Shown: positions 1 through 64,000 of the stretch, one piece after another
Layout: each line of letters opens with the position of its first letter
How positions within the stretch are numbered: the first letter of the stretch is position 1
Assembly: GCA_946699065.1 (NCBI GenBank)
Contig: CAMPDV010000924.1
Span: 62,001 to 126,000, forward strand
Origin: Loxodes magnus
Lineage: Eukaryota; Ciliophora; Karyorelictea; Loxodida; Loxodidae
Direction of reading: 5' to 3'
DNA length: 64,000 nt
Program-made: the position numbers and the translations under genes
Notes under the pieces: model-generated
The model's input: the letters and a program-made list of their open reading frames with translations, nothing else
Told to the model about the DNA's origin: nothing
Database searches by the model: none

Positions 1-1
1 T

Positions 2-190
2 CAAGAGTCAACGAGGAGAATAACAACTGGAGAAGAAACTAAACGGATAATTATTTTTTGAGGTGAAGACAAGGAAATCGGACTAATGAAGTCCTACGAC
101 ATCCTTTAGCTTAGGAGAGAGCAGGAAAAAATAGAAGTTAACTGTGGAGTTCTTCTCTAAGACTATAAACTTAATTTTTCTCTTTTTTTT
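2..190 (+). CDS. 3' end of an unidentified protein gene (partial)
   Basis: The frame starting at base 2, read with TAA/TAG as Gln and TGA as Trp, gives a plausible charged peptide that includes TKRIIIFWGEDKEIG followed by a Gln/Glu-rich helix-like stretch. G and C content is clearly higher here than in the following 1.7 kb, which suggests the end of a gene running in from the left edge. I recognise no domain, and no clear terminal TGA can be chosen. Confidence 0.25.
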
Positions 191-1900
191 TATAAATAAA
201 ATTCTGAGTAAATCTATTAAAATATTTCAGATATTATTTTGATTTTGTTGTATATCTAAACAAATAAAACTAAAAATTAAAAAAGTAAAAAAGAAAATAT
301 AAAAGTGTTTAGCAATGCTAATCATATACAGTCCATATTGTTAAAATCCAAATAAGAGAAATATATATGTAAACATATTAGAAATTATGAAAAGAAGCTA
401 TATCAAATATTTTAAAAAAGGTATATACAAATTAAAAAAAATATAAAGCATCTTAGAGTTAATTTTAGCACGCTTATAAAAGATGAAAAGTTGCAGGAAA
501 AGAAGTTTCAAGTCAAAAAATTTTGGAAATTACATGGAAAAAACCATAACAAATAAGTTCAAATTGAGTAGATCTACATAAGATAAAGTAGATTTTGAGT
601 ATGTACATAAGCATCATGCATGATCTCTATAATAAATCATAGGGATATAATTTCTAAAGTGATTAAATAAAAAATCATAACAATCCATTTAAGCTTAAGT
701 ATTATAAAAAGGCTTATTTTTGGCAAGTTAAGATTTAATCGCAAAGATTCTTTGAAAAAGACAGAAATGCAAGTTCACTAAATTTAATATTTATAAAAGA
801 AATCAGAATTCTATGGAGTTTAAAGCGTATTATAAGAAACAAAATTTGATATTCAAAAGATTTGAAGATACAAAAGTCAATCAATCACTTTCGCAAAAGT
901 GTTCAAAACAACGAATAAATTTTTTAAGGGAAATACATATTAATAGCAATTATTTTTGCTTTAAAAACTAGATGTTAATTTACCTTAATTTTAGTTATTA
1001 AGAAAAAAATGAGAAAACTACAGCGTAAATTCATAAGAAGTTCAGATCTAGCAAGAATTGATTTCAAGGAAAGTAATCACTTAATTAAACTGCAATTATA
1101 ACAATTTTCAGTTAATGAAACACAAAAAGGAATTCTAAAACTTCTAAAAATATAACATGTTTATGCATTAACAAATATATAAACCAATTTCTTTTAGCGA
1201 AATATTTTTTAATGGTACTTTATAAATAATTTAATAGTCGACTTAGTTTTATAATTCTTTCAATTCCAATAAATGTCTAGAAAGTATAAACTCTCATATC
1301 GAATAAGCTTTATTTAATTCAATATTAGAGCATAATTACATCTATGTAAAAGTGTAGAAATCTAATAGTTAAAATGCTTTTATCTCTCAACCATACATGG
1401 GAAAGCTAATTATTTTAAGTGTCTTCTTTGAAAATAAATAACATCCTTTGCTTAACTATGGTAAATTATACTCTCCATAGTCTCTTTTCAAAACTACAGT
1501 CTAGTATTTTATACGGATATCTAGTTTATTACTTTAAGATATTTTTAATTAACGGACAGAATGATATCTTTAGTTACCAGTTTACTAATTTAATTTACTT
1601 TCTGAGCCATTCTACTATAAAACTAGGGTACTTTGATACAAGTGCTTTAAGCAATTTTATATTATAAAGTTATTCGCTTAAACTAAATAGCTTTCTTTAT
1701 AGTTTACCTTAAGTGCTTAAGATAAGATAACACTCAATATAATTTACACTGAGCTCTAGAAAGAGCTTATATGTATATATGCTCAATATGCTTATAATAA
1801 GTTCAGTTGAAATTAACTTAGAATGATAGCTGAAAAGGCTCATTAAATAATTAAAATAATCTACCTAAGAAAGCTTATAAAAAGCACAAATGATCAAAGT
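191..1900. other. AT-rich stretch without a recognisable gene
   Basis: Neither strand gives a stretch with convincing protein character or a family motif under the ciliate code. The sequence is not repeated elsewhere in the window. I see no RNA gene here. Confidence 0.4.
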
Positions 1901-2770
1901 CAAAGTCGTCTGTTTGGTAGATTAGAATTGGGGATAACTAGATTTGAAATATGTTCGAATTTATAGAACTTAAAGAACTTCTAAGAAGTGATCAAAATAT
2001 CTACCATTAAAAGAGATTCTTATGTAAGAAGGGTGTATTCGAGAAAAACAAAAGCATTCAGTGAGAAAGAAATTAGAATAGCTAAAATTGATGGGTCTTG
2101 GACTTAAGTAGATTAAATATCGGATGAAAGTTAGATCATATCAGGAGGAAGGTATAATAATAACTATCGATTTGAAATTATTTCAGAAAATAGTTGAACT
2201 TAGAAATTTAGAATGCAATTCTAGAGAAATTTACACCGGACTATTTTTGATAAAAAAGACAAAGTTTTTATAGTTTCTGGTACTAATTTCCTTAAAAAAT
2301 AATAAGTAATCGTAAGGGAGTGTAAGTTATAAATCTCTAATCTTAAAACTTCGATATAATAGCGTAAATTAAGACTTCCGTAAATATTTTTGGATGCGAT
2401 TAAATAGATCAATAAGTATATGTATTTGGTGGCTCTAATTGATCATAGAGAAAATTTATAAGTAAAATAAAATAGTATAATAGCTAGAGAAATTAGGGAT
2501 TCGATTGCTAGTAGTAATTAACTCAAGAGGCGGCTACTTTGGCTGTTTGAATTCCTTCGCAAAAATAATTTCTCATTTATGCGAATTGATCTACTATAGA
2601 AACTCAAATATTCGACTTGAAAGAGATAAGAGTTTAAGAATAAATATAGTCAGCGTTTCTATAACTATACTTAGCCTATTTAATTCTGGAAATATGTGTT
2701 TCAGTTCAATGGGGAAAGTGACTTATATTGCTTTGATATTCATAACGGAAACTGGAGAGCTATGAAATGA
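1900..2770 (+). CDS. Kelch-repeat protein gene spanning the left edge of the tandem array
   Basis: Kelch-like motifs can be read on the plus strand. A stretch with KVFIVSGTN is near 2260-2290. A second, with YVFGGSNWS, is near 2419-2445 in a shifted frame. A third, ending CFDIHNGNWRAMK before a TGA, is at about 2729-2770. Kelch repeats form a beta-propeller that binds other proteins. The part up to about 2490 is unique. From there on the sequence is shared with the start of units 2 and 3, so only this copy has its 5' part. The frame changes near 2400-2416 and again near 2490, so the gene is probably spliced or broken. If the TGA at 2768 is read as Trp, a short hydrophobic helix follows. The start codon is not identified. 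Confidence 0.5.
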
Positions 2771-3196
2771 TTACTTAAAATTTTTATTTTACTAATAATT
2801 TTTTTACAGCCACACTAGCTTCCAAATTATAGCCTACATAATCTTTTCCAATATAATATTTCTATCCTTTAGTTTAAAATTTATGAATAAATAGATTATT
2901 TTTTAACAGAACAAAGTATATTCAATTCAAGTCTTTAAGCAAATATAAACTTAACTATGATAATCTCTATAAGCTTATAGTTTTAGATACCAAGTAAATT
3001 ATTAATGCACTGAGTCTTTTTAACTTTGCCAAATACAATTTTTCAGCTTCAAAATTTAAAAAACTAGTTTTGAGAGGAAAAGCTTAAATTATAGTTATAG
3101 TTATTGTAATCAAGTTCTTGAGTTTACTTACTAACTGAATCTAAATTATGTCTAAGAAGGTAAAAATCAATTTCTAAGGATTTATATTTCTAATTT
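2771..3196. other. Gene-free AT-rich spacer
   Basis: No convincing coding stretch was found on either strand. It separates the end of the kelch fragment from the convergent end of the minus-strand membrane protein. Units 2 and 3 have close counterparts. Confidence 0.4.
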
Positions 3197-4319
3197 TCAG
3201 TTTTTCAATGAAATAAAAACTAAATATTTTGGCTTAGTTTTTTCAAGTTTTTCATTAAACCTAAGCAATGTAGTTTCTTTTACAGTACTATCATAATACT
3301 CAATACTATAAGTGAGATGACTCCTTAGAAAAAACTGATATCTCTTAGTAAATATCTTAGAAAATAAGAAAAATAATACATATAGACAGAGCGAAAACCT
3401 TAATAATAAGAAAAGCATTATCTTAAGAGTCGTTATCACAATCAGTGCATCAAAGAATAGTAAACCTGTAATAAGAGTTAAGGTAATAAAATAAAAACTT
3501 GAAAAACTAGAATTGATAATAAAGAAAAAAGGCGAAGAATTAAGCTTTTTATTTCCATCTATAGAGTAAGCTAATAATAAGATTTAATATAAGATGTGAC
3601 AAAAGCAAAACGAGATTGATTAACAATTCAATCAAATTCCTCAAAATTTTTAATTTTAGTTTTCGTAATTCCAATATTAATTAAAGAGATGTAGGAAAAG
3701 CAGACATTATATCAGAAAATCATTTAAAGGATGCTAGTATCTTTCTTCATTGTTAAAGACCAAATTTACTATTCCGTTTTAATTGACGATGAATTTGGCC
3801 ACTGTTTGTCAGTATTCGCTCCATATTCCGAAACACTTGTATCACTTCTTAGTCTATGGCCTTTTTCTCTACTGAATCAGTATTTTCAAGATAGTGGTTA
3901 AAATGAGCTGCGACCACCATATCTGATAGATCATCATAGGTATTTAGTAGACTCTTACTATTAAGTCTTCAGGTACGTTGGTTGAAATAAGTTGCTCATT
4001 CTTTTGCTAAATTATTGCTTAAGTTATGTATTTTTTTTACCACTTCAATCCTTTCTTTATGTTCCTCCTTTTAGTGAAGTCTGTCCAACCATAGATATAT
4101 TGATATCCTTTTTCCGCTGAGTGTATTATTATATCATGCTTCTTCAATCAGTGAATTTGGTTGGTGTATTCTGTGTGCATGGGTTATGAGTCTAGTTTCC
4201 ATTCATAATAAAGAAGGTAGGACTAATTAAAGCGAAGACCCGGTAGAAGAAGTAAGTGCTTCAGGTTTTCTCTCCTACTTTGAGGAGGTGGTATAAAAGC
4301 CCTTCTTGAAGCTAACCAT
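3197..4319 (-). CDS. Hypothetical membrane protein, soluble N-terminal part and C-terminal helices
   Basis: An ATG at 4319 opens a frame that begins MVSFKKGFYTTSSKQERK. It continues through a charged helical region of about 190 residues with internal TGA codons at Trp positions (EEAWYNN, AKEWATY). From about 3720 the coding character moves to other frames: one with NFEEFDWIVNQSRFAFV and a hydrophobic segment, then one with several hydrophobic helices and the C-terminus KPKYLVFISLKN before TGA at 3199-3197. Two frame changes mean introns or decay. I do not recognise the family. The last segment (GLLFFDALIVITTLKIMLF and following) predicts two or more membrane spans. Unit 2 has lost the ATG and carries further single-base indels. 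Confidence 0.5.
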
Positions 4320-5040
4320 TTTTTAAAATATATAATGAAAGCAGACATATTAACCCATAAAAAAAATAAGATCATTTATTATATATATCATAAAATGTAT
4401 TTATTGAATCATAAATCAAGAAAGCACTACAGAAGATAATTTTATTTTAGTTAATAAAAGGATCAAGACCATTATGTATATAAAATAGAAGATATCGATT
4501 TAAAAATCTAATAATTACTCAAAAAATATACTAATATCATATAACTATATCAAGTAGAGAAGCCGAGAGTGAAAATAAAGAAAAAGTAAAAGAGAAGAAC
4601 ATAAAAATAAAAAAGTATTAAATTGTATATTTTGTACTTTAAAAAACAAATATGATGAAAGAAATTTCATAAAAATTATAAATCTCAGTTCTTAGTTGAA
4701 GTATTCTTCACATGCTACACACTTAGTTTCTGACATTTTATTTTTTGAACGAGTGAAAAATAAAGATGTTACTTAATATTTTATTGTATAGATATGACTT
4801 AAGGAAGTAACTAAATTAAATTAGCTTTGCATTAATTATATTAGATTACTTATTAAATAATAGTTATTACCTACTTTTAAAATTATTACATTAAATGGAA
4901 GATTTTACCCACTGAATCTAAGTCATTATACAACTTTTAAGAGGAATTAGTGAAAGTCACTTCTAAGCTATACTAACTAGAACTAAATCATCCAAAAATT
5001 AGTTTATTAACTAATTTTCCAACTTTGTCACTTCTAAAAC
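4320..5040. other. Spacer with no firm gene
   Basis: A minus-strand ATG at about 4737 opens a short peptide beginning MSETKCVACEEYFN, with a CxxC pair, but coding character fades within about 20 codons. The rest is A-rich and unconvincing on both strands. The CxxC start is kept, with changes, in unit 2. Confidence 0.3.
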
Positions 5041-5480
5041 GAAGGAGAAATATCTGGAAAGATAAAGAAAAGTAAGAAAATAATAGGACTTTCAAAGGAA
5101 GTAGTTCAACTATAGAAACTGATAAAAAGAAGAGGAAGATGATTTAAAAATAGTACGATATGCTTAGAATGATAATAGTTCGTTAAATGGTTTAACTATA
5201 TCTTAGTGATTTTAGAAGTTAAGTATTTAATAAGCTTAATCAATATTAGAGAAATATCCAATTAGACTAATCTATAAAAAGGATTTTGAAAGTACTTCTA
5301 AGCTAGAATAAATGCTTAATATTATAATGTATACTCTTTGATATATCAAGAGGATAAGTTAGATGAGATATTTAATTGTTGTATTTTCTTATATGAGATA
5401 GAGTAACAAGTAAGATATTTGAGAGCTCTTAGTAATTTAAAAGATAAAAAAAATAGATCAGAGGCGACGAAGAATAGAAG
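5040..5480 (+). CDS. Unidentified short plus-strand coding stretch
   Basis: Two stretches look like protein: an acidic one near 5129-5240 (EEEDDLKIVRYAQNDNSSL) and one near 5344-5450 in another frame (YQEDKLDEIFNCCIFLYEIE). They are probably parts of one decayed or spliced gene. No domain is recognised. The end abuts the left edge of the minus-strand LINE remnant. Confidence 0.25.
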
Positions 5481-7060
5481 TAGTCTTAGAGCTCAGCCTT
5501 TAAATCCTTATCTCTAATTTTCTTTATTAGTTACATTCCATTTGAGACGTTAAGAGATTTAATGCTTTAACCTAGCAGATAAGCTTTCCTCTCAGTTTTC
5601 TTTAAAATTCTTCATATTTTTTTCGTTTATTAATATCCATGGTGCATATTTTCTCTACTTAGATCATTTTTATATTCCTTTTAAAATGTTGTTTAAGTTT
5701 CTTAATTAATTTCATCTAGGAAAATATTTAATTGATTTTTCCTATTTTTTTGATTCAGTCAAAATTTTATTCTTGCTTCTTGTCTCATTTTAATATAATT
5801 ATCAATTTCTTAGCATCCTTATCTAATTAGATATTTTACTTATTTTGCCTGCTATTAGAATCTTTTCTTAATTTTATTGCTTCTGCTGTATATTATTTCC
5901 TTCTCATTTAATTTTTTACAAAGCCACATATCGTTTTGGTCGCTTCTTGGATGTGTTCTGATCATTTGTCATAGTATGCTTAGCTATCTAAATTTTCGAA
6001 TTCGCTAAGATTTATTTTCTCGAATCATTATTTGAATTTCTTTGAATCTTCTATAGCTTTAATTTTTGAAAGTATATCCTTTTAATTTATGGGATTTTTC
6101 GACATTCTTCCGCAATTTTTATCTTTATTTGCCTGACTAATAATCTTCTATTGATTTCTATTAAAAGAATTTTGTGCTGATAATGCTAGGCGTAATATAT
6201 TGATCCATTAAGAAGTATTCTATTTTGAATTTTCATTTTCCTTATGTTGTGATGAATGTTGGATCTTTAAATTTAAATGATAATCTCTCATCAAGTTAAG
6301 TAAATATTAACCTGCATTATTCTGCTCATACGGTAAAAATTGGGGAATATGCGCATTAAAATCCCCTAATATTAAAATTTATAATCTTTTGCTACTTGCT
6401 GCTATTATGTATTATTATAGACTTTTTTAAAAGGTTATTAGTTAATCAGAGTCGGATCTTGTAGTACATATATGTTTATCAAAGCCAGCCGATCATTAAA
6501 TGTTAAACCTATTAATCTTTCTCTCTAAAATAATTCCACTTGATTGAGATCCGCAATGTCCAATACTTTGGTTCTGCAGGTAATTCCATCTTTTATATAA
6601 AATGCTACTCCTTTGCTGTGTTTTGTGTCCAATTTTACTATTGCTCTGAATCCGTATATGTAAAGCATTTCAGCAGTTTGATCTCTAAATATTTCTTAAA
6701 TCGTCAAAAACTTACTTTCTTTTTACATATAAACTTGCTTAATTCTTCCTTATTTGATTTTATTCCTCTGGTATTTTCTGTGCCTATGCTTAATTCTGTC
6801 TATTTTATAATACTAGTATTCCCTTGTACTTCCTATTTTTCTTGATCCTACTATTCTGCATTTTTAGTTTCCTCTTCTTTAATAGAATAAAGCCAAAATC
6901 TTTTTTTAAGTTTACTACTTTTCCTGTACTTATGTCTTCATCTTTTCTACTTGATAGTATCTTCCTTGCCATTGTATTTTATTTTCTATCTTTTTTGAGA
7001 CAGCGTTTTGCCTATGCCTTCTTCATTCCTTTCACCTTTTTCTAGTTGCTTCAATTTTGT
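5461..7060 (-). pseudogene. LINE endonuclease (EEP/APE-type) and linker, frame-broken
   Basis: The N-terminal endonuclease motif reads ELSIGTENTRGIKSNKEEL at about 6795-6749, the usual place of the metal-binding Asn/Glu start of this fold. The core continues with HSKGVAFYIKD and ALINIYV. The catalytic GDFNAHI motif is at about 6366-6346. A +1 slip between them sits near an A-run at about 6430. After the domain comes a basic linker (for example NQMRRKQYTAEAIKLRK) ending near 5461. In live LINEs the endonuclease nicks target DNA to prime reverse transcription. With frame slips in both units and no reverse transcriptase, this copy should be inactive. Confidence 0.65.
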
Positions 7061-8160
7061 CTTGCCATATTTCCTATTTTTTTTCTGTTTTTTTGCGGCG
7101 TTGTTAGTTTTTTCTCAGTTTTTATTTATTTAATTTTGTAGTTAGGTGTCTATTAAAGTCAATCTGCTTTTAAAGTAACTTTAGTATGACTTAAACTTGA
7201 TGCTTTTGCTAGAAATTCAAAGTAATATTTTATTTGAAGGTTAATCCTCTTCAGTTTTTATTCACTTTTTTTCCTTCACTATCTGTTTCTCTTTATAGTA
7301 AGGTATTTTCTCCTAATTTCCAACCTTGTTTTTACTTCTTAGCCTTTTAATTACTCACTTTATAGCTTTTTTTCTTAAGCCTTAATTTGTGCATGCCCTT
7401 TTTGATTATAGTTCATACATTTTCAAATTGATGGATGACTCAAGTAAGTACTTATACCTCCTTCGTCTAACTTATTTGGTATACTTTCTGCATCTTTGAT
7501 CTCCTTCAATTCTAAATAAATTTTCATTTTCCCATTGGCTCACATTGTACCTTTTACGGTTCCAATTTCTGTACATACTTTTTTTCCGTACTGATCCGAT
7601 TATTTTTTACCTGGTTCAAACTTGAATAAATGTTAAGTGCTCAATAAATCGGGTAGTTCTTAATGTTGTAGAATTCTCCCATATTTTTTTGCTCTGTTGG
7701 TATTAAAAAATTTCTATACTTCCATGTTTAATTACATCCGAATTCTGTGAGTTTTTCTTTATTTTTGAATCATATAGTAATTATTCCTTTCTGAAGGATA
7801 TTCACACTCTCAATATTTTTACCTTATTCTTAATTCAGATTTCTGAGAAATGCTTGAATGATTTCATTTCTTGCGTTTCTACTGGATTGAAACTTTGATT
7901 GTAGTTCTTTTCTTCTAAATTTTTTTTTCATAAGTAACTCCTAGTCTTTTAGCAGTTCCAAGCTTCGTATTCTCTTTCTGTTTTATTGCTTCTTTTCTCG
8001 TTCTTTTCTTCCTACATTTTAAAGATTTGCCAAAAGCTTTTTTCTTATTAAATGTTCTAAATTACCTACTTTTTTTGATAGGAAGCTTAGTTTTAAGAAT
8101 TCTGTTTCCTTTTTCTTAGTACTTTCCTCCTAGTATTTTAAAGATTTTGCAGCAGAGACG
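7060..8160 (-). pseudogene. LINE ORF1-like protein with degenerate CCHC knuckle
   Basis: The minus strand encodes a basic N-terminal region followed by a segment (GTVKGTMWANGKMKIYLELK) that resembles LINE gag-like ORF1 proteins. It ends at 7419-7378 in CMNYNQKGHAQIKA. A canonical knuckle is CxxCxxxGHxxxxC. Here the first Cys and the GH are kept, while the second and last Cys are Tyr and Ala. Such proteins normally coat the element RNA. Unit 2 has Tyr and Val at the same positions, so the loss is older than the duplication. Confidence 0.55.
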
Positions 8161-8415
8161 TTTTTCTTAAAAATAATATCAAAAATCTAATTAAGTAGTA
8201 AAAGCTATTTAATACCTTTATTAAATTTACCAAGTATTCCTGATCTAAGATTGGCGGCATGTGGATTGTGAGATTGATACTTTATATAATAGCTTAATAT
8301 TGTCTTTTAAATAATGTAATAATAGATATTTTAATTTATAATGGTTAGAATTTTTGATGCTAACTGTTATAAATTACCTTTATAAGCAGTTTTTGTAGTC
8401 TAAATAATAATAAAA

Positions 8416-9989
8416 ATGTAAGCGTTACCAAAATGCTTAATCTGCCTAGAAGATTACAACTTAACTAATGCTCTTCCAACTGTCTTACCTTGTGGACATA
8501 TTTACTGTGGTTTGTGTTTGAATACTCAGTACTGATTATAAGGCATAATGTAATGTCCTATTTGTTAAAAAGGATTCCATTTTAGATTTACTTAGCTTAA
8601 GAAAGTGATTTAATAAGAATGATATTTTAAAACTAATAATACATATAAAAGATTTAAGATGCTAGATAGAAATTAAAAGAAACCAAAAGCTAAATTATGC
8701 AAAAATCTAAAACCATTACAACCAAATTATCAAACATTACTAATACTCTCATAATACCATATACTAATATCATCCAATACACTACCATTAACCTACTTTT
8801 ATCTACAACTAATAACACTCAAATATTATACAATCATCCTAATTCCCTATTTACTAATATCTAAAACCAACTAAAATCTAATATAACATAAGCAGTCTAA
8901 CTATATTCCACTATATAACCAGCTTTAATACAAAAGCTATCTAAATTAACTTAAAGTTAAATCTAACTAATAAGATAGAAACTATAATACAATACTAAGT
9001 AAGAAAAATTAAATAATAGTAAAGATAAACTAACCTAACACTTTATATCATCCTATATTCACTTTTTTAATTATGGAATTTAAAAATTAAGTTTATTTAA
9101 TATTTAGACAGAGTAATTAAGATAAGTCTAAGTTTAAATTACAATTCCTGACGCATGTAAAAGTATAGAATATTAAAATAAGTTATATTTAATTGGAGGA
9201 TATAACTAAAATTAAAATAAAGGAATAAAAGAAACTTGATAATTTGATTTTGAAGGTAATAATATAAAATTTAGTGATCTAAATGAGGGAAGAAGTAGCT
9301 TTGGAATAGCAGCTGCTTAAAAACATCTTTATGTGGTTGGAGGATTTACTAATAATTATCAAGTTTTATAATCAGTAGAAAAGTAAAAGATAGGAAACTA
9401 AAGTAAATGATAAAACTGCTCTTAATTTCCATTTTTAATATTTTATTAAACTTTAGTAGTAGATAAAGATGAATAAAATATTTATTCTTTCGGAGGTGTA
9501 AAATAGAAAGAATAATACTCAAAAGAAATATTAAACTATAACATATAGAATGATAGATGGAGTAAGTATAATTTGAATCTTCCTGAAGCTGTTGCTTCTC
9601 CTATAGTTTCTTTAGTACCTTTTGTCATATTTGGAGGTGTAAAAAATTGATCTACGAATGAATATTCAAGAAAAATATATAAAAGAAACAAAGAATAATG
9701 AGAATAAAGTTAAATTTTTAAAAATGTTTATGCTTTAACGGAGATGAAAATAAGAAATAACTATGGATATGTTTTTGCTGTTGAAAAACCAAGAATTTCA
9801 ATAATGAGGATTGATTTAGAGAAATTGAGTTATAAAAGTATTGAAAGTAAGTGACTGATAAACATAATAATAATATCTATATTATTAATAGTATTTATAA
9901 TAAATATAATCTCATATGTAAAGAAGTAGTTTAAAGATCTATAATTAGTTAAATATGTTTCTAATTATTAAAATATTTAAAGAGTCTGA
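8416..9989 (+). CDS. RING finger-coiled coil-kelch protein with C-terminal membrane helix (TRIM-like layout)
   Basis: Translation from the ATG at 8416 gives a perfect C3HC4 RING: Cys7, Cys10, Cys26, His28, Cys31, Cys34, Cys47, Cys50, with a TGA-coded Trp40. RING domains of this type recruit ubiquitin-conjugating enzymes. At about 8620 the frame moves by one. The new frame stays coherent to the end: a Gln-rich helical region (about 8640-9050), kelch repeats with motifs such as KLYLIGGYN, HLYVVGGFT and NIYSFGGV, then a hydrophobic helix after a TGA at 9852 and a short basic tail. The TGA at 9987 is taken as stop and 9852 as Trp. Unit 2 differs by several percent without any net indel in 1.57 kb, and one difference changes a Lys codon to TGA. 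This suggests a maintained protein. Confidence 0.72.
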
Positions 9990-10332
9990 AATAAATAAAG
10001 AATCAAATTTTATCTAAATATATTTAAAAATCTATTATTCAAATATTATCATTATTCAGATACTAACATACAACTTAAAATATACCAAGACATATTCAAC
10101 ACAGTCAAAAAAGCAATCTTTAAATACATCCTTGTATTCGAATTATACAAGTACTACTTAGATTACACTATTAATTATCTAATCAAAACTATAATCAAAT
10201 AATCATTAAGCTATACCTATATCTATATCTAAATACTAATTAAGTCATCACTACTATCATCAAGTAATTATCTTCAAGTGTAAAATATATTATTTCCTTT
10301 AATCATTTAACTAACTACTGTATATACTTAAA
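9990..10332. other. Spacer, C-rich and G-poor on the plus strand
   Basis: No coding stretch is convincing. The two units differ here by substitutions and several short indels, including a loss of about ten bases in unit 2. This is the pattern of unconstrained DNA. Confidence 0.4.
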
Positions 10333-11344
10333 ATGTCACCTTGATATTTCAAAAATTTTTGAGACTTTCAACGCTTCAAATAATGAATATGGAGACGAGA
10401 TAGTGCCTTGAAGTACTTAACAAGGAATATCTGCTATAGTAAATAAAATAGAATCAAGTATATGATTTATCTCAAGGAAAGCATTCTAAGGTACAATTAA
10501 CTAATGGTGTTATATTGATATGAATTGAATGCCCTTGAAGCACATTATGGGTCTGAGGTTAAATAGTTTAATTTGAAAGTATTGATTATCTAAGTATAGG
10601 GTTTTGTAATTGGAATAAGGATATGAGTAATTAGATGGCTGCATACTATAATCCTTAGATAACTACATAATTGCAGTTTAAAATAATTGACATATAAAAA
10701 TGTAAATTTAAATTTGATACAGCTGCAACCATTTGATAGAATGCCTACTATACTGAATAATTTAAAAATCTATATTAATTTCCAGAATTAACTAAACAAA
10801 TCATATAGAAGAGAAATTATAAGTATATAAGCTCAGAACCTAATCATTAAATTTCCGAAAAGATCTTTAAGACCGTCATTTGCTTATTGATAGCCCTTAT
10901 TGCATCTATGAAGATTATGACACTTTTGAAGATGTAACTACTATTGAGACATAAGGGAATGACTATAGTATAAGATTTGAAATAAAAGTTTTATTCTTTA
11001 TAATTAAGTGTATATAAATATGTTTCCTAGTAGTAAAGCAGTAGAGATAGATTTAGAAATAAAAATATTACACCGATTGCTACTTGATCTAGTTAAAATA
11101 GAAGGATGTATAAATGTTGATAGGAAGTGATGAAACATTTAAATGTCTTTAATTGGAAGAAGAAATCTTACAATTAAAGATGTCCAAATATCTTTTTAGT
11201 TTAAATATTAATTTTGATCAATTGCTTAATTAAATTTTCTTACATTTCCTTCTTCTTTATGTTAAGAAACTAGTACGATTTTTTGATGTCTTAATTTAGA
11301 TTTTTTTAGATTTGCTTTCTTGCTTAGTGTTCTTTATGAGTTGA
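10333..11344 (+). CDS. Unidentified protein gene, several frames
   Basis: A frame from about 10336 reads HLDISKIFETFNASNNEYGD and on to QWCYIDMNW near 10530. Coding character then moves through a second frame (EAHYGSEVK) to a third (SIGFCNWNKDMSNQMAAYY and on to ELTKQII near 10800). A fourth segment reads LLIDSPYCIYEDYDTFEDV and ends in a Leu-rich helix before TGA at 11342. Each segment is protein-like and in order, so this is probably one gene with short introns or shared frame breaks. No family is recognised. From about 10480 on, both units are practically identical. Confidence 0.45.
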
Positions 11345-11553
11345 AGTGTTGATTGAAAGGGTAATTTATGGTTGTTGTTATTTAATATAAGAGGTTTGAA
11401 GTTGGTTAGGTTTGTAAGGTATTGGAAGAGCTATATGAGATTTTTTGTTTGTAGCTAAAGAGTAAGTGTTTAGGTATTATTGGATGACTATGAGAGTGTT
11501 AAGTAATAACTGATAGTACTAGATAAGTTTGGCCTGATTTTGTTAGAAAGGAT
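11345..11553. other. G-rich spacer
   Basis: The plus strand is G- and T-rich in contrast to its neighbours. I see no convincing frame on either strand. Confidence 0.35.
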
Positions 11554-14500
11554 ATGAATTTTAGATATTAGTATGCTTATATTAGTAGCAAATTAGATTT
11601 GCTTAATAGCTCTAAATAGGTCTAGCATCTTAATTAAGCTATATAGCAATATAGGATTATTTATTAATGGCTTAGATTCTAAGCATCTATTTAGAATAAC
11701 TAAACTATTGACTCTTTTATACAAATTGCATAATTTGAATGGATATTAAAAAATAATAAAAAGCTTAGTTTAGATTGCAAATGGCTTCAGTAGCTATATG
11801 GCTTTCAGCTTTTTAGATCATTAGATGGCCTAAAATATCTCATTAGGCTACCTTAAGAGATTATAAAGGATCAATAGATACTCAGGAACAACCAAAGTTA
11901 AGTAGATTTATAAATCAAACTCTTTATAAGGGGATTAAGAACCTAACTACTCTACCAAATTAATTAGACAAGTAAACTACGGATAAATTCCCTATCAATG
12001 GAATTTCTAGCTAAAATTATCAATATGGATAGTTTAAAGCAGCAAAAATAGTAAAAAAGAAACTAATCTTTAAGAATAAAGGCTTAAGTTAATATCTAGT
12101 AAAAGAGTTGGAAAACCAATTTCAAAAATAAATATATACTGTAAAAATTAAAGCAGCAGGCTGTTATAGTTCCAAACAAACAAAATAAGAGCAATTAAAT
12201 TTAGAACTTATTAAATACCAAATTAAGTGTTTAGTGAGCAAAAAACTATGGAAGTAGTAAAAGATACTTAAGGAAATATTTATTAAGAAGGATTATAACA
12301 AGAAGCCTCGGAGGAATAAAACAAGTATAAAAGGAATTTAAATCATTCAATCAAAAAAATTTACCGATGTAAGCAATTCTTTGCTGCTTATAAATCAATT
12401 TATTGAAATAGTTTCTCGTAATTATTCTGAAAGTTGGCCTTAAGAGTAGATTGTAAGAAATGTCCCTGAGTTATTGGATATCTTTAGAATAATGAGACTT
12501 GTTCATAAGAGAAAAATGTAATGGTAAAAATAAGGATTATAGTTAGTAGATGAGAATAGGAGGCCCAGAACTTGATTTTACCTTAAGATATAGTTTAATT
12601 ATTTTGGAGAATATTCCAGACAACAATGAGATTGAGTATTTACGAATTTTAGAACTTGAGTAGTTTGTTTATCTTTGTTGGAGCTGTTAGAGGCGATCTC
12701 CATTATAAAGGTTTGTATGAGGACTTGGATGAATAAAGTATGAATTATAAAAAGTAGTTAGGAGTCTTAGATGCTTTAGCATATGATTTAGTAAGGTAAT
12801 ACTGAAAAGAGAATTTGGAATAATTTGAAGATACCATATTGAAAGCTGGACTTGAGATTTAGAGCATGTTTTCTTCTAAAAAAGATGATAAAAAATCCTA
12901 AAGCTACTCCTAATTAAGGATTCATGTTTACTTTTAGAATATTTAAATAATGATATAAATTGGTAGATACGATATTATGCTTTAAAAACATTATTAGAAC
13001 TAAGTAATGAACAATATACCATGAGTATTTAAATAAAAAAGCTTATTCTAACATGTTAAGTAGCATTAGATAATAATAGAGCTATTTACAAATCCAGAGC
13101 ATGTAAATCACATAAACTATGGAATTGACTGGCACACAGTACAATCTATTAAAATATGATAAAAATTTGAAAGATGATATTTAAGAGAAAACAGAATATT
13201 ACGTTAGTTTACTATGTGCACCTAATCCTAATTCCTAGATCTAAATTGAAGAAGAAATTTAAACATTTTTAGTCAATTAAAATAAAACTGCTTTATTACT
13301 TCTTGGGGATTCAGGGAAAACTTTTGAAAACTTTAGCATTAAAGTATCTGGAGTAAAAGCATGAGTACTTACCTATATACGTAAACCTTCCAACTATTAA
13401 AGCATTTGAAAACAATTTAGTAGAATCTGCTTTAATCAACTATTAAATTGAACGAAAATTTGAAACTTAAGAAGCTACTATTTTTATTAGACGCATATGA
13501 TGAATTAGGCTAGTATATAGCTATTATCGGTAGCAATAAGCAAAAAATATCCTTAAGCAATATATATATGCAGAATTAACTATGACAGCTGAAAACTATA
13601 GGAATTTCTATTCTCCTTACAAAAATGAAAAGGCTTAAACATAAGAGTTGGAAGAGTTTTAAAGCTTTTGATAAAAATTAGATAGAATAATATATAAAGT
13701 TATTCATGAGGAAACTAGATAAAGAGCAAAATAAAAATCCAAATACAAGTACAAAGAAAAGTAAATACAAAATACTGAGGTTAAAGAATATATCAACATT
13801 ATCTCAAATATTCCAGGATTAATCGATATTTTTAATAATCCATTTTTGTTATATATATGAGTGAAGAACAAATAATCAACTATTTAAAAACTATAAAAAC
13901 CAAAAATATATCTTTATATGGAATGAAAAGATATACAAAAAGTTGCAGGATATAGGTTACGATCAATAGCAAATCAACTAGAAAAATATTTCAGCATATT
14001 TAGATAACAGCACCATATTAAATGTTAAGGGGTCAGTTAGAGTTAGATAGATTAAGCTACTTAAAAGTTAATTCAGTAATTTACTGAAAAACCATATAGG
14101 ATATAAATCAAAAATTAGAACTAAAAGAAAATATTTTAATTTATCCATACTTCGATAAGAGATTACTATATCGCAAGGGATAAGTAAATATAGCTCTCAA
14201 TTTACAAAGTAATAGAAACATCATTGAGAATCACCATATAAATAAGTATTCTATAGTGGATAATAAGGAGATCAAATAGTTGTGAAATAAATGAGCAAGT
14301 GAATTATGAAAATATTTGTTGGAGATAGTAAAGTTGACAAAAGAAAATAAGAAGTTATAATAGGCAGCTATTAACTGTATTTCAAAAGTGAAATGGATGG
14401 ATTATCAGTTTATGCAATAGAACTTTTTTGATCGATAAGTAGCTGAAGCAGATTTGAGTGATTCAATATTTGACAGTTGTGATTTGAGAAATTCTAATCT

Positions 14501-14625
14501 GAATAAAGTTAATTTCAGTAGAGCATGATTGAGGAATTGCAACTTTAATAATGATAAATGAGTTAGGATAATTTTTGTTAATCGATAAAGTTAGTAAGTC
14601 ATATTTTTTATGCTTGTTCAGTAGT
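11554..14625 (+). pseudogene. NACHT NTPase-pentapeptide repeat (NLR-like, STAND) gene, frame-broken
   Basis: The N-terminal part is helical (for example GLYEDLDEQSMNYKKQLGVL near 12710). The NTPase region has TALLLLGDSGKTF at about 13289-13327 (Walker A, but shorter than the usual GxxxxGKT), then LALKYLEQKHEYLPIYVNLP in the next frame, then KKLLFLLDAYDELG in the third frame (Walker B, 13472-13512). The winged-helix-proximal motif GLIDIFNNPFLLYI follows. Near 14440-14550 come pentapeptide repeats (ADLSDSIFDSCDLRNSNL and on). STAND NTPases of this kind are signal-sensing switches, often in immunity or cell death. The three frame changes inside the NTPase core and the short Walker A argue for decay or heavy splicing. 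Up to about 14.0 kb both units are nearly identical, breaks included. Confidence 0.66.
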
Positions 14626-15227
14626 GGTAATTAACGAACAAAGATTCTAATATAAGGAAGTAATGATAAAACAATTTAAATAAAAGATTCTAAGACAGCA
14701 AAGAAGTTTTTATATCTATAGCTTTATAAAAAATGTAAAAATAATGAATGCTAAGATAATCTAAAGAAATTTAGTAAGATATTGTTTGTAAGTTTTACAT
14801 AAGAAAGAATATAAAGAATAAAACATATTATTAAAGAAGATCTTGATAGTATGTAAAAAGTTTGTTATTCCAAATGAAGTAACTTTATTACGATATTATG
14901 GAATTATTGAGGAACTGATTATTTGGGTGTTAAAAGGTAGATATAATTAAACATGATTGTTATATCTTTTACAGTTTGATATTTCTTTTGTTTATTCTAA
15001 ATATTATAAGTTTATTAACAAGCATATTTATAGTACTTCACTTTTAAAAATGTTGTCTAACTTAAAAACACTGAACATTTGGTTCTAAAATAATCTCTTT
15101 TAAAGTCTATTATTAGAATGACAGAAAGTATAACTTTCATTTTATACATTTTATAACTAGATGTAAACTAGTTTATGTCAGAGAACTACAGTAAGGTTTT
15201 TAAGTGAAGTAAAACATATAAAATTAA
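14626..15227. other. Region between NACHT gene and tRNA, possible hydrophobic tail
   Basis: One plus-strand frame contains a strongly hydrophobic run near 14955-15040 (FYSLIFLLFILNIISLLTSI). It could be a C-terminal membrane helix of the preceding gene, but the linking sequence is weak. The two units differ here by a few percent. Confidence 0.3.
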
Positions 15228-15308
15228 GACACTATGGCCGAGTGGTTAAGGCGACAGACTTGAAATCTGTTGGGTTCTCCCGCGCAGGTTAAAATCCTGC
15301 TGGTGTGG
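15228..15308 (+). tRNA. tRNA-Ser (anticodon TGA), degenerate
   Basis: The D arm (TGGCCGAGTGGTTAAGGC) and the anticodon arm ACAGA-CTTGAAA-TCTGT are canonical for serine and give anticodon TGA, which reads UCA. A long variable arm (TTGGG/CCCGC) and a T stem GCAGG/CCTGC are present. The T loop is TTAAAAT instead of TTCRANY, which damages the polymerase III B box, and the first acceptor pair is G-G. A T-run follows at 15309. It may be a pseudogene or a weakly expressed tRNA. Confidence 0.72.
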
Positions 15309-15340
15309 TTTTTAGTAAAGTCTTAATAAAAAATGATACT

Positions 15341-17201
15341 TATTGTAGTGAAACAATTAATTATAGATGCCCTTGTAGCCTAGGAGTCTATAACTACTTT
15401 TAGAATGAATAAAGTAATTTCCAAATTAAGATTGTAAACTAAGCAAAATAACTAAATGATTTGTAAAATAAAGGTAAAAAGAATTAATTAAAAGAAGTTG
15501 CTAAAGAAATATACGATAAAACGAGAGTAGTGCTAGTTATAGTTTATGAAGATGATGCCAAAATAATACTTAATTAGTTTTATGAGTTAGGAGCAAGAGA
15601 AGGCGATTTTGTCTTTATATCTTTTTCATGGCTTACATTAAGCTTTATTGATTAAGATGCTGAACAAATGAAATGTAAGAAGTTATTAAAGGAGCAATTT
15701 AATTTGAACCTGCAGGAATTTAAGGAGAATTTGGATAAGAAATAAAATAATAGTTTTAGAATTATTTTGGAATTTAGTAGATAAATAGCTTATACTGAAT
15801 TTGATGGAGTACTATTAGGAGCTTATGCTTTATAAAGTTTAATAAGGATCAAATTATACAGATTAATCAAATCTTTAGAAAGCAATAAGAAACGTAAAAT
15901 TTATCGCCTCTACAGGAAAAGTAAGGATCTATTATAACTCCAACGACAGAACCTCAATTCAATGAATAATTTAGAACTATAGGAAAAACAATTAAAGCCA
16001 ATGATAAATTTAGAATATAGGATTATATTGTCTCACTTGTAATGTCGTTTTTAGTTTCAATTAATAGTTTATGTGAGGAGACGGAAGTACTGGGATCTTT
16101 TAAGATAGCTGATAGTTATCATGTCCTTTTAAAGAAAGGGAAAGAAAATAATTAAAAAATGGATAAGTAATTAAGTATGCTATATTAATCACAATGGTAT
16201 TTATATAAGTGGTGGTTTCTTTATTGGAAATAAAAGCAAATTACAATTATGAGTTTGTTAAGCTTGAAAGAGTATTTGTAATGTCTACTTGAGACTTTAT
16301 TTATATCTTGCATTTATTTTTATATTTCTTATAGACTGTATCAGTAGGAGCCTCTAGCTAGGGAAATTTGGTATAGTTTATTATAAGCTGCGTTAAATTA
16401 GACTTTGTAAATATTTTAGTTGATTCGAATAATAAGCAATACTCTAACTATATAGTTGCATGTATTTTTGCTGTTTTATGAATGATATGCTTTTTATCTA
16501 TCCTACTTAGGCTTGAGTTTTCAAGATGAACAATTTTCTATTTAATAGGAAGCGTATCTTATTATATAGGGCCTTTCTTAACTTATAGCTTTTTTCTCCC
16601 TTTAAATTTTATGGATCTGTTTATTTGCTTGGAAGGAGTAGATTGAAATCACGATGGAAAAATACAATTTTGAGAATCTTTTGATTATAAAGATTGCAGC
16701 TGAAAATGCTGATAAGGAGTTCATCTTAAGCTTGTAATTTGATGTTGAATCTGCTTTTTAATTTATTAAATTTATGGAACTAAAACAGTTCTGATGTGGA
16801 GCTTTATGGATGGTTAATGAAAGTAAAATATAAAAAAAGTGACTTAGTAATTTTAAGAGTCCTGCTAATAGTATTATGTTCCTTTAACATTGTTTTATAA
16901 AAGTAGAATAAAATAATACATGCTGTGCTTTATCTGTTAGCTATGCTTTTTCTTTTCTATTATACTTATAAGTCGAATCCATGTAACTATCCGAAATTGG
17001 GAATTGTTATATTTCTTTCTTATAATATTAATCATGCTGTAGTTTAAATTTTTAGAATATCACTTTCTTCATTTTATATGAAAGAATTTATATAAGTTTA
17101 TAGGCTGCTTAATTACTAGTTTAGTAGCCTATAAATTTCAAACCAAATATAAAACCCCTATTACTATTTTCGAGTTGGACGAAACATATTTATTCAGATG
17201 A
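15341..17201 (+). CDS. Receptor with PBP1/ANF-receptor-like domain and multiple TM helices, N-terminally truncated
   Basis: The frame begins within the ectodomain (KTRVVLVIVYEDDAKIIL, then GAREGDFVFISFSWLT), as in receptor-family ligand-binding regions. One +1 slip occurs at about 15826-15840. The second frame then continues unbroken to TGA at 17199: AIRNVKFIASTGKVRIYYNS (the typical close of the ligand domain), a Cys-containing linker, then about seven hydrophobic segments, for example YAILITMVFIQVVVSLL and IVACIFAVLWMICFLSILL. Many Trp residues are TGA. A full-length relative at 28256 has about 400 further N-terminal residues and a signal peptide, both missing here because the tRNA lies immediately upstream. 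It should be a membrane receptor of class C GPCR-like layout; the ligand is unknown. Confidence 0.66.
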
Positions 17202-17678
17202 TCATTCTAATGCAAAAATAGAATCTACTTTACTTTTACATTTACAACTAATTAACCTATCTTAATTTTAGAAAATACTTAGCAGAGAAGTAAGGATTAA
17301 GGAATAAGACTTATGAATTTAGATAAAATTATTAATATAATTTAAACATTATAGCAATATACCTATTACCAACTAACTACTTTTAGTTACTTCTTTATTT
17401 CATCTATTCATACTTTTAAATCTATTTAACACAAAATATCCAAATTATACTAATGTAAAACACCAGAAAACTTACAGAGTCATTAATTGCTTTATTAAAC
17501 CAGAAATACTCAAGGATAATATTGGCTACTTAAATTAATGTAACTATTTAAGTTTATAAGCATTAAAGCTTTAAACAATTCCAGACTTATTTTTAAATTT
17601 AAATATTTTATATATTTATATTATTATTATTATTATTATCAACTATAAGTTTTATAAATGTTTGCTTTCATTGGAATT
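17202..17678. other. Spacer with short ATT microsatellite
   Basis: This convergent intergenic region holds an (ATT)n tract at about 17621-17638, which is shorter in unit 2. If the TGA at 17199 were read as Trp, some 20 further residues could be added to the receptor, but they are not protein-like. Confidence 0.4.
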
Positions 17679-18173
17679 TCAGCCAGATCCAGCTATCTAT
17701 TTTTATTGAATTTGGATTCTTCGACCATTTTTTTATGTGGATAGTTACAATCCTTAACCATCTCACTTAGATCTGTTCTGTGTCAATTATTTTTTGTAAA
17801 CTCTATTGTTATTAAAAAAAATCTTGTTTACTCTATTTAGGTCCTTTAATTCTCTTACTTTTTAAGTCTTTTGCAATCTATGCAGTTTTATATTAGATAT
17901 TGCAAAGAATCGCAATATCTACTCCTCTTTAACTTATATTTCTGTTTCTATTTCGGAATAATAAAACTCTCAAATTTTTCCAATCTTTTGTTATTTCAAT
18001 TCTTTAAATTTTTATTAGTAGTTACCTTATTAGTTAGGATATAATTCTTAGTTTCTTCAGTGATAATTGGAATTTCCTTAATTTAATTGCTTTAGGATTA
18101 GCATCACAGTTTTTTCTGCTAAGACTTTGCTTTAAGCAAGTTTTTTCCATAAATAAGTCATTTTTAAGGACAA

Positions 18174-18188
18174 ATACTCAATATGAGT
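18174..18188. repeat. Left direct repeat of the insertion (15 bp)
   Basis: ATACTCAATATGAGT occurs here and again at 19017-19031, bracketing the inserted DNA. Unit 2 has one copy of a near-match. This is best read as a target-site duplication. The repeat itself is an imperfect palindrome (ACTCA-ATA-TGAGT). Confidence 0.85.
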
Positions 18189-18202
18189 AGAAAAAAAAAA
18201 AG

Positions 18203-18997
18203 ATGTTAAGCAAGCAGTAGAAAATTGAAGCAAAGAAAGCCAGAAAGCTTGCATAAAAGCAAATAGAACATCAAATAAAAGAACTTACCGACCCTGACTC
18301 TCCTCCATCGGTAAAAGGAAAGCGCCTTGAAGGGAATACTAAGGAGCAGGAATCTGATACAATCGAATCATTAAGCAATCAAATTTGACTTATGAAGAAA
18401 AATTTCTAAAAGCAGGATGAGGTAATATTTAATCTCGCGGAAAAGATAAGGGAACTCCTAAATACAATCGAAGAACTTAATTAGGAAACAAACTGTTTAA
18501 GGAATCAACTGATACAAAGTCAAGTAGTGACTAAAGAACAACTCTGACTATAATCCTAATCTAGATCTAACAAAGTTGACAGAATGGACATTGAATAAGA
18601 ATAAAAAACATAGAACTAATAGAATTAATAAGAATTGAAATAAGAATAGAATCTAATAGCTAGAATAGAAAAGATAGAGAGCCACTTATATCCAGAATTC
18701 AAGCCTTAAATCACCAAATATAGAAGATGCTGGTTCTGCCACTCAAATAACCATTTACTGAAGACTTGCCAAAGCTTTAAGTAACTAAAGAGAAAGGAAG
18801 ATCAAAAGACGTGAAGATAACTTACAAGACTATACGTAACTCCATAAGGAGTATTCAAGAAGAAGATTTCCAACGGAACAAGAAGATTATCATAGTGGTT
18901 ACCTCCCACTTAAAAAACTTGGTCGTGGTTTCCGCCACGTTAAAAAACTGGCAGCGAGAACCTGGTTTAGATTCCAGGGAACGCAAACTTTTTTTGA
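18203..18997 (+). CDS. Intact coiled-coil/CCHC zinc-knuckle protein of the insertion (264 aa)
   Basis: From the ATG at 18203 the frame is continuous to TGA at 18995. Residues 1-50 are basic, with KGKRLEGN near 40-48. Residues about 60-170 form a long Gln/Glu/Leu-rich coiled coil. The zinc knuckle is C176-W-F-C179-x4-H184-x4-C189, the CCHC type of gag and LINE ORF1 RNA-binding proteins. Residue 204 is a TGA that both close paralogues also carry before Arg, so it is read as Trp, not stop. The tail contains WLPPT and WSWFPPR. There is no reverse transcriptase, integrase or protease signature. Stopping at codon 204 would be the alternative end. Confidence 0.72.
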
Positions 18998-19016
18998 CTT
19001 TTAGTTTACTATATAT

Positions 19017-19031
19017 ATACTCAATATGAGT
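19017..19031. repeat. Right direct repeat of the insertion (15 bp)
   Basis: This is identical to 18174-18188. It directly precedes the resumed coding sequence of gene A. Confidence 0.85.
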
Positions 19032-19282
19032 CAATTCTCTTATTCTATCTGAAAGAATGTAAATTACCTCGTACTGTTTGCTGAGAATTTTCTTCATTTT
19101 ATCATAATGTTTAGATATGGATTCATTTCCTGTTCTATTAATGAAGTTCCTTACTAATTTCCTTACAATCGTTTGCCTTGAAAATATGAGGAAGGTTCCG
19201 ATGGCTTTTGCTTTTTCTCTTCAAGTCTAGCTTATCTCTTAATCTTTCTTTGCTAAATTTTTGATGCCTTAATATTCTCCAT

Positions 19283-20169
19283 TTCATGCCAAGCTTTTAT
19301 GTTTATATAAATTACAAATGAAAAAAATTAAGAATAATGTTCTTTTAAAAAATTTCATATTTACAAAAAAATTAATCTTGTACAATTTATTTTTTTCTTT
19401 TTATTATTTATCTAATAAAATATCTTAATTTTTTAAAAAGATAATCATATTCCATTTTATTATATTTAAAAAGCACTTAGTAGAGCAATTAGCTTGGTCT
19501 AAATATAATTATCTTTAATCTAGGAATTTAATATTCTAATAAGAGTAAATTTTAACAATTGTAAGTATATTTAATTTAATAGCAAAGAATCATTTTTTAA
19601 TACTTTTTCATAATAAATAAATAAATAAATTATTTTTAGTATTTCTATCTTTAAGCATCATTATCAACTATGATGATATAATTTAATTTTTAATTTATTT
19701 TAGTTTGTTTTATTATGATTTTCTTTTTAAAAATAAAAATGTGGTTTTTAAATTTAATTAGATATTTTGCTTCTTACAAGCTATGTCATTTCTATTATTC
19801 AGTTAAAAAATTTTCTTAATTTTGCTATATTTCTAAATTTATCATATAAGCAAATAAATTTTTCATTGAAGGAATATATTTTTAATTTTGATTTATTTTT
19901 AATAAAGGATTTCAAACCTTTTTTATTAGATTAAAGCTATTTTTATGAATCTGCTTAAATGAGGAATTTCAAAATTTTTCTTTCATACTTTTATACAATT
20001 ATTTCGTATACCATTTTTATAAACTTAAAATTATTTAATATAATAATAGATATTAAAATTTTATAATTAATAGCAGTGAAATAAATCATAGACGTATTTA
20101 TAAATTTTCTAAATTATTATTATTATTATTTAACTAAATTTAAAATAAATATTTGAGTGCCCTGAGTTT
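19283..20169. other. AT-rich spacer between CCHC-family genes A and B
   Basis: No coding stretch is evident. It holds short tandem runs (AAATA near 19612-19632 and ATT at about 20116-20130). The units differ by a few percent and by tract lengths. Confidence 0.4.
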
Positions 20170-20949
20170 TCATATAGGTATCAGCTGACAAATTTTTTTT
20201 CGTGGTTGTATTCCACGACCTTTTTTATAAGTGGGTAGTTACCACAAAGGAATCTCTTAATTTCTTATGAATAATTTTTATTTATAAAATCCGAGTTCAG
20301 TAATTCAAAGTTTAATTAGATTTCTTCAGGTTCTTTGCTCTTCATTGTGCTTGAATAACCTTCATTCTTTGCAATGTCTTAGTAGGTGATATTTAGATTG
20401 ACAGTACCAACAATTTTATATTACTTCTCAACTTTCTTCTTTGGATAAATCTTACTTTCTAATATCTCAATTATTTTGCTTAGGTTTGAATCAATTTGTT
20501 CTTAACTTTATTTTTCTTAATGCACCTGTTAGTGTAGATCTTCTTCTATAATGATTCTTTGTGATTATTTGAAGTTGGATTAAGACGTTTCGTAAAGTTA
20601 ATTTTCTGCTACTAAACTGTTTTTTATCAGTTAACTTTTAAGAATTAGTAATTCGTTATTTTAATCTTCTAAGCAGTTCACTAGCTCCCGGATTTTTCTC
20701 CTTGATTAAAGAAAATTTCTTCATATTTCCCAATTTATGCTTTCATTTTTTCAATTTAATTTTAGAGTAATTTATTATTTTGAACTCTAGGATTAACTTA
20801 TTCAGTAAGGCCGACCATTATTTTTCCCTTTGAAGATAAGCTAGACTCTCGATTCTGTCTTTGTTTTTTTAGTTCCAAAGTAGTCGCTTGCTTGCTTTCT
20901 TTCTTACTTTTCTTTTTCAATTCTTTGAAAGACGGATGTTCTACTCCAT
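20170..20949 (-). pseudogene. Coiled-coil/CCHC-family gene B, one-base frameshift in unit 1
   Basis: Its length to the TGA at 20172-20170 is 780 bases, close to the insertion ORF. The sequence VEHPSFKELKKKSKKESKQA is followed by a coiled coil with GEKIRELVNCLEDQNNELL, closely similar to the insertion protein. The zinc knuckle CWYCQSKYHLLRHC is at 20412-20371. The C-terminal part keeps RTWRNLIKL, with Trp as TGA, and WQLPTYKKGRGIQPR. Immediately before the knuckle unit 1 has lost one A, which breaks the frame. Unit 2 has the extra A and an open frame there. The start is uncertain because the ATG at 20949 is out of frame with the first clear peptide. Confidence 0.62.
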
Positions 20950-21030
20950 TTTTTTAACTATTATAAATTATCTAAATTATTAATAATATTAATAAAAAAC
21001 TAAATTAAGTGTTTGAGGCTTTGAGGAATC

Positions 21031-21707
21031 TCAACCTCATTTCCACTGCTAACCAGTGATCACTCCTGGAGGTTTAAAATAAAAATTCGGGTCATCTAGT
21101 TTTTTCGGAGTTCTGGAACTCGATTGGAAAATTCTCTTTCTATAGATTCTTCCGTCCATCGTCACATAAATTCTTGCTAATTCTCTTCATACTTATTCGC
21201 TGTTTCTCTTCATCTGTTCTTTGTATATCTTGCATCTCTTGTAATTATGGAATCTTGATTAGCACAGGTAACATCTCTTGATAATCCTTCTAATATTGGT
21301 TGCTTCTATTTGCCTATCGTCTTCTACTTCCATTTTTATTTCTTAGATTAAAGGTTCTATTCTTTTTTCCCAAGTTGCTTTATTTCGTTTTCTTATTTGA
21401 CTAATCTTTCTTCAGTATTTTAACTTTTTGCTAATAATTTTTTGTTTTCTTGCTTTAATATTTTGACTTCTTCTTACAGAATTCGAGCAGATTTCAAAAG
21501 AATTTCAATTAGTATTTATTCTTCATTTTCTGTTTTTGCATTATTGGATTTCATATAGCTACTTGGTCTTGATTTAGTAAGAAAGTAAATATTTTATTAT
21601 TCGTTTGCTTCTGTTTCTGTTTATTTAAGTTCTTATTTTATTTAAGATTGTCTTTGATTTTCTACTGTTGTAGGTTAAGAAAATGATTATTTGACTAAAG
21701 AAGACAT
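21031..21707 (-). CDS. Coiled-coil/CCHC-family gene C
   Basis: The ATG at 21707 opens MSSLVKQSFSQPTTVENQRQ. A coiled coil follows (RILQEEVKILKQENKKLLAK), and one frame change at an A-run near 21365 is shared with unit 2. Then come IEPLIQEIKMEVEDDRQIEA and the knuckle CYLCQSRFHNYKRC at 21273-21232. After it, VWRELARIYVTMDGRIYRK aligns with the insertion's TWRQLTRLYVTPQGVFKK, including the TGA-coded Trp. The end near 21031 is a TGA and approximate. The gene lies about 80 bases upstream of gene B on the same strand. Its role is unknown; RNA or DNA binding is inferred from the knuckle. Confidence 0.58.
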
Positions 21708-22250
21708 GGTGGATGAAGAATTAGAAGTCTCTGGTTTTTGCTCGTTTATCTATCCTGGAAAAGAGCGTTCTTACGTTGTGGGATTTTTGAAATGATCTAA
21801 GTTATTAAGATAAATTAGAATTTTGATTAAAAGATTTAATAAATGTTTATATAATAAATGTATATCTTTTTTAAAGGAATTGTAACTAACTTTAAATATT
21901 GTGTTAAATGATCTCCTTTTAGGTATCTTTTTGATTATTTAAGTTGATTAGGTTCTCTAAAATATTAGTTTGGTTTTATCTGTAAATAATTTGAGGTAAA
22001 ATATTTAACTAGAAATTGTAGATTAAGGAAATATTTTTATAATTTAGACTGACAATTAAAAATATTTTAGGCTTATATAAATTATCATGCATTTCTCTTA
22101 ATTAGCTATTTAAATATTTTAAATGATAACTCTTGGAAATAAATTAAATTTTCAATTAAATAAAGATAGCTTTCTAATGTTATAATACATTCTCTGAGTA
22201 GTGACTTTATAATTTAAAAAAGTCTCGCATTTAAAAATAAACATACAACT
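21708..22250. other. Spacer upstream of gene C
   Basis: No clear gene was found. A short plus-strand reading near 21700-21800 (VDEELEVSGFCSFIYPGKER) looks coding by composition, but it lies opposite the start of gene C and cannot be extended. Identity between units becomes essentially complete from about 21570 onward. Confidence 0.35.
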
Positions 22251-25200
22251 AAATTTCTCTTTTTCCATTTTAAAATTTAGGCTATTTGTTTGTCTTATCT
22301 TAGCTTTACTTACTAACTTTGATGGAAAAGTTTGAAAATTGATATATGAGAGTGATTATAATAATTAAATATGAGCTTCTATGAATATTAAGCTAAAATA
22401 AAAGTTTAGAATAATTGGAAATATTTACTAAAAGTTAAAATTATCCTATCTATACATAAATCAAAGATATAAATTTAACTTATATCAAATAATTCCTTTC
22501 TAATTAAATAAACTATTTTTTATATAATTTTCTATATTTTTTGATTTTAACATTTTCAAACTTTTCTTATTATTGCTTAAGAAACAAGAATATGCCTTTA
22601 TCATTTTAAATTCTATGCTATTTAACTTGGCTACTTATAATTAGCTTTATACTTTTAGCTTTTTCTCTAATAATTTATGATAAACAAATAATTTCTAATA
22701 ATTAAACTACCATATATATTCTTAAAATATAAGCAATTCTGGAAATTTATTAGAATATTAAGGTTATTTTTGAGGTTTAAATCAAAGATATATTTAGCAG
22801 ACAATAATTTCTATGAAACACAATTTATTTAAAATAAGTATGTTAATATTCGATCTCTATAAATAAATATCTTGCTTTTGATAGTTTCAGCTTTATTTAT
22901 TAGATGCTTTAAATGTAAAATTAATTCAAAATATCTAGATTCTTCACTTTATCTAGCATATTTCTACTTACACTTTATTATTTGCAAGAGAGCAATTAAC
23001 ATAGTTTATGACCAAAATTTTAGCTAACAGAGCTTTAATCTAAAAAGATAAAAGTAAAGAAAGCAAATTCATAAAACTAATTATCTGATCACTCTAATTG
23101 AGTGATTTCATTTAGAACAAATAACTATTCAAATTATAATCAAGCAATGTATAAACAAACCATTTATATTGTCATTCAATATTTTTTTAATAAGATTCTA
23201 ATTAATTCAGAAGAATCCAAATTCTAAATTACTTTTAAGGTCTATCTTCATAGCCAAATTTTATTTATTTAAACTTACCAAAAATTATCTCAGTTAAATA
23301 AATATAACTCTTCAAAATTTTAAATTAAGTTCATTAGTTTTCTAAGCTTTTGTCAAAGATAAATATAAATCTAAATATTATTCTCTTTTTAACCCAAAAT
23401 AAGTTCCCCAAAAGGCTTTCTTTATTTTCACTTTGCTAATTAGTTCATTTAAGTATTTACATTTCTATTTTTATGATATTAATATAGTAGTTTTTTATCT
23501 AACAAAATTTAAAGTTTTATGTGCTTAGATAAAGCTTTCCAAAAGCTAAACGATAGCACGAACTTCAATTTGTATTTATTTAAAATTTTAAGAAAATTAA
23601 TAAATTATTGCATTAATTCTAGATTCTTCTACGTTAATTAGAGATATTTGTTCTATATCATTAGATATTTATTTAAGCTTTGGATGTAGTGACTACTTCT
23701 CAGTTATTCTAATAATTTTCTAATGTTGTTCAATTATAGTTGATTAAATTGATCAGGTAAATTTAGTTCCAAAGGTATTAGTGTAGTGTAAATTAGCAAA
23801 GTATTTGGTTTAAAAAGTAATAAATGAATAAAAGACATTTGACAATAAATGGTTTAGATATAATTCTATTAGAAATCTTTAAAATAGCGTAGATAGTAGA
23901 AATTACTTAAATGTGTTTTATCTTTTGTCTCTTATTATTTCGCTATTAATTTTATTAAATAAATTTACCATTATTTATTTATAAATTACCATTTATGCCT
24001 TACTTAAAGGAGATCAACTTTAATCAACTAAATTAAAGGTAAACACTATTTCAATAAGCTATTGCAATGTCTTTTAAACTTTAAGATATAAGACTTAATA
24101 CTTTATCATCATTAAACCAATATAATTACTAAAGCAAGCCAACCATATTTAGTTATTCTATTTTATCTTTCAACAGTAATATGATATAAGCATAGTTCTA
24201 TATTTCAATTTATATCAAACAAACTAAAATAATAATAGTTAGAAAGGATAATAGATTTAACTAAAATAACTAACAAGTTAAATACATTTAATAACTAACC
24301 TTGGAATTCAAATATACCTAATTCATTAATTTAACATCTTCTAAATTATTAGATTTATATTTTACATTTATTACTCCTTTCAATTAACCAACATTGCCTT
24401 TAAATTTAAACTACATTTTCACTAATATATCTTTAGATAATATACTAGTCCATCTTAGAACTTTTCTTATTTATTGGCTAAACATTAAGTTCAAATCTTT
24501 AAGAATCAAATTTTATCATCAAAATATTAATCGAAAACTTAGGATACCATCTGCTGTTTTCCAATAATATTCAATGCTTCTTTTAATTATTTACACTGAC
24601 ATATCTTATTAAAACTCTTTTAACTTATATAATAACTTCCTTCAACAGCAGCTAAGATCATTTCTTTCATAATCTCCTTAAAAATCATTTTTCCTTCTAT
24701 GAAATCAACAAGTTTCAGTAATTTGCATCCAATTGATAATCTTCATAATAATTTGAATAATTACACTCTTAAGCAAAGTAATTTCCTTTACTATACAGTT
24801 TTAATGAAAATAATTTTACACTTAAACTTTTTCTTCTTGAATAATATTTAGAGTATTGATTTTCTTTTTCCTATGAAATAGCAGTTTTCTTTCTACATCC
24901 TTTTGATAATTCTTGGTATTTTTCTTAGCATTAGCTATAAGAATATAATGTTAATGCAAATTAAATTATTAACTTATTCAATTTTTTAAATTTGGAAATG
25001 TTTAGCTATTTGACTCATCCAACTATATATGTCTTTTTTGGATGATTTCCTGTTGTTACTAAATTAGTTTAAAAGAATTATACTGATCAATGAAAGTTGA
25101 TCACGAAGTTGTAATTTGTTTATGAGTAGAATAAAATTTTGGGCAGGTTTAATGTATTTATTTAGATTAGCAAGTTACTGTTGCACACTAGCAAATGTAT

Positions 25201-27060
25201 AAAAGGATTTTTAAACTAGTTTATTAAACTTGATTACATGATTAGTATTTTAAGGTTTAATTGAATACTTAATATCTTAAAGTTAGCTAAATGTTATATG
25301 GTTTTAGTAAATCTAATTAGGATTACTTGGTTAGAAGCAAAGAATACTGGTTTGAATATTTGGGTTGAAAATAAATTTGAGTATTATTAAATTTGGTGCT
25401 TAAAGTTAGTCATGCAAATATAGGAAGTGGATGTTCTATTCCTTTTGATTTCAGAAAATTTTGGTTTAATATAATTTAAAACTCTAAATAATATCGGTAT
25501 CCTGTAAATTTCTAATTTTCTTTTCCTTTGCAATGATCCCAGCCACATATAGTACAGTTGATGTCTTTTGTTTGTTTAAATAGTCCATGTAGTTGGTCTA
25601 TGAAGAAAGCTATCTAAGCATAATAAAGCAATAATTAATTTCTATAATTCTTTCTTCTTTAACTTTGACTTATAATTGTAAGATTTTCTGATGCAAAGCT
25701 AGTAGCTAATAAATTAAACTAAGTTAAATTCCCTAAGTAAGCACATTTAATGGGATTGATAGCAATAAAATAATCTAATGAATGCCTTGAATCGCATTAT
25801 TAGGATCTAAAATGATTTTGGTGCAGAAATTGCAATTTACTAGTATTTTTATAAAGAATTATAAAATAGGTTGGCACTCTTAACATTGCTGACTTAACTC
25901 TTTAATACTTATTTAATTTTAACTTAAAAGTTCTAGTAAATATCATAAAGCTATTAACTACTATATAGCTTAATGATTTAATTTAGCATTTCCAAGATTT
26001 TGTATAACTTTAATAGCTCCACTTGTTGAAATGATTGTTGCTATTAAATGTTTGATAAGAATAATTTTTGATAAGCTTATGCTTTTGATTAATAGTGATA
26101 TACATTGATTTGCCTTTAACTAATTGATTTACTAAAATAGATTTAACTTTATAATAAAGCATTCTAATTAATATACTGCTTGCTTATTTAAAAACTAAAT
26201 TATTTAATAACCAGAACAAATAGTTAAATAATAAGGGTGCTAGCAACTAATATATGAAGGAAAGTAATAAACTTAGCTTAATCATTTAAATATGCTACTT
26301 ATTTCCAGCTTTAAGTCAATTGCTAAATTTCCTTTTGCATCAATTAAGATATTTTACAATTGCTTAACTGTTTTTTCTAAATAATCAATAGGTTATGGAG
26401 TTTCCTTAGCTTGTGATAACATCAAAATTATTAAATTTAATTTTAGAGGCAATGCTTATTTAAATACTCTTAAACTACATAAAATAATTATAAAATTTAA
26501 CCTTAGATCTAGATTTAAGTCTTTTAAGAGAGGATAGAAGTATTAAAGGCTATTTACCTGATCAAACTAAATAAAGCTTATAATTGTTTTTAAAGCTTTT
26601 GATTGTATTGAATTTTGCTTTATTGCTAGTTTTATTAAACAATTATGAAATATCTAACTTACTATTTATTATTTCTTATGCTTTCATTTAGCTAAATTTG
26701 TTCTATAGCAAAGGTTGTTTCTTAATCAATATAATATTATGAATAAATTGCTATTTTAGTTATTAGATAGAGTATCCTAACATTAAAGGTATGATGTTCA
26801 ATGCTAAAGAGATTGCTAGAATTTTCTATTATATTGTAAAATACCTGACAATCTATATAGATAAATCAAGCTATTAAGAGTTACTAAATTGGTTAGATAT
26901 TTCTATATAGGTATTGCTTAATTAATTTCGAATAAAATCCTGTCTATTATAATTAAATGCTCATTTGATATATTAGAGTTACTAATATTTCCAAATTATT
27001 ACAAAAATTAATTGATAGAGAGCTAGGCTCAAATAAATTTAAATAGCTTAAGCAGATTAA
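22250..27060 (-). CDS. Large helical HEAT/ARM-like protein
   Basis: Several long stretches of convincing alpha-helical protein follow each other in order on the minus strand. The first is near 26900-26700 (HTFNVRILYLITKIAIYSQY). The next, near 26670-25850, includes KTIISFIQFDQVNSLQYFYP and ETPQPIDYLEKTVKQLQNIL. A Cys-rich element near 25558-25520 (NCTICGWDHCKG) may bind a metal. A single frame then runs to about 24710. Further helical parts (EIMKEMILAAVEGSYYISQK near 24670 and RINAIIYQFSQNFKQIQIEV near 23600) reach to about 22600. Helix-loop-helix spacing suggests HEAT or armadillo repeats, a scaffold fold. The frame changes at least four times, so introns are likely. Start, end and family are unknown. 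Confidence 0.5.
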
Positions 27061-27216
27061 AGCCCTATTTTCTAATTTTTAAATCTAGAACTTTAATTTA
27101 ATAATTTAGTAAACCAATTTAATATTATTAACTATTATGATTATGAACAATTATATTTTCTTTATTTCTATTATGCTAAAAACTCAAGATCAAAACACTT
27201 TTTTACATTCTTTTTA

Positions 27217-27636
27217 TCAAATTTTATTTTAACTTTTGAAGTCATCATCGTGTCTTCTTTCTATTAATAACATACTTTCTATATAAAACCTGCATAATCT
27301 ATTTGTAAAAAGCATAGTTCCCTTTATGTTTATAGTTTTAGTTCTAAATGTCTCTCTTTTTTCATATTTTTTATAAGAATTTACATTTAGTAAATGTTCA
27401 CAGCTTAGATTCCTTAGATTCTCAATTTTTATGGTTTTCTCTATCAAATTTATTGGTTCTTCCTTTTTTATTGGTTTTAAGATAACTATTTTCTGCAAAG
27501 GCTTAATTTTTCGCTTTAACTTTTTATTAATTTAAAATTATTTCTTCAAATATGAACTTAAAAACACTGAGGCATCTTGCTCTTGATTTATAACTCTTTT
27601 TCTTAATCTAAACAGAAATCCAATATTTTTTAGCAT
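27217..27636 (-). CDS. Small basic protein, 139 residues
   Basis: The ATG at 27636 opens MLKNIGFLFRLRKRVINQEQ and the frame stays open to TGA at 27219-27217. The only standard-code stops on the way are read as Gln. The protein is Lys/Arg-rich, with an acidic end HDDDFKSQ. No domain, signal peptide or membrane helix is visible. The 270 bases of its C-terminal part are identical in unit 2. Another frame of the same strand also looks protein-like, which limits certainty. It lies upstream of the large helical gene on the same strand and could be a separate gene or its first exon. Confidence 0.45.
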
Positions 27637-28255
27637 TGTTTTCTTAATTTTTTCTACTTTGAAAGTTTTCAAAATATAACTGCTTTGATGGTTTTAAAGT
27701 TGAATTAGTTAGTACTGGACTCTATTGTCGAATCACCTATTATCTGGTTATAAATTGATAATAAATGTGTTGCTTTTGTAAGAGCTTGGAATATTATTGT
27801 TCCTTTTTAGTTGATTTGTATTTTTTAAATGATTTGTTGAGGATGATAATTAAATTTATAATTGTTTAAAATATATTAAATAATAAATTACTAAGATAAT
27901 AGAATATATTAAGTTCAAATATTTTTCTATTTGAGATCTTCTTAAAATCAAATAAAAACTAATTTATTTCTAAATGTGAGTAAAAGGACTTTGTAGTGAG
28001 TATAGTTTTCATTTTAGTTATAAAATCACTTTCATTTATTAAGTTTATTTTGTCATGCAATTAAAAACTAATAAACTTTTAATTAACTATTAGTTGCTTC
28101 ATCTTAGATCTAATTTTATTATTTCCATTCTTATTTATTTCTAAGTTCCATAAGTAGGATATAACTTCTATTCCTTGCTATATTCACTTAGAATAAACCT
28201 AATTTTTAATCTTTTTAGTTTATAAGCAAAGAAACTATTTTCTTATCAAATCAAA
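27637..28255. other. Divergent intergenic region
   Basis: This is AT-rich and without a convincing frame. It separates the minus-strand small gene from the plus-strand receptor and so should hold both promoters, but no motif can be named. Confidence 0.4.
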
Positions 28256-31200
28256 ATGCTACCCTTGCTTATACTCCTTGCTATTCTATTCAAAGCTGAC
28301 TCTCTAAATGTACTTATAGTAAGTTCTCCACATACAATTCCTTACATTTCAGATGCTTTAACTTATCAAATTTACTAGAGTAAGTTTGAATAAACTAACT
28401 TTTAACTAATTCCTTTATACTTAGAAAATTAAGACTTTTAACTAACTGAAATTGAAACTAAAATAAGAGTTTTAGACATTTAAATCATTCTTGATATTAG
28501 CTTCAATCACTTTTACACACAAACAATTAGTTAGTTAAGTAAGCTATGCCTTTATTGCTTATAGAAGCGATAAATCACTTTAAATCCAAAATCTTTACTA
28601 AATAATGCCAACCTATCAGTAACAAGGAATGCCTCTGCAAACTCTATTTCACTAAATCTTAAAAAAATATCTTACTTAAGCTAGTAGGAGTACACCTTTT
28701 ATAAGCCAAGTCAATACTTTTATCAGACCATAATAAGAATAAGTACTTCAGTTCATATTCCACTCAATATTATGGCTTTAATTAAAACCAATGTCAAAAT
28801 ACTTCAATCCAAAATACCCTGTTCAATGAAGTAAAGCTATCACAATTATCTTAATACAAGCAGATATATGCTGATACGCCTTTATTTTAAACCTACCAAC
28901 ATTTTACTAAATGGCCAGAAGTTAGTATGCCTCAGTAATAGGACTAGAATCATCAAACTTAATAAAAGCTGAACTAACTCAGTTAGTTTAAGAAAATTCC
29001 AAGATTCATTTAAGTATTCTAGATAACGGAATGATCGCTTTAACACCAAAAGAATTTATTCCAGGAAACTATTTGGAACTAACTGCATATTATGTTTTAA
29101 GAACCTTAAAATTTATAGATTATATCAATTAATTTAGAGATTTCAACTTGGACAAAACTTATCCTGAGTTTTTCAAAATATATCAAAGCTTATTCTTTAA
29201 TCAAAATAGACAGATTTTAGCAGAGTTTTCAGTTTATAATGTATAGAACAAAGAGCTTATAGAGGTTTATTAAATAGTTAACAATAATATTTTTCAAAAA
29301 TCATCAATTATATATCCTGGCCCTAGCTCCATCCCTCCACTTGATAAAATCACAATTTAAATGTCTTACTCTACTAATGATAAAGAACCAAATGGCCAAA
29401 AACCTTATTTGGCGATTACAATTCCTCCTCTTCATATTCCTTGCTTCATTGATTATATAAATAAAGATAAAAGCCTGCTCAGTAACTATTTGATAAGAGC
29501 TAATCCTCTTTCTTATGGAGGATTGAGATACAATATTAGTTATACATTGTAAGTGTTTGTAGAAAACTACTTCGAAATAGGAGTTACTCATTTAAGAAGC
29601 TTAGTGATATCAAGCTAACTGCCAGCTTATTATGTGTTATAAGCAATGAATGTGATAATTCCATATACATATATTAGTAGAGAAGATGAACTACAGAACA
29701 TTTAAGAGCACTCAAATGCTTTTAATAATTATATCTCTTGGAAGTTCTTTGGAGATATGTACATTATATACACTTAGAAAAATAAATGAAATAGCTTTGG
29801 ATTATTTTTCGAAGAAATAGAGTCTTCTAACAAGAAAGTTAATGACTAAATTAAATAATGAGCCTAAAAGAACAATAAAAACATCCTTAATACCAATGAA
29901 ACTACTTTTACTATTAATACTTTTACATACGATTAAGACTATTATGATAAGTTAGCTTGATAAATAATGCAAAAAGAAATAAAAATCATTCTAGCTTTTC
30001 CTGCTATAAATGTAATTAAATCAGTTAGCACCCAATTAATGAAAATTGGGTGAGAGCCAGGTGATATTTATTTTATTATTTTATATACGGCTAACGTAGT
30101 TGAAAATTCAGCTGATGACTTTAATCAATTATAGAGGATAAAAAAACTTTTGCAAGGGTCAATGACTATAATTCCGATAGAATATATAGAAGAAGGACAA
30201 AGGATTAAAGAAATTCAAACTGATTGCTTGGATATTCAAATTTCATCATGTTACTATGTAGAAGAAACTCTTATAATAGCTCATGGAATTTCAAATTGCA
30301 TCAATCAAGGCTAAGATTATTCAAATCCTCAAAGTTTATCTCAAAGCATGAGACTTAATAAATTTATAGGATGTAGTGGAAATGTGAAGTTTTAATAGAG
30401 TAATACTTTTAGAGGAGATTTAAATTTTTATTTCATTAACAATGTATATGATTCAGAATGAAATTTATAGTTACTACCATATCTTGAATATTGCCCAACA
30501 TGTGCTATTGTTTGGACTTTCCTAGAAAGTTCACCACTTTGAAATGATAATACAACTCAAACTCCTTCTGACATATTTCCTATTTAGAATGAAAGCTGCG
30601 ATTTTTCTGAACGAAAAGTAAAGGATTTCACAAAAGGATATCATTTAAATTTAATTGGAATGTTAATTATTTTAATTTATACTCTTATTATTACAATTGT
30701 TGGATATAGAATTTGAAATAAAATAAAATAACCAAATTTAGAGAAAGAAGTATGACTTTCAAATTTAGATAAATTATTTACCTTTTTATTAGTCATAAAT
30801 TTGCTATAGATTTTAGCTGTTGGGCCAAATCTTTCTGATTTATTTAATAAATAAGTAGACATTTTAATAAAAACCTTTGTATTTGATATAATTGGAATTA
30901 GTTTTACATTTGAAGTTTTTTGAGCCTTATTTTATTTATGTGTAATCATTGCTTTTGTTACCATCTTTTTTATTTAGGCTTGAAATTATCTTCGAAAATA
31001 AATGTTTCTTTATGAGATAACTAGGAAGTCTTTCTTTTAATTTGTCTCTAGTTCTGACTGAAATCACATTTTTGCCAGTTTTGCATATTTTATTTGAACC
31101 TTTCTAGTGTATATATGGAAGAGATGAAAATCTTGATCTTGAACTCAATTGAAGCGAAAGTATACTGATGTCAGATTGTTCAGTAAGCTGCTTCTCTTAG

Positions 31201-32154
31201 TTTCACATTATTGGTTTTGTTTAGTCTTGCTTTTTTTAGGATTTTATTTAGCAATGACTATTGTTTCATAGTCACACTGATAAGATTTACATGAATACTT
31301 GCACATTAAATCCTAAATTGATAATAATAAAGACTTATTTGGAAATTTAGTTAGTAACATTAAATAAACTAGGTAAGGAAAAATAGGAAATTGAGCATAG
31401 TTTGATTTACTCGTTTCTAATAATTGGTCTTTGAACTTTGAAGGTAAAGGGTTTCACTTATATTTTGATGTTTGTTTGTTTATGATATTTTATAGCTCAT
31501 TAATAATAAAAGTATTGGGTAGCTCTCATATTTATATATTTATTATTTACTCAATAGGCTCAGCTATCATCCTTTCTTTAGGTGTCATCTATTAAAATTA
31601 CTTTCCTAATGTTCTAAAGTAACTGAAAGCTGACTTTTTAGATTTGCTTTTATACCTTGGGCTAATATTTGTTTGGTAAGAGAAAATATGGGAATTGAGC
31701 AGAGAAGAATTAGTTTAATGAGAAAGAATTTATATTTAAATGTTGAAAAATCAGAAACTGTCTAGCAAGAGAAATTAAAATCAGCGCTTCTTTAAGCAAG
31801 AAAACAAAGTCTAATATAAATAAAAAATTTAGATATGAACTTGCCTATGAAGAATGAGAAAATACCATCTAGGAAATAGAAATTGAAAAAGAAAAAAATT
31901 AAGATACTACAAAAGTAGAAAGTGGCTACTCAATGGAAATTATTAATCATTTAGATAATTCAAATTTAAACATAAGCATGTAAAGTATAGAAATTCCCGA
32001 TTAAAATAAAACAGATTAAAAATTTATTAAGATAAGTGATTAAAATTAAACACATGAAAACCAAATTAGATTAAGTAGCCTAAATGAAGAAAAATAAAAT
32101 AAATCAATGAGTAAAAACATTTCAAGAGCTTTAAGAGAATTTGGATAAAGATGA
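28256..32154 (+). CDS. Full-length receptor: signal peptide, PBP1/ANF-receptor-like ectodomain, seven TM helices, polar tail
   Basis: The ATG at 28256 begins MLPLLILLAILFKADSLNV, a signal peptide. A slip near 28540 moves the frame by one. From about 28545 one frame is open for some 3.2 kb. It carries the ligand-binding-type ectodomain (GNYLELTAYYVLRTLKFIDY, IGWEPGDIYFIILYTANVVE), a Cys-rich linker (YLEYCPTCAIVW) and about seven hydrophobic segments from residue ~800 (LIGMLIILIYTLIITIVGY) to ~1145. A polar tail follows after another slip near 31760 and ends ISRALREFGQR before TGA at 32152. By hand about twenty Trp codons are TGA and fewer than ten TGG. The layout equals that of class C G-protein-coupled receptors. 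It acts at the cell surface; the ligand is unknown. It is the best-preserved large gene here. Confidence 0.75.
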
Positions 32155-33023
32155 TCAATCTATAAATAATAAAGGAATTATTTTTATAGAAAGCACAGAA
32201 GAAGTAATCTGAAAACACTTATTTTATTAGCTAAGATATGAAATAATTTTTAAGATTTAAATAAAACCTAAAATCTATTAATAATTATTGATTTTTAATA
32301 AATTTCTATGTAAAACATTTATTTAAAACCATATAAATTAAAGAAAAGCTATAAAGTTCATAAAAAGTGTTGCATTATATTTTATCATGTTTAAATTTTA
32401 AATTTTTAACTTATGAAAATAATTTATTAATAAGCAAAGATTAAAAAGAATTTATGAATCAAAGATTATACAAAGATGATAAAGTGCTGATTTAATAGTT
32501 AAAGTTTTAAAGTCTATATAAGAAGTATTAGATAAGCAATTTTTAATTCTCTTATTATTTAAATAAGTAAGAGACATTTAGCTTCATTATTTAAAGTTGC
32601 TTATCATTTTTACATTTCTTAAGCAAAACTTTATAATTAACTAATTAAAAAGACCAACTTTTTAATTAAATCAAACCTAACTAATTTTATCTTACTCTTT
32701 CAAAAGTTTCTAAAGCTTTTTGCTTTATAAAGTTTTTAAGGAATAGTTATTGAAAATTTTAGAGCAAGAAGATCTTAAATTAATTAGTTGGCTGTAGAGT
32801 TATTTAGATAAATTATAATTATAATACTTTATTACATTTTGCTATTTTACATCTTAAATACAATTTAATATTCTGCATTTTAAAAACTACCTAAAATTAG
32901 TTTATAAATTTAATAACAGATAATAGATTTAACCATCTAATTATGCCTTGCTAAACTATTTAGAATTCTTTACCTAATTCCACTATATATTATATGGTAA
33001 ATCAATTAACTCAATATCGTTAT
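32155..33023. other. AT-rich unit end, no gene
   Basis: No coding stretch was seen. It is nearly identical to the end of unit 2 (61817-62686). The last bases form the junction with the next unit start. Confidence 0.45.
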
Positions 33024-33306
33024 AAATTAGGGATTCCAATGCTAGTAGTAATTAACTCAAGAGGCTGCTACTTCGGCTGTTTGAATTCCTTCGCAAAAAT
33101 TATTCCTCATTTATACAAATTGATTTACTATAGAAACTCAAATATTCGACTTGAAAGAAATAAGAGTTTAAGGTAATAAATATAGTCAGCGTTTCTATAA
33201 CTATACTTAGCTTATTTAATTCTGGAAATATGTGTTTCAGTTCAATGGAGAAAGTGTCTTATATTGTTTTGATATTCATAACGGAAACTGGAGAGCAATG
33301 AAATGA
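33024..33306 (+). pseudogene. 5'-truncated kelch fragment, unit 2
   Basis: It corresponds to 2490-2770 and keeps the FDIHNGNWRAMK end before TGA at 33304. It lacks the upstream kelch part found only in the left flank, and a two-base insertion near 33172 breaks the frame. Confidence 0.5.
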
Positions 33307-33736
33307 TATTCGACTTAAAATTTTTATTTTACTAATAATTTTTTACAGCCACATTAACTTCCAAATTATAGCCTACATCATCTTATACCAATATAATATT
33401 CCTATCCTTTAGTTTAAAATTTATGAATAAATATATTATTTTTTAACAGAACAAAGTATATTCAATTCAAGTCTTTAAGCAAATATAAACTTAACTATGA
33501 TAATCTCTATAAGCTTATAGTTTTAGATACCAAGTAAATTATTAATGTACTGAGTCTGTTTAACTTTGCCAAATACAATTTTTCAGCTTCAAAATTAAAA
33601 AAACTAGTTTTGAGAGGAAAAGCTTAAATTATAGTTATAATTATTGTAATCAAGTTCTTGAGTTTACTTACTAACTGAATCTAAATTATGTCTAAGAAGG
33701 TAAAAATCAATTTCTAAGGATTGAGATTTCTAATTT

Positions 33737-34862
33737 TCAGTTTTTCAATGAAATAAAAACTAAATATTTTAGCTTAGTTTTTTTAAATCTTTCATTAAAC
33801 CTAAGCAATGTAGTTACTTTTACAGTACTATTATCATGCTCAATATTATAAGTGAGATGGTTCCTTAGAAAAAAAGATATCTCTTAGTGAATATCTTAGA
33901 AAATAAGAAAAGTAATACATATAGACAGAGCGAAAACCTTAATAATAAGAAAAGCATTATCTTAAGAGTCGTTATCACAATCAGTGCATCAAAGAATAGT
34001 AAACCCGTAATAAGAGTTAAGGTAATTAAAAAAAACTTGAAAAATTAGAATTGATAATAAAGAAAAAAGGCGAAAAATCAAGCTTTTTATTTCCATCTAT
34101 AGAGTAAGCTAATAATAAGATTTAATATAAGATGTGACAAAAGCAAAACGAGATTGATTAACAATTCAATCAAATTCCTCAAAAGTTTTAATTTTAGTTT
34201 TCGTAATTCCAATATTAATTAAAGAACTGTAGGAAAAACAGACATTATATCAGAAAATTATTTAAAGGATGCTAGTATCTTTTTTCATTGTTAAAGACCA
34301 AATATACTATTCCGTTTTAATTGACGATGAATTTGGCCACTACTTGTCAGTACTCCCTCCATATTTTATTCCTAGACACTTGTATCACTTCTTAGTCTAT
34401 GGCCTTTTTTTCTACTGAATCAGTATTTTCCAGATAGTGGTTAAAATAAACTGCGACCACCATATCTGATAGATCATCATAGGTATTTAGTAGACTCTTA
34501 TCATTTAGTCTTCAGAGACGTTGGTTGAAATAAGTTGCTCATTCTTTTGCTAAATTATTGCTTAAGTTATGTACTTTTTTACCACTTCATTCCTTATTTT
34601 ATACTCCTCCTTTTAGTGAAGTCTGTCCAACCATAGATATATTGATATCCTTTTTCCTCTGAGTGTATTATTATATCATGCTTCTTCAATCGGTGAATTT
34701 GATTCAGTGTATTCTGAGTGCTTGAGTTATGAGTCTAGTTTCCATTCATAATAAAGAAGGTTGGATTAATTAAAGCGAAGACCCGGTAGAAGAAGAAAGC
34801 GCTTCAGGATTTCTCTCCTACTTTAAGGAGGTGGTATAAAAGCCCTTCTTGAAGCTAACCAC
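33737..34862 (-). pseudogene. Membrane protein gene, unit 2 copy
   Basis: This is the counterpart of 3197-4319. The initiating ATG has become GTG (34862-34860). An extra base in the segment near 34700 and a missing base near 33870 shift the frame relative to unit 1. It is probably inactive unless another start is used. Confidence 0.45.
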
Positions 34863-36008
34863 TTTTTAAAATATATAATGAAAGCAGAAATATTAACCCA
34901 TAAAAAGCTATAAGATCATTTATTATATATATCATAAAATGTATTTATTGAATCATAAATCAAGAAAGCACTACAGAAGATAATTTTATTTTAGTTAATA
35001 AAAGGATCAAGACCAATATGTATATAAAATAGAAGATATCGATTAAAAAATCTAATAATTACTCAAAACATATACTAATATCATATAACTATATCAAGTA
35101 GAGAAGCTGAAAGTGAAAATAAAAAAGAAAGTAAAAGAGAAGAACATAAAAATAAAAAAGTATTAAATTGTATATTTTGTACTTTAAAAAACAAATATGA
35201 TGAAAGAAATTTCATAAAAATTATAAATTTCAGTTCTTAGTTGAAGTCTTCTTCACATGCTTCACACTTAGTTGCTGACATTTTATTTTTTGAATGAGTG
35301 AAAAATAAAGATGTTACTTAATATTTGATTGTATAGATATCACTTAAGAAAGTAACTGAAGATAAATAAGCTTTGCATTAATTATATTAGATTACTTATT
35401 AAATAATAGTTATTACCTACTTTTAAAATTATTACATTAAATGGAAGATTTTACCCACTGAATTTAAGTCATTATACAACTTTTAAGAGGAATTAGTGAA
35501 AGTCACTTCTAAGCTATACTGCTAACTAGAACTAAATCATCCAAAAATTAGTTTATTAACTAATTTTCCAACCTTGACACTTCTAAAACGAAGGAGAAAT
35601 ATCTAGAAAGATAAAGAAAAGTAAGAAAATAATAGGACTTTCGAAGGAAGTAGTTCAACTATAGAAACTGATAAAAAGAAGAGGAAGATTATTTAAAAAT
35701 AGTATGATATGCTTAGAATGATAATAGATCGTTAAATGGTTTAACTATATCTTAGTGATTTTAGAAGCTAAGTATTTAATAAGCTTAATCAACATTAGAG
35801 AAATATCCAATTAGAGTAATCTATAAAAAAAATTTTGAAAGTACTTCTAAGCTAGAATAAATGCTTAATATTATAATGTATACTCTTTGATATATCAAGA
35901 GGATAAGTTAGATGAGATATTTAATTGTCGTATTTTCTTATATGAGATAGAGTAACAAGTAAGATATTTGAGAGCTCTTAGTAATTTAAAAGATAAAAAA
36001 ATAGATCA

Positions 36009-38707
36009 GAGGCGACGTTGAATAGAAGTAGTCTTAGAGCTCAGCCTTTAAATCCTTATCTCTAATTTTCTTTATTAGTTACACTCTATTTGAGACGTTA
36101 AGAGATTTAATGCTTTAACCTAGCAGATAAACTTTCCTCTCAGTTTTCTTTAAAATTCTTCATATTTTTTTCGTTTATTAATATCCATGGTGCATATTTT
36201 CTCTACTTAAATCATTTTTATAATCCTTTTAAAATGCTGTTTAAGTTTTCTTAATTAATTTCATCTAGGAAAATATTTAATTGATTTTTCCTATTTTTTT
36301 TTGATTTAGTCAAAATTTTATTCTTGCTTCTTGTCTCATTTTAATATAATTATCAATTTCTTAGCATCCTTATCTAATTAGATATTTTACTTATTTCGCC
36401 TGCTATTAGAATCTATTCTTAATTTTATTGCTTCTGTTGTATATTAGTACCTTCTCATTTAATTTATTACAAAGCCATATATAGTTTTGGTCGCTTCTTA
36501 GATGTGTTCTGATCATTTGTCATAGTATGCTTAACTATCTAAATTTTCGAATTCGCTAAGATCTATTTTCTCGAATCATTATTTGAATCTCTCTTGAATC
36601 TTCTATAGCTTTAATTTTTGAAAGCTTGTCCTTTTAATTTATGGGCTTTTTCTATAATCTTCCGCAATTTTTATCTTTATTTGCCTGACTAATAATCTTC
36701 TATTGATCTCTATTAAAAGAATTTTGCGCTGATAATGTTAGGCGTAATATATTGATCCATTAAGAATATTCTATTTTGAATTTTCCTTTCCCTTATGTTG
36801 TGATGAAGGCTGGATCTTTAAATCTAAATGATAATCTCTCATCAAGTTAAGTAAGTATTAGCCTGCATTATTCTGCTCATACGGTAAAAATTGGGAAATA
36901 TGCGCATTAAAATCCCCTAATATTAAAATTTATAATATTTTGCTACTTGCTGCTATTTTGTATTATTATAGACTTTCTTAAAAGCTTATAAGTTAATCAG
37001 AGTAGAATCTTGTAGTGCATATATGTTTATCAAAGCCAGCCGATCATTAAGTGTTAAACCTATTAATCTTTCTCTCTAAAATAATTCCACTTGATTGAGA
37101 TATGCAATGTCCAATACTTTGGTTCTGCAGGTAATTCCATCTTTTATATAAAATGCTACTCCTTTGCTGTGTTTTGTGTTCAATTTTACTATTGCTCTGA
37201 ATCCGTATATGTAAGGCATTTCAGCAGTTTGATCTCCAAACATTTCTTAAATTGCCATAAAACTTACCTATTTTTCACACATAAACTTCTTTAATTCTTT
37301 CTTGTTTGATTTTATTTCTTTGACATTTTCTGTGCCTATGTTTAATTCTGTCTATTTTATAATACTAGTATTTCCTTGTACTTCCTATTTTTCTTGATCC
37401 AACTATCCTGCATTTTTAGCTTCCTCTTCTTTAATAGAATGAAACCAAAATCTTTTTTTAAGTTTACTACTTTTCCTGTACTTATGTCTTCATCTTTTCT
37501 ACTTGATAGTATCTTCCTTGCCATTGTATTTTATTTTCTATCTTTTTTGAGACAGCTTTGTGTTTATGCATACTTCCTTCCTGTCACTTTTTTCTAGTTT
37601 TTTCAGTTTTGTTTTGCCATACTTCCTATTTTTTTCTGTTTTTTTGCGGCGTTGCTAGTTTTTTCTCAGTTTTTATTTATTTAATTTTGTAGTTAGGTAT
37701 CTATTAAAGTCAATCTGCTTTTAAAGTAACTTTAGTATGGCTTAAACTTGATATTTTTGCTAGAAATTCAAAGTAATATTTTATTTGAAGGTTAATCCGC
37801 TTTAGTTTTATTCACTTTTTTCCTTCGCTATCTGTTTCTCTTTATAGTAAGGTATTTTCTTCCTAATTTTCAACCTTGTTTTTACTTTTTAGCATTTTAA
37901 TTACTCACTTTATAGCTTTTTTTCTTAAACCTTAATTTATGCATGCCCTTTTTGATTATAGTTCATACATTTTCAAATTGATGGATGATTCAAGTAAGTA
38001 CTTATACCTCCTTCGTCTAACTTATTTGGTATACTTTCTGCATCTTTGATCTCCTTCAATTCTAAATAAATTTTTATTTTCCCATTGGCTCACGTTGTAC
38101 CTTTTACGGTTCCAATTTCTATACATACTGTTTTTCCGAACTACTATATATGGATTCTACCTGGTTCAGACTTGAATAAATGTTAAATGCTCAATGAATC
38201 AAGTAGTTTTTAATGTTGTAGAATTCTCTTATATTTCTTTGCTCTGTTGGTATTACAAAATTTCTATACTTCCATGTTTAATTATTTCCGAATTGTTTGA
38301 GTGTTTCCTTATTTTTGAATCATATAATAATTATTCCTTCTTAAGGATATTCGCATTCTCAATATTTTCACCTTATTCTTAATTCAGATATCTGAGAATT
38401 GCTTGAACGATTTCATTTCTTGCCTTTCTGTCGTACTGAATCTTGGTTGTAGTTCTTTTCTTCTAAATTTTTTTTCATAAGTAACTCCTAGTATTTTAGC
38501 AGTTCCAAACTTCGTATTCTCTTTCTGTTTTTTTGCTTCTTTTCTCGTTCTTTTCTTCCTACATTTTAAAGATTTGCCAAAAGCTTTTTTCTTATTAAAT
38601 GTTCTAAATTACCTACTTTTTTTGATAGGAAGCTTAGTTTTAAGAATTCTGTTCCCTTTTTCTTAGTACTTTCCTCCTAGTATTTTAAAGATTTTTTGGC
38701 AGAGACG
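36009..38707 (-). mobile_element. LINE remnant, unit 2 copy
   Basis: This is the counterpart of 5461-8160, with the same degenerate ORF1 knuckle (Tyr for Cys, Val at the last position), the same endonuclease motifs including GDFNAHI near 36900, and the same left truncation without reverse transcriptase. Confidence 0.68.
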
Positions 38708-38962
38708 TTTTTCTTAAAAATAATATCAAAAATCTGATTAAGTAGTAAAAGCTATTTAATACCTTTATTAAGTTTACCAAGTATTCCTGATCTAAGATTG
38801 GCGGCATGTGTATTGTGAGATTGATACTTAATATAAAAGCTTAATATTGTCTTTTAAATAATGTAATAATAGATATTTTAATTTATAATGGTTAGAATTT
38901 TTGATGGTAACTGTTATAAATTACCTTTATAAGCAGTTTTTGTAGTCTAAATAATAATAAAA

Positions 38963-40536
38963 ATGTAAGCGTTACCAAAATGCTTAATCTGCTTAGAAGA
39001 TTACAACTTAACTAATGCTCTTCCAACTGTCTTACCTTGTGGACATATTTACTGTGGTTTGTGTTTGAATACTCAGTACTGATTATAAGGCATAATGTAA
39101 TGTCCTATTTGTTAAAAAGGATTCCATTTTAGATTTACTTAGCTTAAGAAAGTGATTTAATAAGAATGATATTTTAAAACTAATAATACATATAAAAGAT
39201 TTAAGATGCTAGATAGAAATTAAAAGAAACCAAAAGCTAAATTATGCAAAAATCTAAAACCATTACAACCAAATTATCAAACATTACTAATACTCTCATA
39301 ATACCATATACTAATATCATCCAATACACTACCATTAACCTACTTTTATCTACAACTAATAACACTCAAATATTATACAATCATCCTAATTCCCTATTTA
39401 CTAATATCTAAAACCAACTAAAATCTAATATAACATAAGCAGTCTAACTATATTCCACTATATAACCAGCTTTAATACAAAAGCTATCTAAATTAACTTA
39501 AAGTTAAATCTAACTAATAAGATAGAAACTATAATACAATACTAAGTAAGAAAAATTAAATAACAGTAAAGATAAACTAACCTAACACTTTATATCATCC
39601 TATATTCACTTTTTTAATTATGGAATTTAAAAATTAAGTTTATTTAATATTTAGACAGAGTAAATAAGATAAGTCTAAGTTTAAATTATAATTCCTGATG
39701 CTAGTAAAAGTATAGAATATTAAAATAAGTTATATTTAATTGGAGGATATAACTAAAATTAAAATAAAAGAATAAAAGAAACTTGATAATTTGATTTTGA
39801 AGGTAAAAGTATAAAACTTAGTGATCTAAATGAGGGAAGAAGTTTTTTTGGAATAGCAGCTGCTTAAAAATATCTGTATGTGGTTGGAGGAATTACTGAT
39901 AATATTAAAGGTTTATAATCAGTAGAAAAGTTAAAGATAGGAAACTAAAGTAAATGATAAAACTGTTCTTAATTTCCATTCTAAATAGTTTATTAAAATT
40001 TAGTAGTAGATAAAGATGAATAAAATATTTATTCTTTTGGAGGTGTAAATTAGAAAGAATAATACTTAAAAGAAATATTAAAGTATAACATATAGAATGA
40101 TAGATGGAGTAAGTAAAATTTGAATCTTCCTGTAGCTGTTGCTTGGCCTATAGTTTCTTTAGAGCCTTTTGTCATTATTGGAGGTGTAAAAAATCTATCT
40201 ACGAAAGAATATTCAAGAAGAATATATAAAAGAAACAAATAATAATGAGAATAAAGTTAGATTTTTAAAGATATTTTAGCTTTAACGGAGATGAAAATAA
40301 GAAATAACTATGGATATGTTTTTGCTGTGGAATGACCAAGAGTTTCAATAATGAGGATTGATTTAGAAAAATTGAGTTATAGAAGTATTGAAAGTAAGTG
40401 ACTTATAAACATAATAATAATATCTATATTATTAATAGTATTTATAATAAATATAATCTCATATGCAAAGAAGTAGTTTAAAGATCTATAATTAGGTAAA
40501 TATGTTACTACTTATTAAAATATTTAAAGCGTCTGA
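38963..40536 (+). CDS. RING-coiled coil-kelch-TM protein, unit 2 copy
   Basis: This matches 8416-9989 base for base in length. All eight RING ligands are kept. The helical part is almost identical to unit 1, while the kelch part differs by about 5 percent. Differences include a Trp-to-Leu change and a Lys-to-TGA (Trp) change, with no net indels. Its TGA end is at 40534. Confidence 0.7.
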
Positions 40537-40856
40537 AATAAATAAAGAATCAAATTTTATCTAAATATATTTAAAAATCTATTATTCAAATATTATCATT
40601 AGATACTAACTTAAAGCTTATAACATACCTAAATATATTTAGCACAATCAAAAAAGCAATTTTTAAATATATCTTTATATTCAAATTATACAAATACTAC
40701 TTAGATTACTCAATATTTATCTAATCAAATAATCATTAAGCTATACCTATACCTATATACTAATTAAGTCATTACAACTATCATCAAAGCAAATCTTGAA
40801 ATTTAAAATACATTATTTCCTTTAATCATTTTAACTAATTACTGTATATACTTAAA

Positions 40857-41868
40857 ATGTCACCTTGACATTTCAAAATTTTTTGAGACTTTCAACGCTT
40901 CAAAAACTTAATATGGAGACGAGTTAGTGCCTTGAAGTACTTAATAAGGAATCTCTGCTGTAGTAAATAAAATAGAATCAAGTATACGATTCATCTCAAG
41001 GAAAGCATTCTAAGGTACAATTAACTAATGGTGTTATATTGATATGAATTGAATGCCCTTGAAGCACATTATGGGTCTGAGGTTAAATAGTTTAATTTGA
41101 AAGTATTGATTATCTAAGTATAGGGTTTTGTAATTGGAATAAGGATATGAGTAATTAGATGGCTGCATACTATAATCCTTAGATAACTACATAATTGCAG
41201 TTTAAAATAATTGACATATAAAAATGTAAATTTAAATTTGATACAGCTGCAACCATTTGATAGAATGCCTACTATACTGAATAATTTAAAAATCTATATT
41301 AATTTCCAGAATTAACTAAACAAATCATATAGAAGAGAAATTATAAGTATATAAGCTCAGAACCTAATAATTAAATTTCCGAAAAGATCTTTAAGACCGT
41401 CATTTGCTTATTGATAGCCCTTATTGCATCTATGAAGATTATGACACTTTTGAAGATGTAACTACTATTGAGACATAAGGGAATGACTATAGTATAAGAT
41501 TTGAAATAAAAGTTTTATTCTTTATAATTAAGTGTATATAAATATGTTTCCTAGTAGTAAAGCAGTAGAGATAGATTTAGAAATAAAAATATTACACCGA
41601 TTGCTACTTGATCTAGTTAAAATAGAAGGATGTATAAATGTTGATAGGAAGTGATGAAACATTTAAATGTCTTTAATTGGAAGAAGAAATCTTACAATTA
41701 AAGATGTCCAAATATCTTTTTAGTTTAAATATTAATTTTGATCAATTGCTTAATTAAATTTTCTTACATTTCCTTCTTCTTTATGTTAAGAAACTAGTAC
41801 GATTTTTTGATGTCTTAATTTAGATTTTTTTAGATTTGCTTTCTTGCTTAGTGTTCTTTATGAGTTGA
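40857..41868 (+). CDS. Unidentified protein gene, unit 2 copy
   Basis: This is the counterpart of 10333-11344, with the same segments in the same order and TGA at 41866. From about 41000 on, only isolated differences from unit 1 were seen. Confidence 0.43.
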
Positions 41869-42077
41869 AGTGTTGATTGAAAGGGTAATTTATGGTTGTT
41901 GTTATTTAATATAAGAGGTTTGAAGTTGGTTAGGTTTGTAAGGTATTGGAAGAGCTATATGAGATTTTTTGTTTGTAGCTAAAGAGTAAGTGTTTAGGTA
42001 TTATTGGATGACTATGAGAGTGTTAAGTAATAACTGATAGTACTAGATAAGTTTGGCCTGATTTTGTTAGAAAGGAT

Positions 42078-45000
42078 ATGAATTTTAGATATTAGTATGC
42101 TTATATTAGTAGCAAATTAGATTTGCTTAATAGCTCTAAATAGGTCTAGCATCTTAATTAAGCTATATAGCAATATAGGATTATTTATTAATGGCTTAGA
42201 TTCTAAGCATCTATTTAGAATAACTAAACTATTGACTCTTTTATACAAATTGCATAATTTGAATGGATATTAAAAAATAATAAAAAGCTTAGTTTAGATT
42301 GCAAATGGCTTCAGTAGCTATATGGCTTTCAGCTTTTTAGATCATTAGATGGCCTAAAATATCTCATTAGGCTACCTTAAGAGATTATAAAGGATCAATA
42401 GATACTCAGGAACAACCAAAGTTAAGTAGATTTATAAATCAAACTCTTTATAAGGGGATTAAGAACCTAACTACTCTACCAAATTAATTAGACAAGTAAA
42501 CTACGGATAAATTCCCTATCAATGGAATTTCTAGCTAAAATTATCAATATGGATAGTTTAAAGCAGCAAAAATAGTAAAAAAGAAACTAATCTTTAAGAA
42601 TAAAGGCTTAAGTTAATATCTAGTAAAAGAGTTGGAAAACCAATTTCAAAAATAAATATATACTGTAAAAATTAAAGCAGCAGGCTGTTATAGTTCCAAA
42701 CAAACAAAATAAGAGCAATTAAATTTAGAACTTATTAAATACCAAATTAAGTGTTTAGTGAGCAAAAAACTATGGAAGTAGTAAAAGATACTTAAGGAAA
42801 TATTTATTAAGAAGGATTATAACAAGAAGCCTCGGAGGAATAAAACAAGTATAAAAGGAATTTAAATCATTCAATCAAAAAAATTTACCGATGTAAGCAA
42901 TTCTTTGCTGCTTATAAATCAATTTATTGAAATAGTTTCTCGTAATTATTCTGAAAGTTGGCCTTAAGAGTAGATTGTAAGAAATGTCCCTGAGTTATTG
43001 GATATCTTTAGAATAATGAGACTTGTTCATAAGAGAAAAATGTAATGGTAAAAATAAGGATTATAGTTAGTAGATGAGAATAGGAGGCCCAGAACTTGAT
43101 TTTACCTTAAGATATAGTTTAATTATTTTGGAGAATATTCCAGACAACAATGAGATTGAGTATTTACGAATTTTAGAACTTGAGTAGTTTGTTTATCTTT
43201 GTTGGAGCTGTTAGAGGCGATCTCCATTATAAAGGTTTGTATGAGGACTTGGATGAATAAAGTATGAATTATAAAAAGTAGTTAGGAGTCTTAGATGCTT
43301 TAGCATATGATTTAGTAAGGTAATACTGAAAAGAGAATTTGGAATAATTTGAAGATACCATATTGAAAGCTGGACTTGAGATTTAGAGCATGTTTTCTTC
43401 TAAAAAAGATGATAAAAAATCCTAAAGCTACTCCTAATTAAGGATTCATGTTTACTTTTAGAATATTTAAATAATGATATAAATTGGTAGATACGATATT
43501 ATGCTTTAAAAACATTATTAGAACTAAGTAATGAACAATATACCATGAGTATTTAAATAAAAAAGCTTATTCTAACATGTTAAGTAGCATTAGATAATAA
43601 TAGAGCTATTTACAAATCCAGAGCATGTAAATCACATAAACTATGGAATTGACTGGCACACAGTACAATCTATTAAAATATGATAAAAATTTGAAAGATG
43701 ATATTTAAGAGAAAACAGAATATTACGTTAGTTTACTATGTGCACCTAATCCTAATTCCTAGATCTAAATTGAAGAAGAAATTTAAACATTTTTAGTCAA
43801 TTAAAATAAAACTGCTTTATTACTTCTTGGGGATTCAGGGAAAACTTTTGAAAACTTTAGCATTAAAGTATCTGGAGTAAAAGCATGAGTACTTACCTAT
43901 ATACGTAAACCTTCCAACTATTAAAGCATTTGAAAACAATTTAGTAGAATCTGCTTTAATCAACTATTAAATTGAACGAAAATTTGAAACTTAAGAAGCT
44001 ACTATTTTTATTAGACGCATATGATGAATTAGGCTAGTATATAGCTATTATCGGTAGCAATAAGCAAAAAATATCCTTAAGCAATATATATATGCAGAAT
44101 TAACTATGACAGCTGAAAACTATAGGAATTTCTATTCTCCTTACAAAAATGAAAAGGCTTAAACATAAGAGTTGGAAGAGTTTTAAAGCTTTTGATAAAA
44201 ATTAGATAGAATAATATATAAAGTTATTCATGAGGAAACTAGATAAAGAGCAAAATAAAAATCCAAATACAAGTACAAAGAAAAGTAAATACAAAATACT
44301 GAGGTTAAAGAATATATCAACATTATCTCAAATATTCCAGGATTAATCGATATTTTTAATAATCCATTTTTGTTATATATATGAGTGAAGAACAAATAAT
44401 CAACTATTTAAAAACTATAAAAACCAAAAATATATCTTTATATGGAATGAAAAGATATACAAAAAGTTGCAGGATATAGGTTACGATCAATAGCAAATCA
44501 ACTAGAAAAATATTTCAGCATATTTAGATAAGTGCACCATATTAAATGTTAAGGGGTCAGTTAGAGTTAGATAGATTAAGCTACTTAAAAGTTAATTCAG
44601 TAATTTACTGAAAAACCATATAGGATATAAATCAAAAATTAGAACTAAAAGAAAATATTTTAATTTATCCATACTTCGATAAGAGATTACTATATCGCAA
44701 GGGATATAGTAAATATAGCTCTCAATTTACAAAGTAATAGAAACATCATTGATAATCATCATATGAATAAGTATTCTATAGTGGACACTTAGGAGATATA
44801 ATAGTTTGTGAAATAAATAATTAAAGTGAATTATGAAAATATTTGTTGGAGATAGTAAAGTTGACAAAAGAAAATAAGAAGTTATAATAGGCAGGTAATA
44901 ACTGTATTTCAAAAGTGAAATGGATGGATTATCAGTTTATGCAATAGAACTTTTTTGATCGATAAGTAGCTGAAGCAGGTTTGAGTGATTCAATATTTGA

Positions 45001-45152
45001 CAGTTGTGATTTGAGAAATTCTAACCTGACTAAAGTTAATTTCAGCAGAGCATGATTGAGTAATTAAAACTTTAATAATGATAAATGAGTTAGGATAATT
45101 TTTGTTAATCGACAAAGTTAGTAAGTCATATTAGTTATGCTAGTTCAGTAGT
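42078..45152 (+). pseudogene. NACHT-pentapeptide (NLR-like) gene, unit 2 copy
   Basis: This is the counterpart of 11554-14625, with the same shortened Walker A and the same frame changes in the NTPase core. The pentapeptide part (near 44965-45075) differs by several substitutions (Asp to Gly, Asn to Thr) but keeps the repeat pattern. Small indels occur between 44700 and 44830. Confidence 0.62.
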
Positions 45153-45754
45153 GATAACTAATGATAACAGATTTATAATATAAGGAAGTAATGATAAAAC
45201 AATTAAATAAAAGATTCTAAGACAGCAAAGAAGTTTTTATATCTATAGCTTTATAAAAAATGTAAAAATAATGAATGCTAAGATAATCTGAAGAAATTTA
45301 GTAAGATATTGTTTGTAAGTTTTACATAAGAAAGAATATAAAGAATAAAACATATTATTAAAGAAGATCTTGATAGTATGTAAAAACTTTGTTATTCCAA
45401 ATGAAGTAACTTTATTGCGATATTATGGAATTATTGAGGAACTAATTATTTGGGTGTTAAAAGGTAGATATAATTAAACATGATTGCTATATCTTTTACA
45501 GTTTGATATTTCTTTTGTTTATTCTAAATATTATAAGTTTATTAACAAGCATATTTATAGTACTTCACTTTTAAAAATGTTGTCTAACTTAAAAACACTG
45601 AACATTTGGTTCTAAAATAATATCTTTTAAAGTCTATTATTAGAATGACAGAAAGTATAACTTTCATTTTATACATTTTATAACTAGATGTAAACTAGTT
45701 TATGTCAGAGAACTACAGTAAGGTTTTTAAGTGAAGTAAAACATATAAAATTAA

Positions 45755-45835
45755 GACACTATGGCCGAGTGGTTAAGGCGACAGACTTGAAATCTGTTGG
45801 GTTCTACTGCGCAGGTTAAAATCCTGCTGGTGTGG
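45755..45835 (+). tRNA. tRNA-Ser (anticodon TGA), further degenerate copy
   Basis: It is identical to 15228-15308 except in the variable arm, where CTCCCG has become CTACTG, so its stem can no longer pair well. The T loop TTAAAAT and the G-G acceptor mismatch are shared. It is likely a pseudogene. Confidence 0.6.
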
Positions 45836-45867
45836 TTTTTAGTAAAGTCTTAATAAAAAATGATACT

Positions 45868-47727
45868 TATTGTAGTGAAACAATTAATTATAGATGCCCT
45901 TGTAGCCTAGGAGTCTATAACTACTTTTAGAATGAATAAAGTAATTTCCAAATTAAGATTGTAAACTAAGCAAAATAACTAAATGATTTGTAAAATAAAG
46001 GTAAAAAGAATTAATTAAAAGAAGTTGCTAAAGAAATATACGATAAAACGAGAGTAGTGCTAGTTATAGTTTATGAAGATGATGCCAAAATAATACTTAA
46101 TTAGTTTTATGAGTTAGGAGCAAGAGAAGGCGATTTTGTCTTTATATCTTTTTCATGGCTTACATTAAGCTTTATTGATTAAGATGCTGAACAAATGAAA
46201 TGTAAGAAGTTATTAAAGGAGCAATTTAATTTGAACCTGCAGGAATTTAAGGAGAATTTGGATAAGAAATAAAATAATAGTTTTAGAATTATTTTGGAAT
46301 TTAGTAGATAAATAGCTTATACTGAATTTGATGGAGTACTATTAGGAGCTTATGCTTTATAAAGTTTAATAAGGATCAAATTATACAGATTAATCAAATC
46401 TTTAGAAAGCAATAAGAAACGTAAAATTTATCGCCTCTACAGGAAAAGTAAGGATCTATTATAACTCCAACGACAGAACCTCAATTCAATGAATAATTTA
46501 GAACTATAGGAAAAACAATTAAAGCCAATGATAAATTTAGAATATAGGATTATATTGTCTCACTTGTAATGTCGTTTTTAGTTTCAATTAATAGTTTATG
46601 TGAGAAGACGGAAGTACTGGGATCTTTTAAGATAGCTGATAGTTATCATGTCCTTTTAAAGAAAGGGAAAGAAAATAATTAAAAATGGATAAGTAATTAA
46701 GTATGCTATATTAATCACAATGGTATTTATATAAGTGGTGGTTTTTTTATTGGAAATAAAAGCAAATTACAATTATGAGTTTGTTAAGCTTGAAAGAGTA
46801 TTTGTAATGTCTACTTGAGACTTTATTTATATCTTGCATTTACTTTTATATTTCTTATAGATTGTATCAGTAGGAGCCTCTAGCTAGGGAAATTTGGTAT
46901 AGTTTATTATAAACTGCGTTAAATTAGACTTTGTAAATATTTTAGTTGATTCGAATAATAAGCAATACTCTAACTATATAGTTGCATGTATTTTTGCTGT
47001 TTTATGAATGATATGCTTTTTATCTATCCTACTTAGGCTTGAGTTTTCAAGATGAACAATTTTCTATTTAATAGGAAGCGTATCTTATTATATAGGGCCT
47101 TTCTTAACTTATAGCTTTTTTCTCCCTTTAAATTTTATGGATCTGTTTATTTGCTTGGAAGGAGTAGATTGAAATCACGATGGAAAAATACAATTTTGAG
47201 AATCTTTTGATTATAAAGATTGCAGCTGAAAATGCTGATAAGGAGTTCATCTTAAGCTTGTAATTTGATGTTGAATCTGCTTTTTAATTTATTAAATTTA
47301 TGGAACTAAAACAGTTCTGATGTGGAGCTTTATGGATGGTTAATGAAAGTAAAATATAAAAAAAGTGACTTAGTAATTTTAAGAGTCCTGCTAATAGTAT
47401 TATGTTCCTTTAACATTGTTTTATAAAAGTAGAATAAAATAATACATGCTGTGCTTTATCTGTTAGCTATGCTTTTTCTTTTCTATTATACTTATAAGTC
47501 GAATCCATGTAACTATCCGAAATTGGGAATTGTTATATTTCTTTCTTATAATATTAATCATGCTGTAGTTTAAATTTTTAGAATATCACTTTCTTCATTT
47601 TATATGAAAGAATTTATATAAGTTTATAGGCTGCTTAATTACTAGTTTAGTAGCCTATAAATTTCAAACCAAATATAAAACCCCTATTACTATTTTCGAG
47701 TTGGACGAAACATATTTATTCAGATGA
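45868..47727 (+). pseudogene. Truncated receptor, unit 2 copy with one-base loss
   Basis: This is the counterpart of 15341-17201. An A-run is one base shorter here (46681-46685, five A) than in unit 1 (16154-16159, six A). This shifts the frame between the ligand domain and the first membrane helix. The helix region itself is unchanged and ends at TGA 47725. A homopolymer sequencing error would look the same. Confidence 0.58.
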
Positions 47728-48198
47728 TCATTCTAATGCAAAAATAGAATCTACTTTACTTTTACATTTACAACTAATTAACCTATCTTAATTTTAGAAA
47801 ATACTTAGCAGAGAAGTAAGGATTAAGGAATAAGACTTATGAATTTAGATAAAATTATTAATATAATTTAAACATTATAGCAATATACCTATTACCAACT
47901 AACTACTTTTAGTTACTTCTTTATTTCATCTATTCATACTTTTAAATCTATTTAACACAAAATATCCAAATTAGACTAATGTAAAACACCAGAAAACTTA
48001 CAGAGTCATTAATTCTTTTATTAAACCAGAAATACTCAAGGATAATATTGGCTACTTAAATTAATGTAACTATTTAAGTTTATAAGCATTAAAGCTTTAT
48101 ACATTTCCAGACTTATTTCTAAGTTTAAATATTTTATATATTTATATTATTATTATTATCGACTATAAGTTTTATAAATGTTTGCTTTCATTGGAATT

Positions 48199-48962
48199 TC
48201 AGCCAGATCCAGCTATCTATTTTTATTGAATTTGGATCTCTCGACCATTTTTTTATGTGGATAGTTACAATCCTTAACCATCTCACTTAGAGATCTGTTC
48301 TTTGTCAAATATATTTTTGTAAACTCCATTGCTATTTATAAAAAATCTTTGTTTGCTCTATTTAAGTCCTTTAATTCTCTTGCTTTTTAAGTATTTTGCA
48401 ATCTATGCAGTTTTATATTAGATATTGTAAAGAATTGCAATGTCTGCTCCACTTTAACTTATATTTCTGTTTCTATTTCTTTTTAATAAAGCTCTCAAAT
48501 TTTTCCAATCTTTTTGTTATTTCAATTCTTTAAATTTTATTAGTAGTTACCTTATTAGTTAGGATATCATTCTTAGTTTCTTCAGTGATAATTGGAATTT
48601 CCTTAATTTAATTGCTTTAGGATTAACACCACAGTTTTTTTCTCTAAGGCTTTGGTTTAAACAAGTTATTTCCATGAAAAAGTCAGTTATAAGGATAGTT
48701 ACTTAATATGAGTCAATTCTCTTATTCTATCTGAAAGAATGCAAATTATCTCGTCCTGTTTGTTGAGAATTTTCTTCATTTTATCATAATGTTTGAATAT
48801 GGATTCATTTCCTATTCTATTAATGAAGTTCTCATAATTTCCTTACAGTTGTTTGTCTTGAAAAGATGAAGAAGATTCAGATGGCTTTTGCTTTTTCTCT
48901 TCAATTATAGCTTATCTCCTAACCTTTCTTTGATAAATTTTTGATGCCTTAATATTCTCCAT
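48199..48962 (-). CDS. Coiled-coil/CCHC-family gene A, uninterrupted copy
   Basis: The ATG at 48962 runs to a TGA at 48201-48199, 764 bases, the family length. The insertion point of unit 1 corresponds to about 48700, where one near-copy of the 15 bp site is present and the protein reads straight through (RELTHIKQLSLQLTFSWKQL). The knuckle is damaged as in unit 1 (Ser and Tyr in place of Cys and His). It shows the state before insertion. Confidence 0.55.
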
Positions 48963-49850
48963 TTCATGCCAAGCTTTTATGTTTATATAAATTACAAATG
49001 AAAAAAAATTAAGAATAATGTTCTTTTAAAAAATTTCATATTTACATAAAAATTAATCTTATACAGTTTATTTTTATTATTTTTATTATTTATCTAATAA
49101 AATATCTTAATTTTTTATAAAGATAATCATATTCAATTTTATTGTATTTAAAAAGGACTTAATAGAATAATCAGCTTAGTCTAAATATAATTATCTTTAA
49201 TCTAGGAATTTAATATTCTAATAAGAGTAAATTTTAACAATTGTAAGTATATTTAATTTAATAGCAAAAAATCATTTTTTAATACTTTTTCATAATAAAT
49301 AAATAAATTATTTTTAGTATTTCTATCTTTATGCATCATTATCAACTATGATGATATAATTTAATTTTTAATTTATTTTAGTTTGCTTTATTATGATTTT
49401 CTTTCTAAAAATGTAAATGTGATTTTTAAATTTAATTATATATTTTGCTTCTTACAAGCTGTGTCATTTCTATTATTCAGTTTAAAAATTTTCTTAATTT
49501 TGCTATATTTCTAAATTTGTCATATAAGCAAATAAATTCTTCATTGAAAGAATATATTTTTAATTTTGATTTATTTTTAATAAAGGATTTCAAACCTTTT
49601 TTATTAGATTAAAGCTATTCTTATGAATCTGCTTAAATGAGGGATTTCAAAATTAATCTTTCATACTTTTAAACAATGATTTCGTATACTATTTTTATAA
49701 CCTTAAAATTATTTAATATAATAATAGATATTAAAATTTTATAATTAAAAGCAGTGAAATAAATCATAGATGTATTTATAAATTATCTAAGTTATTATTA
49801 TTATTATTATTTAACTAAATCTAAAATAAATATTTGCGTACCCTGGGTTT

Positions 49851-50617
49851 TCATATAGGTATCAGCGGAAATTTTTTTTTCGTTGTTGTATTCCACGATT
49901 TTTTTTATAAGGGATGATTACCACAAAGGAATCTCTTAGTTTCTTATGAATAATTTTTATTTATAAAATCGAGTTCAGTAATTCAAAGCTTATTTAGGTT
50001 TCTTCAGGTTCTTTGATCTTCATTGTGCTTGAGTAGCCTTCATTCTTTGCAATGTCTTAGTAGGTGATATTTAGATTGACAGTATCAACAATTTTTATAT
50101 TACTTCTCAGCTTTCTTCTTTGGATAAATCTTTCTTTCTAACATTTCACTTTTGCTTAGGTTTGAATCAATTTGTTCTTAACTTTATTTTTCTTAATGCA
50201 CCTATTAATGTAGATCTTCTTTTATAATCATTCTTTGTGATTATTTGAAGTTGGATTAAGACGTTTCGTAAATTTAATTTTTGTCACTAAACTGTTTTTT
50301 ATCAGTTAACTTTTAAGAATTAGCAATTCGTTATTTTAATCTTCTAAGTAGTTCATTAGCTCCCGGATTTTTTCTCCTTGATTAAAGAAAATTTCTTCAT
50401 ATTTCTCAATTTATGCTTTCATTTGTTCAATTTAATTTTAGAGTAATTTATTATTTTGAACTCCAGGATTAACTTATTCAGTAAGGTCGACCATTATTTT
50501 TCCCTCTGAAGATGAGCTAGACTCTCGATTCTGTCTTTGTTTTTTTAGTTCCTCATCAGTCGTTTGCTTTCTTTCTTTTCTTTGTTAATTCTTTGAAAGT
50601 CGGATATTCTACTCCAT
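49851..50617 (-). CDS. Coiled-coil/CCHC-family gene B, unit 2 copy
   Basis: This is the counterpart of 20170-20949. Before the zinc knuckle the A lost in unit 1 is present, so KKAEKQYKNCWYC reads in frame (knuckle 50090-50049). The Trp of CWYC is TGA here and TGG in unit 1, a silent difference under the proposed code. The 3' part has more substitutions than unit 1. Confidence 0.6.
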
Positions 50618-50698
50618 TTTTTTAACTATTATAAATTATCTAAATTATTAATAATATTAATAATAAACTAAATTAAGTGTTTGAGGCTTTGAGGAATC

Positions 50699-51375
50699 TC
50701 AATCTCATTTCCACTGCTAACCAGTGATCACTCCTGGAGGTTTAAAATAAAAGTTAGGGTCATCTAGTTTTTTCGGAATTCTGTAACTTGATTGGAAAAT
50801 TCTCTTTCTATAGATTCTTCCGTCCATCGTCACATAAATTCTTGCTAATTCTCTTCATACTTCTTCGCTGTTTCTCTTCATCTGTTCTTTGCATATCTTG
50901 CATCTCTTGTAATTATGGAATCTTGATTAACACAGATAACATCTCTTGATGATCCTTCTAATATTGGTTGTTTCTATTTGTCTGTCGTCTTCTACTTCCA
51001 TTTTTATTTCTTAGATTAAAGGTTCTATTCTTTTTACCCAAATTGTTTTTCTTCGCTTACTTATTTGACTAATCTTTCTTCAGTGTTTTAACTTTTTGCT
51101 AATAATTTTTTGTTTTCTTGCTTTAATATTTTGACTTCTTCTTACAGAATTCGAGCAGATTTCAAAAGAGTTTCAATTAGTATTTATTCTTCATTTTCTG
51201 CTTTTGCATTATTGGATTTCATATAGCTACTTGGTCTTGGTTTAGTAAGAAAGTAAATATTTTATTATTCGTTTTCTTCTGTTTCTGTTTATTTAAGTTC
51301 TTATTTTATTTAAGATTGTCTTTGATTTTCTACTGTTGTAGGTTAAGAAAATGATTATTTGACTAAAGAAGACAT
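50699..51375 (-). CDS. Coiled-coil/CCHC-family gene C, unit 2 copy
   Basis: This is the counterpart of 21031-21707. The start peptide is the same, the knuckle CYLCQSRFHNYKRC is intact, and the coiled coil carries some substitutions. It shares the frame change at the A-run near the middle. Confidence 0.55.
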
Positions 51376-51917
51376 GGTGGATGAAGAATTAGAAGTCTCT
51401 GGTTTTTGCTCGTTTATCTATCCTGGAAAAGAGCGTTCTTACGTTGTGGGATTTTTGAAATGATCTAAGTTATTAAGATAAATTAGAATTTTGATTAAAA
51501 GATTTAATAAATGTTTATATAATAAATGTATATCTTTTTTAAAGGAATTGTAACTAACTTTAAATATTGTGTTAAATGATCTCCTTTTAGGTATCTTTTT
51601 GATTATTTAAGTTGATTAGGTTCTCTAAAATATTAGTTTGGTTTTATCTGTAAATAATTTGAGGTAAAATATTTAACTAGAAATTGTAGATTAAGGAAAT
51701 ATTTTTATAATTTAGACTGACAATTAAAAATATTTTAGGCTTATATAAATTATCATGCATTTCTCTTAATTAGCTATTTAAATATTTTAAATGATAACTC
51801 TTGGAAATAAATTAAATTTTCAATTAAATAAAGATAGCTTTCTAATGTTATAATACATTCTCTGAGTAGTGACTTTATAATTTAAAAAAGTCTCGCATTT
51901 AAAAATAAACATACAAC

Positions 51918-54900
51918 TAAATTTCTCTTTTTCCATTTTAAAATTTAGGCTATTTGTTTGTCTTATCTTAGCTTTACTTACTAACTTTGATGGAAAAGTT
52001 TGAAAATTGATATATGAGAGTGATTATAATAATTAAATATGAGCTTCTATGAATATTAAGCTAAAATAAAAGTTTAGAATAATTGGAAATATTTACTAAA
52101 AGTTAAAATTATCCTATCTATACATAAATCAAAGATATAAATTTAACTTATATCAAATAATTCCTTTCTAATTAAATAAACTATTTTTTATATAATTTTC
52201 TATATTTTTTGATTTTAACATTTTCAAACTTTTCTTATTATTGCTTAAGAAACAAGAATATGCCTTTATCATTTTAAATTCTATGCTATTTAACTTGGCT
52301 ACTTATAATTAGCTTTATACTTTTAGCTTTTTCTCTAATAATTTATGATAAACAAATAATTTCTAATAATTAAACTACCATATATATTCTTAAAATATAA
52401 GCAATTCTGGAAATTTATTAGAATATTAAGGTTATTTTTGAGGTTTAAATCAAAGATATATTTAGCAGACAATAATTTCTATGAAACACAATTTATTTAA
52501 AATAAGTATGTTAATATTCGATCTCTATAAATAAATATCTTGCTTTTGATAGTTTCAGCTTTATTTATTAGATGCTTTAAATGTAAAATTAATTCAAAAT
52601 ATCTAGATTCTTCACTTTATCTAGCATATTTCTACTTACACTTTATTATTTGCAAGAGAGCAATTAACATAGTTTATGACCAAAATTTTAGCTAACAGAG
52701 CTTTAATCTAAAAAGATAAAAGTAAAGAAAGCAAATTCATAAAACTAATTATCTGATCACTCTAATTGAGTGATTTCATTTAGAACAAATAACTATTCAA
52801 ATTATAATCAAGCAATGTATAAACAAACCATTTATATTGTCATTCAATATTTTTTTAATAAGATTCTAATTAATTCAGAAGAATCCAAATTCTAAATTAC
52901 TTTTAAGGTCTATCTTCATAGCCAAATTTTATTTATTTAAACTTACCAAAAATTATCTCAGTTAAATAAATATAACTCTTCAAAATTTTAAATTAAGTTC
53001 ATTAGTTTTCTAAGCTTTTGTCAAAGATAAATATAAATCTAAATATTATTCTCTTTTTAACCCAAAATAAGTTCCCCAAAAGGCTTTCTTTATTTTCACT
53101 TTGCTAATTAGTTCATTTAAGTATTTACATTTCTATTTTTATGATATTAATATAGTAGTTTTTTATCTAACAAAATTTAAAGTTTTATGTGCTTAGATAA
53201 AGCTTTCCAAAAGCTAAACGATAGCACGAACTTCAATTTGTATTTATTTAAAATTTTAAGAAAATTAATAAATTATTGCATTAATTCTAGATTCTTCTAC
53301 GTTAATTAGAGATATTTGTTCTATATCATTAGATATTTATTTAAGCTTTGGATGTAGTGACTACTTCTCAGTTATTCTAATAATTTTCTAATGTTGTTCA
53401 ATTATAGTTGATTAAATTGATCAGGTAAATTTAGTTCCAAAGGTATTAGTGTAGTGTAAATTAGCAAAGTATTTGGTTTAAAAAGTAATAAATGAATAAA
53501 AGACATTTGACAATAAATGGTTTAGATATAATTCTATTAGAAATCTTTAAAATAGCGTAGATAGTAGAAATTACTTAAATGTGTTTTATCTTTTGTCTCT
53601 TATTATTTCGCTATTAATTTTATTAAATAAATTTACCATTATTTATTTATAAATTACCATTTATGCCTTACTTAAAGGAGATCAACTTTAATCAACTAAA
53701 TTAAAGGTAAACACTATTTCAATAAGCTATTGCAATGTCTTTTAAACTTTAAGATATAAGACTTAATACTTTATCATCATTAAACCAATATAATTACTAA
53801 AGCAAGCCAACCATATTTAGTTATTCTATTTTATCTTTCAACAGTAATATGATATAAGCATAGTTCTATATTTCAATTTATATCAAACAAACTAAAATAA
53901 TAATAGTTAGAAAGGATAATAGATTTAACTAAAATAACTAACAAGTTAAATACATTTAATAACTAACCTTGGAATTCAAATATACCTAATTCATTAATTT
54001 AACATCTTCTAAATTATTAGATTTATATTTTACATTTATTACTCCTTTCAATTAACCAACATTGCCTTTAAATTTAAACTACATTTTCACTAATATATCT
54101 TTAGATAATATACTAGTCCATCTTAGAACTTTTCTTATTTATTGGCTAAACATTAAGTTCAAATCTTTAAGAATCAAATTTTATCATCAAAATATTAATC
54201 GAAAACTTAGGATACCATCTGCTGTTTTCCAATAATATTCAATGCTTGTTTTAATTATTTACACTGTCATATCTTATTAAAACTCTTTTAACTTATTAAT
54301 TAACTTCCTTCAACAGCAGCTAAGATCATTTCTTTCATAATCTCCTTAAAAATAAATTTTCCTTCTATGAAATCAACAAGTTTCAGTAATTTGCATCCAA
54401 TTGATAATCTTCATAATTATTTGAATAATTACACTCTTAAGCAAAGTAATTTCCTTTACCATACAGTTTTAATGAAAATAATTTTACACTTAAACTTTTT
54501 CTTGAATAATATTTAGAGCATTTATTTTCTTTTTCCTATGAAGTAGCAGTTTTCTTTCTACATCCTTTTGATAATTCTTGGTATTTTTCTTAGCATTAGC
54601 TATAAGAATATAATGTTAATGCAAATTAAATTATTAACTTATTCAATTTTTTAAATCTGGAAATGTTTAGCTATTTGACTCATCCAACTATATATGTCTT
54701 TTTTGGATGATTTCCTGTTGTTACTAAATTAGTTTAAAAGAATTATACTGATCAATGAAAGTTGATCACGAAGTTGTAATTTGTTTATGAGTAGAATAAA
54801 ATTTTGGGCAGGTTTAATGTATTTATTTAGATTAGCAAGTTACTGTTGCACACTAGCAAATGTATAAAAGGATTTTTAAACTAGTTTATTAAACTTGATT

Positions 54901-56725
54901 ACATGATTAGTATTTTAAGGTTTAATTGAATACTTAATATCTTAAAGTTAGCTAAATGTTATATGGTTTTAGTAAATCTAATTAGGATTACTTGGTTAGA
55001 AGCAAAGAATACTGGTTTGAATATTTGGGTTGAAAATAAATTTGAGTATTATTAAATTTGGTGCTTAAAGTTAGTCATGCAAATATAGGAAGTGGATGTT
55101 CTATTCCTTTTGATTTCAGAAAATTTTGGTTTAATATAATTTAAAACTCTAAATAATATCGGTATCCTGTAAATTTCTAATTTTCTTTTCCTTTGCAATG
55201 ATCCCAGCCACATATAGTACAGTTGATGTCTTTTGTTTGTTTAAATAGTCCATGTAGTTGGTCTATGAAGAAAGCTATCTAAGCATAATAAAGCAATAAT
55301 TAATTTCTATAATTCTTTCTTCTTTAACTTTGACTTATAATTGTAAGATTTTCTGATGCAAAGCTAGTAGCTAATAAATTAAACTAAGTTAAATTCCCTA
55401 AGTAAGCACATTTAATGGGATTGATAGCAATAAAATAATCTAATGAATGCCTTGAATCGCATTATTAGGATCTAAAATGATTTTGGTGCAGAAATTGCAA
55501 TTTACTAGTATTTTTATAAAGAATTATAAAATAGGTTGGCACTCTTAACATTGCTGACTTAACTCTTTAATACTTATTTAATTTTAACTTAAAAGTTCTA
55601 GTAAATATCATAAAGCTATTAACTACTATATAGCTTAATGATTTAATTTAGCATTTCCAAGATTTTGTATAACTTTAATAGCTCCACTTGTTGAAATGAT
55701 TGTTGCTATTAAATGTTTGATAAGAATAATTTTTGATAAGCTTATGCTTTTGATTAATAGTGATATACATTGATTTGCCTTTAACTAATTGATTTACTAA
55801 AATAGATTTAACTTTATAATAAAGCATTCTAATTAATATACTGCTTGCTTATTTAAAAACTAAATTATTTAATAACCAGAACAAATAGTTAAATAATAAG
55901 GGTGCTAGCAACTAATATATGAAGGAAAGTAATAAACTTAGCTTAATCATTTAAATATGCTACTTATTTCCAGCTTTAAGTCAATTGCTAAATTTCCTTT
56001 TGCATCAATTAAGATATTTTACAATTGCTTAACTGTTTTTTCTAAATAATCAATAGGTTATGGAGTTTCCTTAGCTTGTGATAACATCAAAATTATTAAA
56101 TTTAATTTTAGAGGCAATGCTTATTTAAATACTCTTAAACTACATAAAATAATTATAAAATTTAACCTTAGATCTAGATTTAAGTCTTTTAAGAGAGGAT
56201 AGAAGTATTAAAGGCTATTTACATGATCAAACTAAATAAAGCTTATAATTGTTTTTAAAGCTTTTGATTGTATTGAATTTTGCTTTATTGCTAGTTTTAT
56301 TAAACAATTATGAAATATCTAACTTACTATTTATTATTTCTTATGCTTTCATTTAGCTAAATTTGTTCTATAGCAAAGGTTGTTTCTTAATCAATATAAT
56401 ATTATGAATAAATTGCTATTTTAGTTATTAGATAGAGTATCCTAACATTAAAGGTATGATGTTCAATGCTAAAGAGATTGCTAGAATTTTCTATTATATT
56501 GTAAAATACCTGACAATCTATATAGATAAATCAAGCTATTAAGAGTTACTAAATTGGTTAGATATTTCTATATAGGTATTGCTTAATTAATTTCGAATAA
56601 AATCCTGTCTATTATAATTAAATGCTCATTTGATATATTAGAGTTACTAATATTTCCAAATTATTACAAAAATTAATTGATAGAGAGCTAGGCTCAAATA
56701 AATTTAAATAGCTTAAGCAGATTAA
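51918..56725 (-). CDS. Large helical HEAT/ARM-like protein, unit 2 copy
   Basis: This is the counterpart of 22250-27060 and almost identical throughout. Differences cluster at about 54250-54660. The same coding segments and frame changes are present. Start and end are approximate. Confidence 0.48.
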
Positions 56726-56880
56726 AGCCCTATTTTCTAATTTTTAAATCTAGAACTTTAATTTAATAATTTAGTAAACCAATTTAATATTATTAACTAT
56801 TATGATTATGAACAATTATATTTCTTTATTTCTATTATGCTAAAAACTCAAGATCAAAACACTTTTTTACATTCTTTTTA

Positions 56881-57300
56881 TCAAATTTTATTTTAACTTT
56901 TGAAGTCATCATCGTGTCTTCTTTCTATTAATAACATACTTTCTATATAAAACCTGCATAATCTATTTGTAAAAAGCATAGTTCCCTTTATGTTTATAGT
57001 TTTAGTTCTAAATGTCTCTCTTTTTTCATATTTTTTATAAGAATTTACATTTAGTAAATGTTCACAGCTTAGATTCCTTAGATTCTCAATTTTTATGGTT
57101 TTCTCTATCAAATTTATTGGTTCTTCCTTTTTTATTGGTTTTAAGATAACTATTTTCTGCAAAGGCTTAATTTTTCGCTTTAACTTTTTATTAATTTAAA
57201 ATTATTTCTTCAAATATGAACTTAAAAACACTGAGGCATCTTGCTCTTGATTTATAACTCTTTTTCTTAATCTAAACAGAAATCCAATATTTTTTAGCAT
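56881..57300 (-). CDS. Small basic protein, unit 2 copy
   Basis: This is the counterpart of 27217-27636. The C-terminal 270 bases are identical, and the ATG at 57300 is conserved. Confidence 0.45.
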
Positions 57301-57919
57301 TGTTTTCTTAATTTTTTCTACTTTGAAAGTTTTCAAAATATAACTGCTTTGATGGTTTTAAAGTTGAATTAGTTAGTACTGGACTCTATTGTCGAATCAC
57401 CTATTATCTGGTTATAAATTGATAATAAATGTGTTGCTTTTGTAAGAGCTTGGAATATTATTGTTCCTTTTTAGTTGATTTGTATTTTTTAAATGATTTG
57501 TTGAGGATGATAATTAAATTTATAATTGTTTAAAATATATTAAATAATAAATTACTAAGATAATAGAATATATTAAGTTCAAATATTTTTCTATTTGAGA
57601 TCTTCTTAAAATCAAATAAAAACTAATTTATTTCTAAATGTGAGTAAAAGGACTTTGTAGTGAGTATAGTTTTCATTTTAGTTATAAAATCACTTTCATT
57701 TATTAAGTTTATTTTGTCATGCAATTAAAAACTAATAAACTTTTAATTAACTATTAGTTGCTTCATCTTAGATCTAATTTTATTATTTCCATTCTTATTT
57801 ATTTCTAAGTTCCATAAGTAGGATATAACTTCTATTCCTTGCTATATTCACTTAGAATAAACCTAATTTTTAATCTTTTTAGTTTATAAGCAAAGAAACT
57901 ATTTTCTTATCAAATCAAA

Positions 57920-60900
57920 ATGCTACCCTTGCTTATACTCCTTGCTATTCTATTCAAAGCTGACTCTCTAAATGTACTTATAGTAAGTTCTCCACATACA
58001 ATTCCTTACATTTCAGATGCTTTAACTTATCAAATTTACTAGAGTAAGTTTGAATAAACTAACTTTTAACTAATTCCTTTATACTTAGAAAATTAAGACT
58101 TTTAACTAACTGAAATTGAAACTAAAATAAGAGTTTTAGACATTTAAATCATTCTTGATATTAGCTTCAATCACTTTTACACACAAACAATTAGTTAGTT
58201 AAGTAAGCTATGCCTTTATTGCTTATAGAAGCGATAAATCACTTTAAATCCAAAATCTTTACTAAATAATGCCAACCTATCAGTAACAAGGAATGCCTCT
58301 GCAAACTCTATTTCACTAAATCTTAAAAAAATATCTTACTTAAGCTAGTAGGAGTACACCTTTTATAAGCCAAGTCAATACTTTTATCAGACCATAATAA
58401 GAATAAGTACTTCAGTTCATATTCCACTCAATATTATGGCTTTAATTAAAACCAATGTCAAAATACTTCAATCCAAAATACCCTGTTCAATGAAGTAAAG
58501 CTATCACAATTATCTTAATACAAGCAGATATATGCTGATAGGCCTTTATTTTAAACCTACCAACATTTTACTAAATGGCCAGAAGTTAGTATGCCTCAGT
58601 AATAGGACTAGAATCATCAAACTTAATAAAAGCTGAACTAACTCAGTTAGTTTAAGAAAATTCCAAGATTCATTTAAGTATTCTAGATAACGGAATGATC
58701 GCTTTAACACCAAAATAATTTATTCCAGGAAACTATTTGGAACTAACTGCATATTATGTTTTAAGAACCTTAAAATTCATAGATTATATCAATTAATTTA
58801 GAGATTTCAACTTGGACAAAACTTATCCTGAGTTTTTCAAAATATATCAAAGCTTATTCTTTAATCAAAATAGACAGATTATAGCAGAGTTTTCAGTTTA
58901 TAATGTATAGAACAAAGAGCTTATAGAGGTTTATTAAATAGTTAACAATAATATTGTTTAAAAATCATCAATTATATATTCTGGCCCTAGCTCCATCCCT
59001 CCACCTGATAAAATCACAATTTAAATGTCTTACTCTACTAATGATAAAGAAAAAATGGCCAAAAACCTTATTTGGCGATTACAATTCCTCCTCTTCATAT
59101 TCCTTGCTTCATTGATTATATAAATAAAGATAAAAGCCTGCTCAGTAACTATTTGATAAGAGCTAATCCTCTTTCTTATGGAGGATTGAGATACAATATT
59201 AGTTATACTTTGTAAGTGTTTATAGAAAACTACTTTCAAATAGGAGTTGCTCATTTAGGAAGCTTAGTGATATCAAGCTGACTATCAGCTTATTATGTGT
59301 TATAAGCAATGAATGTGATAATTCCATATACATATATTAGTAGAGAAGATGAACTACAGAACATTTAAGAGCACTCAAATGCTTTAAATAATTATATCTC
59401 TTGGAAGTTCTTTGGAGATATGTACATTAAATACATTTAGAAAAATAAATGAAATAGCTTTGGATTAATTTTCGAAGAAATAGAACCTTCTAACAAGAAA
59501 GTTAATGACTAAATTAAATAATGAGCCTAAAAGAACAATAAAAACATCCTTAATACCAATGAAACTACTTTTACTATTAATGTTCTTACATACGATTAAG
59601 ACTATTATGATAAGTTAGCTTGATAAATAATGCAAAAAGAAATAAAAATCATTCTAGCTTTTGCTCCTATAAATGTAGTTAAATCAGTTAGCACCCAATT
59701 AATGAAAATTGGATGAGAACCAGGTGATACTAATTTTAATATTTTATATACGGCTAACGTAGTTGAAAATTCAGCTGATGACGTTAATTAATTATAGAAG
59801 ATAAAAAAACTTTTGCAAGGGTCAATGACTATAACTCCGATTGAATAAATAGGAGAAGAAGAACAAAATATTAAAGAAATTCAAACTGATTGCTTGGATA
59901 TTCAAATTTCATCATGTTACTATGCAGAAGAAACTCTTATAATAGCTCATGGAATTTCAAATTGCATCAACTAAGGCTAAGATTATTCAAACCCTCAAAG
60001 TTTATCTCAAAGTATGAGACTTAATAAATTTATAGGATGTAGTGGAAATGTGAAGTTTTAATAGAGTAATACTTTTAGAGGAGATTTAAATTTTTATTTC
60101 ATTAACAATGTATATGATTCAGAATGAAATTTATGGTTAGTACCATATCTTGAATATTGCCCAACATGTGCCATTGTTTGGATTTTCCTAAAAAGTTCAC
60201 CACTTTGAAATGATAATACAACTCAGATTCCTTCAGATATATTTCAACTTTATAATAAAAAATACGATTTTTCCGAACGAAAAGTAAAGGATTTCACAAA
60301 AAGATATCCTTTAAATTTAGTTGGAATGTTAATTATTTTAATTTATACTCTTATTATTACAATTGTTGGATATAGAATTTGAAGAAAAAAAAATTACCAA
60401 ATTTAGAGAAAGAAGTATGACTTTCAAATTAAGATTAATTATTTACCTTTTTATTAGTCATAAATTTGCTATAGATTTTAGCTGTTGGGCCAAATCTTTC
60501 TGATTTATTTAATAAATAAGTAGACATTTTAATAAAAACCTTTGTATTTGATATAATTGGAATTAGTTTTACATTTGAAGTTTTTTGAACCTTATTTTAT
60601 TTATGTGTAATCATTGCTTTGTTACAATCATTTTTATTTAGGTTTGAAATTATCTTCGAAATAATTTTTTCTTTATGAGATAACTAGGAAGTCTTTCTTT
60701 TAATTTGTCTCTAGTTCTGACTGAAATCACATTTTTGCCAGTTTTGTATATTTTATTGGAACTTTTCTAGTGTATATATGGAAGAGATGAAAATCTTGAT
60801 CTTGAACTCAATTGAAGTGAAAGTATACTGATGTCAGATTGCTCAATAAGCTGCTTCTCGCAGGTCCAGATTATTGGTTTTGCTGTGCCTTGCTTTTTTA

Positions 60901-61816
60901 GGATTTTATTTAGCAATGATTATTGTTTCATAGGCACACTGATAATATTTACATGAATACTTGCACATTAAATCCTAAATTGATAATAATAAAGACTTAT
61001 TTGGAAATTTAGTTAGTAACATTAAATAAACTAGGTAAGGAAAAATAGGAAATTGAGCATAGTTTGATTTACTCGTTTCTAATAATTGGTCTTTGAACTT
61101 TGAAGGTAAAGGGTTTCACTTATATTTTGATGTTTGTTTGTTTATGATATTTTATAGCTCATTAATAATAAAAGTATTGGGTAGCTCTCATATTTATATA
61201 TTTATTATTTACTCAATAGGCTCAGCTATCATCCTTTCTTTAGGTGTGATCTATTAAAATTACTTTCCTAATGTTCTAAAGTAACTGAAAGCTGACTTTT
61301 TAGATTTGCTTTTAGACCTTGGGCTAATATTTGTTTGGTAAGAGAAAATATGGGAATTGAGCAGAGAAGAATTAGTTTAATGAGAAAGAATTTATATTTA
61401 AATGTTGAAAAATCAGAAACTGTCTAGCAAGAGAAATTAAAATCAGCGCTTCTTTAAGCAAGAAAACAAAGTCTAATATAAATAAAAAATTTAGATATGA
61501 ACTTGCCTATGAAGAATGAGAAAATACCATCTAGGAAATAGAAATTGAAAAAGAAAAAAATTAAGATACTACAAAAGTAGAAAGTGGCTACTCAATGGAA
61601 ATTATTAATCATTTAGATAATTCAAATTTAAACATAAGCATGTAAAGTATAGAAATTCCCGATTAAAATAAAACAGATTAAAAATTTATTAAGATAAGTG
61701 ATTAAAATTAAACACATGAAAACCAAATTAGATTAAGTAGCCTAAATGAAGAAAAATAAAATAAATCAATGAGTAAAAACATTTCAAGAGCTTTAAGAGA
61801 ATTTGGATAAAGATGA
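57920..61816 (+). pseudogene. Full-length receptor gene, unit 2 copy with several frame breaks
   Basis: This is the counterpart of 28256-32154. Signal peptide, N-terminal part and the last membrane helices plus tail are nearly identical to unit 1. Between about 58980 and 60900 it differs by several percent and has four single-base losses: near 59050, 60385, 60620 and 60660. One Glu codon has become TAA, which is Gln in this code. The ectodomain and early membrane helices can no longer be read in one frame, so this copy looks inactive if the sequence is accurate. Confidence 0.62.
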
Positions 61817-62686
61817 TCAATCTATAAATAATAAAGGAATTATTTTTATAGAAAGCACAGAAGAAGTAATCTGAAAACACTTATTTTATTAGCTAAGATA
61901 TGAAATAATTTTTAAGATTTAAATAAAACCTAAAATCTATTAATAATTATTGATTTTTAATAAATTTCTATGTAAAACATTTATTTAAAACCATATAAAT
62001 TAAAGAAAAGCTATAAAGTTCATAAAAAGTGTTGCATTATATTTTATCATGTTTAAATTTTAAATTTTTAACTTATGAAAATAATTTATTAATAAGCAAA
62101 GATTAAAAAGAATTTATGAATCAAAGATTATACAAAGATGATAAAGTGCTGATTTAATAGTTAAAGTTTTAAAGTCTATATAAGAAGTATTAGATAAGCA
62201 ATTTTTAATTCTCTTATTATTTAAATAAGTAAGAGACATTTAGCTTCATTATTTAAAGTTGCTTATCATTTTTACATTTCTTAAGCAAAACTTTATAATT
62301 AACTAATTAAAAAGACCAACTTTTTAATTAAATCAAACCTAACTAATTTTTTCTTACTCTTTCAAAAGTTTCTAAAGCTTTTTGCTTTATAAAGTTTTTA
62401 AGGAATAGTTATTGAAAATTTTAGAGCAAGAAGATCTTAAATTAATTAGTTGGCTGTAGAGTTATTTAGATAAATTATAATTATAATACTTTATTACATT
62501 TTGCTATTTTACATCTTAAATACAATTTAATATTCTGGATTTTAAAAACTACCTAAAATTAGTTTATAAATTTAATAACAGATAATAGATTTAACCATCT
62601 AATTATGCCTTGCTAAACTATTTAGAATTCTTTACCTAATTCCATTATATATTATATGGTAAATCAATTAACTCAAATAACCTTAT
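61817..62686. other. AT-rich unit end, no gene
   Basis: It is nearly identical to 32155-33023, and no gene was seen. Confidence 0.45.
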
Positions 62687-62969
62687 AAATTGGGGATTCC
62701 AATGCTAGTAGTAATTAACTCAAGAGGCTGCTACTTTGGCTGATTGAATTCCTTCGCGACAATAATAATTTCTCATTTATACAAATTGATCTACTATAGA
62801 AACTCAAATATCCGACTTGAAAGAAATAAGAGTTTAAGAATAAATATAGTCAGCGTTTCTATAACTATACTTAGCTTATTTAATTCTGGAAATATGTGTT
62901 TCAGTTCAATGGGGAAAGTGACTTATATTGCTTTGATATTCAAACGGAAACTGGAGAGCTATGAAATGA
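62687..62969 (+). pseudogene. 5'-truncated kelch fragment, unit 3
   Basis: This is the counterpart of 2490-2770, ending at TGA 62967. A base is missing before the ACGGAAACTGG motif, which breaks the frame of the last kelch strand. Confidence 0.45.
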
Positions 62970-63396
62970 TAACTTAAAATTTTTATTTTACTAATAATTT
63001 TTTACATCCACACTAGCTTCCAAATTATAACCTACATAATCTTTTACCAATATAATATTCCTATCCTTTAGTTTAAAATTTATGAATAAATATATTATTT
63101 TTTAACAGAACAAAGTATATTCAATTCAAGTCTTTAAGCAAATATAAACTTAACTATGATAATCTCTATAAGCTTATAGTTTTAGATACCAAGTAAATTA
63201 TTAATGTACTGAGTCTGTTTAACTTTGCCAAATACAATTTTTCAGCTTCAAAATAAAAAAAACTAGTTTTGAGAGGAAAAGCTTAAATTATAGTTATAAT
63301 TATTGTAATCAAGTTCTTGAGTTTACTTACTAACTGAATCTAAATTATGTCTAAGAAGGTAAGAATCAATTTCTAAGGATTTAGATTTCTAATTTT

Positions 63397-64000
63397 CAGC
63401 TTTTCAATAAAATAAAAACTAAATATTTTAGCTTAGTCTTTTCAAATCTTTCATTAAACCTAAAAAATGTAGTTACTTTTACAGTACTATTATCATGCTC
63501 AATATTATAAGTGAAAGGGCTCCTTAGAAAAAAAGATATCTCCTAGTGAATATCTTAGAAAATAAGAATAGTAATACATGTGGATAGAGCAAAAACCTTA
63601 TTAATAAGAAAAGCATTATTTTATGAGTCGTTATCACAATCAGTGCATCAAAAATTAGTAAACCTGTAATAAGAGTTAAGGTAATAAAATAAAAACTTGA
63701 AAAATTAGAATTGATAATAAAGAAAAAAGGCGAAGAATTAAGCTTTTTATTTCCATCTATAGAGTAAGCTAATAATAAGATTTAATATAAGATGTGACAA
63801 AAGCAAAACGAGATTGATTAATAATTCAATCAAATTCCTCAAAAGTTTTAATTTTAGTTTTCGTAATTCCAATATTAATTAAAGAACTGTAGGAAAAACA
63901 GACATTATATCAGAAAATCATTTAAAGGATGCTATTATCTTTCTTCATTGTTAAAGACCAAATTTACTATTCCACGATGAATTTGGCCACTGCTTGTCAG
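63397..64000 (-). pseudogene. Membrane protein gene, unit 3 copy (partial)
   Basis: This is the C-terminal part of the counterpart of 3197-4319. It carries the same one-base loss as unit 2 (near 63535) and further differences. Its N-terminal part lies beyond the window. Confidence 0.4.

Follow-up and report, generated by a model that had tools for sequence, protein, structure and literature searches.

Positions 18189–19016 (+ strand) of the window, by which we mean the whole 64,000-nucleotide stretch of Loxodes magnus DNA that was analysed, are occupied by an inserted element of 828 bp. It belongs to a family that is mobile, generates its own target-site duplications, has fixed ends, has undergone a recent burst and keeps a coding frame under constraint, while encoding no reverse transcriptase. 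We consider it very likely that the element is a sub-kilobase non-LTR retroelement without a reverse transcriptase of its own, which carries a single ORF1/gag-like protein and is copied by target-primed reverse transcription through the endonuclease and reverse transcriptase of a LINE acting in trans. From the evidence laid out below we infer an RNA intermediate, the role of a LINE family labelled E as the helper, and both RNA binding and cis-preference of the element protein.

The insert is bounded by two copies of the 15 bp direct repeat ATACTCAATATGAGT (18174–18188 and 19017–19031), 843 bp apart, and uninterrupted sites have this sequence in a single copy. The 5′ leader (18189–18202, + strand) contains a run of 11 A residues, the terminus of the element reads ACTTTTAGTTTAC and a (TA)n tail follows (19010–19016, + strand); no inverted repeat pairing both ends of the insert was found. 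Units of ∼30 kb make up the window; around the insert, unit 1 matches unit 2 at 91.6% identity, and unit 2 provides the uninterrupted site at about 48614–48794. The insert is nested in an older relative of itself and oriented opposite to it. This relative (− strand, 17622–19179) is split into the pieces 19179–19035 and 18019–17622, and in unit 2 it lies in one piece, without the insert, at 48880–48162 (− strand). The direct repeats, the uninterrupted site in unit 2 and the nesting had all been proposed in an initial annotation of this DNA, and all three are borne out. It had also described the neighbouring relatives as carrying frameshifts or damaged knuckles. A second older relative is present on the − strand of both units (20115–20761 in unit 1 and 49796–50582 in unit 2), and in the unit 2 copy, read from 50582 to 49796, the knuckle is intact although the frame is broken. 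Each unit also contains a RING-type zinc finger frame and a Kelch-repeat frame in the karyorelict code (7700–11200 and 38200–41800, + strand), as well as a tRNA-Ser gene with anticodon TGA (15228–15308 and 45755–45835, + strand).

With the joined flanks of the insert as the query, the junction is read through at 38 of the 40 scored places, which indicates an insertion into a single unit of a repeated segment; the remaining two rows are both halves at the window insert itself. Identity is 88–98% in 25 of the rows and 79–84% in 13; the latter group may represent dispersed copies of the older relative rather than units. The closest uninterrupted site is 98% identical over 185 bp, so the insertion occurred after the split from that unit. 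The region around the insertion site recurs at 88–98% identity at at least 25 further places on many contigs and forms a large repeated segment, which is possibly tandem on contig C924.

A single ORF of 264 codons plus a terminal TGA (18203–18997, + strand; coding part 18203–18994, terminal TGA 18995–18997) fills the insert. It is open only if TAA and TAG are read as glutamine and three internal TGAs (codons 62, 115 and 204) as tryptophan. According to the main text describing the 706 Mbp macronuclear assembly of L. magnus, this organism uses NCBI table 27, with UGA as the sole stop and also as a tryptophan codon (PMC11441545). The code is supported from inside the family by the exchange of TGA and TGG at the knuckle tryptophan (TGG in the window copy, TGA in 11 and TGG in three of 19 aligned relatives) and by TGAs that recur at codon 62 in 18 of 20 relatives, at codon 115 in 12 of 18 and at codon 204 in 15 of 19. 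Like TGA and TGG, TAA and CAA interchange at the same residues between relatives. Given the karyorelict code, the single 264-codon ORF of the initial annotation is confirmed.

Codons 54–95 of this frame (18362–18487, + strand) are predicted to form a heptad coiled coil, with hydrophobic residues at 11 of 12 core positions; as the best window of a scan, it was equalled in 0 of 2000 shuffles. Codons 176–189 (18728–18769, + strand) spell a CCHC knuckle of the form C-x2-C-x4-H-x4-C. Judged from this architecture, the protein would be of the ORF1-like type and is likely to bind RNA. A Pfam scan of the frame detected no reverse transcriptase or transposase, its one match being to AAA_18 below threshold (E = 0.12), and together with the comparison of the two ends this agrees with the earlier statement that reverse transcriptase, transposase and terminal inverted repeats are not visible. 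Nine family members gave only weak unrelated Pfam matches (best E = 0.0027, in one member), and a search of solved structures with the element protein returned no match; neither search lends support to an RNA-binding fold. The element thus differs from an autonomous LINE in that it encodes neither reverse transcriptase nor endonuclease, its frame taking up the element. Within the 3′ part of the ORF (18895–18949) a 25 nt sequence is repeated at 30 bp spacing, and each copy can form a small hairpin.

Across the assembly that was searched (705.7 Mb in 7843 contigs), the young subfamily has 105 5′ ends and 105 3′ ends at ≤2 mismatches, and reversed end patterns, used as a control, gave 0 matches genome-wide. 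A listed 3′ end could be assigned to 90 of the 100 listed 5′ ends, and 76 of these 90 pairs have the same spacing, 777 bp. Of the 38 sites whose flanks differ, 36 have target repeats of at least 12 bp (range 10–20 bp, median 15), against 1.1% of 1406 mismatched flank pairs; two of the 38, L074 and L076, have an identical target repeat and come from a single tandem contig. Over the 38 sites the A-run before GATG is 5–14 long, and the TA tail measures 4–28 nt, a count that may extend into the target repeat. In the young copies the ATG stands one G after the A-run at the extreme 5′ end, which would leave the RNA with next to no 5′ UTR.

The majority sequence is matched fully by 20 of these 38 copies and with at most one difference over 806 bp by 33, the other five differing at 2, 2, 4, 6 and 10 sites. 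The best 40 copies from the DNA search are gapless over the whole 792 bp core at 99.6–100% identity, these 40 copies and the 38 sites being the best matches and hence biased towards intact young copies. Such near-identity to the majority speaks for a recent burst, and some variants shared between young copies suggest that more than one copy acted as a source. On contig C4605 (17135–27370) four young copies lie within ∼10 kb, and the two examined share a target repeat, which suggests that a segment with the insert was amplified. The initial annotation had described a young and minimal mobile element and had named many copies with their own repeats and conserved ends as support for mobility; the end counts, the target repeats at most sites, the one ORF without reverse transcriptase and the small number of differences between copies are all in agreement with that description.

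The protein search extends the family well beyond the young group. It gave 144 matches from 143 scored candidates (the best of 10932 at first look), ranging from 86–90% identity in the young group, where stops are counted as mismatches, down to 48%. Twenty divergent relatives chosen from these by protein score are 50–76% identical in protein to the window copy, except for one at 92%. All 20 start A-rich and 15 have an intact ATG at that point, while 17 retain a recognizable form of the 3′ end ACTTTTAGTTTA and a tail, which L106, L111 and L112 do not. Young copies have tails of the TA type, and those of older copies are often TAA-like. A count of 3′ ends of the older type gave 231 at ≤3 mismatches and 0 in the control. 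First-look counts (1120, 3403, 10932, 2075 and 1926 in the various searches) are loose, and 40–150 candidates were scored in each.

The frame of these relatives is constrained. Compared with the window copy, dN/dS is 0.34–0.78 in all 20 and ≤0.5 in 14, and in 19 divergence is highest at third codon positions. Because selection of the relatives was by protein score and many of them have private indels, the constraint applies to the lineages that replicate, not to every single copy; many older copies are frameshifted, as is expected of dead copies. Among the coding variants of the young group 16 of 27 are nonsynonymous, compared with 79% expected at random, and these are too few to judge.

In the mechanism that we propose, the A-run that immediately precedes the ATG would be the start of the element RNA, and a LINE protein would bind the LINE-like terminus at its 3′ end. 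This LINE protein would nick AT-rich DNA and prime on the nicked DNA, and the priming would leave the TA tail and a duplication of ∼15 bp. Probably, the element protein coats RNA and acts preferentially on its own copies; this would account for a frame that is kept under selection. The variable A-run start and the variable (TA)n tail are as expected of target-primed reverse transcription, and target duplications of variable length (36 of the 38 sites) together with a variable simple-repeat tail are features of non-LTR elements. Truncation at the 5′ end is typical of LINE products. Although frequent in non-LTR elements at large, it is nearly absent here, as seen from the equal end totals of 105 and the 90 of 100 listed ends that are paired; a short RNA would fit this near absence. 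According to the end counts, several of the partial protein matches are not 5′ truncations but copies with both ends and an internal indel.

The hairpins predicted for the 3′ end of the RNA pair in 82.9% of cells, against 31.6–41.1% in slid controls, a comparison that is biased by the derivation of the structure from the window copy. No measure of covariation of these hairpins was better than in shuffles.

The genome is rich in LINE parts (3403 first-look candidates for the RVT_1 profile, 150 scored) and contains many endonuclease families (2075 first-look candidates for Exo_endo_phos_2, 150 scored). Five LINE families, labelled A–E and each read in part, were used for the comparison of termini. 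They end in differing hairpin-like sequences followed by TTTA, TTAA, T-run or TTTAA tails, as if each LINE reverse transcriptase recognized its own 3′ end. Whole 3′-end identity did not reveal a helper among families A–E, and the termini of A–D have at most 7 nt in common with the end of the element. LINE E ends in AAACTCTTTTAGTTTA followed by a TTTAA-type repeat and shares with the element an exact 3′-terminal 11-mer, CTTTTAGTTTA (18998–19008, + strand), which in both stands directly before the simple tail. Outside the flagged family, exact matches to this 11-mer in 360,894 bases of retrieved sequence are confined to two contexts, L116 (LINE E) and L100, the latter being a family member that the family flag had missed. 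A match of this length, wherever it stands, occurs in 22 of 5000 random 60-mers from the window, which overstates chance because the window contains copies of the family. Since five families were compared and the motif was seen before being tested, the 11-mer link is only moderate evidence; on this footing it supports mobilization by a LINE in trans, with LINE E as the best helper candidate and the most likely source of the enzymes.

LINE E is abundant and young, with 647 3′ ends (≤2 mismatches; 0 in the control) and 40 scored copies at 92–100% identity. Eight of these scored copies are located ∼3.3 kb downstream of endonuclease matches (contigs C1643, C6969, C349, C2267, C1567, C471, C940 and C689). 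The endonuclease match and the ends are the parts seen, and the reverse transcriptase of LINE E is presumed. The 2.5 kb leading up to and into the endonuclease region (C1643, 51350–53850) contains Q/N-rich, coiled-coil-like sequence, and no CCHC motif is present there in the three forward frames. The window itself contains a segment at about 11130–11215 (+ strand) that resembles an old LINE E 3′ end, with the 11-mer at one mismatch and a similar hairpin region.

Several other leads were followed on the LINE side. Matches of the insert DNA to LINE E (best E = 9e-5) and to A, B and D (best E = 0.003) are short and AT-rich and were not accepted as homology. A pattern that excluded the T-run of the family itself gave 21 matches (two in the control), 13 of which form one group, GAAACCCTTTTAGTTTATTAT; in three contigs (C254, C920 and C1172) a young copy is found ∼13.7 kb from this group on the same side, and such recurrent spacing means that the group may be a duplicated segment. 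On contig C561 a family-type tail lies 4.8 kb downstream of an endonuclease match, but as we estimate ∼0.1 such pairs by chance, this one was given no weight. On C20 (2028–7877) and C5131 (5395–26349) reverse-transcriptase matches recur with a period of 2532 bp, which is 2504 bp over part of C5131, as in tandem arrays of a LINE piece.

The same mechanism would also serve an element of different origin, namely a strict analogue of HAL1 that arose by deletion from a full LINE and kept its ORF as ORF1. We regard this origin as possible, but tend to doubt it. LINE A and B both carry CCHC proteins of their own upstream of the endonuclease, and only five LINE families were examined, in part, in a genome with many other endonuclease families; furthermore, the 143 scored protein candidates are the best of 10932, so that a distant parent LINE would not show among them. 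Against it, BLAST finds no similarity between the ORF and the upstream regions examined, either in A, B and D (best E = 1.2) or in E (best E = 1.4). A further reading takes the two elements as a split LINE system of two components, a pol element (LINE E) and a gag element (the insert family), that travel as separate mobile RNAs with a common 3′ recognition end, each of which may need the other. This would explain why the frame is kept across subfamilies, yet we think it unlikely.

The remaining explanations were rejected on the behaviour of the frame and the ends. SINEs are short, lack a reverse transcriptase, have a LINE-like 3′ terminus and are mostly full length. The insert family resembles them in being short, nearly always full length and LINE-like at its terminus, and a SINE-like element would hold its open frame by accident; an accidental frame is hard to reconcile with dN/dS below 1 in 20 of 20 relatives, third positions most diverged in 19 of 20, and swaps of TGA with TGG and of TAA with CAA at the same residues, and we consider this reading very unlikely. 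The constrained 264-codon frame sets the element apart from SINEs; Rfam gave no match at the gathering score in 17000–21500, a result that speaks neither for nor against a SINE. If LINE enzymes had made retrocopies of a host gene, these would likewise have target repeats and a coding frame, but the 3′ end here is a TA tail with no poly(A), the same ends recur in relatives at 50–76% protein identity, and some of the variants shared by young copies suggest that there was more than one source, which makes such retrocopies highly improbable. A DNA transposon or similar cut-and-paste unit would suit the compact form, the one ORF and the nearly constant length, but is hardly credible for ends without an inverted repeat, a frame without a transposase in Pfam, repeats that vary from 10 to 20 bp and a simple tail that varies as well; DNA transposon domains are also scarce in the survey reported for L. 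magnus in the main text of its genome paper (PMC11441545).

The non-LTR retroelement mobilized in trans, our preferred reading, has counterparts elsewhere. HAL1 (half-L1) of mammals is summarized as having ORF1 only, with target-site duplications and dependence on the reverse transcriptase and endonuclease of a full LINE (PMC5322556, citing Bao and Jurka 2010). The element described here similarly has an ORF1-type protein alone, target-site duplications and no reverse transcriptase. It differs in that HAL1 is a truncated L1 with poly(A), whereas the element has a TA tail, is below 0.9 kb and has no parent LINE among the families examined. HeT-A of Drosophila, in the account of PMC3776773, encodes only a Gag-like protein and no reverse transcriptase. 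In this it is like the element, but HeT-A goes to chromosome ends only, while the element, flanked by target duplications, occupies internal AT-rich sites that are scattered. In L. magnus itself, the LINE families rnd-1_family-27 and -19 are given in the main text as 5–6 kb long with endonuclease and reverse transcriptase (PMC11441545). They are of the non-LTR type too, and families A–E likewise end in a short simple repeat; unlike them, the element has neither enzyme.

In the main text of the same paper, SINE, non-autonomous, ORF1 and zinc are absent as terms, most L. magnus repeats are described as unclassified, so that the family may sit there unnamed, and extensive DNA elimination is reported as not detected (PMC11441545). 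The element family is likewise not described in the open-licence literature that we searched. The earlier suggestion of an undescribed family therefore stands at the level of the family, but not at that of the kind of element, as ORF1-only and Gag-only elements are known from HAL1 and HeT-A. What is new is the combination of a length below 0.9 kb, no parent LINE found, older subfamilies with the same layout, a constrained frame in which each of the three stop codons can be read as sense, and a candidate helper with only the terminus in common.

It is unusual and puzzling for an element without a reverse transcriptase to retain a protein gene, as a parasite of enzymes should need no protein of its own. 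Should the split system be true, the element would be the carrier of a nucleic-acid-binding subunit and not a mere parasite. With ∼105 near-identical copies, older subfamilies, coding constraint and an abundant candidate helper, L. magnus offers a case in which the purpose of such a protein is open to direct test.
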